A stretch of DNA of 64,000 nucleotides, taken from Phytohabitans maris. Lineage in GTDB: Bacteria; Actinomycetota; Actinomycetes; Mycobacteriales; Micromonosporaceae. The translations under genes were made by a program, and so were the position numbers. The DNA lies in the NCBI RefSeq assembly GCF_031085175.1, contig NZ_JAVHUY010000029.1, forward strand, positions 62,001-126,000, given 5' to 3'. Numbering within the stretch: the first letter of the stretch is position 1; each line of letters opens with the position of its first letter. Positions 1 to 64,000 of this stretch are shown in pieces. The notes under the pieces were generated by a model. That model did no database searches and was not told where the DNA came from. It saw only the letters and a list, made by a program, of their open reading frames with translations.

Positions 1-34
1 CCCGCCGCCGACCGGATACCGTGCGGTCGGGCTG

Positions 35-1036
35 ATGGCAGGGGACGCCGTCATGGCCCTCGGCGGCGCGGGGAGGGGACAACTGGCCTTGGACGACGTA
101 GAGGTCACGTACACACCGCCGCCCAGAAGGCTGGACGACGACAAGGCCGGCGCCCTCGGCAAGATACGCCGCTCCATCTACACGCTCTACCGCCGGCTCT
201 CCGCGGCCACAATGGACGGCTACTCCACCAGCGTCGATCCCGGCGATGTCCACCTCGGCGACCGGGAGGATCCGCCGGCCGGGATCGCGCGCATCGTCCG
301 TGCCCTGGTGAAGCATCTCCGGCTGCCGGACACCCGGATGACCGTCGCGATCCAGGCGATGCCGCCTGGCCACGCCGGGCGGGTCACGCTCGGCGCGTGG
401 CAGCGCGACGAGTACTTCGTGGAGATCGACTCGGGGATCGTCGCGCGGCGGCGGGACGTCGGCGCGGTCCTCGCCCACGAGGTGACGCACGTCTTCCTTC
501 AGTACCACGACCTCCGGTACGAAGACGAGATCCTCACCGACACCGCCGCCGTGTACCTCGGCGTGGGCTGGCCCCTACTCAACGCCCACCGCACCGATTA
601 CACCTACTCGTATTCGTATTCACAACGGCTCGGCTACCTCAGCCTGGGGGAGTACGGCTACATCCTGGGCAGGCGGGCCATCCGCTTCGGGGAGGACCCA
701 CTGCCGTTGCTGACCGGCCTCCAGGGGCAGCGGGCCTACGAACACGGATACGGCCGTGCGTTGGGCGAGTGGGGCGTACCACCGCTGGCGTCGGCCACCG
801 CGGCCGGCCGGCGCCGGTACGAGAAGGATCGCGACCGCGTGCGGCGCCGCCTGGACCGTGGCGTGCCGCGGCCCTACGACGCGGCCCGCGGCGACGGCTA
901 CACCTTCTCCGGCCGCTCCCCGCTCAAGGTCGCGTTTGCCTGCCCGGGGTGCGGCGTGCACGTCCGGCTGCCGGCCTACACGAGCGTGGAGGTCCGGTGC
1001 GAGGTTTGTGACAGCCTCCTCGACTGCGACGCGTAG
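35..1036 (+). CDS. Putative zinc metallopeptidase-like protein with C-terminal zinc ribbon
   Basis: I do not recognise a named family. The 333-residue protein has a metallopeptidase-type HEVTH motif (HExxH) at about residues 148-152, preceded by a hydrophobic stretch, and an acidic segment about ten residues later (EDEILTD) that could hold the third zinc ligand. The C-terminus carries two CxxC pairs (Cys303/306 and Cys322/325), which looks like a zinc ribbon. No signal peptide or membrane helix is evident, so it is probably cytosolic. ATG at 35 is the first start seen; the frame stays open to the window edge, so the true start could lie upstream. Peptidase activity is inferred from the motif only. 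Confidence 0.7.
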   Translation: MAGDAVMALGGAGRGQLALDDVEVTYTPPPRRLDDDKAGALGKIRRSIYTLYRRLSAATMDGYSTSVDPGDVHLGDREDPPAGIARIVRALVKHLRLPDTRMTVAIQAMPPGHAGRVTLGAWQRDEYFVEIDSGIVARRRDVGAVLAHEVTHVFLQYHDLRYEDEILTDTAAVYLGVGWPLLNAHRTDYTYSYSYSQRLGYLSLGEYGYILGRRAIRFGEDPLPLLTGLQGQRAYEHGYGRALGEWGVPPLASATAAGRRRYEKDRDRVRRRLDRGVPRPYDAARGDGYTFSGRSPLKVAFACPGCGVHVRLPAYTSVEVRCEVCDSLLDCDA

Positions 1037-1122
1037 GGGTACCGGGCCGTTACCCTCGTCGACGTGCTCGTCTCCCTTCTCGCCAGCGGTTCGCCGGCTG
1101 GTGACCGGCTGCGGGACTCGCC

Positions 1123-1671
1123 ATGACCGCGGCGGAACACGACCGGCCGGCCGCGTCGGTCGGGCAGCTTCGGGCCCTGGCCCATCCGCTGCGGCTGCGG
1201 ATCCTGCGGCTGTGCCGTGACCGTGAGCTGACCAACAAGGAGCTCGCCGACGCGCTGGGGATCGCTCCCGGTACCGCGTTGCGGCATGTGCGGGAGCTGG
1301 TTCAGGCCGGGTTCCTGGTCGCGGGCGAGGCCCGTACCGGCAACCGGGGCGCCCGGGAGCGGCCGTACCGGTCTACCGGCATCTCGACCGCCCTGGCCGT
1401 GCACCACGTCGGTCACGCCGAGCTGTCCCGCCAGGTCGAGTTGGCCACCGTCGCCGCGTACCACGCCGAGCTCGCCGCGGCACCGCCCGAGGCCATCCGC
1501 AGCCACCTGCGATGGACTCTGCGCCTGCCGCCGGCCGCGCTGGCCGAGATGACCGAACGGATCGAGGCCATCCTTGGCGAGTACGCCGACCTCGCCGATC
1601 GCCACGGCGGCGGCGAGGCGATCACCACCAACCTGCTGTGGAGCCTGCACGACGTACCGCCGCCACCGTGA
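1123..1671 (+). CDS. ArsR-family winged-helix transcriptional regulator
   Basis: This 182-residue protein begins with an ArsR-type winged helix: the LAHPLRLRILRL helix, the LTNKELADALGI turn and the recognition helix GTALRHVRELVQAGFL (about residues 25-70), followed by a wing rich in Arg and Gly. The C-terminal half is helical and resembles the dimerisation or ligand region of longer ArsR/YdfH-like regulators. No metal-binding Cys cluster of classical ArsR is seen, so it probably senses something else or acts through dimerisation. It ends 20 bp from the convergent amidohydrolase gene. Its target is unknown. Confidence 0.85.
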   Translation: MTAAEHDRPAASVGQLRALAHPLRLRILRLCRDRELTNKELADALGIAPGTALRHVRELVQAGFLVAGEARTGNRGARERPYRSTGISTALAVHHVGHAELSRQVELATVAAYHAELAAAPPEAIRSHLRWTLRLPPAALAEMTERIEAILGEYADLADRHGGGEAITTNLLWSLHDVPPPP

Positions 1672-1690
1672 CCACCCGACCGGCCGGGCG

Positions 1691-2914
1691 TTACCCACGC
1701 TGTCCACTGTGGACGAGTTTGCCGTCCTGGTGGACCGAGACGATGCGGTCGGCGAGAGTGGCGACGTCGAGCGGGTCGCCGTCGACGACGACGAGGTCGG
1801 CGCGTTTGCCCGGTTCGACGGTGCCCAGATCGGCGTCGAGCCCCATCAGCTCGGCCGCCGACCGGGTCGCCGACCGGAGCGCCTGCGCCGGCGTCATGCC
1901 GCAGTCGACCAGGAGCCCGAGCTCCTCCAGGTTACGGCCGTGGGCGGTGACCCCCGAGTCGGTGCCGAACGCGATCCGGATCCCGGCGGCTATCGCGCGG
2001 CGTACCGATCGGGTCTGGCTCTCGTGGAGCACGCGTGCCTTCTCCAGCATGTGCTCGGGGTAGGAGATGCCGTGCGCGGCGGCGGTGAGCACGCCGCTGT
2101 TGGCCATCAGGGTGGGCACCAGCCAGGTGCCCCTGGCGAGCATCAGGTCGATCGCCTCGTCGTCGAGGAGGTCGCCGTGCTCGATCGACCTGACCCCGTT
2201 TCGGACCGCGACCTTGATGCCCTCGGTCGACCGGGCGTGGGACATCACCGAGATGCCGGCCGCGGTCGCCTCCTCGACCATGACGGCGATCTCGGCGTCC
2301 CGGAAGTGACCCAGCAGCGGGTTGGCCCGCGCCGGCGACACAACCCCGCCACTGGTGGCCACCTTGATGACGTCGGCACCGGCCCGGATCAGCTCCCGGA
2401 CCTTGACCCGAACCGCGTCCGGGCCGTCCACCACGCACGCCGGCCGGCCCGGATGCGGGGTGAACACGCCGGTCGGGCAGCAGCCGGACGGCTCCCAGTG
2501 ATCGCCCTGGCCACCGGTCTGGCTTACCTGCCCGATCGAGACGTGCACCCGCGGCCCGGGGATCATGCCGCGCCGCTGCGCCTCCTTCACCCCCAGGTCC
2601 GCGCCGCAGGCATCGCGCACGGTGGTGATGCCGACCCCGAGGGTGGTGCGCATGTTCAGCGCTGCCCGGTAGAACTGGATCGAGAACGGCTCGTGCAACT
2701 GGGCCGCCTGGTCGTACGGCCCGACAATCAGGTGAACGTGGCAGTCGAACAGGCCCGGCAACACCGCACGGCCGGCGCAGTCGACGACCTCGTCGCCGTC
2801 CAGGCCGGTGCCGACCGCGACGATCCGGCCGGCCTCCACCGCCACGTCCGCCGGTGCCGGCGCGGCACCCGTCCCGTCGAACACCTGCCCGCCCGCGAAC
2901 ACCACCCTCGCCAC
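1691..2914 (-). CDS. Metal-dependent amidohydrolase (imidazolonepropionase/prolidase-like)
   Basis: The 407-residue protein is a cytosolic amidohydrolase-superfamily TIM barrel. Visible metal-site motifs, in order, are HVH at residues 59-61 (strand 1), the Lys-containing DVIKVATSGGV, the His in VMSHARS, the His in SIEHGDLLD and the Asp in FGTDSG near the C-terminus, followed by the usual small beta-sandwich closing segment (GTVEPGKRADLVVVDGDP). Such enzymes hydrolyse cyclic amides or Xaa-Pro and related bonds; the substrate cannot be read from sequence. I chose GTG at 2914 because homologues of this family begin with this kind of strand (VARVVFAGG); the frame stays open much further upstream without protein-like content. 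A palindrome lies 12 bp upstream of the start. Confidence 0.85.
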   Translation of the reverse strand: MARVVFAGGQVFDGTGAAPAPADVAVEAGRIVAVGTGLDGDEVVDCAGRAVLPGLFDCHVHLIVGPYDQAAQLHEPFSIQFYRAALNMRTTLGVGITTVRDACGADLGVKEAQRRGMIPGPRVHVSIGQVSQTGGQGDHWEPSGCCPTGVFTPHPGRPACVVDGPDAVRVKVRELIRAGADVIKVATSGGVVSPARANPLLGHFRDAEIAVMVEEATAAGISVMSHARSTEGIKVAVRNGVRSIEHGDLLDDEAIDLMLARGTWLVPTLMANSGVLTAAAHGISYPEHMLEKARVLHESQTRSVRRAIAAGIRIAFGTDSGVTAHGRNLEELGLLVDCGMTPAQALRSATRSAAELMGLDADLGTVEPGKRADLVVVDGDPLDVATLADRIVSVHQDGKLVHSGQRG

Positions 2915-2925
2915 GCCAGGAGTCA

Positions 2926-2958
2926 ACCAACTGATTGCAGAAAACGCAATGAGTTGGT
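2926..2958. promoter_or_regulatory. Inverted repeat, candidate operator in divergent promoter
   Basis: Two 13-base arms (ACCAACTGATTGC at 2926-2938 and GCAATGAGTTGGT at 2946-2958) pair with one mismatch across a 7-base AT-rich spacer. It lies 12 bp upstream of the amidohydrolase start and about 140 bp upstream of the divergent SUKH gene. There is no T-run, so it looks like an operator, not a terminator. Confidence 0.6.
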
Positions 2959-3097
2959 GGCTGGCCAGCGTCGTCCCAGGGCCTCGAGTTCGCGGCAACC
3001 CCTTGCCGGCCGCGGCCGGCGCCGCACACATGGTCCACAGGACCGTGGCAGGATTTCCCGATGGCCCCACACCGCCGAGGACTCCTGGGATCGGATC

Positions 3098-3652
3098 GTG
3101 AGCTGGCTGTGCCACCACGCGCCCGTATCCGCAGCCCACATCGGCCAGCCGGCGACCCAGGACGACATCGCCGTTGTGGAAGCCCTGTTGGACCGACCAC
3201 TGCCTGCCGACCTGGTGGCATGGTGGCGTCGATCCTGTGGCGCGACCGGATTTGTGCAAGGACGGCTGATACCGGGTTACACCCCATGCACCGTCGACCA
3301 GGCGGTGGATCACCGTGAGCTGATGCTGGACATCGCCTCCTGTCAGGACAGGGCGGAAACCGCGACACTCGTCGCCACGCCCGCCGGCTCTCCCCGCACC
3401 CCGTACTGGTTGCCGGTGTGGCTGCCCATCGCGCACGACGGCGGCGGCTGCAACCTGTTCATCGACCTGCGCCCCGGCCCGCTGCACGGATGCGTCATGC
3501 AATGGGACAAGTACGAAGCCGCCGGCCTGAAGCCACGCTGGCCGAGCGTCGCGACGATGCTCGCCGAGATCGCCCACGCACTCCAGCACCACACGGACGT
3601 CGACGGCTACCAGCCCGAAGCCCTCGACGACGGCACTCTCGACTGGGTCTGA
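3098..3652 (+). CDS. SMI1/KNR4 (SUKH) family protein
   Basis: A 184-residue cytosolic protein of the SMI1/KNR4 (SUKH) superfamily. The family pattern is visible: an N-terminal helix followed by QDDIAVVEALLDRPLPADLVAWW (helix, short acidic-Pro turn, Trp), a central strand region ending in YWLPVWLPIAHDGGG, then NLFIDLRPGP and a C-terminal helix that ends in an Asp/Gly-rich tail. SUKH proteins often serve as immunity proteins against polymorphic or contact-dependent toxins, but many occur as orphans. No toxin gene adjoins this one. GTG at 3098 is the only plausible start near the conserved region and has a weak ribosome-binding site, so the N-terminus is uncertain. Confidence 0.75.
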   Translation: MSWLCHHAPVSAAHIGQPATQDDIAVVEALLDRPLPADLVAWWRRSCGATGFVQGRLIPGYTPCTVDQAVDHRELMLDIASCQDRAETATLVATPAGSPRTPYWLPVWLPIAHDGGGCNLFIDLRPGPLHGCVMQWDKYEAAGLKPRWPSVATMLAEIAHALQHHTDVDGYQPEALDDGTLDWV

Positions 3653-3790
3653 CCACAGCAGAGTTCGAACCGATACGTTCAGGAACATTCAGGCTCGAAC
3701 ACGAGTAGCGGCGATGTGCGATGAGTCGCCACAAGGCGGATGCGACGGCTGCCAGAGATCGGCGATGGTCGACGGGTTGACAGTCCGGCC

Positions 3791-3804
3791 TGTTATCGCT
3801 AACA
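3791..3804. promoter_or_regulatory. LacI-type operator upstream of GH43 gene (site 1)
   Basis: TGTTATCGCTAACA is a palindrome broken at one base pair with a central CG, the form typical of LacI/GalR operators. It matches 13 of 14 positions of TGTTAGCGCTAACA, a motif I know from actinobacterial arabinose/xylan-type LacI regulons. It lies 215 bp before the GH43 start. Confidence 0.6.
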
Positions 3805-3965
3805 CTCCTCCGTAACACCAAATTAACGGGCGATCACAAGCGGCGGCGCCGACACCACCGGTACGCGGCTTTGCGGTTGATCGCTGCCACCCGTGGTGGC
3901 TTCCGTGGGCGCACGTCGCGGCCCCATCCACGCATTGATCCCAACTCGGGGAAGGCGGCTAGGAA

Positions 3966-3979
3966 TGTTAGCGTTCACA
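3966..3979. promoter_or_regulatory. LacI-type operator upstream of GH43 gene (site 2)
   Basis: TGTTAGCGTTCACA has a perfect left half (TGTTAGCG) and a right half with two mismatches to the palindrome. It is 40 bp upstream of the GH43 start codon and shares the central CG and outer TGT/ACA with site 1. Confidence 0.6.
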
Positions 3980-4018
3980 TTTTCTCGCTCCGGCGCAGAT
4001 CCCCATGAAAGGAACCCG

Positions 4019-5083
4019 ATGTTCGTGAAACGCAGGCTGAAAACGGCGCGACGGCTGCTCGTCGTCGCCGCCGTCGCCGTGCTCGCCTCGGTCCCGGGCG
4101 TAGCCATCCCCGCCGCGCCGGCGCTCGCGGCGCCCGGACCGTCGTTCACCAACCCCCTCGTCGGCACGCCCAACAGCGCGGATCCCTCCATCGTGTACAG
4201 CGGCGGCAACTGGTACTACATGGCCACGACCTGGTCCTCGAGAATCGTCATGCGCACATCGTCCACTATGGCCGGTCTGAAGACCGCGCCGGAGCGGACG
4301 GTGTTCACCCTGACCGCCGGACCTGGCTGCTGCACGATGTGGGCACCGGATCTGCAATGGATCAACAACCGGTGGTACATCTACTTCTCGGCAGAGCCGT
4401 CGCCGGGCCAGGGCCAGCGCCGGACCGGCGTGCTGGAGAGCTCCGGCACCGACCCGCTCGGGCCGTACACCTATCGGGGCATTCTCAACCTGGAACCCAA
4501 CGGTGGGTGGGCGATCGACGGCAGCGTGGTCCGGTTCAACGGCTGGGTGAACCACTTCGTCTACTCCGCGTTCCGCGGCGGGGAGCAAGGGCTGTTCATC
4601 GCCCCGATGTCGTCGCCGGTACAGGTTTCCCGCAACGGGGTTCGGATCTCGTCGCCGACGCTGTCGTGGGAGCGGCAGGGCGGTGCGGTCAACGAGGGCC
4701 CGTACGCCGTGTACAACGGCGGGAGGACGTTCCTGACGTACTCGGCCAGTTCCTGCAACACGCCTGACTACAAGCTTGGCACGCTGACCTGGACCGGTGG
4801 CGACCCGATGTCGGCCAGTTCGTGGACGAAGAGGTCGACCCCCATCTTCCAGCGCAGTGACGCCAACGGCGTCTACGGCCCGGGCCACGCCTCCTTCGTC
4901 AGGTCGCCGGACGGGGCCGAGACGTGGATTGTCTACCACGCCAACTCCTCCACCAGCCAGGGCTGCGGCACCACCCGCACGACGCGGGCCCAGAAGATCG
5001 GCTGGAACTCCGACGGCACGCCCAACCCGGGCGTCCCGGTGCGCACCGGGACCTCGATCGCCGGCCCCTCCGGCGACTCGTGA
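4019..5083 (+). CDS. Secreted glycoside hydrolase family 43 (arabinofuranosidase/arabinanase-like)
   Basis: A 354-residue exported enzyme. Residues 1-37 form a long signal peptide with a charged KRRLKTARR start and an Ala-rich cleavage region. The rest is one five-bladed propeller of GH43. The three catalytic carboxylates can be placed: Asp55 in DPSIVY (general base), Asp167 in AIDGSVV (pKa modulator) and Glu226 in NEGPYAVY (general acid). GH43 members remove arabinose or xylose from arabinan and arabinoxylan; the sequence around APDLQWINNRWYIYFSA suggests an exo-acting alpha-L-arabinofuranosidase type (possibly subfamily 26), which is less certain. There is no carbohydrate-binding module, unlike the other glycanases here. 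Two LacI-type operators precede it and a GC hairpin follows it. Confidence 0.85.
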   Translation: MFVKRRLKTARRLLVVAAVAVLASVPGVAIPAAPALAAPGPSFTNPLVGTPNSADPSIVYSGGNWYYMATTWSSRIVMRTSSTMAGLKTAPERTVFTLTAGPGCCTMWAPDLQWINNRWYIYFSAEPSPGQGQRRTGVLESSGTDPLGPYTYRGILNLEPNGGWAIDGSVVRFNGWVNHFVYSAFRGGEQGLFIAPMSSPVQVSRNGVRISSPTLSWERQGGAVNEGPYAVYNGGRTFLTYSASSCNTPDYKLGTLTWTGGDPMSASSWTKRSTPIFQRSDANGVYGPGHASFVRSPDGAETWIVYHANSSTSQGCGTTRTTRAQKIGWNSDGTPNPGVPVRTGTSIAGPSGDS

Positions 5084-5099
5084 AGACTCCTGACCGGCT

Positions 5100-5115
5100 C
5101 GGCCTCGCGAGGCCG
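5100..5115. terminator. Hairpin after GH43 gene
   Basis: CGGCCTCGCGAGGCCG is a perfect 16-bp palindrome 16 bp after the GH43 stop codon. There is no T-tract, as is common for actinobacterial terminators. Confidence 0.45.
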
Positions 5116-5149
5116 GGGCTCGCACGCATGGAACGGACGCCGGTGAGGT

Positions 5150-5287
5150 TCAGCTCCGCTTGGTTTCCCAGAAGATTTTCGAGCTCTCGTCGATCTTCGT
5201 GAGCGGTTGCTCGGCGACGGCCGGGCCGGCGGAGCCCTTGGCGCCGCCGGCGCCGGCCAGCTCGGTGGCCTCGTTGGAGAGCGCCTG
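5150..5287 (-). pseudogene. Orphan 3-prime coding fragment, family unknown
   Basis: On the minus strand a 45-codon stretch with protein-like composition (ends PLTKIDESSKIFWETKRS, then TGA at 5150-5152) lies between the GH43 gene and the SorC-type regulator. An in-frame TAG at 5288-5290 closes it upstream and there is no ATG, GTG or ribosome-binding site near its start. It looks like the C-terminus of a lost or frameshifted gene. I do not recognise the family. Confidence 0.35.
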
Positions 5288-5363
5288 CTACCGGGGGTAC
5301 CGCCGGGTTGCGAGCCCCCTCGGCCGACCGGCGGCCGCGTCGTGGGGCGAAGACGCCGTGACC

Positions 5364-6365
5364 TCAGCCCGCCTCGACGAGGTCGGTGGCGACGGTGAGG
5401 TCGGTGATGAGCACGTTGACCCGCTTGCCGAGCAGCGCGCCGCGGATCGCGGTGGTCTTTTCCGGACCGCCGGCGACGGCGATCCGGCGCGGGATGGCCT
5501 GTAGCTCTTCCGGGCTGACGCCGAGGATGCGGTCGTCCAGGGGAGTGTTGACCGCTTGGCCGGCCGCGTCGAAGAAGCGGAGGCAGACGTCGCCGACGGC
5601 GCCGCCGTTGTTGAGGGCGTCGCGGTCGGCCTCGGCGATGGCGTTGCCGCTCTCGCGCAGCAGGGGGGAGGGCTCGAGGCTGCCGATGCCGACGAGCGCC
5701 ATGGTCAGTTTCGGCCAGGTCTGGACGACCTCGGCGACGGTCGGGTCGCGCAGGAGGGCGTCGCGGGCCGCCGGGGTGCCGAGCATGGCGGGTGCGGGCA
5801 TGAAGAGCGGGTCGGCCCCGGTCATGCTGGCGAACCGGCTGATCAGGTTGTTGGCCCGGATCTGGACGCGCGGGTTGCCGACGCCGCCGACGATCTGGAC
5901 GACCTGGTCGACGACGCGGTTGCGGGACGGTCGCATCCGCTCGACCGCGGCCAGGAGGCTGGCGCTCCAGGAGGAGATGCCGACGCTGTCGCCGCCGGTG
6001 AGGGTGGTCTCCAGGTAGTCGGCCGCGGCGGCGCCGAGGGCGGGGAGCAGGTCGTCCACCCCGGCGGCGTCCACCACGACGGCCTCGCGCAGGTCGAACC
6101 GCTTCTCCAGGGCCTCTTCCAGGTCGGTGTGCACGCCGGGGGGCAGGGAGACCGTGGTGCGCACGATGCCGATCTCGGTGGCGCGCTTGAGCAGGCGGGA
6201 CACGCGCGCCTGGGAGATGTGCAGCTCCTCGGCGATGGTGGTCTGCCGCAGGTTGCGCTCGTGGTACATGCGCGCGACCTTGGCGACGAGCCGGATCTGG
6301 TCGTCGCTGTACGCCGGTCGTCGGGTCGTGCCGACGTTGTCGTCTTCGACCACGGCTATGGTCAC
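5364..6365 (-). CDS. SorC/DeoR-type sugar-binding transcriptional regulator
   Basis: A 333-residue regulator of the SorC family. Residues about 20-65 form the N-terminal helix-turn-helix (YSDDQIRLVAKVARMY, then TTIAEELHISQARVSRLLKRA). The remainder is the sugar-phosphate-binding domain with the family motifs GDSVGISSWSASL, VQIVGGVG and TDLTVA near the C-terminus. It is the last gene of the minus-strand sugar operon, 104 bp after the transketolase C-subunit gene. SorC proteins usually respond to a phosphorylated pathway intermediate and control their own operon; the yGAAT-N4-ATTCr palindromes in this locus are the obvious candidate sites. The start is GTG at 6365. Confidence 0.88.
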   Translation of the reverse strand: MTIAVVEDDNVGTTRRPAYSDDQIRLVAKVARMYHERNLRQTTIAEELHISQARVSRLLKRATEIGIVRTTVSLPPGVHTDLEEALEKRFDLREAVVVDAAGVDDLLPALGAAAADYLETTLTGGDSVGISSWSASLLAAVERMRPSRNRVVDQVVQIVGGVGNPRVQIRANNLISRFASMTGADPLFMPAPAMLGTPAARDALLRDPTVAEVVQTWPKLTMALVGIGSLEPSPLLRESGNAIAEADRDALNNGGAVGDVCLRFFDAAGQAVNTPLDDRILGVSPEELQAIPRRIAVAGGPEKTTAIRGALLGKRVNVLITDLTVATDLVEAG

Positions 6366-6469
6366 GCCTCCGCGTAATTCTTCGTCATTGGCTACCTATT
6401 CCAGGATGAGATCCTAACGCCGGGTGGCCAACCGCCGGGGTGACCCGCGTGGCCACCCCGGTGCCGCGT

Positions 6470-7423
6470 TCAGCGGCCCAGCGCGAGGCGGGCCGCCTCG
6501 ACGATGCCGGCGGCGGAGATGTGGAAGTGCTCCAGCAGCCACCGCGCCGAGCCGGTGGGCGCGAACACGTCGGGTACGCCGACGAACCGGACCGGTACCG
6601 GATGGTGCTGGACCACCGTCTCGGCGACCGCCCCGCCGAGCCCGCCGGTGGTGAGCGCCTCCTCGACGGTGACGATGGCGGCGGTCTCGCGCGCGGCGGC
6701 CACGACGGCCTCGACGTCGAGCGGCTTCACGGTGGGCATCGACAGCACGCGGGCGGTGATGCCGAGGTGGGACAGCTCGTGCGCGGCGTCCAGGGCGGGC
6801 GCGACCACGGTGCCGTTGGCGACGATGGTGACGTCGTCGCCGTCGCGCAGGGTGGTGGCCCGGCCGGGGGCGAACCGGTACCCGGCCGGGTTGACGTCGG
6901 GCACGCCCATGCGGCTGACCCGGACGAAGACCGGCCCGGAGTGGTCGGCCGCCCACCGGATGGCCTGCGCGGTCTCGGCCGGGTCGCTGGGCACGACCAC
7001 CGTGAGGTTGGGGATCACCCGCAGCCAGGCCAGGTCCTCGATGGAGTGGTGGGTGGGGCCGAGCTCGCCGTACGCCATGCCGGGGCTCATGCCGCAGAGC
7101 GTGATGTTGTGGTTGGAGTACGCGGCGTCGACCTTGATCTGCTCCATGGCGCGGGCGGTCAGGAAGCACGACGCGGCCGACACGAAGGGGATCTTGCCGC
7201 CGTTGGCGAGGCCGGCGGCGACACCGACCATGTCCTGCTCGGCGATGCCGACGTTGATCAGCCGGTCCGGGAAGCGGCGCTTGAACTCGCCGAGCTTGCT
7301 GGAGCCGACCGAGTCGTTGACGACCACGACCACCCGCGGGTCGGCCTGGGCCAGCTCGATCAGCGTCGCGGCGTACGCGTCGCGGCAGTCGTGCAGGACG
7401 GGTTGGGTGGTGCTGGTGGTCAC
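6470..7423 (-). CDS. Transketolase C-terminal subunit (split transketolase, pyrimidine-binding half)
   Basis: A 317-residue protein corresponding to the pyrimidine-binding (Pyr) domain and C-terminal domain of transketolase. Key sequence: GIAEQDMVGVAAGLA, which carries the Glu that activates thiamine diphosphate, then HHSIEDLAWLRVIPNL and the C-terminal Rossmann-like region ending EALTTGGLGGAVAE. It must pair with the N-terminal subunit encoded just upstream; the two genes overlap at GTGA (7420-7423), so translation is coupled. Split transketolases serve central metabolism or special pathways such as apulose-4-phosphate cleavage or the sulfoquinovose transketolase route. The kinase and isomerase in this operon favour a phosphorylated ketopentose substrate. 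Confidence 0.88.
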   Translation of the reverse strand: MTTSTTQPVLHDCRDAYAATLIELAQADPRVVVVVNDSVGSSKLGEFKRRFPDRLINVGIAEQDMVGVAAGLANGGKIPFVSAASCFLTARAMEQIKVDAAYSNHNITLCGMSPGMAYGELGPTHHSIEDLAWLRVIPNLTVVVPSDPAETAQAIRWAADHSGPVFVRVSRMGVPDVNPAGYRFAPGRATTLRDGDDVTIVANGTVVAPALDAAHELSHLGITARVLSMPTVKPLDVEAVVAAARETAAIVTVEEALTTGGLGGAVAETVVQHHPVPVRFVGVPDVFAPTGSARWLLEHFHISAAGIVEAARLALGR

Positions 7424-8310
7424 GGGGTCTCCAGTTCGGCGAGCGCGGCGGCCACTTCGTCGGTGTTGGGCACCTTGTGGTGCCAGGCGACTTCGTCGCT
7501 CATGAAGGAGATCGGGTGGCCCTTGACGGTGTGCGCGATGACGAAGGTGGGGGTGCCGGGTACCGGCGGGCGGGTGAAGGTGTCCAGCAGCGCGCCGTGG
7601 TCGTGCCCGTCGACCTCGACCACGTGCCAGCCGAACGCGCGTGCCTTGTCGGCCAGCGGGTCGAGGTCGTTGGTCTCGGCGACCCGGGCGCCCTGCTGCA
7701 GCCGGTTGCGGTCGACCACGGCGGTGAGGTGCTCCAGCCGGTGGTGGGCGGCGGTCATCAGCGCCTCCCAGTTGGAGCCCTCCTGCAGTTCGCCGTCGCC
7801 GAGCACGACGAAGGTCCGCCGGCGCGAGCCGTCGAGCTTGCCGGCCAGCGCGGTGCCGACCGCGACCGGCAGGCCGTGCCCGAGCGGGCCGGTGTTGGCC
7901 TCCACGCCCGGCACCTTCGTGCGGTCCGGGTGCCCGTTGAGCTTGGACAGCGGCCGCATGAACGTGTCGAGCGCGGCCGGGTCGAGCAGGCCGGCGGCGG
8001 CGAGGGTGGCGTAGAGGGCACCGGCCGCGTGCCCCTTGGAGAGGATCAGCCGGTCCCGCTCGGGGTCGTCGAGCCGGCCCGCGCTGATCTCCAGCACGTG
8101 CAGGTAGAGCGTGGCGAGGATGTCGATGACGGAGAACTCGCCGCCGACGTGCCCCAGCCCGGCCGAGTGGATCATGGCGATGTCGCGGCGGCGGATCAGC
8201 CGGGCGCCCTCGCGGATGTGCGCGACGACGGCCTCCCGCCCGGCCTCCGCGCCGATCCGGCCGAGAACGGGCAGCGCCGTGCCGGGCGTGGTGATCGGGG
8301 CCGCGCTCAC
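7420..8310 (-). CDS. Transketolase N-terminal subunit (split transketolase, diphosphate-binding half)
   Basis: A 296-residue protein covering the thiamine-diphosphate diphosphate-binding domain. Visible motifs are the substrate-His region [42 protein letters not shown] and the magnesium/diphosphate motif [14 protein letters not shown] chose GTG at 8310 because its GTGA overlaps the TGA stop of the upstream isomerase gene; a longer reading frame upstream is low-complexity and antisense-like. It forms one active transketolase with the downstream C-subunit. Within the operon it would transfer a two-carbon unit from the phosphorylated ketose made by the kinase and isomerase. Confidence 0.9.
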
Positions 8311-9299
8311 CGGTCCACCGCCATCGAGCGCAGCAGCGCGTCCTGGACCAGCCGCTGCGCGGTCAGCGCGTCCTGCCGCTCCTGGGCCGCCTGCAGCGCC
8401 GGGATGTCGAGCAGGTCCAGCCCCCGGTGTACGGCCTTGAGGAACCGGATGGAGAGCCGGGCCGCCTCGACGCTGTCCTCGCGGAATGGGAACTGGTCGA
8501 GCTGCCACACCCCGTTCCAGTCATTGATCTTGAGGGTGTAGAAGAACTCGAAGATCTCGGTGAGGTGGACGGTGCCCACCACCAGGTCGTCGTCCCAGCC
8601 GCGCAGGTTGTCGTTGACGTCCATGCCGAACAGGCGGCCGTGGTCGATGAGCAGCTGGGCGGCGTCGGCGGGCGACTCGCCGCCGTAGAGGGAGTGGCCG
8701 AAGTCGAGCAGCACGCCGACGTTGTCCAGGCCGATCTGCTGGATGCCCAGCAGCGCGCGGGCGGCCGAGTCCCAGGTCATGTGCACCCGCGGCTCGCGTG
8801 GCTTGTACTCGATCGCGAAGCGCAGGTCGGGGTGGGCGGCGGCGAGCTCGCGCATGCCGTCGACGGCGAGCGACCACAGCCGCCGGTGGTTGACCTGGAA
8901 CGGGTAGTCCCAGCCGTCCTGGCCGGGCCAGATCTTGACGTAGTCGGCGCCGAGCTCGCGGACCACGCCGGCGGCCTCGTGCATCAGGTCGAGGGCGGCG
9001 GCGCGGGCGGCCGGGTCGGGGTTGGTGAACGCGCCCTTGGCGAACCGCCGCAGGTAGATCTCCGGGGTGATGCCGATCGCGCTGAGGCCGGCGGCGGCGA
9101 GCGCGTCCTTGACCTCGGACAGGCCGACACCGGGGGTGAACGGGTAGTTCAGGTCGACCACGGAGAGCTCGCCGACCTCGCCGGCGCGGGCGATCGCCTC
9201 CAGCGTGGTGACGGCGGGACCGTAGCCGTCCACGGCGTACCGGTCGACGTAGCTGGCGAAGTGCCACAGTCCGGCACCGAACCTCGGTTCGCTTGACAT
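8307..9299 (-). CDS. Sugar isomerase/epimerase, xylose-isomerase-like TIM barrel
   Basis: A 330-residue AP-endonuclease-2/xylose-isomerase-like TIM barrel. Candidate metal ligands lie in [11 protein letters not shown], in [12 protein letters not shown] (Asp and His), in MDVNDN and in the Glu of HLTEIFEF. These enzymes interconvert aldoses and ketoses or epimerise ketoses. Its place between transporter and split transketolase suggests it converts the imported sugar to the ketose that the kinase phosphorylates; in the known D-apiose route this step is D-apiose to D-apulose. The assignment to apiose is inference. Its start is preceded by a third copy of the operon palindrome and by a hairpin that follows the binding-protein gene. 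Confidence 0.8.
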
Positions 9300-9312
9300 A
9301 TCTATTCAACTC

Positions 9313-9326
9313 CGAAATCTGATTCA
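9313..9326. promoter_or_regulatory. Candidate SorC operator upstream of isomerase gene
   Basis: CGAAATCTGATTCA fits yGAAT-N4-ATTCr with one mismatch in the left arm. It lies 14 bp upstream of the isomerase start. Two ATTCAA direct repeats (9304-9309 and 9323-9328) overlap or flank it. Confidence 0.4.
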
Positions 9327-9343
9327 AGTGAAGCTTATCAGAA

Positions 9344-9384
9344 CCCGGTGGGGGCGCAAGATCGTGTCCCGCGCCCCCACCCGG
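9344..9384 (-). terminator. Hairpin after the solute-binding-protein gene
   Basis: Fourteen-base arms (9344-9357 and 9371-9384) pair with one mismatch around a 13-base loop. It lies just after the stop of the binding-protein gene and before the isomerase gene, so it could stop or attenuate transcription between the transport and catabolic halves of the operon, or protect the upstream mRNA. Confidence 0.6.
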
Positions 9385-9393
9385 GGCCCGCGG

Positions 9394-11541
<2,148 letters not shown>

Positions 11542-11545
<4 letters not shown>

Positions 11546-13098
11546 GCGGTGGCTCCGTTCGCGGGTGGGGTCGGCTCGGCTTCGCCGGAGACCGCCATGA
11601 GCTGTTCCTTGCTGGTCGTGGCCGGGTCGAGCAGCTGCATCACCCGGCCGCGGTACATCACCACCACGTGGGTGGCCGCGTTCAGCGCCTCGCTCAGCTC
11701 CGAGGTGGCGAACAGCACCGCGACGCCGCGCCGGGCCTGCTCGGCCATCAGCGCGAAGATGTCGGCCTTGGCGCCGACGTCGATGCCGCGGGTCGGCTCG
11801 TCCAGCAGCAGCGCGCGGGGCTCGGTGAGCAGCGCCTTGCCGATGACGACCTTCTGCTGGTTGCCGCCGGAGAGCGAGGTGATCGGCGCGGTCGGGCCGG
11901 CCGCCTTGACCGTGACGTCGGCGCTGACCCGGTCGATCGCCGCGGACTCGCGCCGGCCGGCGACGAACGGGCCGAACAGGAACCGCCCGATCGAGGCCAG
12001 CGAGAGGTTGTCGCCGACCGACATGGTCTGCACCAGGCCGTCGCGCTGGCGGTCCTCGGGCACCAGCACCAGGCCGAGGCCGATCCGCTCGCCGACGCTC
12101 GCCCCGGTGACGTCCCGGCCGTCGACCCGGACGGTACCGGCGCGTGCCGGCAGGCGGCCGGCGAGCGCCTCGAGCAGCTCGGTGCGGCCGGCGCCCATGA
12201 GGCCGTACAGGCAGACGATCTGTCCGGCCCGGACGGTGAGGCTGAGCTCCTCGACGGCGAGCCGGGCCGGGTTGGTCGGGTCGACCACGCTCAGCCCCTC
12301 GATCTCCAGGACCGGGTCGCCGGCCGGCAGCTCCAGCCGCGGGTACAGGTCGTCGGGGCTGCGCCCGACCATGTTCGCCACGATCCAGGCCAGGTCGACC
12401 TCGGCGGCCCGCCCGGTGGCGACCAGCGCGCCGTCGCGCAGCACCGCCACGTCGTCGGCGATCTCCAGCGCCTCCTCCAGGTGGTGGGAGATGTAGACGA
12501 CCGCCACGCCGTTGCCGGTCAGCTCGTGGATCACCCGGAAGAGCACCTCGACCTCGGAGGCGCTCAGCGCGGAGGTGGGCTCGTCCATGATGAGCACCCG
12601 GGCGTCCAACGAGATGGCCCGCGCGATCTCGACGATCTGCTGCTGGCCCAGGCGCAGGTCGCCGACGAGGGCGTCCGGGTCGATCGGCTCCTCCAGCCGC
12701 TCCAGCAGCGCGGCCGTCGCCTGCCGCTGGGCGCGCGAGCTGACCAGGCCACCGCGGCCGGTGCGCTCGCGCCCGAGGAAGACGTTGTCGGTGACGCTGA
12801 GGTTGGGGCAGAGGTTGAGCTCCTGGTGGATGATCGCCACGCCGTGGGCGACCGCGTCCGCCGCCGATCGGAACGCGACCGGCTCGCCGTCCAGCTCGAT
12901 CGTGCCGGTGGAGGGCTGCTCGACGCCGGCCAGGATCTTCATCAGCGTGGACTTGCCCGCGCCGTTCTCGCCGAACAGGGCGGTGACCGCCCCGGCGCGG
13001 ACGCTGAAGTCGACGCCCTTGAGCGCGTGCGTGCCGCCGTACACCTTCGCGACCGCGCTGGCCCGCATGACCACCGGCCGGCCCGCGGCCGGGCTCAT
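11542..13098 (-). CDS. Sugar ABC transporter ATPase with two nucleotide-binding domains (RbsA type)
   Basis: A 518-residue duplicated ATPase of the CUT2 class. The first domain has Walker A GENGAGKST, a degenerate signature (LRLGQQQIVEIA) and Walker B VLIMDEPTSAL. The second has the altered Walker A GLMGAGRTE, normal for RbsA-like proteins, then LSGGNQQKVVIGKAL and ALLLDEPTRGIDVGAK. It powers the permease encoded next. It starts with ATG overlapping the stop of the DUF2291 gene (13095-13098). Confidence 0.93.
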
Positions 13099-13760
13099 GG
13101 CGCGATCTCCAGGCGGATCGGGGTGACCTGGATCAGCTTCGGGTTGCCGCCGTACGTGAACGCGCCGACGAACGACACCTGGCTGCCCTCCGCGCCGGCG
13201 GCGTCCACTCCGGCCAGTACCTTCGCCTTGACCTGGTTGTTGAGCTCGGTCGACGCGTCGGCGTACTCGAGCTGGTTGAGGAACTGGTCGAACGTGATCA
13301 GCCCGGTCGCGTCGCGCAGGGCGGTGCCGTTGATCGCCGGCCCGATCTGGAGGCTGACCCGCACGCCCTCGGGCAGGCCGGCGATCTCCAGCGGCAGCAG
13401 CGTGCCGGAGACCTTCCCGGCCACGCCGGTGCCGGAGGCGGCGAACGCGTACCGGGCGTTCGGGCCGTCCCGGTGCCCGTACCGCTCACCGGCGGCCTGC
13501 GGGTCGGCGGCGATCGCGGTCAGCAGCTCGGCGATCGCGGTCGCGTTCTTCTCGATCGCGGGCACGACCTCCGAGTCGTACCGCTCGGTGGCGTACTCGG
13601 TGGCGTCGAAACGGTGGCCGCCCGCGGACGCCGCCTCGTCCGTGTCGACCACCTTGGTGGTCGCGGCGATCGCGACCGCCAGCGCCAGCAGCAGCACGCC
13701 GGCGATCAGCGACGGGCGTCGCAGCAGGGTCACGGCGGCGGGTCGGGCTCGTTGGGTCAT
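13095..13760 (-). CDS. DUF2291 family membrane-anchored protein of a sugar transport operon
   Basis: A 221-residue protein with one N-terminal membrane segment (residues about 15-35) and an extracytoplasmic domain. It matches the DUF2291 pattern as I know it: FDATEYATERYDSEVVPAIEKN, then GERYG, a small beta domain (QIGPAINGTALRDATGLITF) and QFLNQLEYADASTELNNQ. DUF2291 genes are repeatedly found inside CUT2 sugar ABC operons, and the protein is thought to be an accessory, but its function is unknown. It sits between the kinase and ATPase genes and is translationally coupled to the latter. Confidence 0.82.
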   Translation of the reverse strand: MTQRARPAAVTLLRRPSLIAGVLLLALAVAIAATTKVVDTDEAASAGGHRFDATEYATERYDSEVVPAIEKNATAIAELLTAIAADPQAAGERYGHRDGPNARYAFAASGTGVAGKVSGTLLPLEIAGLPEGVRVSLQIGPAINGTALRDATGLITFDQFLNQLEYADASTELNNQVKAKVLAGVDAAGAEGSQVSFVGAFTYGGNPKLIQVTPIRLEIAP

Positions 13761-13787
13761 CGCGGGGTCGTCCTCTCCTGAGGTGGG

Positions 13788-15296
13788 TCAGCGGCCGGTG
13801 CCGGGGGATTCGGCCAAGGGGGTGCGGACCCGCGACCGGGCGACCGCACCGGACCAGGCCGCCCGCCGGGCGGCCCGCACGCCGGCGGCGAGCGCCGGCT
13901 CGACCAGCGTCCCAGCGGCCGCCGGCGCCGCCTCAACGCCGGGGGAACCGGCCGGAACGGGCGAAGCGGTCAGGCCCAGGGCCTGCCGGGCGAGCGTGGC
14001 CGCGCCGAGCGCCGACGCGTCCGGCAGGTCGGTCACCCGCACCGGCCGGCCGAGCAGGTCGGCCTGGATCCGCATCAGCCGCCGGCTGGCCGTGGCCGCG
14101 CCGTCCGCGTGCAGCACCTCGATGGCGGCCCCGGGGCTCGCCTCGATCGCCTCGACCACGTCGGCGACCTGGTGCGCGACGCTCTCCAGCGCGGCCAGCG
14201 CCAGGTGCGCGCGCTCGGTGCCGCCGGTGACGCCGGTGAGCAGGCCGGTCGCGGACCGGTCCCAGTACGGCGCGCCGAGCCCGGAGAAGGCCGGCACGAA
14301 ATGCACGCCGCCGGTGTCGTCCACCGCCTCGGCGGCCTTGTCCAGATGGGTGGCGTCGGGCAGGTCGAGGGTGCGGGCCATCCACGCCAGCGCGGCGCCG
14401 GAGGCGATGATGTTGCCCTCCCGGGCGTACGTCGGCCGGCCGGTCAGCCAGGCGAGCGTCGTGGCGACCCCGGCCGGCGGGTCGTCCAGCCGGGCCACCG
14501 GCGCCATCACCGACGAACCCGTGCCGTAGGTCGACTTGCCGCTCCCGGGCAGCCGGCAGCCGTGCTGGTACAGGGCGGCGTGCGAGTCGGCCAGCACGGC
14601 GGCCACCGGCAGCGCGGGCGGCAGGAACCCCAGGTCGGCGGTGACCCCGAAACCGGCGTCCGAGGCGCGGACCTCCGGCAGGACGGCGCGCGGCACGCCG
14701 AACGCGTCGAGCAGCTCGTCGTGCCAGTCCAGCGTGGCCAGGTCGAACAGCAGCGTGCGGGAGGCGTTGCCGGCCTCGCAGGCGAACACCGCCCCGCCGG
14801 TCAGCCGCCACACCAGCCAGGCGTCGACCGTACCGAGCGCGACGCCGGCCCCGCCCGGCCCCGCCGCCCCCAGCAGCCAGGCCATCTTGGGCGCGGAGAA
14901 CATCGGGTCCAGCGGCAGGCCGGTGCGCCGGCGTACGGCCCCGCCGAGCCCCGCCCTCGCCAGCTCGTCGCACCGGTCGGCGGCCCGGGCGTCCTGCCAG
15001 CCCAGCACCGGACCGATCGGCCGGCCGGTGCCCCGGTCCCAGGCCACGACCGACTCCCGCTGGTTCGACACGGCGACCGCCGCCGGCGTCACGCCTGCGG
15101 CGGCGGCCAGGCAGTCGCGCACGGCCAGCTCGACGCTGCGCCAGATGTCGGCGGCGTCCTGCTCGACCCAGCCGGGACGCGGAAACGCGACGCCGACCGG
15201 GGCGGAGCCGCGCGCCAGGACCGTACCGCCGGCGTCGACGAGCAGCGCCTTGGTGTTCGTCGTGCCCTGGTCGACCGACAAGACCGCGTCCATCAC
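13788..15296 (-). CDS. FGGY-family carbohydrate kinase
   Basis: A 502-residue two-domain FGGY kinase, first gene of the operon. The N-terminal ATPase-fold motif LSVDQGTTNTKALLVD, the substrate region VAVSNQRESVVAWD and the catalytic-base region VLADSHAALYQHG followed by KSTYGTGSSVM are visible, as is the FGGY C-domain signature around LHADGAATASRRLMRIQADLL. It is glycerol-kinase-like, so it would phosphorylate a small polyol or ketose. In a D-apiose pathway it would make D-apulose 4-phosphate; xylulose or erythrulose kinase activity is the main alternative. GTG at 15296 and ATG at 15293 are both possible starts. The last 70 residues are Ala/Pro-rich and may be disordered. Confidence 0.88.
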   Translation of the reverse strand: MMDAVLSVDQGTTNTKALLVDAGGTVLARGSAPVGVAFPRPGWVEQDAADIWRSVELAVRDCLAAAAGVTPAAVAVSNQRESVVAWDRGTGRPIGPVLGWQDARAADRCDELARAGLGGAVRRRTGLPLDPMFSAPKMAWLLGAAGPGGAGVALGTVDAWLVWRLTGGAVFACEAGNASRTLLFDLATLDWHDELLDAFGVPRAVLPEVRASDAGFGVTADLGFLPPALPVAAVLADSHAALYQHGCRLPGSGKSTYGTGSSVMAPVARLDDPPAGVATTLAWLTGRPTYAREGNIIASGAALAWMARTLDLPDATHLDKAAEAVDDTGGVHFVPAFSGLGAPYWDRSATGLLTGVTGGTERAHLALAALESVAHQVADVVEAIEASPGAAIEVLHADGAATASRRLMRIQADLLGRPVRVTDLPDASALGAATLARQALGLTASPVPAGSPGVEAAPAAAGTLVEPALAAGVRAARRAAWSGAVARSRVRTPLAESPGTGR

Positions 15297-15307
15297 CCAC
15301 CCGCTAG

Positions 15308-15321
15308 CGAATATCCATTCG
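15308..15321. promoter_or_regulatory. Candidate SorC operator at kinase promoter
   Basis: CGAATATCCATTCG has perfect 5-base arms around a 4-base spacer. It lies 12 bp upstream of the kinase start, a position suited to repression of the operon. Confidence 0.5.
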
Positions 15322-15499
15322 ACCTTGAATCAACTAGCGATCAGGTTACGGCTCGTTGGCGGCGGCGTGTCAAGGGCTGGTTGCGTACTCGTTACCGGTT
15401 CGGGCGTCCCGCGTGCTCCCGCCCATGATCATCACCCACCGGAACTCCTTGACGGCGGATTGCCGGCCCGTTACGGTGCCGTTGCATAGTTCATCCATA

Positions 15500-15515
15500 G
15501 TGAATTTCTATTCAC
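15500..15515. promoter_or_regulatory. Candidate SorC operator at DUF1593 promoter
   Basis: GTGAATTTCTATTCAC has perfect 6-base arms around a 4-base spacer, the same architecture as the site at 15308. It lies 46 bp upstream of the DUF1593 start, in the shared 265-bp divergent region, so both transcription units are probably controlled by one regulator. Confidence 0.55.
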
Positions 15516-15561
15516 GTGAGCCGCCTTTCAGCACGGGGGAGACGCCGCAAAAGGAGAAGCG

Positions 15562-17151
15562 ATGAGCGGGCAAGTACCGGTGGCCGGGTCCGGCCGCTGG
15601 AAGAGGTACGCGAGAGTCTGCCTGTCGATGGCCGTGGTACTCGCGCTGCCGGCGACGGTCGGCGCCGCCCAGGCCAGCGCCGAGCCGCGGGCGACCGACC
15701 GCGGAGGCTCGCACGGCGACGGCGACCGGCGCGACAAGCCACGCACGATCGTCACCACTGACATCGAGACCGACGACTACAACTCGGTGATCCGCTACCT
15801 GCTCTACACCAACGAGGTCGACACGGAGGCGATCGTCTACACGAGCTCCCGGTTCCACTTCGCCGGCGACGGCAAGGGCACGCCGTTCTTCCTGCCCGGC
15901 CGCGAGTACACGGAGCCGGTCACCTCCTGGCGGTGGACCGGCACCGAGCACATCCAGAACCTCATCGCCGAGTACGCCAAGGGGTACCGCAACCTGCTCA
16001 AGCACGACCGCGGCTACCCGACGCCCCAGCACCTGCTCAGCCTCGTGAAGGTCGGCAACATCAACTTCGAGGGCGACATGGCCGCCGACACCGAAGGCTC
16101 GGACGCCATCAAGAAGGTCCTGCTGGACAACAAGGGCGGGCCGGTCTACCTGCAGGTGTGGGGCGGCAGCAACACCATCGCCCGCGCGCTGCTCTCCATC
16201 GAGGAGCAGTACCGCGACACGCCACAGTGGACGAAGATCTACGAGAAGGTCTCCGCGAAGGCCGTCATCACCATGCAGGGCAAGCAGGACACCACCTACG
16301 ACCAGTACATCAGCGTCAAGTGGCCGAAGATCCTGACCACCAACGTCGGCTCCGGCACCTGGGGCTTCTACGGCAAGAACTCCACCAAGCCGGTGGACCC
16401 CGAGGCGCTCAAGTACTTCGACGGCCGGTGGATCGCGGCGAACATTCTGGAGAACGGCCCGCTCGGCGACAAGTACCGGGTCTGGGGCGACAAGAAGGCC
16501 CTCGCCGGCGACCCGCTCGACATCTTCGGCGACCTGACCAACACCAGCGGCTGGCTGCCGCCGCGGGAACGGTTCGACTTCCTCTCCGAGGGCGACAACC
16601 CCGCCTTCATCTACCTGTTCGACACCGGGCTGCGCAGCCTGGAGGACTGGACGTACGGCGGCTGGGGACACCGGGTCGTGCAGAGCACGACCACCCCGAA
16701 CTACTGGGTCTCCGGGCCGGCGGAGAAGAACAAGGCCGGCGTGGAGGTCCGCGGGTACGGCAGCGGCCGGTGGGCCGAGGCCGAACAGCTCGACTTCGCC
16801 GCCCGGCTGGGCTGGATGAGCGCCGACAGCTACGCCGACGCCAACCACCACCCGGTCGTCAGCGTCAAGAGCGGCGTGGACGTCAAGGCCCGGCCGGGCA
16901 GCCGGATCACCGTCAGCGACGCCGTCCGCGACCCCGACGGCGACCGGGTCGGCGTCCGGTGGTGGCAGTACCGCGAAGCCGACACCTACGCCGGCGAGGT
17001 GGCCATCGCCGACAGCACCGCGCTCCGCACCGCCGTCACCATCCCGGCCGACGCCAAGCCGGGGGAGACCGTGCACCTGATCCTGGAGGCCACGGACACC
17101 GGCAAGCCGGCGCTCACCCGGTACCAGCGGGTCATCGTCCACATCGTCTGA
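15562..17151 (+). CDS. Secreted DUF1593 (nucleoside-hydrolase-like) protein
   Basis: A 529-residue exported protein. A signal peptide spans residues 1-40 (RWKRYAR, hydrophobic core, AQASA). The mature domain is the nucleoside-hydrolase-like DUF1593 fold: TTDIETDDYNS carries the Asp cluster (Asp67, Asp71, Asp72) that corresponds to the calcium-binding DxDxxxDD of nucleoside hydrolases. A C-terminal Ig-like beta domain starts near residue 430 (NHHPVVSVKSG, later DPDGDRVGVRWW). The catalytic activity of DUF1593 is not established as far as I know. Nucleoside hydrolases cleave furanosides, and this gene is divergent from a pentose operon with which it shares an operator, so it may release that operon's sugar outside the cell. 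A strong AAAAGGAGAAG ribosome-binding site precedes ATG 15562. Confidence 0.85.
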   Translation: MSGQVPVAGSGRWKRYARVCLSMAVVLALPATVGAAQASAEPRATDRGGSHGDGDRRDKPRTIVTTDIETDDYNSVIRYLLYTNEVDTEAIVYTSSRFHFAGDGKGTPFFLPGREYTEPVTSWRWTGTEHIQNLIAEYAKGYRNLLKHDRGYPTPQHLLSLVKVGNINFEGDMAADTEGSDAIKKVLLDNKGGPVYLQVWGGSNTIARALLSIEEQYRDTPQWTKIYEKVSAKAVITMQGKQDTTYDQYISVKWPKILTTNVGSGTWGFYGKNSTKPVDPEALKYFDGRWIAANILENGPLGDKYRVWGDKKALAGDPLDIFGDLTNTSGWLPPRERFDFLSEGDNPAFIYLFDTGLRSLEDWTYGGWGHRVVQSTTTPNYWVSGPAEKNKAGVEVRGYGSGRWAEAEQLDFAARLGWMSADSYADANHHPVVSVKSGVDVKARPGSRITVSDAVRDPDGDRVGVRWWQYREADTYAGEVAIADSTALRTAVTIPADAKPGETVHLILEATDTGKPALTRYQRVIVHIV

Positions 17152-17168
17152 GACCGGGAACGTCCACC

Positions 17169-17209
17169 GGTGGGTGCCGCCCGCGACCTGGCTCGGGGCG
17201 GCACCCACC
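17169..17209 (+). terminator. Strong hairpin after DUF1593 gene
   Basis: Perfect 14-base arms (17169-17182 and 17196-17209) surround a 13-base loop, starting 17 bp after the stop codon. This is a typical GC-rich, T-less actinobacterial terminator. Confidence 0.7.
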
Positions 17210-17384
17210 GCCGTCCGGCGCCGCTCTGGCTCCACTAAGGACCTGGCCGTCCTGGCGCGCCGGTCCTCGCCGGCCCCGCTCCGGCTGGCGCGGCGCACGC
17301 CGACCGATGAGTTTGGCCTCCTCCGGCGGTCAATAGGAGGTATCGACCTCGATGGGAGGTCGACCGCCCTACTGGGGGACGAGT

Positions 17385-18773
17385 ATGAAGAAGGTGTTTG
17401 TGGCACTGGTCGCCGGCCTGCTGGTCGGCGGGTCGGCGACGAGCGCGCCGGCGGAGGCGGCCACGGGCGGCCGGCACAGCTACACCGGCGTGATCGACGG
17501 CGCGGAGTATCGGGTGGAGACACCGGCGGACTGGAACGGCACGCTGGTCTTGTTCAGCCACGGCTACTATCCGCCTGACTTCCCGATCCAGGACATACTG
17601 GTGGCCAACGCCGAGGAGAGCGAGGAGTGGCTGCTCGACCACGGCTACGCGCTGGCCGCCTCGATGTACCAGGACGACGGCGTCGGCTACCTGGTCGAGG
17701 ACGCGATCCAGGACCAGTTGGCGCTGCTTGACTGGTTCGAGGCGAATCTGGGTAGACCACATCGGACTGTGGTGACTGGACAGTCGCTCGGCGTCGCGAT
17801 CTCGACGCTGCTCGTCGAGCGGTACCCGCGGCGGTTCGACGGCCTGCTGACGCTGTGCGGTGCCTATGACCCGTTGAACACGTTCAACACGGCTCTGGAC
17901 GTCAACTTCGCGGTCAAGACGCTGCTCGCCGCGGGCGAGGACATCGACCTGGTGGGCGCCGCCGATCCGGTCGCCAGCCGCGACGCGATGGTGGCGGCGG
18001 TCGACCGGGCGCGGACCACGCCGCAGGGGCAGGCGCGGCTCGCGCTGGCCGCCGCGTTCGGCAATGTCACCGGGTGGTACTTCTCGTTGCAGCCGAAGCC
18101 GACCGACCCGGCCGGCTGGATCCAGCAGCAGGTCGAGTGGGTCAAGTGGGCGAAGGTCTACGGCAACGGTCCGGTCGCGTTCGCCGGCATCGCCGAGGTG
18201 GCCGGTGGCAATCCACTGTGGAACGCCGGAGTGGACTACGCCCGGCAGCTCACGCGATCCAGCCAGCACGACGCGGTCCGGCGGGCGTACCGGGACGCCG
18301 GGCTGGATCTGCGTGCGGACCTGGCCACGCTGGCGGCGGCGCCGCGGATCGCGCCGCGGCCCGGTGCGGTCCGCTACATGTACCAGTACGGGGTGCCGGT
18401 CGGGCGTACGCCGGTGCCGGTGCTGTCGTTGCACACCACGGGCGACGGTGGGGCGTCGCCGGACCAGGAGCGGTGGTACGCGCGGCAGGTCCGCCGCGCC
18501 GGCGATCCGGGCCAGCTGCGCCAGCTGTACGTGGAGCGGGGCGGCCACTGCTCGTTCAGCGCCGCGGAGGAGGTGACCGCCCTGCGCGCGCTGCTGGCCA
18601 AGGTGGAGACGGGCCGGTGGCCGGAGACCAGCCCGGGCCGGCTGAACGCGGCGGCGAACGGGTTCGACCCGCACTTCCATCAGGTGCTGGACCTGGGCAC
18701 CTTCACCAAGGGCGTGCTGCCGCCCGGGTTCACCCGCTACACCCCGCCCACCACGCCGCGGCCGTCCCGCTGA
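17385..18773 (+). CDS. Secreted alpha/beta hydrolase
   Basis: A 462-residue exported alpha/beta-hydrolase. Residues 1-27 form a signal peptide (MKKVFVALVAGLLVGG, cleavage near AEAA). The oxyanion-hole region LFSHGYYPPDF, the nucleophile elbow TGQSLG (Ser134) and the late catalytic His in GGHCSF (about residue 388) are visible; a long helical lid lies between. The substrate is unknown; esterase/lipase or tannase-like activity are possibilities. I chose ATG 17385 with GGGGGA before it; an in-frame ATG at 17352, with AGGAGG ten bases upstream, would add 11 residues to the signal peptide and is a real alternative. Confidence 0.82.
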   Translation: MKKVFVALVAGLLVGGSATSAPAEAATGGRHSYTGVIDGAEYRVETPADWNGTLVLFSHGYYPPDFPIQDILVANAEESEEWLLDHGYALAASMYQDDGVGYLVEDAIQDQLALLDWFEANLGRPHRTVVTGQSLGVAISTLLVERYPRRFDGLLTLCGAYDPLNTFNTALDVNFAVKTLLAAGEDIDLVGAADPVASRDAMVAAVDRARTTPQGQARLALAAAFGNVTGWYFSLQPKPTDPAGWIQQQVEWVKWAKVYGNGPVAFAGIAEVAGGNPLWNAGVDYARQLTRSSQHDAVRRAYRDAGLDLRADLATLAAAPRIAPRPGAVRYMYQYGVPVGRTPVPVLSLHTTGDGGASPDQERWYARQVRRAGDPGQLRQLYVERGGHCSFSAAEEVTALRALLAKVETGRWPETSPGRLNAAANGFDPHFHQVLDLGTFTKGVLPPGFTRYTPPTTPRPSR

Positions 18774-18788
18774 CGCCGCAGGCACGTC

Positions 18789-19403
18789 TCACCGCTGCCC
18801 GCCGTGCCTTGTGTGGTCGCGGCCGGCGGCGGTGAGACCAGTCACGCCGCGGTCGCTCGCGTCGCCGCAGCCGCAGTCGCCGTGGTCGCCGGATGCCCGC
18901 GCGGTGCCGAGCAGTTCGTGCATGCCGTCCAGCAGGTCGGCCAGGGACACCTGCTCGGCGGTGACCAGCAGCGGCAGGATCAGGTCGTTCTCCTTGGCCA
19001 GGTGCGCGGCGAACAGCGCGGACAGTGCGCGGGCCGCCGCGGCGGCGGTCATCGGCGTGGTCGCGGTCTCCACCTCGCCGACCAGGGCGGTGATCGCCCG
19101 GTGTTCGGACATCATGCCGTCCACGAGCAGTTGGCCGCCGGGTTGGGCGGCGGCGCACGGGTACATGGCCGCCTCCTCGGCCGCGGCGTGCGGTAGCAGT
19201 TCGGCGTGCAGCCAGCCGGTCGGCTGGTCGCGCCGCTGCCAGGTGCGCCGTGAGCTGCCGATCGAGGCCGCCTCGAGCAGCGCCGCCACGTGGTCGGCGA
19301 GCGTGGTGGCGAGGGCGGCGTGATGGCGAACGACGGCCCGCGCGGCGCGGCGATCGGCGGCCTGGCGGGTCTGGTCGGCGTGATCTGTGTTCGGCTGTGA
19401 CAT
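18789..19403 (-). CDS. Hemerythrin-like (HHE) domain protein
   Basis: A 204-residue cytosolic protein of the HHE cation-binding family. The four-helix bundle carries His/Glu residues suited to a di-iron site: RHHAALATTLADHV, WLHAELLPHAAAEE, MSEHRAI and FAAHLAKENDLILP. A Cys/Gly/His-rich tail (DHGDCGCGDASD) follows. Hemerythrin-like proteins in actinobacteria bind or detoxify oxygen, NO or peroxide. It is divergent from an Fe-S-type HTH regulator gene, and the 51-bp gap holds a perfect 12-bp palindrome, so the two are almost certainly a regulator-target pair. Confidence 0.82.
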   Translation of the reverse strand: MSQPNTDHADQTRQAADRRAARAVVRHHAALATTLADHVAALLEAASIGSSRRTWQRRDQPTGWLHAELLPHAAAEEAAMYPCAAAQPGGQLLVDGMMSEHRAITALVGEVETATTPMTAAAAARALSALFAAHLAKENDLILPLLVTAEQVSLADLLDGMHELLGTARASGDHGDCGCGDASDRGVTGLTAAGRDHTRHGGQR

Positions 19404-19434
19404 GGCACCCCGTCCCTATTTTTGAGGTCGTTCG

Positions 19435-19446
19435 ACGTTATAACGT
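19435..19446. promoter_or_regulatory. Perfect palindrome between hemerythrin and regulator genes
   Basis: ACGTTATAACGT is perfectly palindromic and unusually AT-rich for this window. It is 9 bp before the regulator ATG and 32 bp before the hemerythrin start, so it could repress both. Confidence 0.6.
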
Positions 19447-19454
19447 TAGTCGAC

Positions 19455-20162
19455 ATGGAAACTGTGGGGACAGGCCCTTCGGGCGAGACGATCGACACCC
19501 CCCGGCACCGGGCGCTCGGCTCGGCCAGCCGGGTGACGATCCTGCGCCTGGTCGGCACCGCCGACGCCGGCCTGACCGCCGGCGACGTCGCCGAGCGGAC
19601 CGGTCTGCACTTCTCGACGGTGCGTGCCCACCTGGACCGGCTGGTCGAGGCGGGTCTGCTGGTCAAGGCGCGGGCCAGCGGCGGGACACCCGGCCGGCCC
19701 GCGTGGCGGTACCGGGCCGCCGCCGCCGAGCCGGCCCCGGCTCCGTACCGGACCCTGGCGGCGGCGCTGCTGGCGCACCTGGCCACCGCCGGCGGCGGCC
19801 GCCCGGCCGCGGTCGCGGCGGGGCGGGCGTGGGGCAACCAGCTCGCGGCCGGCGAGGCCGGCGCCGCCGGCCCGGTCGAGACGGCGGTGGCTGTGCTGGA
19901 CCGGCTGGGGTTCGACCCCCGGCGCGAACCGGGGACGGCCGAAGGCGAGGTGGAGGTGCACCTGCGCACGTGCCCGTTCCTGGAGTTGGTCGGGCAGCAG
20001 CCCGACGTGATGTGCGCCCTGCACGCCGGCATGATCAGCGGGGTCCTGCGGCGCGCCGGCGCACCGGACGGCGAGGCCGTCCTGGAGCCGTTCGCCGCGC
20101 CGAACGCCTGCGTCGCCCGGCTGCGCGGCCCCGACCCATCGGCGGGGGCGGGGTCACGATGA
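19455..20162 (+). CDS. ArsR/SufR-like winged-helix regulator with C-terminal Cys cluster
   Basis: A 235-residue regulator. The N-terminal winged helix spans about residues 15-80 (SRVTILRLVGT, LTAGDVAERTGLHFSTVRAHLDRLVEAGLL). The C-terminal domain contains three conserved-looking cysteines in HLRTCPFLE, DVMCALHAG and PNACVARL, the arrangement of SufR-type regulators that bind an iron-sulfur cluster. With the divergent hemerythrin it suggests a redox or nitric-oxide switch; this is inference. ATG 19455 is chosen over an upstream TTG because the palindrome would otherwise lie in the coding region. Confidence 0.8.
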   Translation: METVGTGPSGETIDTPRHRALGSASRVTILRLVGTADAGLTAGDVAERTGLHFSTVRAHLDRLVEAGLLVKARASGGTPGRPAWRYRAAAAEPAPAPYRTLAAALLAHLATAGGGRPAAVAAGRAWGNQLAAGEAGAAGPVETAVAVLDRLGFDPRREPGTAEGEVEVHLRTCPFLELVGQQPDVMCALHAGMISGVLRRAGAPDGEAVLEPFAAPNACVARLRGPDPSAGAGSR

Positions 20163-20232
20163 TCCGGTCCGACCGATCCGTGAACCCGACATGGCGGCGA
20201 GCGCGGGTTCCTGGCCACCTGAAGGGCGCGCC

Positions 20233-20991
20233 ATGACCACGCCGCCGACCACCCCACGCCGCCCAACGGCGCCGCGCCGGCGCAGGCTGCGCCGGTACAT
20301 CCCGCCCCAGCACGGGGCCTGGGCCATGCTGCTGCTGCCCTGGCTGGCCGGGGTCCTCACCACCGGGTTCACCTGGCCGCACCTGCCACTGCTCGGCGCC
20401 TGGCTGGCCGGCTACCTGTTCAGCTACTACCTGCTGCAAGCCGTCAAGACCCGCCGGCCCGGACGGGTCCGCGCCCAGCTGTGCCTCTACGCCGCCCCGA
20501 CCGCGCTGCTCGCCGCGCCGGTGCTGGCCCTGCGGCCGCAACTGCTCTGGTACGCCCCGGCCTACGCGACCCTGCTCGCGATCAACCTCGGCTACGCCGC
20601 CCGCCGTAACGAGCGCGCCCTCCTCAACGACCTCGCCTCCGTGGCGCAGAGCTGCCTCATGGTCTTCGTCTGCGCCACGACCAGCACAGCACCACCGGCC
20701 GAGGCGCTGCCCGCGTTCCTCGTCGTGACCGGGTACCTCGCCGGCACCGTGCCCTACGTCAAAACCATGATCCGCGAGCGGGGCCACACCGGCTACTACC
20801 GCGCCTCCGTCGCCTACCACCTGGCGATCCTCGCCGCGGCGGCCTGGTGGCACCAGCCGATCGCGATCCTGTTCGCCCTGCTGCTGGCCCGCGCGACGGT
20901 CTTCCCCAAACGACCCATGGCCCCGAAACAGGTCGGCATCATCGAGATCGCCGCCTCGCTCCTCCTCCTGCTGATCCTCGCGGTCACCTGA
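20233..20991 (+). CDS. YwiC-like integral membrane protein
   Basis: A 252-residue membrane protein of the YwiC-like family. After a basic N-terminus (RRRRLRRYIPPQHGAWAM) there are seven or eight hydrophobic segments. The PxQHGAWAMLLLP start and the GTVPYVKTMIRERG motif late in the protein are characteristic. In Bacillus subtilis ywiC lies by the nitrate-respiration genes, and in actinobacteria it often follows a regulator like the one upstream here. Function is unknown. The gene follows the regulator by 70 bp and is probably co-transcribed. ATG 20233 is preferred to the earlier ATG at 20191. Confidence 0.8.
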   Translation: MTTPPTTPRRPTAPRRRRLRRYIPPQHGAWAMLLLPWLAGVLTTGFTWPHLPLLGAWLAGYLFSYYLLQAVKTRRPGRVRAQLCLYAAPTALLAAPVLALRPQLLWYAPAYATLLAINLGYAARRNERALLNDLASVAQSCLMVFVCATTSTAPPAEALPAFLVVTGYLAGTVPYVKTMIRERGHTGYYRASVAYHLAILAAAAWWHQPIAILFALLLARATVFPKRPMAPKQVGIIEIAASLLLLLILAVT

Positions 20992-21158
20992 TCGCCCCGT
21001 GCCCGGGGCCGCGTCTTGTCCGCCGCCGCCGGGCGAGCGGGCGTCGGCGTGGCTGGCGGCGGTCGCACCGTGGAGGGTCAAGGGCCCATGGTCCCGAGCC
21101 GCGGTGACGTGCGGCGCTACCGACGCCCCTACCAGGGTGGAAAGGCTGGGCGTCGGCC

Positions 21159-22646
21159 ATGTTCGACGTGCGGAAGAGGTGCCGGGTGACGGCTGGTGAC
21201 GTACGGGGCGGCCGCCTCGTGTGGGGTGGCCGGGACCTGCCGGCCATCGTCCAGGGCGGCATGGGCGTCGGCGTCTCCGGCTGGCCGCTGGCTCGCGCGG
21301 TCGCGCGGGCCGGCCAGTTGGGTGTGGTGTCCGGGGTGGCGCTGGACGCGTTGCTGACCCGCCGGTTGCAGCGCGGCGACCCGGGCGGCCACCTGCGCCG
21401 GGCGCTCGACCGCTTCCCGGACCGCGCGCTCGCCCAGCAGATCCTGGACCGGTTCTTCGTGCCCGGCGGGATACCGGAGGGCCAGCCGTTCCGGCCGATC
21501 CAGCACATCGGCGTCTCGCCGCGGCGGCAGGCGCAGCAGCTGGCCGTGGTGGGCAACTTCGTCGAGGTGTTCCTGGCCAAGGAAGGCCACCACGGTCCGG
21601 TCGGCATCAACTACCTGGAGAAGATCCAGCTGGCCACCCCGGCGGCGCTGTACGGGGCCATGCTGGCCGGCGTCGACGCCGTCCTGATGGGTGCCGGGCT
21701 GCCCACCGAGATCCCGCGACTGCTCGACGCGCTCGCCCGGCACGCGCCGGCCACGCTGCCGATCGCGGTGGACGGCGCCCCGGCCGGCGAGCGGCACACC
21801 GTCCACATCGAACCGGCCGCGCTGCTCGGCGCGGTGCCGCCGCCGCTGCACCGGCCGCGGCTGCTGGCGATCGTCTCCTCCGCCGCCCTGGTCGGCTACC
21901 TGACCAGGGACCCCGCGACCCGCCCGGACGGGTTCGTGCTGGAGACCCCGGTGGCCGGCGGGCACAGCGCCCGCCCCCGCGGACGGCTCACCCTGACCGG
22001 GGCCGGCGAGCCGATCTACGGACCCCGCGACCAGATCGACGTGGCGAAGGTCCGGGCCGCCGGCCTGCCGTTCTGGCTCGCCGGCGGGTACGCCACTCCG
22101 GCCCGGCTGGCCGAGGCCCGCGCGGCGGGCGCCGCTGGGGTACAGGTGGGCACGGCGTTCGCGCTGTGCCGCCAATCGGGCCTGGACCCGCGGATCCGGC
22201 AGCGGCTGCTGGCCGCCGCGGCCGGCGGCACCCTGACGGTGCGCAACCACCCCGCCGCCTCACCGACCGGCTTCCCGTTCAAGGTCGCCCACCTGCCCGG
22301 CACCGTGTCCGAGCAGGACGTGTACGCCGCCCGGCCGCGCCGCTGCGACCTCGGCTACCTGCGCGGCCCCTACCGCAAGCCGGACGGGAAGATCGGCTAC
22401 CGCTGCCCGGCCGAGCCGATCGAGACGTTCGCGCGCAAGGGTGGCGACCCGGCCGACGCGGTCACCGCCCGATGCCTGTGCAACGGGCTGACCGCCACCA
22501 TCGGGCTGGGCCAGCACCGCGCCGACGGCTACCGCGAGCCGCCGCTGGTCACGCTCGGCCAGGATCTGGCGTTCCTACCCCACGTGCTGCGCGACGGGGG
22601 CTACGACGCCGTGGACGTCATCGAGTACCTCCTCAGCGCCGGTTGA
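21159..22646 (+). CDS. Nitronate monooxygenase (2-nitropropane dioxygenase family)
   Basis: A 495-residue FMN-dependent TIM barrel. Visible motifs include the N-terminal FMN loop IVQGGMGVGVSGWPLA, the phosphate region (AGGYATPARLAEARAAGAAGVQVGTAF) and the catalytic-His region PVAGGHSARPRG. At 495 residues it is longer than the usual 330-380; the extra C-terminal portion (RRCDLGYLRGPYRK onward, with several Cys) belongs to the longer actinobacterial subtype. It oxidises alkyl nitronates such as propionate-3-nitronate, a plant and fungal toxin. It lies next to the hemerythrin/YwiC group, which hints at a nitro/NO-stress theme. Confidence 0.85.
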   Translation: MFDVRKRCRVTAGDVRGGRLVWGGRDLPAIVQGGMGVGVSGWPLARAVARAGQLGVVSGVALDALLTRRLQRGDPGGHLRRALDRFPDRALAQQILDRFFVPGGIPEGQPFRPIQHIGVSPRRQAQQLAVVGNFVEVFLAKEGHHGPVGINYLEKIQLATPAALYGAMLAGVDAVLMGAGLPTEIPRLLDALARHAPATLPIAVDGAPAGERHTVHIEPAALLGAVPPPLHRPRLLAIVSSAALVGYLTRDPATRPDGFVLETPVAGGHSARPRGRLTLTGAGEPIYGPRDQIDVAKVRAAGLPFWLAGGYATPARLAEARAAGAAGVQVGTAFALCRQSGLDPRIRQRLLAAAAGGTLTVRNHPAASPTGFPFKVAHLPGTVSEQDVYAARPRRCDLGYLRGPYRKPDGKIGYRCPAEPIETFARKGGDPADAVTARCLCNGLTATIGLGQHRADGYREPPLVTLGQDLAFLPHVLRDGGYDAVDVIEYLLSAG

Positions 22647-22821
22647 CGCCAGGCCGACCGGCGGCTCGCGTCCTGTCGGTTCGCTTCCGCGACCCCGCCG
22701 CGGTGGCGGCCGTGACCTGGGCGCTGCGTGTCTGGTACCGAGGTGGCCAGGCCGGGACTGATCCGCGGGCGTCGATGGTGCGGATATGAAGAGAGAGACC
22801 CCGCACAGGAGGGACATCGGC

Positions 22822-23856
22822 ATGCTTTCGACAGCGCGCCGCCGCATCCGTTCGGCGGTCACCGGCGTGGTCGTGCTTTCGGCGGTCACGGTGAGCGCGG
22901 CCGGCGCCGCCGCGCGGCAGACCCCGGCAGCGGCTCCGGGCGACCGGGTGGCCCGGCTCGGCGCCAGCGGCGGCCTCGGCGTCGTTGCCCGTCTCGGCCA
23001 GGGCGCCGGCCCGTCTTCGCCGTTCCCGGGCTTCGTGCTGGAGCGGGGGCGCTACACCGGCTTCGACCCGCCGCCGGCCGCCACGGGATTCCTCGCCGCC
23101 GGCATCAACGACAGTGGCCAGATCAGCGGCGAGTACTTCGGGCCGAGCAGCGAGTCCGGGTTCCTGCGGGACCGGCGCGGCGCGATTACCAAGATCGACA
23201 TTCCGGGCGCGACGGCCACCGAGGTCGTCAAGATCAACGATCGTGGTGTGGTCGCCGGCGCGTACAGCCGGACCGTCTCGTTCCTGAGCGACCCCGACGG
23301 GATGGCGCACGGGTTCCTGCTCGACCGCGGCAAGGTCACCACGATCGACGTACCCGGTGCGGCCCAGACCGAGGCGTCCAGCGTCAACGACCGCGGGCAG
23401 GTGGTGGGCATCTACGTCTCCGGCGCCGGCGACCAGCACGGCTTCCGCTGGGACAAGGGCCGGTTCACCACGCTCGACGTCCCCGGCGCCGCCTTCACCG
23501 AGCCCATCGACATCAACGACCGCGGGCAGGTCGTCGGCATCTACGGCCGGCCGGGCGCGGCGGCGATCCACGGCTTCCTCTGGGACAGAGGCAGGTACAC
23601 CACCGTCGACATCCCCGGCGCCTCGATCACCATCCTCTTCGGCATCAACGACCACGGCCAGATCGTGGCCAGCACCCTCACCGACGCGCCCACCCTGGCC
23701 GGCGCCCGCGGGTTCCTGTTCGGTCGGGGCGCCCTCGGCCCGGTCACCCCGATCCGCTTCCCGGGCGCGCCCAGAACCCTGGCGACCGGCATCAACGACC
23801 GCGGCCAGATCGTCGGCGCCTACGAGAACCCCGACGCGTCCGGCTCGGAGTCCTGA
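22822..23856 (+). CDS. Secreted HAF-repeat protein (six-fold GINDRGQxVG repeat)
   Basis: A 344-residue exported protein built from repeats of the HAF (extracellular repeat) family. After a signal peptide (residues 1-32) there are at least six copies of a unit of about 40-50 residues containing (G/S)INDRGQ(V/I)VG and a GF(L/R)(W/L)D(R/K)G segment, for example near bases 23100, 23230, 23385, 23515, 23640 and 23790. These fold into a beta-propeller-like array; the role is unknown. I chose ATG 22822 because a perfect AGGAGG lies nine bases upstream; an ATG at 22786 is in frame but lacks a site. Confidence 0.82.
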   Translation: MLSTARRRIRSAVTGVVVLSAVTVSAAGAAARQTPAAAPGDRVARLGASGGLGVVARLGQGAGPSSPFPGFVLERGRYTGFDPPPAATGFLAAGINDSGQISGEYFGPSSESGFLRDRRGAITKIDIPGATATEVVKINDRGVVAGAYSRTVSFLSDPDGMAHGFLLDRGKVTTIDVPGAAQTEASSVNDRGQVVGIYVSGAGDQHGFRWDKGRFTTLDVPGAAFTEPIDINDRGQVVGIYGRPGAAAIHGFLWDRGRYTTVDIPGASITILFGINDHGQIVASTLTDAPTLAGARGFLFGRGALGPVTPIRFPGAPRTLATGINDRGQIVGAYENPDASGSES

Positions 23857-23887
23857 AGGGACGGCCGTCGTGGCCGGCGGCACCCCG

Positions 23888-24012
23888 CTACGGCTCGGGC
23901 GCCGCTATCCAGGCGGCGTTCTGGGCGCGGGAGTCGACGCCGAGCTTGTTGAGGATGCTGGTCGATATCGGCCCACGCTGCGGCCACCTACTCCGGCGAG
24001 CGCCGGTGAGCG
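23888..24012 (-). pseudogene. Remnant of a LuxR-type helix-turn-helix C-terminus
   Basis: On the minus strand the last 27 codons read ISTSILNKLGVDSRAQNAA and onward to a TAG at 23888-23890, which is the recognition helix and tail of a LuxR/GerE domain. About 25 bp upstream the reading continues in another frame (an SPE-type sequence before the helix), so there is at least one frameshift, and everything before it is missing. It lies in the gap before the DUF4386 gene. Confidence 0.5.
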
Positions 24013-24051
24013 CGCACCGCCGACACGGCCGCGGCGGAGAGGAGGAACGAG

Positions 24052-24780
24052 ATGACGACACCGAATTCCCTCGCGAGGACCGCGGGGGTGCTCTACCTAC
24101 TCATGGTGATCGCGGGCGCGTTCGGGGTGATCGTGTTCGCCGCCGTCGTCGAACCCGGCGACGCCGCCGCCACCGCGGACAACATCCGCGCCTCGGCCGG
24201 GCTGTTCCGCGCCGGCTTCCTCAGCTACCTGCTGGGCGGGCCGTGCTTCGTGCTCGCCGGGATCGTCCTGTACGGGCTGCTCAAGCACGTCGACCGGCTC
24301 GCCGCGATCGCGATGGTCACGCTCAACGCGATCGGCACCGCGACCGCCTGCCTCAGCCTGCTCAACTGGTACACCGCGATCGCCGTCGCCACCGGCGACA
24401 CCTACCCGCGGACCTTCGGCGAGGCCGGCGCGGACGCGCTGACCCTGCACTACCTCGACATGTACGACACCGGGGTCGGCATCGCGTTCGTCTTCGACAG
24501 CCTGTGGCTGGTACCGCTGGGATACCTGATGATCAGGTCCGGCTACTTCCCCAAGGCGCTGGGCGTCGCGCTGATCGTGGGCTGCGCCGGCTACCTCGTC
24601 AACGACGTCTTCATCGCGTTCCTCGCAACGGAGGCCGCGAGCACCACCGGCATCGGCCTGCTGCTGACCGCGGTCGCCGGGCTCTCGGAGATCGCGTTCG
24701 TGGCCTGGCTGCTGGCCAAGGGGGTGCGGACGCCCACACCCGCCCGCGGTCCCGCGGTCGCCGCCGCCACCGCGTCATGA
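24052..24780 (+). CDS. DUF4386 family membrane protein
   Basis: A 242-residue membrane protein with about six hydrophobic segments. The N-terminal ARTAGVLYLLMVIAGAFG, the Asn-rich loop TADNIRAS and the PLGYLMIRSGYFPKALGVAL segment match the DUF4386 pattern, a family of small actinobacterial membrane proteins of unknown function. The gene stands alone between a regulator remnant and a DinB-like gene. Confidence 0.78.
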   Translation: MTTPNSLARTAGVLYLLMVIAGAFGVIVFAAVVEPGDAAATADNIRASAGLFRAGFLSYLLGGPCFVLAGIVLYGLLKHVDRLAAIAMVTLNAIGTATACLSLLNWYTAIAVATGDTYPRTFGEAGADALTLHYLDMYDTGVGIAFVFDSLWLVPLGYLMIRSGYFPKALGVALIVGCAGYLVNDVFIAFLATEAASTTGIGLLLTAVAGLSEIAFVAWLLAKGVRTPTPARGPAVAAATAS

Positions 24781-24864
24781 CGGCTGGGCTCGACCGGCGC
24801 CACGGGCCAGGGCAGGCCGTGGCGGAGCCGGTGTCCGGCCGTCCGCCGGGGCAGACTGGCGGGC

Positions 24865-25455
24865 ATGGCTGACATGGGCGACCCGAAGACCGTGCTGCAC
24901 CACTACCTCCAGGCGACCCGCGACGCCCTGATCTGGAAGCTCGACGGGCTGGGCGAACGCGATGCCAGACTGCCCCGCACCCCGACCGGCAACAACCTGC
25001 TCGGCCTGATCAAGCATTGCCTCAACGTCGAAGCCGGCTACCTCGGGCCCACCTTCGGGCGCGAGTTCCCGACGCCCGAGGAGCTGGTCCCTTCGGACGC
25101 GTACGACGAGGATCCCCAAGCGGACTGGTACGCGCGGGAGGACGAGACGAAAGACGGGCTGATCGACCTCTACCGGCGGGTCGCGGCCTTCGCGGACGAG
25201 ACGATCGAGCGGCTACCGCTCGACGCCCCGGGGCGGGTGCCGTGGTGGCGGCCCGACAGCCAGGACGTGACCCTGCGACGGATAATCGTCCACGTGATCT
25301 ACGACCTCACCCGTCACGCGGGCCAGGCCGACATCATGCGCGAGCAGCACGACGGGGCGGTCGGCTTGCGGCGGGAGAACACCAACGTGCCCGACGACCA
25401 GGACTGGCCGGCGTACGTCGCGAAGCTGACCGCGCTCGCCGACCGGTTCGGGTAG
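24865..25455 (+). CDS. DinB-fold protein (DUF664, thiol S-transferase-like)
   Basis: A 196-residue four-helix DinB-like protein of the DUF664 type. Candidate metal-ligand histidines lie in LGLIKHCLNVEAGYLGP and in VHVIYDLTRHAGQADIMRE, the latter with the typical HxxxxxxxH spacing of DinB/YfiT proteins. In actinobacteria this fold is often mycothiol-dependent. The substrate is unknown. ATG 24865 is followed by a short MADMGDP leader; an ATG at 24874 is nearly as good. Confidence 0.82.
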   Translation: MADMGDPKTVLHHYLQATRDALIWKLDGLGERDARLPRTPTGNNLLGLIKHCLNVEAGYLGPTFGREFPTPEELVPSDAYDEDPQADWYAREDETKDGLIDLYRRVAAFADETIERLPLDAPGRVPWWRPDSQDVTLRRIIVHVIYDLTRHAGQADIMREQHDGAVGLRRENTNVPDDQDWPAYVAKLTALADRFG

Positions 25456-25529
25456 CCGCGGGTCTCGCCGATACGGTGGCGGTGCCTTTCGGGCCCACCG
25501 CCGTAGCCGTCTGTCGCGTCGCCGTGGGC

Positions 25530-26150
25530 TCAGGACAGCACGCGGTAGGTCACGTGCGTGACCAGGCGCGCCGCCCGCGACTTCACCTGTTCGAGCCGCA
25601 GCGGCGGGACGCCCTCGAAGATCCGCGTACCGGCGCCGAGCGTGAGCGGCACGATGTGCAGCCGCAGTTCGTCGATCAGGCCGGCCGCGAGGTACTGGTT
25701 GATCGTGGTCGCGCCGCCCATGATCGCGACATCGCCGTCGCCGGCCGCCGCGCGGGCCTGGGCCAGTGCGGACTCGATCCCGTCGGTGACGAAGTGGAAC
25801 GTGGTGCCCCCCTTCATCGGCTGCGGCTCGCGCGCGTGGTGGGTGAGCACGAAGACCGGCGCGTGGTACGGCGGATCCTCGCCCCACCAGCCGTTCCACT
25901 GCCGATCCCACCCGCCCCGCACCGGGCCGAACATGTTGCGGCCCATGATGAACGCCTTGGCCGCGGTCATCTCGTCGATCTCGGCCTGGTTCTCCTCGGG
26001 TGTGTCGGCGTACCAGGCGTGCAGCTTGTCGCCCCAGCCGTCGCCGCCGTCGTCGCCGAACGGGCGTTCCTCGGACTGGTTGAGCCCGGCCGAGTACCCG
26101 TCGGCCGAGATCGTGATGCCGCACACCACCCTGCCCGTGGGTTCGCTCAT
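25530..26150 (-). CDS. Dihydrofolate-reductase-like (RibD C-terminal domain) protein
   Basis: A 206-residue cytosolic protein of the dihydrofolate reductase/RibD C-terminal family: VCGITISADGYSAG at the N-terminus, FIMGRNMFGPVRG, PVFVLTHHAREP, the NADPH-loop GDGDVAIMGGATTINQYLAAGLIDEL and the closing TLGAGTRIFEG. Such stand-alone proteins are NADPH-binding reductases of unknown substrate, common in actinobacteria. It is convergent with the DinB-like gene. Confidence 0.87.
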   Translation of the reverse strand: MSEPTGRVVCGITISADGYSAGLNQSEERPFGDDGGDGWGDKLHAWYADTPEENQAEIDEMTAAKAFIMGRNMFGPVRGGWDRQWNGWWGEDPPYHAPVFVLTHHAREPQPMKGGTTFHFVTDGIESALAQARAAAGDGDVAIMGGATTINQYLAAGLIDELRLHIVPLTLGAGTRIFEGVPPLRLEQVKSRAARLVTHVTYRVLS

Positions 26151-26261
26151 CGCTCTCTCCTTACCCTCAGCGCGATCGCCCGCTCGACCGTACCGACCCG
26201 TGCACGCCGCGGTGCCGGCCGGGCGGGCTCGGCCGGGTGCCGAGCCCGCCGTCGCGGGTCG

Positions 26262-27635
26262 CTAGCGTTGCAGGGTCAGCAGGCCCGGCCGGTAGGGCAG
26301 TAGCCCGTAGTCGCCGCCGGAGCTGGGGGAGCGTCCCTGGTAGAGCAGCCGCAGGTCGCAGGGGTCGACGGTCATGGTCTGGTCGGCGTTGGCGCGGATC
26401 AGTTCGCCGTGGCTGATGTCGTTGGTCCAGGTGGCGCCGCTGTTGGCCTTCCCGGCGAACGGGTTGCTCTCGGTCGCGGCCTGTGGCGTCCACGATCCGT
26501 TCAGGCTGGTGGCCGTGAAGGAGCGGAAGTAGCGGCCCTGGGCGCCGATCGCCTCGACGAGCATGAGGTACCGGTTTTGCCCCTGGAGCTTGTAGACCTG
26601 GACCGCCTCGAACAGGTTGTTGGTGCTGTCGCTCATGATCACGGTCGAGGAGGAGCCGAAGCTGCCGGGGAAGTTGCCGATGGGCATGCTGGCCCGGTAG
26701 ATCTTGCCGTTGTCGCCGGCGAAGAACAGGTACATGGTCGTGTCGTCGCCGATGAGTGCCTGGTCGATGGGTCCGGTGCTGGAGCCGGTGATGCTGCCGG
26801 TGAAGAGTGTCTGATGGGCTGACCAGGAGCTCACGTTGGTGGGGTCGCTGGAGGTCCGGTAGGAGAAGGCGGGGCCGCCCCACTGGTACGCGAGCACCCA
26901 GACGTTGCGCGGGGCGAAGTAGAACAGCGACGGGGCGACGGCGGAGAACGGCATCTGGTTCTGGCTGGCCGAGGCCATGTCGGACCAGTTGGTGAAGAGG
27001 CCGAAGTTCATCGAACCCCACGACGTGCCGGTGTCGTGCGTCGTGGCGTAGACCAACTGCCTTCCGTTGTACGGGGCGTGGGTGAAGTCCTTGAGCGAAA
27101 CCCACCCCGACCTCGGCTGCGCCAGCGCACCCGTCGACGTCCACCGGTAGCTCGACGGAAGCGAGCACGTGCCGGTCGGCGGCGGTGTGGTCGGCGGTGC
27201 GGTGGTCGGTGCCGGGCTACCGGTACACGCGGTGCCGTTCAGCGCGAACTGGGTGGGCACCGGGTTCGAGCCGTTCCAGGAGCCGTTGAACCCGAAGGCG
27301 GTGGTGCCGTTGGTGGGGATGCCGCCGTTGTAGCTGGCGTTGGTGACCGTGACCTGAGCACCGGACTGGGTGACCGAGCCGTTCCAGAGCTGGGTGACGG
27401 TCTGCCCGGCGGCGAACGACCAGGTGAGCCGCCAGCCGTTGACGGGGTCGCCGAGGTTGGTGATGGTGACGTTGGCGCCGAAGCCACCCTGCCAGGAACT
27501 GGCGATGGCGTAGTCGACGCGGCAGCCGGCGGCCGCCTGGGCGGTGTTGGCGGTCAGCACCGCGGTGGCCCCGGCCACGGTCAGGCCGACGGTACAGACG
27601 GCGACCAGCCGGGACCGGATACGGGGGAACTTCAT
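26262..27635 (-). CDS. Secreted CBM2-GH62 alpha-L-arabinofuranosidase
   Basis: A 457-residue exported enzyme. Residues 1-36 are the signal peptide, 38-138 a family-2 cellulose-binding module ([17 protein letters not shown] and the FGFNGSW/CTG ending, with Cys38 and Cys137 likely bonded), 139-155 a Pro/Thr linker, and 157-457 the GH62 five-bladed propeller. GH62 motifs: [32 protein letters not shown] (catalytic base Asp in KDF), [13 protein letters not shown] and EAVQVYKL (catalytic acid Glu). These enzymes remove arabinose from arabinoxylan. ATG 27635 has GGAGGATCCCG upstream. A LacI-type operator lies 27 bp upstream of the start. Confidence 0.93.
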
Positions 27636-27661
27636 CGGGATCCTCCATAGGGGACGGAGCT

Positions 27662-27675
27662 TGTTCACGTTCACA
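27662..27675. promoter_or_regulatory. LacI-type operator upstream of GH62 gene
   Basis: TGTTCACGTTCACA keeps the outer TGTT/CACA and the central CG of the two GH43 operators and shares the right half TTCACA with site 3966. It lies 27 bp before the GH62 start codon, so the GH43 and GH62 genes probably share a regulator. Confidence 0.5.
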
Positions 27676-27713
27676 TGTCATTTCCGGGCGCGCGATGCGC
27701 CTCGCGGTGGGCT

Positions 27714-29441
27714 TCAGAGCGTGAACACGACCGTGGAGACGCTGCGTGCGCCGACGTTCACGGTGACCTGTCCCGCGTTCACGGTGGTCGGCTGGCTGGC
27801 CGCGTTGGCGTTCCGCGAGGTGAGGTAGTGCTCGGCGCGGGTGACGTTCCGCGGAGCCTGGATCACCGCGTGGTCGACCGCGCTGGTCGACCGGTTGAGG
27901 ATCACCAGCGTGATCTTGCCGCCGCCCTGGTAGGCGGTCACTTCGAGCGGCGAGGCCTTGGAACTCTTGGTGAGGGCGACCCGCTGATAGCCGGGGCGGA
28001 CGTACTTGGCGTACTGGGAGAACGCGTACCCGCGCTTGAGCGGAGCCCCCGCGGTGGTGCCGTAGGCCGCCTCACCGTCGCCGATGAAGGAGTAGAAACG
28101 CTTGCCGTACCACCAGATGTAGGCGCTCCAGTTGGATTCCATCGACTTGTGCACGGTGCGCATGATGTCGTCGAGCGTCTCGTCCCAGACCGCCTGGTTG
28201 CCGGGGTCGCCCCAGATGTTGGAGCCGCTGCCGTCGGCCTCGTGGTGGTTCCATTCGGTCATCCACACCGGCTTGTCGTTTTGGGCGGCCAGCGGGTACG
28301 GCGCCAGCCGGCCGGCGCTCTCGGTGCCGTAGAGGTGGCCGCCGATGTAGCCGATGTTGTTTCGAGCGGTCGCGTCGTTCAGGGTCGGATCGGTGTAGCC
28401 GTAGTTCAGGTTCACCGCCTCGGCGACCATCAGCCTGGTGTTCTGCACCCGCGCGCCCTGGTCGCGTACGAAGTCGCGCAGCTCGGTGCCGCTCCAGTCC
28501 ATCGAGTCGTAGTCCGGGTGCCAGTCCGGCTCGTTCTGCACGGAGGTGACGTCGACCGTCACACCCTGGTTACGCATGTACTGGACATAGCTGTTCAGGT
28601 GGTTCGCGTAGTCGTCGTAGTAGTCGGTCCTCAGCTTGCCGCCGTTGGTCCGGCTGTTGTTCGTCTTCCACGCCGCCGGTGCCGTCCAGGGCGACGCCAG
28701 GATCTTCACGTCCGATCCGTAGGACTTCGCCGTCCTCAAGGCGTCCGCGTGGGTGGACCACTCACTGGATACCGGCGAGATGCCGGTGCGCACGATCGAC
28801 AGGCCCAGCTGGTTGGCGCCGAGCCCGACCAGCGTCTGCGTCTCGGCCGTCGACCAGGCGCCGCCCCAGATCGCCGTCGCGGCCCCGAACCCGTCGATCG
28901 TCTGGTACCGGGTGGCGCTGTTCACCGTGATGTCCGCCGCCGCGGTGGGAGGCACGGTGGTCGGGCCCGTGGTGGGAGGTGCGGTGGGCGGGCCGGTGGT
29001 CGGAGGTGCGGTGGTCGGTGCCACCCCGCCGGTACACGCCACACCGTTCAGCGCGAAGCCGGTCGGAGCGGGGTTGCTGCCGGTCCACGAGCCGTTGAAG
29101 CCGAACGAGGCCGTGCCGCCGGTCGCGATCGACCCGTTGTAACCGACGTTCCGCGCGGTGACCGCGGCGCCGCTCTGGGCCAGCGCGGTGTTCCAGGCCT
29201 GCGTGACGGTCTGGCCGGCACTGTAGGACCAGGTCAGCGTCCAGCTCGTGACCGGGTCACCGAGGTTGGTGATGGTGACGTTGGCGCCGAAGCCACCCTG
29301 CCACTGCGACGACACGGTGTAGTTCACCGAGCAGCCGGCGGCCGCGGCCCGGGCCGGAAGCGCCGCGGCGACCGCGGTCGATGCCAGCGCGACCGCGCCG
29401 GCCGACACCAGCGCCGCCGTTGTCACTCTGGGTCTCTTCAT
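27714..29441 (-). CDS. Secreted CBM2-GH30 glucuronoxylanase-type enzyme
   Basis: A 575-residue exported enzyme. Residues 1-35 signal peptide, 37-137 CBM2, 138-167 Pro/Thr linker (APPTTGPP type), then the GH30 TIM barrel and its side beta-domain to the end. The catalytic acid is Glu304 in VQNEPD and the nucleophile Glu396 in [24 protein letters not shown] opens the barrel. The short architecture resembles GH30 subfamily 8 glucuronoxylanases (XynC), which cut xylan next to glucuronate branches; subfamily is inferred. Together with the neighbouring GH62 enzyme it would debranch and cut arabino-glucuronoxylan. The last strand ends [14 protein letters not shown], typical for the side domain. Confidence 0.92.
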
Positions 29442-29933
29442 GGAACGTCTCCTGAAATAGGGTGTTCGGATAGCGCTTGGCGGCCGCGGCGGTCAATTGG
29501 CGCGGGCGATCACACATTCTGCTCGGCGAATGGATATTTTCGACAGACTCTCTTTCAGCGGTATTCACCGTCGTCCAGGAAGCGAGAAGGATGCACGGCC
29601 TGTTCGGTGGGGGCGGCCGGCTCTGGCATAGGCGGTCGTGGGTGCCCTTTCCCTGACCGCGCCCGACTCCAGATAGTTGGAAGTATCGATCGAACGGGCT
29701 GGAGTTGACAAGAGTTGGCAATGATTGTCGCCGTGGAGCCGCACCGCGTTGACGCATGGAGCTACGACAATGTCGAATGCCGGCTTTCGAGCGAGCCCGC
29801 CAGCGCCGGGCGGGTGGCTCCACGGCGTTCGGCGCGTGGAGCCGCCACACCGCGGCGGCCGGCACGCGTTTGGCGTAGGCGCGGCCGGGAATGTGGCTCT
29901 TCCGCCAGGACAGGCCGTGGGAGGGCGTACGAG
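29442..29933. other. Intergenic region between GH30 and MFS genes
   Basis: These 492 bp hold no gene I can support. The half near 29442-29730 is AT-richer and must contain the GH30 promoter. A weak partial LacI-type core (ATAGCGCTTG near 29470) and an 8-bp palindrome TCGATCGA at 29686-29693 are the only notable motifs. No hairpin terminator stands out. Confidence 0.4.
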
Positions 29934-31343
29934 ATGAGCGACGACGCTGGTCGGGACGGCGCGGCGGCGACCCCCGCCCCGGGCGCGGTGACGGTCGTGC
30001 GCCTCGGCAGCCTGCGGCGTACCGTCGCGGCGACCGCGGTCGGCAACATGATCGAGTGGTACGACTTCGGGGTCTTCAGCTTCAGCGCCGTGACGATCGG
30101 GCAGGTGTTCTTTCCCGAGGCCAGCCGGTCGGCGCAGCTCATCTCGGCGCTCGCGACCTTCGCCGCGGCCTTCGTCGTCCGGCCTCTGGGCGGCATCTTC
30201 TTCGGCCCGCTCAGCGACCGGATCGGGCGCAAGCGGGTGCTCGTGCTGACCGTGATCACGATGGCGTTCGGCACGTTCGCCGTCGGGCTGCTCCCCGGCT
30301 ATGCCCAGATCGGCGTGTGGGCCCCGGTGCTGCTGCTGGTGGCCCGGCTCATCCAGGGCTTCTCCACCGGGGGTGAGTACGGGTCGGCGATGACGTTCAT
30401 CGCCGAGCACTCACCCGACCGCCGGCGGGGCTTCGTGGCCAGCTGGCTGGAGTTCGGCACGCTGGCCGGTTTCGTGCTGGGTGCCGCGCTGGTGACCGTC
30501 CTGACCACCGTGCTGTCCAGCGGCGCCCTCGACTCCTGGGGCTGGCGGATCCCGTTCCTCGTCGCCGGCCCGCTCGGCCTCGTCGGCCTGTACCTGCGGC
30601 TGCGGCTGGCCGAGACGCCCGCCTTCGAGCACCTGGAGAACCGGGCGCCGGCGCGCCCCACCGGGCTGCGCAAGGAGGTCGCCGACCTGGCCCGCAACCA
30701 GCGCCGCCCGGTGCTGATCTGTCTCGGCCTCGTCCTCGTGCTGAACGTGAACAGCTACATCCTCACCGCGTACATGCCCAACTACCTGTCGGCGCAGCTC
30801 GGCTTCTCCCAGACCAGGTCGCTGGTCGTGGTGCTGGTCGTGCTGGCGATCCTCATGGTGCTGCTGCAGTTCGCCGGGCGGCTCTCCGACCGTATCGGGC
30901 GCCGGCCGGTCATGATGACCGGCTGCGTCCTGCTCGTCGCCCTCTCCGTGCCGGCCTTCCTGATCATCCAGCAGCGCACGCTGGCCGCCGTACTCGTCGG
31001 CACGCTGCTGATCGGCCTGATGTACCTCTGCTTCGACAGCACCGAGCCGGGTACCTTGCCGACGCTGTTCCCCACCCCGGTACGGGCCGGCGCGCTCTCC
31101 ATCACGTACAACGTCTCCACCTCGCTGTTCGGCGGTACGACGCCGGTGATCGCCGCGACCCTGGTCGACGCCACCGGCAGCCTGCTCGCGCCCGGCTTCC
31201 TGCTGGCCGCCGCCGGGCTGCTGGGCGGGATCGCGGTGTACCTCGCGCCGGAGACCGCCCGCCGGCCCATGCCGGCCGCGCCGCCGGTGGCCGTGAGCGA
31301 ACAGGAGGCGGCCGCGATCCGGCACGGCTCACCGGCATCGTGA
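29934..31343 (+). CDS. MFS transporter, metabolite:proton symporter (MHS/ProP-like)
   Basis: A 469-residue twelve-helix transporter. The first segment has the MHS signature TAVGNMIEWYDFGVFSF; the conserved loop 2-3 motif GPLSDRIGRKRVL and its C-half copy GRLSDRIGRRPVM are present, as are LARLIQGFSTGGEYG and the AEHSPDRRRGFVASW loop. MHS proteins take up proline/betaine, alpha-ketoglutarate, citrate or shikimate-type acids with protons; the substrate cannot be fixed. ATG 29934 is chosen because the frame upstream is not protein-like; the ribosome-binding site is weak. Confidence 0.9.
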   Translation: MSDDAGRDGAAATPAPGAVTVVRLGSLRRTVAATAVGNMIEWYDFGVFSFSAVTIGQVFFPEASRSAQLISALATFAAAFVVRPLGGIFFGPLSDRIGRKRVLVLTVITMAFGTFAVGLLPGYAQIGVWAPVLLLVARLIQGFSTGGEYGSAMTFIAEHSPDRRRGFVASWLEFGTLAGFVLGAALVTVLTTVLSSGALDSWGWRIPFLVAGPLGLVGLYLRLRLAETPAFEHLENRAPARPTGLRKEVADLARNQRRPVLICLGLVLVLNVNSYILTAYMPNYLSAQLGFSQTRSLVVVLVVLAILMVLLQFAGRLSDRIGRRPVMMTGCVLLVALSVPAFLIIQQRTLAAVLVGTLLIGLMYLCFDSTEPGTLPTLFPTPVRAGALSITYNVSTSLFGGTTPVIAATLVDATGSLLAPGFLLAAAGLLGGIAVYLAPETARRPMPAAPPVAVSEQEAAAIRHGSPAS

Positions 31344-31360
31344 CCCGGTCCCCGGCGCCC

Positions 31361-32095
31361 TCAGCCAGGACCGGACTCCCGTGCCCTGCCGGCCTGTATG
31401 GCGCGGATGGTCTCGACCACGGACGCGGGTGTCGCCTCGCCGGTCACTCGCCGCCAGGCGGCGTGAAGCGCGTCCCACCCGAGCTTTTCGGTGAGCTGGG
31501 CCAGGTTCCAGGGGGCAGGCCCCGCGGCGCGGTGGGGGAACGACGGGAACAGCGCGGCGCACCGGATCGTCCATTCCAACGCGACGACCGGCGCATCCCG
31601 CCGCAGGGCGAGCAGCCCGAGCTGCCCGTAGGTCATCGCCAGGCGCGGCACGTCCGCGAGCTGCTCCCGGATCGCTCGGGCGCGCTCCAGCCGCTCTCCG
31701 GCCGCGTCCAGCTCACCGCGGTCCTGGGCCACGATGCCGAGATGGTGATGGTAGGCGGCGGTGCTGGCCTGGTCGCCGCGGCGCTCGGCGGTGGTCAGGC
31801 CACGCTGATACCAGTGTTCGGCGGCGTCCAGATCCCCCCTGGCATGGGCGACGAAGCCGAGTTGGAAGCAGCTGATGTCGACGTCGGTCTGGTCGTCGAG
31901 CTGCTCGGCACCGGCCAGCGCGCGCTGGTACCACTGTTCAGCGGTGTCCAGATCCCCTTGGGCCTGGGCGGCGAGACCGAGCTGGTGGTACCTGGCAACC
32001 GAACGGTGCTGGTCGTCGAGCGGCTCGTTGACGGTCATGAATCGTCGATACCACCGTCCGGTCGCCGTCACAAATGCCAGCCGGCCGGCGACCAC
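31361..32095 (-). CDS. Tetratricopeptide-repeat protein, probably 5-prime truncated
   Basis: A 244-residue protein with four or five TPRs, for example YHQLGLAAQAQGDLDTAEQWYQRAL, FQLGFVAHARGDLDAAEHWYQRGL and HHLGIVAQDRGELDAAGERLERA (shown here only as unit starts near bases 31990, 31870 and 31750). The sequence opens in the second helix of a repeat (GRWYRRFMTVNEPLDD), with no ribosome-binding site, so the original N-terminus seems lost. Such repeats often form the C-terminal part of NB-ARC or SARP-type regulators. Starts at 32095 (GTG) and 32038 (ATG) are both possible. Confidence 0.65.
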   Translation of the reverse strand: MVAGRLAFVTATGRWYRRFMTVNEPLDDQHRSVARYHQLGLAAQAQGDLDTAEQWYQRALAGAEQLDDQTDVDISCFQLGFVAHARGDLDAAEHWYQRGLTTAERRGDQASTAAYHHHLGIVAQDRGELDAAGERLERARAIREQLADVPRLAMTYGQLGLLALRRDAPVVALEWTIRCAALFPSFPHRAAGPAPWNLAQLTEKLGWDALHAAWRRVTGEATPASVVETIRAIQAGRARESGPG

Positions 32096-32128
32096 GTCGA
32101 CGGCGGCAAACGGTGATGCGGGCCAACC

Positions 32129-33467
32129 TCACGCTCGCGCCGTAGCGACCCGGTCGGTGCCGGGTGAGGGGGCGCGAGACGGCATCGCGGGTGGCGCGGT
32201 GCTTTCCCGGACGATGAGGGTGGTGGCGACCTCGACGCGGTCGTGGCCGAGCGGTTGGCCGGCGGCGATCGTCAGCACCAGTCTGGCCGCGGTGGCGCCC
32301 ATTTTCGGTGAAGGGCTGGCGCACGGTGGTCATGGCTGGGCCGCACCAGAGGGTGGGGGCGATGTCGTCGAAGCCGACGACGCTGAGGTCGTCCGGGATC
32401 CGGCGGCCGGCTTGGCGGGCCGCCTCGTAGACGCCGAGCGCTTGCAGGTCGTTGCCGCAGAGGACGGCGGTGGGCGGGTCGGCGAGGCGCAGCAGCTCGC
32501 GTCCGTGGTTGAGGCCGTCTTCGTAGGCGAACCACAGTCCGGTGCGGACCAGTCGCTGGTCCAGCGGCACCCCTTCGGCGTCCAGCGCGGCGCGGATGCC
32601 GTCGAGGCGGGCGCGGGCGCAGAGCCGGTCCGGTGGCCCGGTGATGACGCCGATGTGGCGGTGGCCGAGGTCGAGCAGGTGCCGGGTGGCGGCCAGCGCG
32701 CCGTTCCAGTCGGTGGCGCCGACCGAGGGGACCGGGTGTTGGGGTTCGCCGGTGGGGTCGAGCGCGACGAGTGGGATGGCGCTGGCGGTCAGCAGCGCGT
32801 GCGGCTCGGTGGGGGAGCTCAGGTGGACGGTGACGACGCCGGTGGGGCGCCGGGCCAGCAGGTCCTGCGCCCAGGAGCGGTGGGTGGACAGTTGGAGCAC
32901 GTCGGTGAAGCCGACCGAGAGGTGGTGGGCGCGGGCGATCTGTTCCACGCCGTGCAGCACGGCGACGGCCAGGTGGCTGAGCATGCCGTAGAAGACGACC
33001 TCGATGCTCGCCGTCCGGGCGGGCGTATCGGGCCGGCGGTAGCGGTGCTCGCGGAGCACGGTCTCCACCCGGCGGCGGGTCTCGGCCGCCACGCCGGACC
33101 GTCCGTTGAGCACTTTGGAGACCGTCGCGGTGGAGACGCCGGCGAGCCGTGCGATCGTGGCCCCGGTCAGGTCACCGCCGCCGCGCTGGCCGGTGGCGGT
33201 GGGCGTGGCCGCGGTGTCGCCGGGCGGCGCGGGTGGGCGCGGTGCGGTGCGGCCGGCCCGGTGCGCGTCGACCGCGCGCACCAGGCGGGCGCGGACGGCC
33301 TCGGCGTCCATCGCCGCGGTCGGGCCGGCCGGCACCGTCTCCACCAGGTAGCGGCGCTTTCGGGTGACCGGGTCGACGCCGGCGTAGACCCGCACCCGCA
33401 GCGAACCACTGGGCAGCTTTTCGATCTCGCCGCGCGGGCCGGGGTATCCCGCGGTCGGGTCAGGCAT
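32129..33467 (-). pseudogene. LacI-family regulator with integrase-like N-terminal domain, frameshifted
   Basis: Residues 1-70 (GEIEKLPSGSLRVRVYAG, DPVTRKRRYLVETVPAGP, then EAVRARLVRAVDAHR) look like the arm-type DNA-binding N-terminus of actinobacterial tyrosine recombinases. A Pro-rich linker leads to a LacI helix-turn-helix near residues 104-125 (TIARLAGVSTATVSKVLNG) and the sugar-sensor domain (SVVGFDDIAPTLW, then MTTVRQPFTE). After QPFTE the frame is wrong: one extra base in the T4 run at 32302-32305 must be skipped to read MGATAARLVLTIAAG and reach the stop at 32129. Corrected length is about 445 residues. It could be a real mutation or a sequencing error. The gene lies among secreted arabinofuranosidase genes but its operator is not proven. 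Confidence 0.75.
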
Positions 33468-33794
33468 GGAGCCACGATACCAAAGAAGTAGCTCCATATA
33501 GCCATAAGTCTATAGATGCGGCGTGGACACCGCGGGGCCGGCGGTCGTGGGTCCTGCCTCGGCCAGGATTTCGGTCGACACCGCTAACCGTTTCCGGCGA
33601 GCGGCAGGCGGACCGCACGCGCGGGTGCTTTCCCGCGGGCACCGCCCCGCGGGTCGGCGAGCTGGCGCTCGCCGAAGACGGCCCGCCGGCTCCCCGCAGG
33701 GGCCGGGGTGAGATCGCGCCCCGCGGCCGGTGAGGCCGCGGGAGCAACGGTCCGGACCACGGCGGACGTCGCGGTAGCCCACATTCCTTCGCTG
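33468..33794. other. Intergenic region with hairpins and one copy of a dispersed repeat
   Basis: No gene is supported in these 327 bp. The stretch 33620-33680 holds two GC hairpins (CCCGCGGG repeated, and GGCGAGC/GCTCGCC around 33655-33672). A half LacI motif CGCTAAC lies at 33582-33588, upstream of the LacI-type gene. The 3-prime part is the dispersed repeat listed separately. Confidence 0.45.
33721..33785. repeat. Dispersed structured repeat, copy 1
   Basis: About 65 bp nearly identical to 53200-53264 (five or six mismatches). It includes CCGCGG twice in inverted positions and the perfect palindrome GGTCCGGACC, then GGACGTCGCGGTAGC. It lies ten bases from the 3-prime end of the LacI fragment. 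Confidence 0.7.
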
Positions 33795-34415
33795 CTACTG
33801 GCGGGGCGGGGCGACTGTCGCCTCCAGGGTGTGCGTGCAGGGCACCAGGACCTGCCGCTCGTAGTCGCCGTCCGGGTCGGTGAGCAGCGCGGTCAGCAGC
33901 CGTACCGCTCGGCGGCCCATCGGGTTGCGCGGGATGTGCAGCGACGCCCACGGACCCGGGCCGATCTCGCTGCCCGGGTCGTCGACGAGCAGCACCACGG
34001 AGAGGTCGGCCGGGATCGAGAGGCCGCGCAGCTTGACCATCGCGGCCAGTACGCGCAGCAGGTTGACCGACTCGACGAGGATCGCGGTGGTCCCCTCGGC
34101 GAGGGTGCTGTCCAGCCACTGCGCGGTCAGGTCCTCGGGCCGGACGCAGGCGGGTGCCGGCACGGCCAGGCCGAAGCGGTCGAGCGCGGCGGAGAAGCCC
34201 TCCCACCGGTCGACCTCCGGCTCGTGGCGCGTCGCCTCGCCGAGGTACGCGAAGCCGCGGTGACCGAGCGCGACCAGGTCGTCGACGATCCGTCCGGTCG
34301 CCGCGCGGTAGTCGCCGCCGACGTAGCAGATTTCGGTGCCGGGCACCTCGCGGTGTCCGATGTAGACGAAGGCGTGCCCGTCGTCGGCCAGCCGGGTCAG
34401 GTCGTCGAGGTTGGC
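33795..34415 (-). pseudogene. LacI/GalR sensor-domain fragment lacking its DNA-binding half
   Basis: About 207 residues of the C-terminal ligand-binding domain of a LacI/GalR regulator: HAFVYIGHREVPG, YRAATGRIVDDLVALGHRGFAYLG, RWEGFSAALDRFGL, then DLSVVLLVDDP and a normal C-terminus (RQVLVPCTHTLEATVAPP). The helix-turn-helix and first half of the sensor domain are absent; at about 34410 the sequence switches to an unrelated gene on the other strand. It cannot function as a LacI regulator. Confidence 0.75.
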
Positions 34416-35160
34416 GTGGCGAGCTTCCCCACCGACTCGTGGCTCAACACCGTCTACAACGGAGGGATCTTCGCGATCCCGATCCCGCGGGCCGTCGTGG
34501 GCACCATCATGTTCGCCCGGCAGGACATCATCCGCCAGCGCGGCCTGCCGGCGGCGCCGGCCAGCTACGCCGAGTTTCACGAGCTGGCCCGCGGCCTGTC
34601 CGACGCCAGGTCCAACCGGTGGGCGTTCGGCCAGGTGAAGCAGGTCATCGTGTACATCGGGAACATGCTCGACGTGCCGAACGTGTGGCGCGAGCAGGGC
34701 GGCAGGTTCACCCACGAGATCGAGACGCCCGAGCGCAAGCGGGCGGTGGGCCTGGCCGCCGACATGTTCAAGGAAGGGCTCTTCCACCCCGACGCGCCCG
34801 GCAACAAGCTCCAGTACCGCGACCTCTTCGGCGCCGGCACCATCTCGCTCGTCCCGGACGGGTACGCGGCCTGGGACATCCTCGCCAACACGTACCCGGA
34901 GGCGGAGGTGGGCGGCATTCCCGAGCCCGGCTTCGACGGCGGGCAGGGCAGCCACCGGGCCGGCACCACCTCGTTCGGGCTGACCGCGTTCAAGAAGACG
35001 GACAAGGCGCGGCTGGAGGGCCTGCTGCGGCTCTGCGACTGGCTGGCCGCGCCGCTGGGCACCAGCGAGTACCTGTTCCGCAAGTACGGCGTCGAGGGTG
35101 TGGACTTCACCTGGGTGGACGGCAAGCCGAAGCGGGACGCCGGCGCCACCCAGCCGGACG
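34410..35160 (+). pseudogene. Fragment of an extracellular sugar-binding protein (YtcQ/LplA-like)
   Basis: About 250 residues from the middle and C-terminal part of a family-1 solute-binding protein: TDSWLNTVYNGGIFAIPIPR, TIMFARQDIIRQRGL, ERKRAVGLAADMFKEGLFHP, then GTTSFGLTAFKKTDK and SEYLFRKYGVEGVDFTWVDG. Signal peptide, lipobox and N-domain are missing, and the C-terminus is cut where the sequence runs in frame into the beta-helix protein. Full-length relatives import pectin or rhamnogalacturonan oligosaccharides. Confidence 0.75.
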
Positions 35161-36962
35161 ACGGCGGCACCGTCTTCGCCGTCGCCGGCGTCGCCCCCGG
35201 CCGGGGGCGACGCCCGGACCCCAACCGCGGCGACCGGGCCGGGGGGGGCTGGCGGGGCACCGGCGCCGAGGACGACTCCGGCCGCCTGCGGGCCGCGGTC
35301 GCCGCGCTCCCCGCCGGCGGGATCGTCGAGGTCGGCCCGGGCAAGGTGCGGATCCAGAGCACGGTGCGGGTCGAGCGGGTCCCGGTCGTCTTCACCGGCG
35401 CCGGCGCCACCGACAACCTCGACCCGGGTACGCAGTTCGTCGTCGCCACCGGCGACCAGGACGGCTTCCTGCTGCGCGGCGCGCACGGCGGCGGCTTCCG
35501 CGACCTGGCGATGCGGGGCGAAGGGCTCACCGGCGGCAACCTCGTCGCGACCGAGCGGATCGGATCGGCCACAGAGGACGGAAACTACCTGCTCACGTTT
35601 CTCAACTGCCGCTTCCGCGACGGGTACAACGGCATCCACCTGCGCGCCTGCAACACGGTACGCTTTCACAACTGCGTCTGGAACGGCTTCAACGGCCAGC
35701 AGGTGATCCTCCTCAATGGACTGGACACCGCCAACCGCGCCGACCCGGTCGAGTTCGTGCAGTGCGCGATCGCCGCCGGCACCGCCAACCCGGGCACCGA
35801 CAACATCGTGATCGACGGGCAGGGCGGCTCCATCAAGTTCATCTCGACCGCCGTCCTCTTCGGACGGCACGGCATCTGGATGCGCAACACCACGGGCGAA
35901 GGGCTGCCCAAGTTCCTCTACTTCGAGGGCGGAGGCTTCGAGAACGGCCACGGGGTGCCCGTGCTGCTGGAGGCGGGCGGGCAGGCCCAGTTCGCCAACA
36001 CGTACATCTCCGGCGACGGCGAGCACGACGACGTGCGGATCGGCGAGGGCTTCACCGGCAACGCCACGTTCACCGCCTGCGTCATCCGGGGCAGCGGCCG
36101 CAACGGCATCGACCTCGCCTCCACCCGGATCACCGTCACCGGCTGCGTCATCGGCAACAACGGCCGGACGGCGCACCCGGCCTTCGCCCGCCCGGTCGGC
36201 GGCGCGGCGGACAACGGCGCCGGCAAGGTACGCGTCACCACCGCCGTACCGCACGGCTGGGAGACCGACGACCGCATCACAGTGCAGGAGGTCGGCGGGA
36301 CCACCGAGGCGAACGGCAAGTGGCGGATCGCCGTGGTCTCCCCGACGGCGTTCGACCTTCCCGACGTCGCGTTCGCCCACGCGTACACCGGCGGCGGCAC
36401 CGCCTGGCGCAACGGCGCGGGCATCAACATCCGCGCCACCGCCTCGCGGGTCGTGGTGGTGGGCAACGCGATCGGTTCGCTGCCGGACGGCGCGGCCCGG
36501 CAGGACTACGGCGTCGTGAACGCGGCCGCGGACGTGCTCGTCGCCGACAACGACCTGAGCGGCAACACCGCCGGCCCGTACCTGCTGGCCGGCGAGCAGA
36601 CCGCGCAGACCCGGTTCACCGCGAACAAGGGCGTCGAACAGGTCGACGGGTGGCTCGGCGCCCGCCTGCCCGGCCCCGTCGCCGACGGGCTGTACGACCT
36701 CTCCGGACTGCTCTACGTGGACGGACAGCGCCTCAAAGTCACCCGGGTGGTGCGCAAGGTCGGCGCGGGCACCTGCGACGTGCGGCTGGAGACGGCGGGC
36801 TCGGCGGCGCTCTCCGCGACCGCCAATGTGCAGACCACGCGGCTGTCCCGCCCGTACACGGTGGATGGTCTGTCCGCACCGCGGCGGCTGCGGCTGCGGG
36901 TGTCGAACGCGGCGTCCGCGAGCGACCTGGAGGTGCAGTTCGGCTACCAGGTCGTGGCCTGA
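35161..36962 (+). CDS. Right-handed beta-helix (pectate-lyase-3-like) protein, N-terminus missing
   Basis: About 600 codons with the pectate-lyase/tail-spike beta-helix pattern. It opens with GTGAEDDSGRLRAAVAALPAGG (the D-D region of Pectate_lyase_3), then coils marked by FLNCRFRDGYNGIHLRACNT, FHNCVWNGFNG and TVTGCVIGNNGRT. Around bases 36220-36415 an inserted segment (KVRVTTAVPHGWETDDRITV, later NGKWRIAVVS) resembles an FCCH-type domain. No start codon with a ribosome-binding site precedes the helix, and the frame is continuous with the binding-protein fragment, so expression as it stands is doubtful. A G8 run at 35241-35248 marks the join region. Probable function: polysaccharide lyase or hydrolase. 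Confidence 0.6.
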
Positions 36963-37035
36963 GGCTCCCCGCCGGGCGATCCGGCGGCCGAGCGGTTCGC
37001 GCCGGCCACCACGGCTCTCGCTTCACGTCACCTGT

Positions 37036-37060
37036 CCAGCCGCGCCGGTGGCGCGGCTGG
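37036..37060. terminator. Hairpin after beta-helix gene
   Basis: Perfect 11-base arms (CCAGCCGCGCC and GGCGCGGCTGG) around a GGT loop, 74 bp after the stop codon and upstream of the sigma-factor operon. Confidence 0.65.
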
Positions 37061-37130
37061 ATGTGATGTGGGTCACTTGACGGTGAGAACCGTGGCGGTG
37101 GCGGCGGTCGTCTGGATGGGTGTGCGGGCG

Positions 37131-37664
37131 ATGGACGAGGAGCGGCTGCTCGAACGGGTGGCCCGGGGTGACCGGGCGGCGTTCGAGGAGCTGTACCGGC
37201 GTACCGCGCCGTGGCTGGCGGTCCGGCTGCGGCGCCGGTGCGCCGACGACGAGCTGGTCGCGGACGTGATGCAGGAGACCTACCTGGCGGTGTGGCGGGC
37301 GGCGCCGGCGTTCGCCGGGGTGGCGACCGGGGGGAGCGCGGTCGGCTGGCTGTGGACGATCGCGGCCCGCAGGTTGGTCGACGCGTTCCGGCGCCGGGCG
37401 CGGCAGGCGCGGCCGCCGGCGCCCGCGACGCTGCCGCCGATGGTGGCACCGCCCGCCGAGGAGGAGGCGCTGCGGGACGCCGTCGGCGACGAGATCGGCG
37501 AGGCGCTGCGCCAGTTGGCGCCCGAGCTGCGGCAGGTGCTCCAGGCCCTCGTGCTGGACGGGTTGACGGTGCGGGAAGCCTCGGTGCTGCTGGGAGTGCC
37601 GGAGGGAACGGTCAAGACCCGGGCCCGGCGGGCGCGGATCGCGCTGCGGGAGGCGCTGTCATGA
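37131..37664 (+). CDS. ECF-type RNA polymerase sigma factor
   Basis: A 177-residue ECF sigma factor. Region 2: RVARGDRAAFEELYRRTAPWL and the -10-recognition helix (VADVMQETYLAVWRAAPAF); region 4: QLAPELRQVLQALVLDGLT and the helix-turn-helix SVLLGVPEGTVKTRARRARI. Its stop overlaps the start of the anti-sigma gene (ATGA at 37661-37664), so the pair is translated together. It probably turns on its own operon with the ABC exporter. ATG 37131 is preferred; an in-frame ATG lies at 37116. Confidence 0.88.
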   Translation: MDEERLLERVARGDRAAFEELYRRTAPWLAVRLRRRCADDELVADVMQETYLAVWRAAPAFAGVATGGSAVGWLWTIAARRLVDAFRRRARQARPPAPATLPPMVAPPAEEEALRDAVGDEIGEALRQLAPELRQVLQALVLDGLTVREASVLLGVPEGTVKTRARRARIALREALS

Positions 37665-38506
37665 GTACGGGCAAGCCGGCGCCGGGGCATGTGCCGGCGC
37701 GGTTGTTGGAGCAGTACGCCGCCGGCTCCCCGGACGGCGCCCTCGTGGACGTGTGGTGGGCGGTCGAGGCGCACCTGGAGTCCTGCGGGTCCTGCCGCGA
37801 CCGGCTCGCGGCGGCGGTCGCGCGGTGCGCTCCCGCGACGGCTTCGCTGGTGGAGCGGGCCTGGGCCGGTCTGGCCGAGCAGGTGACCGGCGGCCCGGAG
37901 GCCGCGGCGCGGCGGGGATGGCGACCGGGCCGGACGGTCCGGTGGGCGGCGCCGCCGGTGCTGCCCCGCCTGGCGGCAACCGTGCTGGTGGTGCTGGCGG
38001 CGGTCGGCCTGGATCTGGTGAACCAGGCCGGCACCGGCCGGTTCCCGTCGTTGGTGTTGCTGCTGGCGCCGGTGGCGCCGTTGCTCGCGGTGGCGGCGGC
38101 CTGGTCGCGCGGGTTGGACCCGGCGCACGAGGTGGTGGTGGCCAGTCCGCGGGCGGGGCTGGATCTGGTGTTGCGGCGGGCCGTGGCGGTGCTCGCGGTG
38201 GTGATCCCGGTGCTGGCCGTCGCGGGTTGGCTGGTCGGTGCGTCACCGGCCGGCTGGCTGTTGCCGTGCCTGGCGTTGACGGCTGGGGCCCTGGCGCTCG
38301 GCGGCCTGGTGGGGCTGCACCGGGCGGCGACCGGGCTGGGGCTGGCCTGGATCGCCGTGGTCGCCGGGCCGAGCCTGGTCGTCGGCCGGACCCCGGTGCT
38401 GCTGGACCCGGCGGCGGTCGCCGTCTGGGCACCGGCCACGGTCGCGGTGACGGTGCTGGTGGTGGTTCGACGCGGCGCGTACACGGCTTTCCCGAGCGGC
38501 CGCTAG
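37661..38506 (+). CDS. Anti-sigma factor with zinc-finger start and multi-pass membrane domain
   Basis: A 281-residue protein. Residues about 15-55 form a zf-HC2-like anti-sigma domain (LLEQYAAGSPDG, then AHLESCGSCRDRL, with the HxxxCxxC ligands). The rest has five or six hydrophobic helices, so the sensor is a membrane domain, not the usual single helix. It would hold the sigma factor inactive until a membrane signal arrives. Start ATG overlaps the sigma stop codon; an ABC transporter follows after 20 bp. Confidence 0.82.
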   Translation: MSTGKPAPGHVPARLLEQYAAGSPDGALVDVWWAVEAHLESCGSCRDRLAAAVARCAPATASLVERAWAGLAEQVTGGPEAAARRGWRPGRTVRWAAPPVLPRLAATVLVVLAAVGLDLVNQAGTGRFPSLVLLLAPVAPLLAVAAAWSRGLDPAHEVVVASPRAGLDLVLRRAVAVLAVVIPVLAVAGWLVGASPAGWLLPCLALTAGALALGGLVGLHRAATGLGLAWIAVVAGPSLVVGRTPVLLDPAAVAVWAPATVAVTVLVVVRRGAYTAFPSGR

Positions 38507-38526
38507 CCGGTGGAGGAGAACGCGAC

Positions 38527-39327
38527 ATGGTGCGATCGGTGAGCGCCGGCGAGACCGCCCCGACCACGTACGCGTGGGCGGTCCACGCCCAACAGCTGCG
38601 GGTACGGGCCGGGCGGCGGATGGCGGTCGACGGGCTGGACCTGGCCCTGGGTGAGGGCGTGCACGGCCTGTTGGGTCCGAACGGGGCCGGCAAGACCACG
38701 CTGATGCGGGCACTGGCGACGGTGCTGCGACCGGCCGGTGGGACGCTCAGCGTGCTCGGGCAGCGGGTGAACGGGCGCCTGGACCTGCGGCGGCTGCGCC
38801 AGCAGATCGGCTACCTGCCGCAGGACTTCGGCTTCTACCGCCGGTTTCGGGTGCGGGAGTTCGTCGAGTACATCGCCTGGCTGAAGCAGATGCCGGCCCG
38901 CGACGTTCCGGGTGCGGTGCAGCGCGCGATCGACCGGGTCGGCCTGACCGACCGGGCCGAGCACCGCATGAGGACGCTCTCCGGCGGCATGCGGCGCCGC
39001 GTCGGGGTCGCCCAGGCGATCGTGAACGATCCGCGGGTGCTGCTGCTGGACGAGCCGACCGCCGGGCTGGACCCGGACCAGCGGCTGCAGTTCCGGGCGC
39101 TGCTGCGCGAGCTCGCCGCCGACACCTGCGTACTGGTGGCCACTCATCTGGTCGAGGACGTGGCGGCCGCCTGCACCGACGTGGTTCTCCTCGACGAGGG
39201 ACGGCTGGTGTTCCAGGGCGTGCCGGCGGACCTCGCGGCGGCCGCCGGCGGCGACGGACCGGGGGACAGCCCGACCGAGCGCGGCTACTCGGAGCTCATG
39301 CGCCGCCACCGGGAAGGGTTGGCATGA
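38527..39327 (+). CDS. ABC transporter ATP-binding protein (ABC-2 exporter type)
   Basis: A 266-residue ATPase. Walker A GPNGAGKTT, Q-loop YLPQDFGFYRRF, signature TLSGGMRRRVGVAQAI, Walker B VLLLDEPTAGLDP and the switch His in VATHLVED are all intact. It pairs with the permease encoded downstream, whose start overlaps its stop codon. The substrate is unknown; the Q-loop and signature are those of drug or antibiotic-export type ABC-2 systems. GGTGGAGGAG lies upstream of ATG 38527. Confidence 0.92.
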   Translation: MVRSVSAGETAPTTYAWAVHAQQLRVRAGRRMAVDGLDLALGEGVHGLLGPNGAGKTTLMRALATVLRPAGGTLSVLGQRVNGRLDLRRLRQQIGYLPQDFGFYRRFRVREFVEYIAWLKQMPARDVPGAVQRAIDRVGLTDRAEHRMRTLSGGMRRRVGVAQAIVNDPRVLLLDEPTAGLDPDQRLQFRALLRELAADTCVLVATHLVEDVAAACTDVVLLDEGRLVFQGVPADLAAAAGGDGPGDSPTERGYSELMRRHREGLA

Positions 39328-40685
39328 CCGGACGGATCCTGCGCGTCGAGCTGTGGCGGTCCAACGCCCGCTGGATGGCGCTGTTGCTGCTGCCCGCGGT
39401 GATCGGCGTCGGGGAGGCCGGGCGCGGGCTGACCGTGCTGGCCCTGGATCAGCGGCAGGCACTGTTCGGCGCGTTTCCGCTGGCGATGGGGGTGGCCGCC
39501 TGGCACGCCCGGCGGGACCGCCGGTCCGGCGTGGAGGAGTTGCTGGCCACCATGCCGCGGCCGCGGTGGCAGCGGGTCCTGCCGGGCGCGGTGGCCCTCG
39601 TGATCGGCGCCTTCGCCGCGTTCCTGCTCACCTGCCTGGTCAACGTCGCGCTGGTCGCGAACGCCGGCGGCTACCTCTCGACCGCCTCGCTGCCGATCGT
39701 CGCGGTCGGCGCGGTGGCCCTGCTCGCCCCGGTGGCGTTCGGGCTGGCCGTGGGCCGGTGGCTGCCGTTCATGCTGGTCCCACCGGTCCTGATCCTGTAC
39801 ATGGCGATGAACCTGTTCTTCGGCGACACCGAGGCGTACACCGAAGGTCCGGACGCCTCCGGCGAGCCACCGGGCTGGCTGCTGCTGTGGGGCACGCTGC
39901 AGTCGGTGGGCACGGAGTTCGACTTCGCCGCGATCACCGCCCGAACCCACCTCGGCCAGGCGCTGTGGCTGGTCGCACTGGCCGCGGCCGGGATCATCCT
40001 GTACGCCACCACGCGGCCGGGTGGCCGTGCCGCCGCCGTCGCCGTGGTGGCGGTGGGTGCGGCGGTCGCCGTGCCGGTGCTGCCCGACCGGTACGCCGAG
40101 GCCTACGCCCTCGACCCGGGCGCCACCGCGCCGGTCTGCACCCCGCGGCCGCCCCGCGTCTGCGTGACACGAGCGCACCGGGCCGCCCTGCCCGACCTGT
40201 CCGGCCCGGGACGGGAGGCGCTGGCGATCCTGGCGGCGAAGCTGCCCGACCCACCCACCTCGGTGACCGAGATCTCGTACGCCGACCCGCCGGCACCCCG
40301 GGCCGACACCGTCCACATCGCACTGTGGGTCGGCGGGGACGGCCGGCTCCGCGGGCCCGTGCTCGGGATCGTGCCGGACATCCGGTGGGAGCTGCTGCTC
40401 GGCGCGGGCACGCCAAGCTGCGCGGACCCGCCGCCGGGTACCCCGGAACGGCGCCGGTACGACCTGGCCCGGCTCGTCGCCGCCGCCTGGCTGCTGGACC
40501 AGGACCCGCCGCCCGCTGACCCGGGTGATCCGGCGCTGGCGAGCCGGACCGAGTCCCTGGCCGCGTACCAGGCGCTGCGCCGGCTGCCGCCGGACCAGCA
40601 GCGGACCCGCGTCGCCCAGCTGCGCCGGGCCGAACTGGCCTGCGACAGCGGCGACCGGCTGGACCTGCTGACCGGCCCGCGGTGA
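39324..40685 (+). CDS. ABC transporter membrane protein with large soluble C-terminal region
   Basis: A 453-residue protein. The first 240 residues have six hydrophobic segments of an ABC-2 permease (VELWRSNARWMALLLLP, LPFMLVPPVLILYMAMNLFF and others). A soluble region of about 210 residues follows, with a CTPRPPRVCV Cys pair and a Pro-rich Asp/Arg stretch; I do not recognise it. It would form the exporter with the upstream ATPase. Its ATGA and GTGA junctions (39324 and 40682) show tight coupling on both sides. Confidence 0.78.
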   Translation: MTGRILRVELWRSNARWMALLLLPAVIGVGEAGRGLTVLALDQRQALFGAFPLAMGVAAWHARRDRRSGVEELLATMPRPRWQRVLPGAVALVIGAFAAFLLTCLVNVALVANAGGYLSTASLPIVAVGAVALLAPVAFGLAVGRWLPFMLVPPVLILYMAMNLFFGDTEAYTEGPDASGEPPGWLLLWGTLQSVGTEFDFAAITARTHLGQALWLVALAAAGIILYATTRPGGRAAAVAVVAVGAAVAVPVLPDRYAEAYALDPGATAPVCTPRPPRVCVTRAHRAALPDLSGPGREALAILAAKLPDPPTSVTEISYADPPAPRADTVHIALWVGGDGRLRGPVLGIVPDIRWELLLGAGTPSCADPPPGTPERRRYDLARLVAAAWLLDQDPPPADPGDPALASRTESLAAYQALRRLPPDQQRTRVAQLRRAELACDSGDRLDLLTGPR

Positions 40686-41269
40686 GACCGCTGGTGCTGT
40701 ACCTGCGGTCCCGGCGGGTGCCGACGGCGGTCGCGGCGGCCGCGGCGAGCGTCGCTCTACTGTGGTCGCTCGACCAGACGACCGACCACCGGACGACCGG
40801 ACTGGTCGCCACGCTGGCCGTGGTCGCCGCCACCGCGGCCTTCGGCACCGGCCTGGCCGGGCACGACCGCGACCTCGACCGGAGCGCCGCGCTCGCCTGG
40901 CCGCCCTGGCGCGCCGCCCACGTCGTGGCCGCCGGCGCCATCGTGGTCGGCCTCGTCGCCGCCACCACCGTTACCGGCGAACGGCTCGCCACGGCCAGCC
41001 ACGTCATCCGCGACACGGCGGGGATGACCGGACTGCTCGCGCTCGGCGCGGCGGCACTCGGCGCCGGCCGGGCCTGGATCCTCCCGCTGACCGCCGCCCT
41101 GCTCGGCGAGACCGTCGCGCCGCGGCTCGGGCCGCCACCGCTGGACGGGTACCAGCAGGCACTGACCTGGACACACCAGCCCACCACGTCGACGACGGCC
41201 GCCGTCACCGCCGCGGCCCTCGGCGCGACCGGCGTGCTCGTCTACGCCATCGCCGGCCCGCGAACCTAG
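40682..41269 (+). CDS. Small membrane protein, last gene of the sigma/ABC operon
   Basis: A 195-residue protein with five or six hydrophobic segments and no recognised family. It starts with GTG overlapping the previous stop (GTGA). Its position suggests a second exporter membrane subunit. An Arg/His/Asp patch (AGHDRDLDRS) lies in a loop after the second segment. Confidence 0.7.
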   Translation: MRPLVLYLRSRRVPTAVAAAAASVALLWSLDQTTDHRTTGLVATLAVVAATAAFGTGLAGHDRDLDRSAALAWPPWRAAHVVAAGAIVVGLVAATTVTGERLATASHVIRDTAGMTGLLALGAAALGAGRAWILPLTAALLGETVAPRLGPPPLDGYQQALTWTHQPTTSTTAAVTAAALGATGVLVYAIAGPRT

Positions 41270-41384
41270 CCGCTTGGCCGCCGGCGTCGCCGTAGGTACC
41301 CCGGCTACCCGGGCGGCCCGCCGCGCGGGCAGCGCCTCGCGACCGGGCTGTGCGCGGGGCCCTTCGGGCAGGCCGTTCTGGTGG

Positions 41385-41921
41385 TCAGCGCCGGCTGCCG
41401 TGCCGGCCGTCCTGGCGGGCCTGGTCGGTGTCGCGGGCGACGTCCGCGACGCGGGCGGCGAGGCCCTCGTGCGTCACCGGCAGGTGCTCGCGGGTGGCGG
41501 CCAGCAGCGGGATGAGCGCGGCGGGATCCTCGGTGCCCAGCGCGTCGTGCAGCCGGTCGAGGCTGGGCTGGGCGGCCGGGTCGAGGTCGGTCAGCGCGCT
41601 CACCTGGCCGGCGAGCTGGCGCAGGTCGGCGCCGTGCGCGCGGGCCCAGGCGGTGACCGCCCGGTCTCCGGCGCGGCGGTCACGCACGGCCTGCACCCGC
41701 TGGTCCTGGGTCGTGCCGGCGTCCGCGTCGGTGCGGTGCAGGCGCAGGTAGCGGCGCTCGGCCGCCTGCCGGCTGGCCACGCCGAGGACCGGTGCGAGCT
41801 CGGTCCAGCTCGCACCGGCCGTACGAGCGACGCCGATCAGCTGCGGCTCCCACTCGTCGAGCAGCTTGCGCAGCTCGTGCAGCGCCACCAGGGCCTGCAG
41901 CACAGGTTCACGGGCCGGCAC
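41385..41921 (-). CDS. Hsp18-type transcriptional regulator
   Basis: A 178-residue cytosolic protein of the family annotated as HSP18 transcriptional regulators. The N-terminal half contains a helix-turn-helix-like segment (IGVARTAGASWTELAPVLGVASRQAAERRY); the rest is helical with several His. It is divergent from the Hsp20 gene and probably represses it through the two palindromes in the gap. It may sense heat or misfolded protein, as related repressors do; this is inferred. Confidence 0.75.
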   Translation of the reverse strand: MPAREPVLQALVALHELRKLLDEWEPQLIGVARTAGASWTELAPVLGVASRQAAERRYLRLHRTDADAGTTQDQRVQAVRDRRAGDRAVTAWARAHGADLRQLAGQVSALTDLDPAAQPSLDRLHDALGTEDPAALIPLLAATREHLPVTHEGLAARVADVARDTDQARQDGRHGSRR

Positions 41922-41941
41922 CGCCGCACCACCTCCCGGAA

Positions 41942-41958
41942 GTCATCGCTGCGACGAC
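41942..41958. promoter_or_regulatory. Operator-like inverted repeat, Hsp20 promoter, site 1
   Basis: GTCATCG and CGACGAC arms, 3-base spacer, one mismatch. Same design as the site at 41967, about 26 bp away centre to centre. Confidence 0.55.
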
Positions 41959-41966
41959 ATAGGGCT

Positions 41967-41985
41967 TGTCATCGTTCCGATGACA
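41967..41985. promoter_or_regulatory. Operator-like inverted repeat, Hsp20 promoter, site 2
   Basis: Perfect 8-base arms TGTCATCG and CGATGACA around TTC. It lies 61 bp before the Hsp20 ATG and 46 bp before the regulator start, so it could control both. Confidence 0.65.
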
Positions 41986-42045
41986 TGTTAGAACATTGAG
42001 GAGCGCATTGACACCGTCCGTTCGTCGCGTAGGAGGTGGCTTGTC

Positions 42046-42486
42046 ATGTTGATGCGCACCGACCCGTTCCACACCCTGGACCGGATCACCCAGCAGTTCC
42101 TCGGCCTCAACGCCCCCGGCACCTGGTCGCGGCCCGCGTCGATGCCGATCGACACATACCGCGCCGGTGACGAGTTCCTGGTCGCCTTCGACCTGCCCGG
42201 CGTCAGCCCCGACGCGATCGAGATCGACGTCGAGCGCAATGTGCTGACCGTCCGCGCCGAGCGACGCCCACCCGAGCTCGGCGAGGGTGCGCAGCTCCAG
42301 TTCTCCGAGCGCCCGCTGGGTGTCTTCTCCCGGCAGCTGTTGCTCGGCGAGGCCCTCGACAGCGACCACGTCCAGGCCAGCTACGACAACGGCGTGCTGC
42401 TGGTTCGCATCCCGATCGCCGAAAAGGCCAAGCCGCGCAAGGTCGCCGTCTCCGTCACCGGCGACCGCAAGGCGATCAACGCCTGA
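42046..42486 (+). CDS. Hsp20/alpha-crystallin family small heat-shock protein
   Basis: A 146-residue small heat-shock chaperone. The alpha-crystallin domain spans about residues 42-135: MPIDTYRAGDEFLVAFDLPG, DAIEIDVERNVLTVRAERR and the conserved LLGEALDSDHVQASYDNGVLLVRIPI end, then a basic tail (KPRKVAVSVTG). It would hold unfolding proteins in the cytosol. AGGAGG lies nine bases before ATG 42046. It is divergent from the Hsp18-type regulator and followed by a strong terminator. Confidence 0.93.
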   Translation: MLMRTDPFHTLDRITQQFLGLNAPGTWSRPASMPIDTYRAGDEFLVAFDLPGVSPDAIEIDVERNVLTVRAERRPPELGEGAQLQFSERPLGVFSRQLLLGEALDSDHVQASYDNGVLLVRIPIAEKAKPRKVAVSVTGDRKAINA

Positions 42487-42495
42487 TTCCCCCGC

Positions 42496-42527
42496 GGGCC
42501 GGGACGAGCGGTTCGCTCGCCCGGCCC
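42496..42527 (+). terminator. Strong hairpin after Hsp20 gene
   Basis: Long GC stem (GGGCCGGG, one unpaired base, CGAGCG; matched by CGCTCG and CCGGCCC) around a GTT loop, starting ten bases after the stop codon. Confidence 0.7.
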
Positions 42528-42915
42528 ACCACGGTCGCGAGGTGGCGGCGATGTCCGCCGCGACCCGCACCGCGAGCCCTCCCCGAACCCGCGGACCGGC
42601 CGCCACCAACCGGCTACCGCGCCACGGCGGCCGGCCCGCCGGCGCCGGGCTGGCCGGCCGCGCCCCGCATCTGGCCGGCCCGGCAACGGTCTCCGCCCGC
42701 ACACCCGGGAAAGGCAGGTGAGCCATCTCGAACGACACACACCACGACATCGCCGAATCCACGGGTCCCAGCCGGCACGGGCTGGGACCCGTCTGATTCG
42801 CCTGGCGCGGCGAGCCCGCACGGGCCGGCCGGGCCCCGGACACCGGCGGACCCGGCGGCGCCGGTGGGGCTGCCTAGCTCGTCAGACTCCGCCGGGGCGG
42901 CACGGCGATCACCGC
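42528..42915. other. Intergenic region between Hsp20 and CBS genes
   Basis: These 388 bp hold no convincing gene; open frames here are Arg/Pro-rich and lack ribosome-binding sites. A second perfect hairpin lies inside it, listed separately, and could terminate transcription from either side. Confidence 0.45.
42761..42792. terminator. Perfect hairpin between convergent genes
   Basis: Thirteen-base perfect arms (ACGGGTCCCAGCC and its complement) around a 6-base loop. It lies between the Hsp20 and CBS-protein genes, whose 3-prime ends face each other, and so may serve as a shared terminator. Confidence 0.6.
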
Positions 42916-43338
42916 CTACGTGTTTTCCCGGGCCGCGCTGATGTCGGCCAGAACGGAGCCGGAATCCCGCTCGATGGCCACGTCACCCAGCGACAACACC
43001 CCCATCAGCTCGCCACCGTCGATGACCGGAATCCGGCGTACCGCTCGCTCGCGCATCACGTCCACGGCCTCGTCGGTGTCGTCCTCCGGCCCGAGGACGG
43101 CCAGATCGGGGCTGCACACCTCACCGAGCGTGGTCGCACCGGCGTCCCGGTCGTCGGCCAGGGCGCGCACGACGATGTCCCGGTCGGTGACGATGCCGCG
43201 CAACCGCCCGTCGCCGCCGACCACCAGCACGTCTCCGATGTCTTTGGCGCGCATCTGCTTGGCCGCCTCGACCAGCGAGGCGTCCGGCGGCAGCGTCACG
43301 GGGTGCGGGGTCATCAGGTCGCGCACTTTCTGCGCCAT
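42916..43338 (-). CDS. CBS-domain pair protein
   Basis: A 140-residue protein consisting of two CBS domains: RDLMTPHPVTLPPDASLVEAA, VVGGDGRLRGIVTDRDIVVR and the second repeat around DVMRERAVRRIPVIDGGELMGVLSLGDVA (split here at bases 43080-42960). Stand-alone CBS pairs bind adenosine nucleotides and are often induced under stress or hypoxia in actinobacteria, which fits with the Hsp20 neighbour. ATG 43338 is preceded by GGAGGTGTGCC. Confidence 0.9.
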   Translation of the reverse strand: MAQKVRDLMTPHPVTLPPDASLVEAAKQMRAKDIGDVLVVGGDGRLRGIVTDRDIVVRALADDRDAGATTLGEVCSPDLAVLGPEDDTDEAVDVMRERAVRRIPVIDGGELMGVLSLGDVAIERDSGSVLADISAARENT

Positions 43339-43595
43339 GGCACACCTCCAGCTAGCGTGAAGACCTCAGCTCGGCGTACCCCAGGGCGGTGGCATGAAAC
43401 CGGGCGCCGGCGGCGGCGAGTACGTCCGGTCGCGTGGTGCTCACCGAGCGGGCGGCCTGACGGACCCCCCTGGTGCGGTGGCCACCAACCTTTGCCGGCT
43501 TCGCCCGGCCCGGGTGACCAGCTGCCGAAGGCCGCCGGTCACCCGGTGAACGTCACGGGCCACCGCACCGGAGAACATCGGGCGGTCGGTGCCGG

Positions 43596-44399
43596 TCAGT
43601 CGGCGATATGGGCGGTGTTGTCGAGCCAGTGCCGGACGAGGTCGGTGTCGCCGTCGACGCTGATGTCCGTGGCCTCGGGGCCGGTGAGGGGGAGTCGTCG
43701 GGTCAAGGTCAGCAGCAGCGATCGGGCCGGGCCGGTCACCGTCACGTCGGCCGGCTTGGTCCCGGGCTGCCACGTCGCCCCGTCGGGCCGCCGTTCGACG
43801 AACCAGGCGCCCGCGTCGTCCGCGGTGTCGGTGGCCAGCCACTGCAGGGTCTGCCCGGTGCCCCGGATGGCGTGGGCGGACTCGGACCGCAGCATCTCCC
43901 ACGTCGGTGAGGTGAGCATCGCGAGGTGGTGGCTGATGAGCGCGGCCGCGATGTCCGTGTCGATGTCGGCCGGTCGGCCCGCCGCGTTGGCGGCGTCGAA
44001 GCCGTGCACGACCGTCTCGTTGAGGACGTTGGACATCCAGAACCGCGTCCCGGACCGCTCGTCCCCCGCGGCGTTGAACACCGGCGCGTCGAGCGCGTCG
44101 TCGGAGAACGCGCTCGCGACCCGCTGCGCGGACTGCGCCAGCCACGCCTGCCACTGGCCGGGGTCGGTGGGCAGTACGGCATAGTCGGTGGGCAGCTGTG
44201 TGGGGTCGGTGATGCGCCGCTCGATGATCTCCGCGGTCCAGTGCTGGGTCTGGCCCAGGTGCTCGACCAGGTCGGTGACGGTCCACCGCGGGGTGGTCGG
44301 CACGGCGGCGTCAGGTCCGGCCACGGCGGCTGATTCCGCCAGACGCCGGGTGTGTTCGACGATCGCTCGCCGGGCACGTTCCGCGTTCAGCTCGGTCAT
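43596..44399 (-). CDS. Maleylpyruvate-isomerase-like, mycothiol-dependent DinB-fold protein
   Basis: A 267-residue protein of the TIGR03083-type (mycothiol-dependent maleylpyruvate isomerase/DinB) family: VPTTPRWTVTDLVEHLGQTQHW with the first metal His, NVLNETVVHGFDAANAAGR with two more, and the C-terminal domain around TVTGPARSLLLTLTRRLPL. Such proteins use mycothiol, the actinobacterial thiol, but most substrates are unknown. I chose ATG 44399 because GGAGG lies ten bases upstream; the open frame further upstream is not protein-like. Confidence 0.85.
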   Translation of the reverse strand: MTELNAERARRAIVEHTRRLAESAAVAGPDAAVPTTPRWTVTDLVEHLGQTQHWTAEIIERRITDPTQLPTDYAVLPTDPGQWQAWLAQSAQRVASAFSDDALDAPVFNAAGDERSGTRFWMSNVLNETVVHGFDAANAAGRPADIDTDIAAALISHHLAMLTSPTWEMLRSESAHAIRGTGQTLQWLATDTADDAGAWFVERRPDGATWQPGTKPADVTVTGPARSLLLTLTRRLPLTGPEATDISVDGDTDLVRHWLDNTAHIAD

Positions 44400-44612
44400 T
44401 GGAATGTCCTCCGTAGGAATCGTTGATGCTGGGTATGACTCGGCGCGCCGGCCGAACTCATCGGTGACTGACCAAGGCCGCCCAGTGGGCCGGCGTCGCC
44501 GGGCCGGTCCTCGACGGCCGCGGGCCGCCCGTCCATGTTTCGTCCAGGTTTTGCCCAGGGCCGGTCGGCACGCTGTGCGGGACAGTGTTTCGACTGAGAT
44601 TCGGGGGTGGTC

Positions 44613-45098
44613 ATGACAGCGCCACGGAGACGTCGCAGGCTCTGGAGCGGGCTCGGCGTCGCGTTGCTGGCGGCGGCGACGCTGGTCGCGGTCTCCGGCT
44701 CGGCGGCGAGCGCCGCCGTCCAGGTGGGCGAGCCGTGCACCAGCCGGGGGTACGGGTCGCCGCGGAGTTACCCCTCGACTCCTCCGACGGGTGAGGGGCC
44801 GGCGGGCACCGCGTACATCTACTACCGGTCGAACCCGCCGACCAACTGCGCGCTGTTCTACGCCAACCCGCCCGGCACGGAGAACCGGGCCGAGTACATC
44901 CAGCTCTGCCTGCAGCGCCAGAGTGACGGCAGGCAGGAGTGCGACCCGCCGGCGCGAGGGTCCGGGCCGTACCACACGTTCGCCGGCCCGGTCTACATCA
45001 ACGCACCCGGCATGTGCGTGCTGGCGCACGGCTCGATCCGGCTGAGAGGGGACACGCGCGCGGACCGCCTCAACACCGGCTGGGTGAGATGCGGTTAG
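44613..45098 (+). CDS. Secreted hypothetical protein
   Basis: A 161-residue protein with a clear signal peptide (PRRRRRLWSGLG, hydrophobic core, cleavage near AASAAV, residue about 34). The mature part is Pro/Tyr/Cys-rich: six cysteines (in GEPCTS, TNCALF, QLCLQR, QECDPP, GMCVLA and VRCG) could make three disulfide bonds. I do not recognise a family. The last residues end in WVRCG. The gene stands alone. ATG 44613 is preferred over an in-frame GTG at 44607. Confidence 0.7.
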   Translation: MTAPRRRRRLWSGLGVALLAAATLVAVSGSAASAAVQVGEPCTSRGYGSPRSYPSTPPTGEGPAGTAYIYYRSNPPTNCALFYANPPGTENRAEYIQLCLQRQSDGRQECDPPARGSGPYHTFAGPVYINAPGMCVLAHGSIRLRGDTRADRLNTGWVRCG

Positions 45099-45182
45099 CC
45101 GGCGGCTGAGCGGATCGGGTGTACGGCGGGTGGCGCTCGGGGGGTGCCGCCCGCCCCCGCTGGGTGGGGTTGGCCCCCGCGG

Positions 45183-45908
45183 TCAGCGGGGCACGCCGGT
45201 GAGGACGGCGGCCGGGACCGTGCGGGAGCGGAGCTGGATCTGGGCCACCGCGGCGACCGCCACGTCCAGGCGGTAGCCGGCCGTGCCGGTGCCGGACGTG
45301 ACCTGGCAGGTGCCGGCCGGGTGGGCGGCGCCGTCGCGGTCGATGGCCAGCGCGTCGTACGCGCCGTCCGCCGGGGCGGCGTCGACGGTGACGAGCAGCC
45401 ACGACGGGTTGCCCTGGTAGAAGAAGGCGGTGCCGGCCGGCTGGCCGTCCACTGTGGTCATCCGCACCGCCTTGAGGTAGCGCCCGTCGGCCACCTGGAG
45501 GGTCTGCCGGTACTGGCGGGCCAGCTCCCGGTCGTCCGCCGACTGCCACCGTACCGCCTGGGCGCCGGCCGCCGCCGCGACCGCGACCGCCGTGGCGAAC
45601 GCGACCGCGATCCGGAGCCTTGGCACCCTGGGCAGGAGACTCCGCCGTCGCCTCCTGCCCAGGGCCGGCCCGGCGTCCGTGCCCAGCCGGGCCAGCACGC
45701 CGCCCTCGAAACCGGGCGGCGGTTCCACCGGCGGCGCCAGCAGCAGCAGGGCGTCGGCGGCGCGGGAGAGCGCGGCCAGCTCGCGCCGGCAGGCCGCGCA
45801 GCCCTCCACGTGCGCCAGCGCGGACGCCCGCTCGTCGCCGGCCAGCGCGCCGGTGGCCAACTCGGGCAGCAGCTCCCGGACCCCGGGGCAGCCGTGCGGC
45901 TCACTCAT
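45183..45908 (-). CDS. Zinc-finger anti-sigma factor with one membrane helix
   Basis: A 241-residue anti-sigma factor. Residues 1-45 form the zf-HC2 domain (LLPELATGALAGDERASALAHVEGCAACRREL, with HxxxCxxC at AHVEGCAAC). A single membrane helix follows an Arg-rich run (RIAVAFATAVAVAAAAGAQAV), then an outer domain of about 110 residues (YDALAIDRDGAAHPAG, TSGTGTAGYRL). It overlaps the stop codon of the sigma gene (GTGATGAG at 45901-45911). It would sequester that sigma factor at the membrane. A GTG at 45911 is an equally good start. Confidence 0.85.
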   Translation of the reverse strand: MSEPHGCPGVRELLPELATGALAGDERASALAHVEGCAACRRELAALSRAADALLLLAPPVEPPPGFEGGVLARLGTDAGPALGRRRRRSLLPRVPRLRIAVAFATAVAVAAAAGAQAVRWQSADDRELARQYRQTLQVADGRYLKAVRMTTVDGQPAGTAFFYQGNPSWLLVTVDAAPADGAYDALAIDRDGAAHPAGTCQVTSGTGTAGYRLDVAVAAVAQIQLRSRTVPAAVLTGVPR

Positions 45909-46455
45909 CACGCACCTCGAAGTGTTCGCGCAGCCGGGCCATCCCGAGCCTGATCCTGGTCTTCGCGGTGCCCAGCGGCACCCCTTCCCGCTCGGCGATC
46001 TCCTTGGCGGTCAGCCCGTAGAAGATCGCCAGCACCACGGCGGTCGCCTGCTCGCGGGAGAGCGCGGCGAGCGCCACCCGGATCCGGTCGGCGTCGGCGA
46101 CCTCGTCGGCCGCCCACTGCGCGTGGCCCGCCGCCTCGGCCGCGCCGAGGAGCGCGACCAGCACCTCCGGCTGGTACGGCTGGTCGCGCCGCATCCGCAC
46201 GACGTCGATGGCCGCGTTGCGGGCGATGGCGAGCAGCCAGGGCACGACCGCGCCGCGGCGCGGGTCGTACCCACCGGCAAACCGCCACGCCCGCACGAAC
46301 GCCTCCTGGGCCACGTCCTCGGCGGTCGCGGGCACGCCGACGATGCTCAGCGCGAGGCCGTACACGCGGGCCTGGAAGCGGCGCACGAAGCCCGCCGCGG
46401 CCTGCGCGTCGCCGGTCGCCATGCCGGCCACGAGCGCCTCGTCACTGACCCCCAC
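45901..46455 (-). CDS. ECF RNA polymerase sigma factor (RskA/SigK-like)
   Basis: A 184-residue ECF sigma factor. Region 2: AAAGFVRRFQARVYGLALSI and DVAQEAFVRAWRFAGGYDPR; the helix VVPWLLAIARNAAIDVVRMR; region 4: ALSREQATAVVLAIFYGLT and the DNA helix GVPLGTAKTRIRLGMARL. It is paired with the anti-sigma gene by overlap and is divergent from a lipoprotein and cytochrome b gene pair 84 bp away, its most likely targets. GTG 46455 is the best start; the frame upstream is not protein-like. Confidence 0.87.
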   Translation of the reverse strand: MGVSDEALVAGMATGDAQAAAGFVRRFQARVYGLALSIVGVPATAEDVAQEAFVRAWRFAGGYDPRRGAVVPWLLAIARNAAIDVVRMRRDQPYQPEVLVALLGAAEAAGHAQWAADEVADADRIRVALAALSREQATAVVLAIFYGLTAKEIAEREGVPLGTAKTRIRLGMARLREHFEVRDE

Positions 46456-46539
46456 ACCAGGTACTACGCGGCGACGGCCGGCGCGGGATCCATCCGGACG
46501 CGATGAATCCCGCGCCGCCGCCGGCCGGGTAGTACCCGT

Positions 46540-47004
46540 ATGGGATCGATGATGATGCGTGCGTCGACGATGATGTGGACCAGGGGAGCCGCCGCGGCGG
46601 CCGTGCTGCTGCTGGCCGCCGGGGGCCTGGCGGCCTGCGGCGGGGACGAGGGGACGGACAGCGGCGGCAGCGGTTCCGGGGGCGGGATGACCCTCACCGT
46701 CCTCGAACCGGCCGCTGGCGCGGACGTCGCCGTGCCGTTCACGGTGAAGGTGGACTCGAGCGTGCCGCTCGGCCCGTCCGAGTCGGGGCGGCACCACGTG
46801 CACATCTGGTTCGACGGCGACGAGGAGAACTACCTGATCGTCGAGTCGGACACCACCCAGGTGGCGGCGGCGCCCACCGGCGAGCACGTCATGCACGTCT
46901 CGCTGCGCAACGCCAACCACTCGGCGGCCGGCGTCGAGGCCACCACCCGGCTGGTCGTCGCCGAGGGCGGGGACATGCCGAGCGGCCCGGGGGACGGGTA
47001 CTGA
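46540..47004 (+). CDS. Lipoprotein with beta-sandwich domain (DUF4399-like)
   Basis: A 154-residue lipoprotein. The lipobox GLAACGG (Cys33) follows a Met/Ala-rich signal sequence, then a Gly/Ser linker and a beta domain with RHHVHIWFDGDEENYLIVE and the late motif EHVMHVSLRNANHS. Paired His and Met residues suggest copper binding, as in several actinobacterial outer lipoproteins; this is inferred. Its stop overlaps the start of the cytochrome b gene. Downstream of the divergent sigma-factor promoter. ATG at 46549 is an alternative start. Confidence 0.75.
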   Translation: MGSMMMRASTMMWTRGAAAAAVLLLAAGGLAACGGDEGTDSGGSGSGGGMTLTVLEPAAGADVAVPFTVKVDSSVPLGPSESGRHHVHIWFDGDEENYLIVESDTTQVAAAPTGEHVMHVSLRNANHSAAGVEATTRLVVAEGGDMPSGPGDGY

Positions 47005-47684
47005 TGCGGCGGACCGTCGAGCGGTACAACCGGCGGGCCCGGTGGTTCCACGCGGCCACGTACCTGGTCGTGCTGGTGCTGCTGGGCACCGGGTGGTGGC
47101 TGCTCGCCGGCCGCGAGGGGCGGCCGAGCCCGGCCGCCCGCCTCACCGGCGTCGCCGACACCGACCTGCACCGCTGGGCCGGGTGGGCGCTGACCGCCGT
47201 CGCGTTCGCCGCGGTCACGCTCGGCGTCCGCGCCGCCCGGACCTTCGTGCGAGAGTCCATCCGGTACGACCGCGGCGACGCGACCTGGCTGCGACGGTGG
47301 CCCGCGGCCGCGCTGACCGGCCGGTTCCCGCGGCACGAGGGGCACTTCGACCCGGGGCAGCGGATCGCCAACGTCCTGCTCGTGCTGCTGCTCCTCGTGC
47401 TCGTCGGCAGCGGCGTCGGGCTGGCCCGGGTGGACGGCGGCGCGGCATTCGTGTGGCTGGACCGGGTGCACCGGTGGGCGACGTACCTGATCACGCCGGT
47501 GCTGCTCGGGCACATCCTGGTCGCCGCCGGCGTCCTGCCCGGCTACCGGGGCGTGGCCCGCTCGATGCACCTGGGCGGCCGGCTCTCCGTCGACGTCGCC
47601 CGCCGGCTCTGGCCCGGCTGGCTCGGCGCCCGCGACGGAGTGCCGGAGCGGGCGGGCCACCAGAAGATCTCTGAAGAAAGTTAG
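47004..47684 (+). CDS. Cytochrome b-type four-helix membrane protein (b561/Ni-hydrogenase-b-like)
   Basis: A 226-residue membrane protein with four hydrophobic segments, each carrying a candidate heme His: RRARWFHAATYLVV, DTDLHRWAGWALT, WLDRVHRWATYLI and VLLGHILVAAGVLPG. This is the cytochrome b/b6-like domain of formate dehydrogenase gamma or hydrogenase-b subunits. It may pass electrons to or from the co-transcribed lipoprotein. Its ATG overlaps the lipoprotein stop codon. The C-terminal tail is soluble and ends ISEES. Confidence 0.82.
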   Translation: MRRTVERYNRRARWFHAATYLVVLVLLGTGWWLLAGREGRPSPAARLTGVADTDLHRWAGWALTAVAFAAVTLGVRAARTFVRESIRYDRGDATWLRRWPAAALTGRFPRHEGHFDPGQRIANVLLVLLLLVLVGSGVGLARVDGGAAFVWLDRVHRWATYLITPVLLGHILVAAGVLPGYRGVARSMHLGGRLSVDVARRLWPGWLGARDGVPERAGHQKISEES

Positions 47685-47760
47685 GAAAGAGGGGGTTGAG
47701 CGCCGTCCATCCTGGGTACTGCCGCACCGCTGTCAATAAGATTTACGTATTTAGATAGCT

Positions 47761-48216
47761 GTGTGTGTTCCTCGGTTGGGGGCCCTCATCCTGCTGCTGG
47801 TCGCCTCCGGGCACCAGGTCAGCGAGATCGCCGAGATGCTCGCGATCAGCCCGGGCACGGTGGAGAACCACAAGCGCCGGGTGTACGCGAAGCTGAACGC
47901 GACCAGCGCCGCGCACGCCGTGGCCCGGGCCGCCTCGCTCGGCATCATCGACAGCACGCCGCCGCAACGCGCCGCCCAGCCGGCCGACCGGCCCTGGCTG
48001 GACGGCGGGCACCCGCCGCTCGCGGTCGTGGTCGGCCACGCCAGCGCGGTGCTCGACCGGGTGGTCACCACGCTGATCGGGCAGCGGCTCGCGGTCGTGC
48101 GCGAGCACTGTCCACAGTCGGCACCGCAGATCCATTGGCACCGCTCGCACCGCGGCCCGGTCGTACGGGTGCTGGTCGACCCGACCACATGCTGGAGCAC
48201 GAGGACATGGCCATGA
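47761..48216 (+). pseudogene. LuxR-type regulator, both ends damaged
   Basis: A 151-codon frame that starts directly in a LuxR helix-turn-helix (LLLVASGHQVSEIAEMLAIS, GTVENHKRRVYAKLNATS) with no N-terminal domain and only a few residues of the first helix. After the HTH there is a receiver-like strand (PLAVVVGHASAVLDRVV) and VVRVLVDP, where the frame breaks; the rest is in another frame and ends at 48245. It is probably the remnant of a two-domain regulator, though a short functional HTH protein cannot be excluded. Confidence 0.5.
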
Positions 48217-48253
48217 TGGCCACGTTCGACGTCCGAGCCGCCTGACCACCACC

Positions 48254-48307
48254 GTGATCGAAGCTCCCCTCACGTCGCTAGAACGGCTTGAGGGGAGCTT
48301 CGATCAC
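48254..48307. terminator. Perfect 19-bp inverted repeat, bidirectional terminator
   Basis: Nineteen-base perfect arms (48254-48272 and 48289-48307) around a 16-base loop. The right arm runs into the last base of the alcohol dehydrogenase stop codon (48307-48309), and the left arm follows the damaged LuxR gene, so it can end both transcripts. Confidence 0.75.
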
Positions 48308-49314
48308 TAGCGGGTGACGACGAGCTTGCCGGTGTGGGCGGACCAGGCCGGCGCCGCCTCGTCCCAGGGGACGGTCGCGGCGGTCACCACGCTCGGGTCG
48401 AGCCGGCCGGACGCGACCAGCGCGAGCACCCGCGGCAGGTCGGAGCGGGCGTCGGCGCGGGCGGTCACGAACGTCACGCCGCTCAGGTACATCGACCGCA
48501 GCGGCAGGCGCACGTCGCCGGGGAAGATGCCGGTGTCGGTGCAGACGCCGCCGCGGGAGGTGGAGCCGAGCGCCAGCCGCAGCCCTTCCGGTGTGGCGTC
48601 GGTGCTCACCGTCACCGGGTAGCGGTCGAGGCGCAGGCCGTCGACGTGCTGGATCGGGGTGGCGCCGAGCCGCTCGGCGATGCCGAGGCGGGTCGCGGAG
48701 GTGTCCACATAGGTCACCTCGGCGTCGAGCGCGCGGGCGATGGCCACCGCGTACAGCCCGATGGACTGCCGCCCCACCACCAGGACGCGCCGGTCGTCGT
48801 CGCGCAGGTGGGGCGCGACCGCCCGCCACGCGTCCGGCAGGTTGTCGAGGCTGGCGACCGCGGCCGGGGCGACGCCGGGCGGGAGCGGCAGGAGCATCCC
48901 GTCGGCGAACGGGACGCGGACCAGGTCGGTGAGGGCACCGCCCCACGGACCGCCGAGCGCGCCCAGCCCGTACATCGACGAGGGGGGCACGCTCGCGCAG
49001 TCCCGGGTCTGGCGGCGCAGGCAGCGGCCGCACCGCCCGCACGAGATCTGGAACGGCACCGCCACCACGTCGCCCGGCCGCACGCTCCGCACGCCGTCGC
49101 CCACCTCGACGACCTCGGCGACGAACTCGTGACCCACCGCGTACGGCAGGTCCATCGGGAAGACGCCCGCGTTGACGGCGGTGTCCAGGTCGCAGGTGGC
49201 GACGGCCACCGGGCGCACCAGAGCCTGCTCCTCGCCCTGGAGCCGGGGCGCCGCGACGTCGGTCCAGGCGGCGTCACCGGGCTTGTTGAGCATGAGCTGC
49301 GGCATCGTGGCCAT
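48307..49314 (-). CDS. Zinc-dependent alcohol dehydrogenase (medium-chain dehydrogenase family)
   Basis: A 335-residue medium-chain dehydrogenase. Catalytic zinc ligands: Cys in VATCDLDT, His-Glu in VGHEFVAEV; structural zinc Cys cluster SCGRCGRCLRRQTRDC. The nucleotide domain has a modified glycine motif (VVGRQSIGLYAVAIARAL) and TYVDTSATR, whose Asp favours NAD over NADP. The substrate alcohol is unknown. It is divergent from a TetR gene and the gap contains two identical-type operators, so it is very likely the regulator's target. Confidence 0.85.
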   Translation of the reverse strand: MATMPQLMLNKPGDAAWTDVAAPRLQGEEQALVRPVAVATCDLDTAVNAGVFPMDLPYAVGHEFVAEVVEVGDGVRSVRPGDVVAVPFQISCGRCGRCLRRQTRDCASVPPSSMYGLGALGGPWGGALTDLVRVPFADGMLLPLPPGVAPAAVASLDNLPDAWRAVAPHLRDDDRRVLVVGRQSIGLYAVAIARALDAEVTYVDTSATRLGIAERLGATPIQHVDGLRLDRYPVTVSTDATPEGLRLALGSTSRGGVCTDTGIFPGDVRLPLRSMYLSGVTFVTARADARSDLPRVLALVASGRLDPSVVTAATVPWDEAAPAWSAHTGKLVVTR

Positions 49315-49333
49315 CCGCGGCCACCTCCCGTTC

Positions 49334-49349
49334 TATGACGGTCATCATA
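49334..49349. promoter_or_regulatory. TetR operator, site 1
   Basis: TATGA-N6-TCATA palindrome, 19 bp upstream of the dehydrogenase start codon. Confidence 0.6.
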
Positions 49350-49364
49350 ACCAGCTCGATCGTC

Positions 49365-49386
49365 GACTATGATGGTTGTCATAGTC
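49365..49386. promoter_or_regulatory. TetR operator, site 2
   Basis: Perfect 8-base arms GACTATGA and TCATAGTC around TGGTTG; the core TATGA-N6-TCATA is the same as site 1. It lies 12 bp upstream of the TetR start codon, so it should autoregulate. Confidence 0.7.
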
Positions 49387-49398
49387 AAGGGAGGTGGC

Positions 49399-49974
49399 GT
49401 GCCAGCCAGGAGCAGCCGGGAGCGCATGGTCCGTGCGGCGGTCGAGCTCTTTCGCGAGCGGGGCTACGCGGCGACCTCGTTCCACGACGTGATCGAGCGG
49501 AGCGGGGCGCCGCGCGGCTCGATCTACCACCACTTTCCGGAGGGCAAGCAGCAGCTCGCCCGGGAGGCCATCCAGTGGTACGCGGACCGCTCCCTGCGCG
49601 CCCTGGACCGCGCGGTCGCGGCCGGGGCGGCGCTCGAGGCGCTCGACCTCTTCGTGGCCGCGTCCCGCGACAGCCTGGTGGCCAGCGACTTCCTGGCCGG
49701 CTGCGCGGTCGCCGGAGTCGCGCTCGACCTGGGGGCGGCCGACGAGCCGCTGCGCTCCTCGGTGGCGGTGGCGTTCGGGCGGTGGCGCGACGCCCTCGCC
49801 GACGTCTTCGGCCGGGAGGGTGCCACGCCGGAGCGGGCCCGGCGGCTGGCCCACGTCGTGGTGGCCGCCGTCGAGGGCGCGCTGCTGCTGTCCCGCGCCC
49901 AGCGCGACGCCCAGCCGATCGACGACGTCGCGGCCGAGCTCCGCGCCCACGTGCGCGCGGCGCTGGCCCGCTGA
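49399..49974 (+). CDS. TetR/AcrR-family transcriptional regulator
   Basis: A 191-residue TetR repressor. The N-terminal helix-turn-helix is RERMVRAAVELFRERGYAATSFHDVIERSG and GSIYHHFPEGKQQLAREAI (about residues 5-60). The ligand domain holds LDLFVAASRDSL and FLAGCAVAGVALDL, the pattern of the TetR_C_11 (LmrA/YxaF) type. GTG 49399 is chosen for its AGGGAGGTGG ribosome-binding site and because starts further upstream would lie inside the operator. It should repress itself and the divergent dehydrogenase. Confidence 0.88.
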   Translation: MPARSSRERMVRAAVELFRERGYAATSFHDVIERSGAPRGSIYHHFPEGKQQLAREAIQWYADRSLRALDRAVAAGAALEALDLFVAASRDSLVASDFLAGCAVAGVALDLGAADEPLRSSVAVAFGRWRDALADVFGREGATPERARRLAHVVVAAVEGALLLSRAQRDAQPIDDVAAELRAHVRAALAR

Positions 49975-49978
49975 CAGG

Positions 49979-51301
49979 TCAGCCCAGCTCGTACCCCGGG
50001 GTGAGCACGCCCGCCGGGTCGAACCGCTCCCTGGCCCGCCGCAGCGCCGCCCACGCCGGCCCGAAGTGCTCCGCCCAGTCCGCCGGACCGAACGGGAGCG
50101 CGCTGACCGGGTAGAGCACGCCGCCCGCGGCCCGTACCCGCGGGTGCAGCGCCTGGTTTCGGGCGAGCATCGCGGCCCCGGCGCCCGGCGGCGCGAACCG
50201 GATGAGGTTGAACGGGTAGACGACCGGCCCGGCCGGCAGCCGCACCAGCGGGGTCGCCATCGCGGCCGTCGCCACCGGGTAGAACGTGACGAGGCCGAGC
50301 TCGCCCAGGTCGTCCGGGGTGAGCCCGGCGAGCACGCCGCGGGCGGTCGCCACCGCCGTCGACGCCGGCAGGAAGGTCAGCCACCACGGGTGCGCGGCCG
50401 ACCAGGCGCCGGTCGAGCGGAGCAGCGCCGTGAAGCGGTCGAACGCCTCCGCGTGCTCGCGGTAGGAGAGCTCCTCGACCACCGCCTCCGCCCGCCGGTC
50501 CGCCAGGCCCGGCCGGGGGTCGCGGTCGCCGAAGACCACGATCTCCACCTGGTACCGCCAGCCGCCGCCCTCCGGCCGGACGGTCCCCTGGAGGTGGTCG
50601 GCGCGCCCCTCGCGGAGCACGAGCTCCTGGTCGGCGGCGTACGTCTCCAGGTCCGGGTAGGTGAGCGTGTAGCGGCGGACCCGCTCCGGCGCGGGCACCA
50701 GCGCCAGCGTCGCCCGGGTGATCACACCGCACTGGCCCAGGCCGGCGCGGACCGCGTCGAACAGGTCCGGGTGCTCCGCCGGGGAGCAGGTGACCACGCT
50801 CCCGTCGCCGGTCACCACCTCGAGTTCGAGCACGCTGTCGGACTGCAGGCCGTACCGGTGGCTGGTGCCCCCGATGCCGCCCACGGAGAGCGTGCCGCCC
50901 ACGGAGAGGTCCAGGTAGTTCGTAAGCACCGGCGGGGTGCGGCCGGCGGGCAGCGTGGCGGCCAGCACCTCGCGCCAGGTCGCCCCGGCGCCGGCGCGCA
51001 CCCGGTCGGCTCCCGGCCGTTCGACGCCGGCGAGCCCGGCCATGTCGATCACGACGCCGTCCTCGGCCTGCGACCGCCCGTACACCGAGTGGCCCTGTCC
51101 CCGCGCGGCGACCGGCCACCCCTTGCCGGCCGCCCACCGGACGGCGGCGGCGACGTCCCGGACCGAGCCGGCCCGTACGACGGCGCGCGGCACCCGGTGC
51201 ACCAGGTGCCCGAAGTCGTCCGCCGCGCGCTCCCGGGCACCCTCGTCGGTGACCAGCTCCCCGTCCAGCGCGGGCGCGTTCAGCTGCGTGGATGCTCCCA
51301 T
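49979..51301 (-). CDS. FAD-dependent oxidoreductase, covalent-flavin type (cytokinin-dehydrogenase/BBE-like)
   Basis: A 440-residue flavoprotein with a PCMH-type FAD-binding domain. The covalent attachment motif GQGHSVYG (His71) is intact; YLDLSVGGTLSVGGIGGTSHRYG and GLGQCGVITRATLALVPAP contact the dinucleotide. The C-terminal substrate domain begins near residue 215 (RRYTLTYPDLETYAADQE), a sequence seen in cytokinin-dehydrogenase-like bacterial oxidases. The substrate is not clear; plant cytokinins are a reasonable suggestion for a litter organism. ATG 51301 has GAGGAG upstream. Confidence 0.83.
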   Translation of the reverse strand: MGASTQLNAPALDGELVTDEGARERAADDFGHLVHRVPRAVVRAGSVRDVAAAVRWAAGKGWPVAARGQGHSVYGRSQAEDGVVIDMAGLAGVERPGADRVRAGAGATWREVLAATLPAGRTPPVLTNYLDLSVGGTLSVGGIGGTSHRYGLQSDSVLELEVVTGDGSVVTCSPAEHPDLFDAVRAGLGQCGVITRATLALVPAPERVRRYTLTYPDLETYAADQELVLREGRADHLQGTVRPEGGGWRYQVEIVVFGDRDPRPGLADRRAEAVVEELSYREHAEAFDRFTALLRSTGAWSAAHPWWLTFLPASTAVATARGVLAGLTPDDLGELGLVTFYPVATAAMATPLVRLPAGPVVYPFNLIRFAPPGAGAAMLARNQALHPRVRAAGGVLYPVSALPFGPADWAEHFGPAWAALRRARERFDPAGVLTPGYELG

Positions 51302-51398
51302 GTCCCCGTCTCCTCTGAGGCATCGACCGCGTGCTTGCCCGTCCACCCTGCCTCGGGATCCCGCCGCCCGCACGGGGATTACCGTGGTGGGCCCGGCC

Positions 51399-51764
51399 TC
51401 AGCGTTCCAGGTCGGCGGCGAGGTCGGTGGGGGCGCGCATGTGCCAGGCGTCGGTGACCAGCTCGGTGAGGCGCTCGACGTCGACGCGGGCCAGGCGGAG
51501 CATGACCAGGGGCAGGCCGTCGTACGCGGGGGTGGTGAAGAAGAGGTCCGGCTCGCCGAGCAGCAGCGCCTGCTTCTCCGCCTCGTCGCCCACGTAGAGC
51601 ACGGCGACGTCGGTGCGGATGACGCGCGGCCGGCCCGGCAGGCGCTCCGGGTAGGACCAGACGAAGCCCTTGTCGCCCACCCGGAAGTCGAAGCCGTCGC
51701 TGTCGATCTCGACCACGTGCGGCAGGGAGAGCGCCAGCCGGCGGACGTCGTCGGCGTCAGCCAT
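51399..51764 (-). CDS. MmcQ/YjbR family DNA-binding-fold protein
   Basis: A 121-residue protein of the MmcQ/YjbR family (double-wing fold): DADDVRRLALSLPHVVE, FVWSYPERLPGRPRV, FFTTPAYDGLPLVMLRL and the final VDVERLTELVTDAWHMRAP. Members bind nucleic acid or nucleotides; their role is not settled. It stands alone. Confidence 0.87.
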   Translation of the reverse strand: MADADDVRRLALSLPHVVEIDSDGFDFRVGDKGFVWSYPERLPGRPRVIRTDVAVLYVGDEAEKQALLLGEPDLFFTTPAYDGLPLVMLRLARVDVERLTELVTDAWHMRAPTDLAADLER

Positions 51765-51894
51765 GCGCTTCGCCCACCAGCGGCGGGACGGGGGTACGCG
51801 GCACGTGGGCGACCCTACCGGTACCCGCGATGTTCGCCTCGCGGACGGCTCCGCGCGGTGGCGCGGTCGTATCGCGGTTTGCTGATGTTGGTCT

Positions 51895-53148
51895 ATGAGC
51901 GGACACGATCCTCATCACTGTCACCACCACGACGACACGCCCGACGAGGTCCCGTACGGCCAGGTCCGCGCCATCCCGACCCTGGCCCGCCGGGCGCTGC
52001 TCGCCGGGACGGGCGGCGCGCTGATGCTGGCGGCGCTGCCCGGTCAGGCCCGCGCCGCGCGGAGCAGGATGCCCGACGGGGCCGCCCGGGCCTCGGCGAT
52101 CACGCAGGGCACCACGCTGGTGCACGCGGACATGCACAACCACACCGTCATGTCCGACGGGGACGGCAGCGCCGACGCCGCGTTCGCCTCGATGCGGGAG
52201 GCCGGCCTGGACGTGGCGGCGCTGACCGACCACGCCACGCTCTTCGCCATCGAGGGGCTCAGCTCGGGGGAGTGGCGGACCACCGGCGACCTCGCCAACG
52301 CCGCGAACGACCCGGGCCGGTTCACCGCGATCCGCGGCTTCGAGTGGTCGCACCCGCTGCAGGGGCACATCAACGTCTGGAACACCTCCGACTTCGCCGA
52401 CCTGCTCCGCGCCAGCAGCCCGGGCAGCCTGTACGGCTGGCTCACCGGGCGGCCGGCCGGGCTGGCGAGCTTCAACCACCCGGGCCGCGAGCCGGGGCGG
52501 TTCGACGACTTCTCCTTCAACGCCTCCGCCCGCGGGCAGCTGGTGGCCCTGGAGATGTTCAACCGCACCGACGACTACCTCTTCGAGGGCTGGTCGTCCG
52601 GGCTGGCCTCGCCGCTGGTCGCCTGCCTCAACGCGGGCTGGCGGCCGGGGCTGACCGGCGTCACCGACGAGCACGGCACCACGTGGGGCTTCCACGAGGG
52701 CAAGGGGCGCAGCGGCCTCTGGGTCACCGAGAACACCCGCGACGCGGTATTCGTCGCGATGTCCGCGCGCCGGATGTTCGCGACGCGGGTGTCCGGGCTG
52801 CGGGTCGACGCCACCGCCAACGGGGTACGGATGGGTGGCGTGCTCGGCACCGCCTCCGCCGACGTGCGGTTCCTGGTGGACGTGGACCGCGGCCCGGCCT
52901 GGGACGGCAAGCCGCTGCGGATCCAGGTGCTGCGCCCCGGCACCTCGGCGCCGGCCGTCGCCGACGTGGTCGAGACCGTGAACGGGACGGTCGCCGACTT
53001 CACCGTGCCGCTGGCCGCCGCCGACGGCGAGTGGGTGGTGCTGCGCGTCTCCGACCCGTCCGCCGCCAACGGCTCGCCCGGCCCGTCCGGCCACCCGTGC
53101 AACGACTTCGGCGTCGCGTACACCAGCCCGTGGTGGCTGCGCCCGTGA
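51895..53148 (+). CDS. CehA/McbA-type PHP-fold metallohydrolase, probably exported
   Basis: A 417-residue protein. The N-terminus is His-rich (HHCHHHDD) and is followed by a Tat-like segment (LARRALLAGTGGALMLAALPGQARA) suggesting export. The PHP metal centre is intact: LVHADMHNHTVMSDG (His77, His81, His83, Asp88), the DHA of VAALTDHATLF and the FNHPGREP and TDEHGTTWG motifs. The CehA/McbA group includes carbaryl esterases, but most members have unknown substrates. No convincing ribosome-binding site precedes ATG 51895; a strong hairpin follows the stop codon. Confidence 0.83.
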   Translation: MSGHDPHHCHHHDDTPDEVPYGQVRAIPTLARRALLAGTGGALMLAALPGQARAARSRMPDGAARASAITQGTTLVHADMHNHTVMSDGDGSADAAFASMREAGLDVAALTDHATLFAIEGLSSGEWRTTGDLANAANDPGRFTAIRGFEWSHPLQGHINVWNTSDFADLLRASSPGSLYGWLTGRPAGLASFNHPGREPGRFDDFSFNASARGQLVALEMFNRTDDYLFEGWSSGLASPLVACLNAGWRPGLTGVTDEHGTTWGFHEGKGRSGLWVTENTRDAVFVAMSARRMFATRVSGLRVDATANGVRMGGVLGTASADVRFLVDVDRGPAWDGKPLRIQVLRPGTSAPAVADVVETVNGTVADFTVPLAAADGEWVVLRVSDPSAANGSPGPSGHPCNDFGVAYTSPWWLRP

Positions 53149-53153
53149 CGTGC

Positions 53154-53185
53154 GCGGCGGCCCTCCCCGCGGGGAGGGCCGCCGC
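53154..53185 (+). terminator. Perfect 32-bp palindromic terminator
   Basis: Sixteen-base arms that meet without a loop gap (centre between 53169 and 53170), starting five bases after the PHP-protein stop codon. Confidence 0.75.
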
Positions 53186-53199
53186 TTGCTCGTGCAACC

Positions 53200-53264
53200 G
53201 CGGAGGGTGAGGCCGCGGGAGCAACGGTCCGGACCACGACGGACGTCGCGGTAGCTCAAAATGT
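53200..53264. repeat. Dispersed structured repeat, copy 2
   Basis: Second copy of the 65-bp element at 33721. Here an additional TTGCTC...GAGCAA pairing (53186-53223) encloses the CCGCGG pair, so the element could fold into a long stem. It ends a few bases from the 3-prime end of the PL9 gene. Confidence 0.7.
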
Positions 53265-53269
53265 CTACA

Positions 53270-54883
53270 TTAGAGGGTCACGGCCCGGCCGCCGAGGGTG
53301 ACGACGAGGCGGCCGTCCGCGGCGAAGGACCACCCCAGAGCGCCGGTGTACGAGGAGCAGCGGGAGCCGTTCGAGCCGGACCAGAACTGGTTGGAGCTGT
53401 CGGAGTTGCCGACGATCCGGTCGGTGGAGCCGCTGTCGCAGGAGGTGTTGCTGCGGAACACCGAGCTGCCGCCGTCGAAGTTGAAGTTGCGCTCGGCGTT
53501 GCCGATGCTCAGGTTGTTGGACATCGTGATGGTGCCGAGGTTGCGGTTGTAGGTGAAGCCGTGCTTGCCGTTGCGGTAGGCGATGCTGCGCCGCACGACG
53601 TGGTTGACCGCGATGTCCTCGCCGCCGAGCTTGAAGCCGTTGCGGTCGCCGTTGCCGGCCTGGCCGCCGTTGCTGAGCGTGCCGTTGCCGTACGCGAGCG
53701 AGTCCTCGATGGTGACCGCGCCGATCGCGCCGGTGTCCGTCTTGGTGTAGAGGTCCCAGCCGTCGTCGATGTTGTTGTGCGAGACGGCGTACCGGAAGAC
53801 GTTGCCGGGGCCCGAGGTGAGTTTGGCGGCGAAGCCGTCGGCGTCCTCCCCGTCGGAGTCGGCGTTGTCGTGTGACTCGGCGCTGAGGATGAGGTTGTTG
53901 GCGGGCCACTGGTCGCGCGGGGTGTCCGAGGCGATCCGGGACAGCTGCAGCCCGGAGTCGCGGTTGAAGCGGGTCACGGTGCGCTCGACGATGTTGTTGC
54001 TCCCGCCGACGAAGATGCCGTTGTCGCCGGCCCGCTCGACCACGATGCCGCGGACGTGCCAGTACGAGCCGTTGAGGGCGAGGCCGCGGTTGGCGGTGTC
54101 CTCGCTCTGCGCCGAGAAGTTCAGCACCGGGGTCTCGCCCTGGTACGCGTAGAGCTTCTTGCGGGCGCTCGACGTGCCGTTGTTGCCCGGTGCGATGGTC
54201 ACGGTCTGGGCGAGGCCGTAGTTGCCGCCGCGCAGGTAGATCGTGCCGCCGACCGGGATGCGGGTGATCGCCGAGGCGAGCGTGGTCGGGCTCGACAGAG
54301 TACCGGGCGCGCTGGCGCTCCCGCTCGGCGACGCGTACAGCACGTCACCGGCCGGCGGCGGCGTGGTGGGAGGCGCGGTCGTCGGCGGCGCGGTGGTGGG
54401 TGGCGCGGTCGTGGGTGGCGCGGTGGTCGGCGGCGTCGTGCCCGGCGTGGTCGGGGTGACGCCGCCGGTGCAGGTGACGCCGTTGACCGCGAAGCTGGCC
54501 GGCACCGGGTTGCTGCTGTTGTTCCACGTGCCGTTGAAGCCGAACGAGGTCGTGGCGTTGGTGGCGAGGTTGCCGTTCCAGCTCACGTTCGCGGCCTGCA
54601 CGGTGGCGCCGCTCTGCGTGAAGCCGGCGTTCCAGCCCTGGCTGACGGTCTGCCCCGCGGCGAACGACCAGCTCACCGTCCAGGAGGCGAGCGGGTCGCC
54701 GACGTTGGTGAGGCTGACGTTCGCGCTGAAGCCGCCGGGCCACTGCGAGCCCACCGAGTACGCGACCCGGCAGCCGACCGCCGCCTGAGCCGCGCCCGCC
54801 GTGACCAGGACACCGGCCGCGGCGACGGTCGCCGCCGCGGCCGTGCCGACCCACAGCGCCCCGCGGCGTCGTCTGTCGTGCAT
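53270..54883 (-). CDS. Secreted CBM2-PL9 pectate lyase
   Basis: A 537-residue exported enzyme. Residues 1-35 signal peptide, 38-139 CBM2 (Cys38 and Cys139), 140-179 linker with PPTTA repeated several times, then a right-handed beta-helix. The polysaccharide-lyase family 9 motifs are clear: SYWHVRGIVVERAGDNGIFV, SAESHDNADSDGEDADGFAA, NNIDDGWDLYTKTDTGAIG and GFKLGG. PL9 enzymes use calcium and a catalytic Lys to cut pectate or rhamnogalacturonan by beta-elimination. The CBM would tether it to cellulose in cell walls. A repeat element adjoins its 3-prime end. Confidence 0.9.
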   Translation of the reverse strand: MHDRRRRGALWVGTAAAATVAAAGVLVTAGAAQAAVGCRVAYSVGSQWPGGFSANVSLTNVGDPLASWTVSWSFAAGQTVSQGWNAGFTQSGATVQAANVSWNGNLATNATTSFGFNGTWNNSSNPVPASFAVNGVTCTGGVTPTTPGTTPPTTAPPTTAPPTTAPPTTAPPTTPPPAGDVLYASPSGSASAPGTLSSPTTLASAITRIPVGGTIYLRGGNYGLAQTVTIAPGNNGTSSARKKLYAYQGETPVLNFSAQSEDTANRGLALNGSYWHVRGIVVERAGDNGIFVGGSNNIVERTVTRFNRDSGLQLSRIASDTPRDQWPANNLILSAESHDNADSDGEDADGFAAKLTSGPGNVFRYAVSHNNIDDGWDLYTKTDTGAIGAVTIEDSLAYGNGTLSNGGQAGNGDRNGFKLGGEDIAVNHVVRRSIAYRNGKHGFTYNRNLGTITMSNNLSIGNAERNFNFDGGSSVFRSNTSCDSGSTDRIVGNSDSSNQFWSGSNGSRCSSYTGALGWSFAADGRLVVTLGGRAVTL

Positions 54884-55094
54884 GCTGCTACTCCCTTTTC
54901 TGTCGTGGGGTACGGCCGCCCGTCGCCCGTCCCGTCGCCGCCAGCGATCCCTGCCGTGACCCGGGCGCGCGGCGCCGGTGGTCCGGCCGCCTGGCCGGTG
55001 CCTCCCAGTGCTCAGGCTGGGTGCCGGATGCTGGCGGCACCGTGGTAGACGCTGCGGGGCCGGTGCGGATAACAGAAAAGGGGGAGCGCGGTGG

Positions 55095-55298
55095 TCAGGT
55101 GGTGCGCGGCACGGATGCGGCGGGGCCCGGTTCGAGCCGGTCGGCGAGGCGGCGCAGGGCCCGCACGGTCAGCCGGCGCATCGCGCCGTTGCGGCGCCGC
55201 GGCGGGCGCTCGGGCGTGGTGCGCGCCGCCGGGCGGGCGGAGAGCACGTGCTGCTTGGTGGCCTTGTCCGCCATGATCATTGCGGTGGGCGCGAGCAT
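55095..55298 (-). CDS. Small basic hypothetical protein
   Basis: A 67-residue protein, Arg-rich and without a signal peptide (MLAPTAMIMADKATKQHVL then a basic region ending LADRLEPGPAASVPRTT). GAGAGGAG lies seven bases before ATG 55298, a strong site, and the N-terminal 20 residues have normal codon use. I do not recognise it. It could be a DNA-binding or membrane-associated peptide, or a false gene. Confidence 0.45.
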   Translation of the reverse strand: MLAPTAMIMADKATKQHVLSARPAARTTPERPPRRRNGAMRRLTVRALRRLADRLEPGPAASVPRTT

Positions 55299-55331
55299 TG
55301 GATGCTCCTCTCGGGTCTCGGTCGGGGTCAT

Positions 55332-55793
55332 TCGTTGGTGGGCCCCTGGTGGTGGGCTCGGTCGTAGGCCGGCTCGTCGCTCTCAGGCCGCCTGGTCGTT
55401 TCAGGCCGCCTGGTCGTTTTTCAGGGTCGGCTGGTCACTGCGCCTGGTCGGCGGCGTGCCCCGCTTCGCGCCGTACCGGGTGGTCGGCGGCGAGTGGCGC
55501 CTCGACCTGGACGCGCCGCAGTGGGGCCGGCCACCCGCGCGCTGCTGCTGAGCCCCTCGATGCCCTCCGGCGCGGTGCTCTCAGGTCGGCTGGTCGCGCC
55601 GGCCGTCGGGTGTGTCGGTCGTGGGTGGGTCTTTGGTCGGGCCTTTACCTGGGCGGACCTCTGGCGCGGGCTCGGGTCGTAGGTCGGGCTCTGCGTGGCG
55701 GGCCGTCGTGGTGGGGCTCGGGTCTCAGGTCAGCCGGTCGGGCCTTGCGTGGCGGGCCTTCGCGGTGGCTTGTGTCTCAGGTCAGCCGGTCGC
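55332..55793. repeat. Degenerate repeat region downstream of ArsR gene
   Basis: No gene is supported upstream of 55777. A motif CTCAGGTCRGCYGGTCG recurs about six times (near 55380, 55398, 55418, 55585, 55725 and 55779). The last copy is the 3-prime end of the ArsR gene on the minus strand (codons for RDRLT and stop). A longer unit of about 53 bp is duplicated in tandem at 55688-55740 and 55741-55792. Confidence 0.6.
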
Positions 55794-56106
55794 GCAGAGC
55801 GGCCAGCGGGCCGTCCCAGTCGCGGGCGAGCGCGGCCAGGAACTGCTGCGCCACCTTCATCGGTGCCGAGTCGAGCCGGTAGCGGACCCGGCGCCGCTCA
55901 CCCGGCTCGGCCACGACCAGCCCGGCCTCGGCGAGCAGGGCGAGGTGCTTGGCGATCGCCTGCCGGGTGATCGGCAGCTGGGCGGCCAGGTCGGTCGCGG
56001 TGGCCGGGCCCCTGGCCGCGAGGGCGGCCAGGATCCCACGCCGGCTGGGGTCGGCCAGGGCGGTGAAGACCTCCTGGGCGACCGCCTCAAGGTCAGGCTT
56101 GTCCAT
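55777..56106 (-). CDS. ArsR-family transcriptional regulator (SRPBCC-linked)
   Basis: A 109-residue winged-helix repressor of the compact ArsR type: VFTALADPSRRGILAALAARG, TATDLAAQLPITRQAIAKHLALL and the wing VVAEPGERRRVRYRL. It lacks metal-binding Cys, as is usual for the subtype paired with SRPBCC genes. Its start overlaps the SRPBCC stop codon by 14 bp, so both are made from one transcript. It should bind the paired repeats upstream of the SRPBCC gene. Its 3-prime end is part of a repeat array. Confidence 0.9.
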   Translation of the reverse strand: MDKPDLEAVAQEVFTALADPSRRGILAALAARGPATATDLAAQLPITRQAIAKHLALLAEAGLVVAEPGERRRVRYRLDSAPMKVAQQFLAALARDWDGPLAALRDRLT

Positions 56107-56527
56107 CGAGGTACGCGACGAACTCGTCCAGCTCGCGGGTCCAGCCGTCGGTGTTGCCCGGGAACGCCGCCTTGTGCTCCGCCTCCGGCAGCTGCGCGAA
56201 CCCGGTCTCCACCATGGTCAGCGTGGTGCCGCCGCCGGTCGCCTCCAGCGTGAACTCCACATACGTCCGGCGCGGGTCGCCCTCGGGAAGGCCGTAGATC
56301 GGCCAGGTGTAGCCGAACACGCGGGGCGGCTCGAGCCGCTCGATGGTGAGGACGGCCGTATCGCCGCTGTCCCAGGCGAGCCTGGCCTGGCCGCCGACGC
56401 GCAGGTCGACCTCGGCCCGGTTGCCGAACCAGGTGCCCAGCCCCTCGGCGGTGGTCAGCGCCGCCCAGACCCGCTCCGGCGGGTGAGCCAGCTGAAGTGT
56501 GCGCTCGATCCGGTCGGGGAATGCCAT
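56093..56527 (-). CDS. SRPBCC (AHSA1-like) domain protein
   Basis: A 144-residue START/Bet-v-1-like protein of the AHSA1 type: IERTLQLAHPPERVWAALTTAEGLGTWFG at the start, then RVFGYTWPI, YVEFTLEATGGGTTLTMVETGF and the C-terminal helix TDGWTRELDEFVAYLDG. It binds a hydrophobic ligand in a deep pocket; the ligand is not known. It is the first gene of a two-gene operon with the ArsR regulator, the common arrangement in actinobacteria. The ribosome-binding site is GGAGG. Confidence 0.9.
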   Translation of the reverse strand: MAFPDRIERTLQLAHPPERVWAALTTAEGLGTWFGNRAEVDLRVGGQARLAWDSGDTAVLTIERLEPPRVFGYTWPIYGLPEGDPRRTYVEFTLEATGGGTTLTMVETGFAQLPEAEHKAAFPGNTDGWTRELDEFVAYLDGQA

Positions 56528-56543
56528 GTCCGCCTCCTTTATC

Positions 56544-56559
56544 GCAACTAACTGGTTGC
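56544..56559. promoter_or_regulatory. ArsR operator, site 1
   Basis: GCAACTAACTGGTTGC, GCAAC and GTTGC arms around a 6-base spacer, 17 bp before the SRPBCC start. Confidence 0.55.
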
Positions 56560-56572
56560 TATTCAACTTATA

Positions 56573-56588
56573 GCAATCAACTGGTTGC
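56573..56588. promoter_or_regulatory. ArsR operator, site 2
   Basis: GCAATCAACTGGTTGC shares AACTGGTTGC with site 1 and begins 29 bp from it, close to three helical turns. Confidence 0.55.
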
Positions 56589-56703
56589 GTCAAGCGGCCG
56601 CAACCACCGGCCTCTGGCGCCCTCACCCAGAGGCGCTTCGGCGTGGACGCGGTCGGGGGGCGCCACGTCCGGGCGAGTAGTGGTGCCCGCCCGCCGAGAC
56701 AGC

Positions 56704-56768
56704 CGACAAAATCCCTGACTTTGCTGCCTCAGCCGCGCCAGGTAGCAGCAAAGTCAGGGATTTTGTCG
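56704..56768. repeat. Perfect 24-bp AT-rich inverted repeat
   Basis: Arms 56704-56727 and 56745-56768 pair over all 24 bases around a 17-base loop. The outer half is AT-rich (GACAAAATCC), in strong contrast to the surroundings, and gives T4 on both strands. It lies between the SRPBCC promoter and the DUF4184 remnant. It could be a bidirectional terminator or a small mobile-repeat relic. Confidence 0.65.
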
Positions 56769-56773
56769 CTACC

Positions 56774-57691
56774 TCAGGCTGGGGGTGACGTCCGTCGCGG
56801 GCAAGGTCGCCGCTTCGGGTCAGGGCGACGTTCCGTCGCGGCCGGGATCGCCGCCGAGGGGTCGGGGTGACGTCCGTGCGACCCGGGCCGGCGCCCGCGG
56901 GTCGCGTACCAAGCGGGCCGCCCGCGCGGGCGTTCAGCGGGCGGGGTCCCGGTGCGGAGGCGGAGCTTCGCGCGGCGGGTCGACCACCATGGTGCGAGGC
57001 GGCGCGACCCGCGGTGGGCGAGGGCGCAGAGGAGAGCCGCCGCCAGCCCCGCGCCGCCGCCGCGGGTGACGGCCAGGAAGCCGGCGTTTCCCACGTCGGC
57101 GTCGCGCAGCGCGGGGAGCGCGGCGAGCAGGGCGCCGGCCGCGGCCGCGAGGGCGATGACCGTCCAGCTCGTCGCCGCGAACGCGCGGGACGCGCCCGGC
57201 CGGTACACGGCGGGTGTGGTGCGCCACCAGCGGGCGAGCCACAAGGCGATGGCGGCGGCGCCGGCGAGGCCGCTGGCGTACTGCGCCCAGCGGTAGCCGG
57301 GCAGGCCGGCGTGGGGCCGCGCCAGCACATCCGATGTGCTCGGGGCCCCACCGTCCAATGTGGGTGAACGACCCACACCACGTGCGTCGCCGCGCCCCGC
57401 CACCACCGCCGAGCAGAGGGGCGGGTGTGCGCCTCTGGGCACCGGATGGAGGAGGCGGGCGCGCGGGGGCGCCGGCCCGATCGCGACGGCGAACAGGTCC
57501 GGCGGCGCGTGCCACACACCGCGTAGACGACGTCAGGGTGTGTCACACCCCTGGGGGGACAGGACGTTGACCGGCGTGGGCAGGTAGTAGGGCAGGTCCG
57601 GGACCATGCTGCCGATCACCAGGGCGGCCGGCGGCAGGCCCCACCGGACGAGGGGGAGTACCGCCGCGGGATGGCTTCCGGTGAAGGGCAC
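56774..57691 (-). pseudogene. DUF4184 family membrane protein, several frameshifts
   Basis: GTG 57691 begins a typical DUF4184 N-terminus (VPFTGSHPAAVLPLVRW, then VIGSMVPDLPYYLPTPV). After about 45 codons it hits a stop. Expected downstream motifs appear in three different frames: RGAATHVVWV, then GSFTHIGRWGPEHIG, then HAGLPGYRWAQYASGLAG with the last membrane helices. At least three indels are needed, so the gene is dead or the sequence is poor here. The 3-prime end runs into the tandem repeat without a normal stop. Confidence 0.65.
56783..56905. repeat. Imperfect tandem repeat, three units of about 41 bp
   Basis: Units begin GGTGACGTCCGTCGCGGG (56785), GGCGACGTTCCGTCGCGG (56824) and GGTGACGTCCGTGCGACC (56866). 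The region is where the DUF4184 pseudogene loses its proper C-terminus. Confidence 0.5.
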
Positions 57692-57753
57692 GCGGAGATT
57701 CCACAACATTGACGGTTGTCGTGGTGTCGCCGGACTGGCAGGATGTGGGAAAA

Positions 57754-57776
57754 GTTTGTATAGACGTCCAACTATA
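57754..57776. promoter_or_regulatory. Operator-like sequence before GH12 gene
   Basis: TATAG (57759-57763 region) and CTATA (57772-57776) arms flank ACGTCCAA; the core TTGTATAGACGT resembles GntR-family half-sites. It lies 16 bp before the GH12 start codon. Weak evidence. Confidence 0.35.
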
Positions 57777-57791
57777 TCGAGAGGGGTCGGT

Positions 57792-58865
57792 ATGAGACGA
57801 CGTACCGGCATGGCCCTGGCGGCCGTGCTCGCACTGGCCACGGGGCTGACGGTCGCGGTGACCGGCCAAGCCAGCGCGGCCACCGGCTGCCGGGTCGCGT
57901 ACACGGTCAACCAGTGGCCGGGCGGCTTCACCGCGAACGTCGCCGTCACCAACCTGGGCGACCCGCTCAGCAGCTGGCGGCTGGAGTGGAGCTTCGCCGA
58001 CGGGCAGACCGTCACCCAGGGGTGGAACGGCGTGTTCAGCCAGAGCGGCGCGCGCGTCACCGTGGCCAACCAGAGCTACAACGGCGGCCTCGCCACGAAC
58101 GCGACCGTCACGCCCGGCTTCAACGGCACCTGGAACGGCACGAACTCGACGCCCACCTCGTTCACGCTCAACGGGGTGACCTGCACCGGATCGAGCACGC
58201 CCGGCAACCCCACGCCCACCACCGGCGCACCCACGACGCCGCCGCCGGGCGGGGTCGCGTGGACCTCGTCGGACCAGTGGGGAACGTGGACCAACGGCGG
58301 GTACACGCTCTACAACAACATCTGGGGCAGCGGCGCGGGCACCCAGACGATCTGGGCCAACTCGTACAGCAACTGGGGCGTGACGGCCAACCACCCGAAC
58401 ACGGGCGGCGTCAAGTCGTACCCGAACGCGACCCGGAACGTGAACCGCACGCTCAGCTCGCTGCGCACGCTCACCAGCGGCTTCAACGTCACCGTGCCGA
58501 GCAGTGGCGCGTACGCGACGGCGTACGACATCTGGGCCAACAACCACGCGTACGAGATCATGCTGTGGCTGAACAAGACCGGCCCGGTCGGACCGCTCGG
58601 CTCGCTGCAGACCACGGCGACGGTCGGCGGCCACACGTGGCAGGTGTACCGCGGCTCGAACGGCGCCAACGAGGTCTTCTCGTTCATCCGCAGCGCCAAC
58701 ACCAACTCCGGCAACATCGACGTCCTCGCCATCATGAACTGGATCCGGACCCAGGGCTGGTACGGCGACGTGACCGTCGGCGACGTGCAGCTCGGGTACG
58801 AGATCACTTCTTCCGCCGGCGGCCTCAACTTCACGACCAACAGCTACTCGGTCTCGTTCAGCTGA
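57792..58865 (+). CDS. Secreted CBM2-GH12 endoglucanase
   Basis: A 357-residue exported cellulase. Residues 1-30 signal peptide, 33-131 CBM2 (Cys33 and Cys131), 132-153 linker, and 155-357 the GH12 jelly-roll. Catalytic nucleophile Glu255 in NHAYEIMLWLN and acid/base Glu337 in LGYEITSSAGG are both present; NNIWGSGAGTQTIW is the usual opening. GH12 enzymes cut cellulose and often xyloglucan or mixed-linkage glucan internally with retention. The module order (CBM first) matches the other CBM2 enzymes here. The stop codon is followed within ten bases by a G19/C26 homopolymer. Confidence 0.93.
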   Translation: MRRRTGMALAAVLALATGLTVAVTGQASAATGCRVAYTVNQWPGGFTANVAVTNLGDPLSSWRLEWSFADGQTVTQGWNGVFSQSGARVTVANQSYNGGLATNATVTPGFNGTWNGTNSTPTSFTLNGVTCTGSSTPGNPTPTTGAPTTPPPGGVAWTSSDQWGTWTNGGYTLYNNIWGSGAGTQTIWANSYSNWGVTANHPNTGGVKSYPNATRNVNRTLSSLRTLTSGFNVTVPSSGAYATAYDIWANNHAYEIMLWLNKTGPVGPLGSLQTTATVGGHTWQVYRGSNGANEVFSFIRSANTNSGNIDVLAIMNWIRTQGWYGDVTVGDVQLGYEITSSAGGLNFTTNSYSVSFS

Positions 58866-58872
58866 CCGCGGC

Positions 58873-58917
58873 GGGGGGGGGGGGGGGGGGGCCCCCCCCC
58901 CCCCCCCCCCCCCCCCC
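58873..58917. repeat. G19 run followed directly by C26 run
   Basis: Nineteen G (58873-58891) then twenty-six C (58892-58917) with no other base. On either strand this can fold into a perfect 19-bp G:C hairpin. It follows the GH12 stop by seven bases. It is either an extreme terminator-like element or an assembly join; copy number within the runs is not reliable. Confidence 0.8.
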
Positions 58918-59028
58918 GCCACACCCCCGTGACGCCCGCACTTTGCGCGATCCCGCAACGGTGGAGACATCCCCGGCGAGCTGTGCTTGTATGCGTGCGT
59001 ATCGGCCGTCCAACGGGGGAGGGTGTAC

Positions 59029-60060
59029 GTGGCTGTAAGCGAAACGGGGGCGCTGACACTCGGCCGTGCCGTGCCGTCGCTGGTCCGCTGGGGTGTCTCG
59101 GCGGACGCGGACCTGGTGTACCGGTGCCTGGCGAGCTTCGGCCCGCGGGGCGCCGGTGAGGTCGCGGCGGATCTCGGACTCGCGCCGCGCCGGGTCCGGG
59201 TGGCGCTGGAGGAACTCGTCGAGGCGGGCCTGGTCCGCGGCGAGCCCGATGCCCACGGCGTCGAGGCCGGCCGCTGGAACGCGGTGGCGCCGGCCGCGGC
59301 CGTCCAGGCGCTGCGCCGGCGGGCGCTGCACCGCATACCCACCGGCGGGCCGGACCGGCGCGAGCGGGGGCCGGTGCCGACCCGGCTGCTGCCGGACCTG
59401 CGGGCCACCCGCGAGCGGATCGCCGGGCTGGTGGCGGTGGAGCGGGTCGAGCACCTCGCGATGAACCCGGAACAGGCCTTCACCACCGACACCCTGGCCA
59501 TCGGCTCGGCGATCGACGCCGACCTGCTGGGCCGCCGGGTACGGGTGCGCTCGCTCGGGCTGCCGCCGGCCGACGGCGACCGGTCCTCGGCGTACACGGC
59601 GGAGTTCGCCCGGCTCGGCGGCGAGTACCGGCTGGCCGACCGGGTCCCGCACAAGATGATGATCTTCGATCGGCGGGTGGCGCTGGTCGCCGTCGATCCG
59701 CTCGACCTGGAGCGCGGCAGCTGGGAGTTCACCGATCCGGGCGCGGTCGAGTCCCTGGTCACCCTCTTCGCCCGCCAATGGAGCGGCGCGACGGATCCAC
59801 GGCGAAACGGAGTACCCACGGTCGTGCTCACGCAACGGGAGAAGGCGGTGGTCGCGTTGCTCGCCGACGGGCACACGGACGCCACCGCGGCGAAGCATCT
59901 GGGGATGTCCACCCGCACGCTCACGTACACCCTGCGGGGGTTGATGGACCGGTTCGGTGTGGAGAACCGGTTCCAGCTCGGTCTCGCCCTCGGCGCGATG
60001 CGCGCCGCCGCGCCGCCCGGCCCGGCCGGCGACGAGCTCGCGGAAGGGAGCGGGCAGTGA
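59029..60060 (+). CDS. TrmB/LuxR hybrid transcriptional regulator
   Basis: A 343-residue regulator with three parts: an N-terminal winged helix like TrmB (GAGEVAADLGLAPRRVRVALEELVEAGLV, bases about 59150-59240), a central phospholipase-D-like sensor domain with an HxK motif (VPHKMMIFDRRVALVAVDP), and a C-terminal LuxR/GerE helix-turn-helix (TQREKAVVALLADGHTDATAA, LGMSTRTLTYTLRGLMDRFG). Such proteins often control natural-product or signalling genes in actinobacteria. It is translationally coupled to the downstream secreted-protein gene (GTGA). GTG 59029 fits the ribosome-binding site GGGGAGG; GTG 59023 and TTG 58987 are possible. Confidence 0.83.
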   Translation: MAVSETGALTLGRAVPSLVRWGVSADADLVYRCLASFGPRGAGEVAADLGLAPRRVRVALEELVEAGLVRGEPDAHGVEAGRWNAVAPAAAVQALRRRALHRIPTGGPDRRERGPVPTRLLPDLRATRERIAGLVAVERVEHLAMNPEQAFTTDTLAIGSAIDADLLGRRVRVRSLGLPPADGDRSSAYTAEFARLGGEYRLADRVPHKMMIFDRRVALVAVDPLDLERGSWEFTDPGAVESLVTLFARQWSGATDPRRNGVPTVVLTQREKAVVALLADGHTDATAAKHLGMSTRTLTYTLRGLMDRFGVENRFQLGLALGAMRAAAPPGPAGDELAEGSGQ

Positions 60061-60575
60061 GCCGAGCCGTCGTGCGGGTCGCGGCCGTGCTGGCCGCGGC
60101 GTCCGTCGCGGCGGCCACCGCCGGGCCGGCACGGGCCGCGGCGGAGGAGTGGACCCGCATCCCGTGTACCTCCGGCGGCATCGACCAGGCGGTCGTCAGC
60201 CCGGACGGTGAACGGCTCACGCTGGCCTGGCACCTCGACTGCGCCGCGTCGCCGGACGTGCCGGGGGCGACGTTCGGCCACGGCCTCTACCCGCGCAAAG
60301 GGGAGGCGGTGGCGCCCGGGCAGGGCATGGAGCCGTACGCGGTGACCGCGCCGACGCTCTTCGCCGACACGGCCACCCTGCCGCCGGGCGAGGATCTCGG
60401 GATCTGCGTGGTCACCGACCACGACGTGCGGATCGCCTGCGTGCGGATCGTCCGGGAGGCGCCCGGGCGCACCATCGCCACGCCGCTGCCCACCGGCGAC
60501 CCGCTGGTGGACCGGCCGGTCCGCTTCGTACCGAAGGACAACGAGGGAGGCGGCACCTGTGGTGGCTGCTGGTAG
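60057..60575 (+). CDS. Secreted hypothetical protein between two regulators
   Basis: A 172-residue protein with a signal peptide (residues 1-28, VLAAASVAAATAGPARA). The mature part has Cys in IPCTSGG, HLDCAAS, GICVVT and IACVRI, possibly two disulfides, and a C-terminal tail GGGTCGGCW. I do not recognise a family. Start GTG overlaps the regulator stop, and its 3-prime end overlaps the BTAD gene by 17 bp, so the three form one unit. It may be a secreted signal or an outer sensor part of the system. Confidence 0.7.
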   Translation: MSRAVVRVAAVLAAASVAAATAGPARAAAEEWTRIPCTSGGIDQAVVSPDGERLTLAWHLDCAASPDVPGATFGHGLYPRKGEAVAPGQGMEPYAVTAPTLFADTATLPPGEDLGICVVTDHDVRIACVRIVREAPGRTIATPLPTGDPLVDRPVRFVPKDNEGGGTCGGCW

Positions 60576-61410
60576 GGCGGCGGCCCTGGGCGGCGCCCTG
60601 GAGGTCGGCCTGCTCGGCCCGGTGCGGGTCGTCGCGTACGGGCGGCCGGTGACCCTCGCCGCCCCGCGCCGCCAGGTCATCCTCACCGCGCTCGCGCTCG
60701 CGCCCGGGCAGACGGTCGGCACCGCCGCGCTGGCCCGCTACCTGTGGGGCGAGGACCTGCCGTCGCCGGCCCGCCGCGCACTCTCCACTGTGGTCACCCG
60801 GCTCCGGCATGACCTCGGCATGGACGTGATCCGCGGTACGGCCGGCGGCTACACGCTGGCGGTGCCGCCCGAGGCGGTCGACGTGTACCGCTTCCGCGCC
60901 CTGCTGCGCGCCGCCCGCGCCGCCGGCGGCCCGGCCGAGCTTTCCCTGCTGGACCGCGCGCTGGCCTGCTGGCGGGCGCCCGGCGAGCCGCTGCCGGACG
61001 TGGGCTCGGACGCGCTGGTCGCCGAGCACGCGCCGGCGCTGGTCGAGGAGTGGTACGCCGCGACCGAGCGCCGCATCGACCTGCTGCTGGCCAATGGCGT
61101 CCACACCGAGCTGGTACCGCAGCTGCGCGACCTCACCGCCCGGCAGCCGCTGCGCGAGTCGCTGTGGTGCCGGCTGATGGTCGCGCTGTACCGCGGCGGC
61201 CGGCAGGCGGAGGCGCTCGACGCGTTCCGGCACGTGCGCGAGCTGCTCGCCGATCAGCTCGGCGTGCTGCCCGGCCGGGAGCTGGTGGCCGCGCACCGTG
61301 CGGTGCTCCGCCACGAACCGGCGGCGGCCGGGCCCACGCCAGCGCTGCGCCGCACCCACCGCGCCGCCCACCGCCCGCGGCCGCGTCCCCGCGCCCGGAC
61401 CCGCCCCTGA
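60559..61410 (+). CDS. SARP-type (AfsR-like) regulator with BTAD domain
   Basis: A 283-residue SARP-family regulator: OmpR/PhoB-type winged helix (VGLLGPVRVVAYGRPVTLAA, QVILTALALAPGQTVGTAAL, LSTVVTRLRHDLG, TAGGYTLAVPPEAVDVYRF) followed by the BTAD tetratricopeptide-like domain (RQPLRESLWCRLMVALYRGG, QAEALDAFRHVRELLADQLG). Such proteins activate antibiotic and other secondary-metabolite genes by binding direct repeats. It ends in a Pro/Arg-rich tail and lacks an NB-ARC domain. GTG 60559 has GAGGGAGG upstream. No biosynthetic genes are in view, so targets are unknown. Confidence 0.87.
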   Translation: MVAAGRAAALGGALEVGLLGPVRVVAYGRPVTLAAPRRQVILTALALAPGQTVGTAALARYLWGEDLPSPARRALSTVVTRLRHDLGMDVIRGTAGGYTLAVPPEAVDVYRFRALLRAARAAGGPAELSLLDRALACWRAPGEPLPDVGSDALVAEHAPALVEEWYAATERRIDLLLANGVHTELVPQLRDLTARQPLRESLWCRLMVALYRGGRQAEALDAFRHVRELLADQLGVLPGRELVAAHRAVLRHEPAAAGPTPALRRTHRAAHRPRPRPRARTRP

Positions 61411-61507
61411 GTCCGTGGGCAGGCCCCGGGCGACCTTCACCGGATGTCCACACTTCGCTGACACGATCCCCGCGGCCGGCGCTCGGGCGGCCCGTAGGCT
61501 CGGCGCC

Positions 61508-62173
61508 GTGGAACGCGCGCCCCGGCCCTGGACCTGGCCCCTGGTACGGCTCGCGGTCGGCGTCGCGCTGGCGGCCCCGATCGCCGTGCTCGCGGTCGAC
61601 CGGCTGGCGGACGCCGACCGCCGGGGCGGCACCCCGTCCGGAGCCGCCCCGGTCGAGGCGCTGCCGGGTGTGACCACGACGCCGCCACCCCCGCCGAGCC
61701 CGAGCCCGGCCGCCTGCCCGGAGTCGGGCCTGTCCGCCCGGCCCGGCGCCGAGGACGCCGCGATGGGGCTGCGGGTGCTGCGGATCGTGGTGACCAACTG
61801 CGGTGCCCGGACACAAACCCTCCGCGGACACCCGCCGGTACGCGTGCTCGACGAGGACCGGCAGCCGCTCGACGTCACGGCCGGCGCCGGCTCGGCCGGG
61901 GTCGCGAGCGTCCCCAGCTTCGACGTGGCGCCGGCGACGGTGACGCTGCGGCCCGGCGAGCGGGCGGTGGCCGCGGTGCTGTGGCGCAACCTGGTCACCG
62001 ACCCGTCGGTCCGGGCCACCGAGGGGCACTACCTGGAGGTCGTCGTCGGCTCGTCGGCGCAGGTCATCGCGGCGGAGCAGGTCATCGACCTCGGCAACAC
62101 CGGCAAGCTCGGCGTCGCGCCCTGGACCGCCTACCCCGTCACACCCTCCGGTGACGCGGTCAGGGGAGGGTGA
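61508..62173 (+). CDS. DUF4232-domain membrane-anchored protein
   Basis: A 221-residue protein with an N-terminal membrane anchor (WPLVRLAVGVALAAPIAVLAV), a Pro/Thr-rich stalk (TTTPPPPPSPSPAACPES) and an outer beta-sandwich with the DUF4232 features VVTNCGARTQTLRGHPPVRV, the Cys pair and RPGERAVAAVLWRN. Function is unknown. It overlaps the 3-prime end of the convergent AraC gene by 14 bp. GTG 61508 is the only sensible start. Confidence 0.75.
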   Translation: MERAPRPWTWPLVRLAVGVALAAPIAVLAVDRLADADRRGGTPSGAAPVEALPGVTTTPPPPPSPSPAACPESGLSARPGAEDAAMGLRVLRIVVTNCGARTQTLRGHPPVRVLDEDRQPLDVTAGAGSAGVASVPSFDVAPATVTLRPGERAVAAVLWRNLVTDPSVRATEGHYLEVVVGSSAQVIAAEQVIDLGNTGKLGVAPWTAYPVTPSGDAVRGG

Positions 62174-63056
62174 GCGCGGCGGTGTCGCGGAGGCGGGCGG
62201 CGTCCTGGCTGGGTGGGGCGCCGAACTGGCGGCGGTACTCGCGACTGAACTGGGACGGGCTGTCGTAGCCGACCCGGTGGCCGACCCGGGCGATGTCGCT
62301 GGGGTGGGTGGCCAGCAGCAGCCGGGCCTCCTGGAGGCGGATCTGCTTCTGGAACTGGATGGGGCTCATCGCGGTGACCGCCTGGAAGTTGCGGTAGAAC
62401 GCGGAGACGCTCATGCCGGAGAGCTGCGCCACGTCCTCGACCCGGAACGGCTGCCGGTAGTTGTCGCGGATCCAGCGGACCGCGCGGGCGATGTGGGTGA
62501 GGCTGCTGTCGGCGAGGCCGAGCTGGCGGACGATGCCGCCCTGCGGGCCGGTGATCACCCGCCACAGGATCTCGCGGATGACCAGCGGCGCGAGGACGGT
62601 ACGGTCGCGCGGCTGGTCGAGCAGGCGGAGCAGCCGTACGGCCGCGTCGATCATCTCGGCCGGCGCGTCGCTCACCGCGATGCCGGGGAGCGTCGCGGCG
62701 CCGGGGCGGGGCAGGTCGCCGGGGCCGGCGCGGAGCAGCAGCTCGGAGATCGTCTCCGGCTGGAGGGTGAGCCCGATGCCGAGCGCCGGCCGCTCCGGGC
62801 TGGCGTCGACGAAGTGGCCGGTGACCGGCAGGTCGAGCGAGGCGACGAGGTACTGCCCGCTCCGGTACTCGTAGACGCGGTCGCCGAGGGCGAGGCGCTT
62901 GGTGCCCTGGGCGATCAGCGCCAGCACCGTCCCGGACATCGACGCGTCGGGCGGCGCCGGCCGGTCCACCCGGGAGATGTGCAGCCCCTCGACCGGGGTG
63001 GTCCAGTCGGGTCGCGCGTGGCGGAGCACCAGGGAGCGGAACTCGTCGAGGCTCAT
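62160..63056 (-). CDS. AraC-family transcriptional regulator
   Basis: A 298-residue regulator with an AraC_N (PF06719-like) sensor (HISRVDRPAPPDAS, LALIAQGTKRLALGDRVYEY, SLDLPVTGHF) and a C-terminal pair of helix-turn-helices (AVRWIRDNYRQPFRVEDVAQ, SVSAFYRNFQAVTAMSPIQFQ, IARVGHRVGYDSPSQFSREYRRQFG). This subgroup usually activates a neighbouring oxidoreductase gene; the divergent SDR gene is the obvious target. ATG 63056 starts the conserved N-terminal segment MSLDEFRSLVLRH. Confidence 0.9.
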   Translation of the reverse strand: MSLDEFRSLVLRHARPDWTTPVEGLHISRVDRPAPPDASMSGTVLALIAQGTKRLALGDRVYEYRSGQYLVASLDLPVTGHFVDASPERPALGIGLTLQPETISELLLRAGPGDLPRPGAATLPGIAVSDAPAEMIDAAVRLLRLLDQPRDRTVLAPLVIREILWRVITGPQGGIVRQLGLADSSLTHIARAVRWIRDNYRQPFRVEDVAQLSGMSVSAFYRNFQAVTAMSPIQFQKQIRLQEARLLLATHPSDIARVGHRVGYDSPSQFSREYRRQFGAPPSQDAARLRDTAALTLP

Positions 63057-63258
63057 CCTCCGACTACACCACACCCGTTGCCGCCGGGTCCCGCCCGGAG
63101 CAGGATCGTGCAAGAGATGAGGAGCATCGCGCACGGCGGGTGAGCCCGGCCCGCGGCGTGGCCCGGAGGCCGGCGAACCGGCCCGGCGGCGCGGGATCCG
63201 TAATACGTTCGAGCCCGGTGCCCGGGGAGGTCGTCGAACCCCTGGTTGGAGGCCAGCG

Positions 63259-64000
63259 TTGGCACGGATCCTGATCACCGGCGCGGGCAGCGGCCTCGGT
63301 CGCGGCGCCGCGCTCGGCCTGGCCCGCGCCGGCCACGACGTCGTCGCCGGCGCCGAGGTGTGGTCGCAGGTACGCGACCTGCGCGCCGAGGCGTGGCGGC
63401 GGCACGCCCGCCTCGACGCCGTCAAGCTCGACGTGACCGAGGAGCTCGACCGGGCCCACGTGGCCGGCCGCGAGGTCGACATCCTGGTGCTCAACGCCGG
63501 CGTACAGGAGGCCGGGGCGCTGGTGGAGATCCCGATGGCGCGGATCCGCCGCTCGTTCGAGGTGAACGTCTTCGGGCACCTGGAGCTCGTCCGCGCCGTC
63601 GCCCCGGGCATGCTCGACCGCGGCGGCGGCAAGGTCGTGTGGGTCTCCTCCGTGGCCGGCATCCGGACCCGCCCGTGGCTCGGCGCGTACGCCGCGACCA
63701 AGCACGCCATCGAGGCCATCGCGTGGGCGCTCCGCGGTGAGCTCGGCCCGCGCGGCGTCCGGGTGGCGACGATCAACCCCGGCCCGTACCACACCGGCTT
63801 CAACGACACCGGCGTCGAGGCGATGGGGCAGTGGTGGCGGCCGGAGGGCGCGCTGCTTCCGCGCCCCGACTTCAGCGAGTACCTGGACGACCAGTACGAC
63901 CCGCAGGACATGATCGACGAGATGGTGCGGGTCATCCCCTCCGACGACCACCCGTACCGGGTCGTCCACCCCGACGCGAGCCAGCGGCAGGCCAAGGAGT
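63259..64000 (+). CDS. Short-chain dehydrogenase/reductase, cut by window end
   Basis: The first 247 codons of a classical SDR. The nucleotide motif TGAGSGLGR, NNAG equivalent LVLNAGVQ, catalytic Ser in VSSVAG, and the YxxxK pair in GAYAATKHA are all present. It probably reduces or oxidises a small alcohol or carbonyl using NAD(P). The start is TTG 63259 with TGGAGG before it; no better start is in frame. It is divergent from the AraC gene, its likely activator. The end lies beyond the window. Confidence 0.88.
   Translation, partial: MARILITGAGSGLGRGAALGLARAGHDVVAGAEVWSQVRDLRAEAWRRHARLDAVKLDVTEELDRAHVAGREVDILVLNAGVQEAGALVEIPMARIRRSFEVNVFGHLELVRAVAPGMLDRGGGKVVWVSSVAGIRTRPWLGAYAATKHAIEAIAWALRGELGPRGVRVATINPGPYHTGFNDTGVEAMGQWWRPEGALLPRPDFSEYLDDQYDPQDMIDEMVRVIPSDDHPYRVVHPDASQRQAKE

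What the first reader, a model, noticed from the sequence alone, without database searches (positions are those of the whole stretch)
15562..17151. Secreted DUF1593 protein may be a new furanosidase feeding the pentose operon
Seen: an exported nucleoside-hydrolase-fold protein divergent from the kinase gene, with the same palindrome type in front of both. Known: nucleoside hydrolases cleave furanosyl bonds with a calcium-Asp cluster, and apiose in plant glycans is a furanose. No activity is assigned to DUF1593 as far as I know. Inference: this protein could release apiose (or another furanose) outside the cell for import by the operon.
Basis: partly seen in the sequence, partly recalled or inferred. 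Interest (0 to 1): 0.8.

Follow-up and report, generated by a model that had tools for sequence, protein, structure and literature searches.

The report
Likely new apiose-releasing secreted enzyme
A secreted bacterial protein from a family with no known activity appears to be switched on together with the genes for eating apiose, a rare plant sugar, and most likely cuts that sugar off plant material outside the cell.

Summary
Observation confirmed: window 15562-17151 (+) encodes a full-length, apparently exported PF07632/PF21027 (DUF1593) protein, divergent from a D-apiose-type operon. Among 249 order-level genomes, 5 of 5 DUF1593 carriers have the apiose isomerase, 4 beside it; in a class-level sample 4 of 6 do, all four linked. 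GAATN4ATTC occurs 10 times in this 9.87-Mb genome; four sites are the operon promoter and the promoters of all three DUF1593 genes, two of them 27 kb away and on another contig. Of 19 promoter-proximal actinomycete DUF1593 genes, 18 have such a site (up to 2 mismatches); the exception lies in a genome without the isomerase. PF13204 ("Apiosidase") is absent from nine DUF1593-linked genomes, present in 4 of 7 tested DUF1593-less ones. Four aspartates are invariant in 53 of 53 members. Best reading: a Ca-dependent, nucleoside-hydrolase-fold exo-beta-D-apiofuranosidase feeding an apiose importer. Catalysis is inferred. Against a family-wide role: 0 of 16 non-actinomycete genomes tested have the isomerase, 28 of 29 isomerase plasmids lack DUF1593, and the solved relative was inactive on nucleosides.

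The parts
15562..17151 (+). DUF1593 / PF07632 + PF21027 protein, 529 aa, apparent signal peptide; proposed secreted exo-beta-D-apiofuranosidase
15502..15513 (.). operator-like palindrome GAATTTCTATTC, about 50 bp before the DUF1593 start codon
15309..15320 (.). operator-like palindrome GAATATCCATTC in front of the kinase (operon promoter)
13788..15296 (-). FGGY kinase (nearest solved relatives are glycerol kinases), proposed apulose kinase AplK
   Evidence: PF00370/PF02782; found in all nine DUF1593-linked loci, cut by the stretch end in G087
13095..13760 (-). DUF2291 predicted lipoprotein
11542..13098 (-). CUT2-type sugar ABC importer, ATPase
10394..11545 (-). CUT2-type sugar ABC importer, permease
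9394..10380 (-). sugar-binding lipoprotein, nearest solved relatives 5ibq and 4ry0 (4ry0 is R. etli RHE_PF00037)
   Evidence: E 8.2e-106 and 1.7e-105; 60% identity to 4ry0
8307..9299 (-). TIM-barrel isomerase, proposed D-apiose isomerase ApsI; PF01261
   Evidence: E 3.1e-182 to 3ktc
7420..8508 (-). N-terminal half of split transketolase (AptA-like); the listed ORF overlaps the isomerase, so the true start is probably further downstream
   Evidence: PF00456; 6yak split transketolase E 1e-66
6470..7423 (-). C-terminal half of split transketolase (AptB-like)
   Evidence: PF02779/PF02780
5364..6365 (-). SorC/DeoR-type sugar-binding regulator, proposed to bind the GAATN4ATTC sites
   Evidence: PF04198 E 4.5e-60; found in 8 of 9 DUF1593-linked loci, not in the G087 stretch fetched

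Best explanation
The DUF1593 protein is a secreted member of a D-apiose regulon and most likely an exo-acting, Ca2+-dependent beta-D-apiofuranosidase. Shown by sequence: it looks exported, models onto the fold of solved Sde_0182, keeps the Asp cluster, and shares its operator type with the apiose operon, as do the two other DUF1593 genes of this genome. Inferred: a Ca ion held by D67, D72 and D345 grips the cis-2,3-diol of a terminal apiofuranosyl residue, as nucleoside hydrolases grip ribose O2'/O3'. An activated water then attacks C1, with the conserved E343 or D243 as acid. Free apiose is caught by the binding lipoprotein, imported by the CUT2 transporter, isomerised (ApsI), phosphorylated (kinase) and split by the two-part transketolase. 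The one to five paralogues per genome would serve different apiosyl linkages (apiogalacturonan, RG-II, apiosyl glycosides).
For: Co-occurrence: 5 of 5 DUF1593 genomes among 249 of the order carry the isomerase, which is in 8 of 249 (hypergeometric p 7e-9, or 2e-7 without G000); class sample 4 of 6 PF07632 carriers against 14 of 296 with the isomerase (p 4.5e-5, or 6e-4 without G000, which is in both samples) (kinship ignored). Linkage: G000, G047, G003, G087, G354, G400, G425, Plantactinospora mayteni (L004) and Acrocarpospora (L005); DUF1593 runs into the isomerase in the same direction in L005 and G047. Operator; background 4 of 281 hand-picked 700-bp windows. Substitution: PF13204 in 0 of 9 DUF1593-linked genomes against 4 of 7 tested isomerase-positive DUF1593-less ones, three of the four within about 6 kb of the isomerase (Fisher p 0.019); those three show no signal peptide by eye, and no CUT2 importer was found in their stretches, whereas all nine DUF1593-linked loci have it. 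Phylogeny: apiose-linked members occur in each main branch. Context: CBM2 pectate lyase and a CBM6/CBM35-bearing DUF1593 in G047; DUF1593 between a beta-glucoside PTS and a GH1, with a rhamnosidase upstream, in Selenomonas. Operon identity.
Against: No activity measured. Sde_0182 is reported inactive on nucleosides and proposed as a furanose-interacting module (PMC8910321 passages). The Bacteroidota stretches fetched show no apiose genes, and 16 of 16 non-actinomycete genomes lack the isomerase, though apiose clusters without apsI are known. Of 29 plasmid records with an isomerase match only one also has DUF1593, and there no kinase or transketolase was found nearby. G377 carries DUF1593 without isomerase. 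G012, G036 and G045 have the operon with neither DUF1593 nor PF13204. The residue before the last Ca aspartate, catalytic in nucleoside hydrolases, is Gly here. A profile comparison with E. coli RihC was not significant, and the 50 Foldseek matches shown include 2yhg but no classical nucleoside hydrolase.
Confidence: 0.7

Rival explanations
1. DUF1593 is a non-catalytic furanose-binding or anchoring protein that captures apiose-bearing glycans outside the cell; another enzyme does the cutting.
For: Sde_0182 carries carbohydrate-binding domains, keeps Ca, was inactive on nucleosides and was proposed as a furanose-interacting module (PMC8910321 passages; CBM2 in PMC2386152 passage); Pfam calls the family 'cellulose-binding'.
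Against: Several paralogues per regulon, one seen with its own CBM6/CBM35, fit catalytic domains better; four Asp in 53 of 53 and E343 in 49 of 53 are conserved; no PF13204 protein exists in the nine linked genomes, although an apiosidase of yet another family is not excluded; nucleosides are not the predicted substrate.
Confidence: 0.13
2. DUF1593 is a glycosidase in the same regulon that cuts a different furanosyl or neighbouring bond (for instance arabinofuranosyl), unmasking apiose for others.
For: GH127-type beta-L-arabinofuranosidase gene near the G087 locus and two near the Spirosoma plasmid copy; RG-II holds several furanosides.
Against: The nine linked genomes would then lack a known-type apiosidase; the Ca/cis-diol geometry of the fold suits apiose or ribose better than arabinofuranose, which has a trans 2,3-diol (sugar geometry recalled; inference).
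Confidence: 0.08
3. The operon handles another pentose or tetrose, so the linked secreted protein is a furanosidase for that sugar rather than for apiose.
For: The kinase is closest to glycerol kinases and the solved binding-protein relatives are named ribose-binding.
Against: Isomerase, kinase and two transketolase genes together match the apiose cluster named in PMC13001218 passages (apsI, aplK, aptA, aptB); the isomerase matches 3ktc at E 3e-182; PF13204, which Pfam names Apiosidase, sits beside the same gene set in three other genomes.
Confidence: 0.06

Closest known systems
Sde_0182 (PDB 2yhg), Saccharophagus degradans, PF07632/PF21027
   Same: Same two domains; profile E 1.5e-66 (A1) and 2.4e-138 (A3); Foldseek TM 0.83 by target length; Asp cluster and EGD motif seen in the printed alignments.
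   Different: No CBM was found in the window protein; Sde_0182 has carbohydrate-binding domains. Its function is unknown; inactive on nucleosides (passages). Its genome was not examined here.
Apiosidases of the PF13204 / GH140 kind (BT1012 of Bacteroides thetaiotaomicron)
   Same: Same proposed reaction; BT1012 is a beta-apiosidase (PMC7939467 passages). PF13204 genes lie beside three apiose operons that lack DUF1593.
   Different: No profile match of the window protein to PF13204. The three PF13204 neighbours look cytoplasmic by eye, whereas DUF1593 looks exported. That BT1012 is GH140 and that PF13204 covers GH140 is recalled.
Nucleoside hydrolases (PF01156; RihC, IU-NH)
   Same: Fold by way of 2yhg; fingerprint Asp pair and a late Asp.
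   Different: No PF01156 match at E 0.001; TxDxExDD instead of DxDxxxDD; Gly before the last Asp; exported; extra C-terminal domain.
D-apiose catabolic cluster (Carter et al. 2018, as cited in PMC13001218)
   Same: Isomerase, kinase and two transketolase genes, as named in the passages read.
   Different: Here a secreted DUF1593 shares the operator. The Carter paper is not held, so whether it mentions such a gene, or this importer, was not checked.

Membership tests
PF07632/PF21027 (Sde182 family) | Both domain profiles above curated cut-off | tested here: met
   205 bits against 26.8, 89.3 against 27
PF07632/PF21027 (Sde182 family) | Fold of 2yhg | tested here: met
   Foldseek E 1.1e-32, TMt 0.83, on a model of mean pLDDT 70
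Nucleoside hydrolase PF01156 | Profile match | tested here: not met
   Only PF07632 and PF21027 listed at E up to 0.001; RihC against the family profile not significant
Nucleoside hydrolase PF01156 | DxDxxxDD fingerprint and a distant Ca-binding Asp | tested here: inconclusive
   D67, D71, D72, D345 in 53 of 53; first D of the fingerprint is T, L, M or S; Ca cannot be seen
Nucleoside hydrolase PF01156 | His/Trp/Cys just before the last Ca Asp | tested here: not met
   G344 in 53 of 53; feature from PMC8910321 passages
PF13204 / GH140 apiosidase | Profile match | tested here: not met
PF13204 / GH140 apiosidase | Apiose release | not testable with these tools
   needs an assay
D-apiose operon | Isomerase, kinase and two transketolase genes together | tested here: met
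   by homology only
D-apiose operon | Conversion of D-apiose | not testable with these tools
   needs enzyme or growth tests

The most novel reading that the evidence does not exclude
PF07632 is a new glycoside hydrolase family of secreted, calcium-dependent beta-D-apiofuranosidases built on the nucleoside-hydrolase fold. It would be a missing extracellular step for breaking down apiogalacturonan (duckweed, seagrass), RG-II and apiosyl flavonoids, in actinomycetes and in at least part of the other bacterial and the fungal members, and to my knowledge the first O-glycosidases of this fold.
Probability: 0.5. Interest if true: 0.82.

Novelty: new variant of a known kind. Interest (0 to 1): 0.74.

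Why it matters
[quoted passage not shown] Sharing an operator with an apiose operon turns that open question into one named substrate and a simple assay. Apiose bridges RG-II through boron and is a component of duckweed and seagrass pectins (abstract starts in a search listing), so the enzyme would matter for plant-biomass use, for gut and marine carbon cycling, and for trimming apiosyl flavonoids.

Tried and rejected
Bacteroidota neighbourhoods were searched for a shared partner gene: 52 neighbour proteins of 10 loci gave no recurrent family (at most 2 members each in the 25 of 75 families shown; one is a PF01261 TIM barrel, but the window isomerase finds nothing there at E 1e-10). Scans of 10 neighbours of window-type Bacteroidota copies gave sulfatase, DUF6090, ion channel and others without a pattern. 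A sequence-profile link to E. coli RihC failed. Profile searches of the PDB found only 2yhg with significance. A plain nucleoside hydrolase was rejected (no profile match, Gly before the last Asp, export, regulon). G114 was dropped as a carrier: its protein match was E 9.7e-4 and the family profile finds nothing. G364 holds PF07632 only as short pieces in two frames; it is counted as a carrier in the class sample and was left out of the operator count. Rows dropped before the 53-sequence alignment: one ORF in a fused frame, one short fragment, two G364 fragments, three duplicates of proteins already held, two truncated ORFs. In one search one sequence was translated in a wrong frame; corrected, where one L106 copy was cut out of a longer ORF and one L109 copy taken from its tblastn span. 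PF13204 was tested in 7 of the 13 isomerase-positive genomes without DUF1593; G290, G374, G401, G410, G447 and G496 were not tested. Four further one-mismatch operator-like places in this genome were not examined. Literature: no paper for 'DUF1593' or 'apulose'; no listed paper joins this domain to apiose (search listings); passages of PMC8112048 and PMC12613999 had no bearing; the library holds only open-licence papers.

Full report
What is there. The window lies in an unnamed 9.87-Mb genome, probably of Micromonosporaceae: the 87%-identical gene is in Plantactinospora mayteni. The reported ORF is real: 529 aa, PF07632 plus PF21027, and the only significantly similar solved protein is 2yhg, Sde_0182. 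An AlphaFold model (mean pLDDT 70) matches 2yhg with TM 0.83 by target length. A Sec-type signal sequence is visible by eye. Divergently, nine genes run kinase, DUF2291, ABC ATPase, permease, binding lipoprotein, isomerase, two transketolase halves, SorC-type regulator. The isomerase matches 3ktc at E 3e-182, the binding protein matches R. etli RHE_PF00037 (4ry0) at 60% identity, and the transketolase N-half matches a split-chain transketolase. Isomerase apsI, kinase aplK and transketolases aptA and aptB are the D-apiose cluster that PMC13001218 (passages read) takes from Carter et al. 2018; that paper is not held. The same passages say the Escherichia version lacks apsI, so absence of the isomerase does not exclude apiose use. 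That 5ibq is the same R. etli protein with bound D-apiose is recalled.

Co-occurrence. Within the order, 249 genomes were searched. A DUF1593 match was found in 6 and the isomerase (E up to 1e-40) in 8. One of the 6, G114, has no PF07632 by profile and was dropped. The 5 others (G000, G003, G026, G047, G087) all carry the isomerase, 4 of them in the same cluster and G026 on another contig. In a class-level sample of 296 genomes PF07632 was found in 6 and the isomerase in 14; 4 carry both, and in all 4 they are linked. The two others are G377 and G364 (split fragments). G000 is in both samples. Of 7 loci from a separate scan, the two actinomycete ones, Plantactinospora and Acrocarpospora (Streptosporangiales), are linked; the five others, some short, show no apiose gene. 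In Acrocarpospora two DUF1593 genes precede isomerase, transketolase, kinase and importer in one direction; in G047 five DUF1593 genes (four in the operon's direction), a CBM2 pectate lyase and the operon form one block. Hypergeometric p is 7e-9 and 4.5e-5, or 2e-7 and 6e-4 without G000, with no correction for kinship.

Regulon. GAATN4ATTC stands before the kinase and before DUF1593 in the window. In the whole genome it occurs 10 times (reversed control 2). Four of the ten are the kinase promoter, this DUF1593 promoter, and the promoters of the two other DUF1593 genes, 27 kb away (C22:50813) and on another contig (C69:3208). These four have A or T as first spacer base; the six others have C or G. 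In P. mayteni all three DUF1593 genes likewise carry it. For 27 actinomycete DUF1593 genes I scored the best match to TGAATWNNWATTCA within 700 bp upstream of the domain. By my own reading of gene order, made with the result in view, 19 are promoter-proximal: 17 have a site with at most 2 mismatches (5 with none, 6 with one, 6 with two), and one more (L042, G047) has a one-mismatch site just beyond 700 bp because of its N-terminal extension. The one without is G377, whose genome lacks the isomerase. In L106, L107 and L109 the stretch is shared with the kinase, so the site cannot be given to one gene. The eight others I read as downstream members of arrays; they have none at 2 mismatches or fewer. 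Background: 4 of 281 hand-picked windows away from such promoters at 2 mismatches, none at fewer; 26 of 441 when the true sites are left in. So even unlinked copies (own genome, Plantactinospora, and with weaker sites G026 and Acrocarpospora) carry this type of operator. Binding by the SorC-type protein is inferred.

Substitution. PF13204, which Pfam names Apiosidase, was sought in 19 genomes and found in 6. Among 9 genomes with DUF1593 beside the operon it is absent in all. Among 7 isomerase-positive genomes without DUF1593 it is present in 4, in 3 of them within about 6 kb of the isomerase (Fisher p 0.019); G012, G036 and G045 have neither, and 6 further such genomes were not tested. G026 has both, neither next to the operon; G364 has PF13204. 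The three linked PF13204 proteins show no signal peptide by eye, and in their stretches (one of them a contig of only 12.6 kb) no CUT2 importer was found: G440 has an oligopeptide-type importer and a GH28-like gene, G380 a GH2, G439 a GH3 and an MFS. All nine DUF1593-linked loci have the CUT2 importer. The picture suggested is two ways of feeding one pathway: cut outside and import apiose, or import an apioside and cut inside.

Mechanism. Nucleoside hydrolases hold Ca with two fingerprint Asp and one late Asp and bind ribose O2' and O3' on it (PMC8910321 passages). In 53 DUF1593 sequences D67, D71, D72 and D345 are invariant, position 69 is E or D, G344 is invariant, E343 is in 49 and D243 in 48. 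Four divergent members, one of them at the G087 operon, have Met at 343. Apiofuranose has a cis-2,3-diol like ribose (recalled), so the same grip would fit it, while arabinofuranose has a trans diol. An O-glycoside needs an acid, for which E343 or D243 is the proposal. The mapping of D345 to the nucleoside-hydrolase Asp is by motif, not by a significant alignment.

Wider family. A midpoint-rooted tree (some deep supports low, for example 0.68) puts apiose-linked members in each main branch, including the Sde182-like branch, where a Croceibacterium plasmid has DUF1593 32 bp after the isomerase; kinase and transketolase were not found in that 21-kb stretch. Selenomonas pSRC2 has DUF1593 between a beta-glucoside PTS and a GH1, with a rhamnosidase upstream, as would fit apiosyl-glucosides; whether that organism has the isomerase was not tested. 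Against: in Bacteroidota 12 of 158 genomes carry PF07632, with no apiose gene in the stretches fetched, and 16 of 16 non-actinomycete genomes (15 with PF07632 over the cut-off, and G523 with a partial match) lack the isomerase at E 1e-25. Other apiose routes were not tested. Of 9 plasmid records with DUF1593, 8 were opened and 1 has the isomerase beside it; of 29 plasmid records with an isomerase match (11 below 60% identity) 28 have no DUF1593 match; Pantoea sp. At-9b has the two on different plasmids.

Literature. Sde_0182 is described as inactive on nucleosides and as a possible furanose-interacting module (PMC8910321, passages); a 2017 Aspergillus niger paper says of the fungal relative's domain that the structure suggests activity on furanose sugars but none is shown (PMC5294722, passages; it prints DUF159). 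So 'furanose' is not new; 'apiose' appears to be, within the open-licence library searched.

Verdict. Membership in an apiose regulon I hold at about 0.95; apiosidase activity of the window protein at about 0.7; a family-wide apiosidase role at about 0.5.

Noticed in passing
L119:6371-9275 (G496), L035:11383-12807 (G087): Riboflavin genes (RibD, RibBA) lie beside apiose-isomerase-like clusters; isomerase-like genes of 46-47% identity also occur in four 1.4-1.5-Mb genomes whose neighbourhoods were not looked at.
   Followed up: no
L143:2547-11835 (Selenomonas pSRC2): Rhamnosidase, MBL-fold protein, beta-glucoside PTS, DUF1593 and GH1 in one direction: looks like a flavonoid-glycoside utilisation operon.
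   Followed up: partly
L115, L116, L117: Apiose-type clusters in which no CUT2 importer was found carry a cytoplasmic-looking DUF5060-PF13204-DUF5605 protein, a different architecture for the same pathway.
   Followed up: partly
G012, G036, G045 (L036, L037, L039): Apiose operon with CUT2 importer but neither DUF1593 nor PF13204; a second CUT2-like system lies next to it. Either they scavenge free apiose or a third enzyme type exists.
   Followed up: partly
L035:7000-8622, L132, L134, L135: A divergent PF07632 branch with Met in place of E343; one member lies in an apiose locus, so the acid residue or the role may differ there.
   Followed up: no
window 3893-5083: A GH43-family protein just past the regulator end of the operon; no exact operator of this type in front of it.
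   Followed up: no
L148 (Catenovulum plasmid), L146 (Croceicoccus plasmid): DUF1593 next to GH115 genes, and near altronate dehydratase and uxaC, both hinting at uronic-acid-rich glycans.
   Followed up: no
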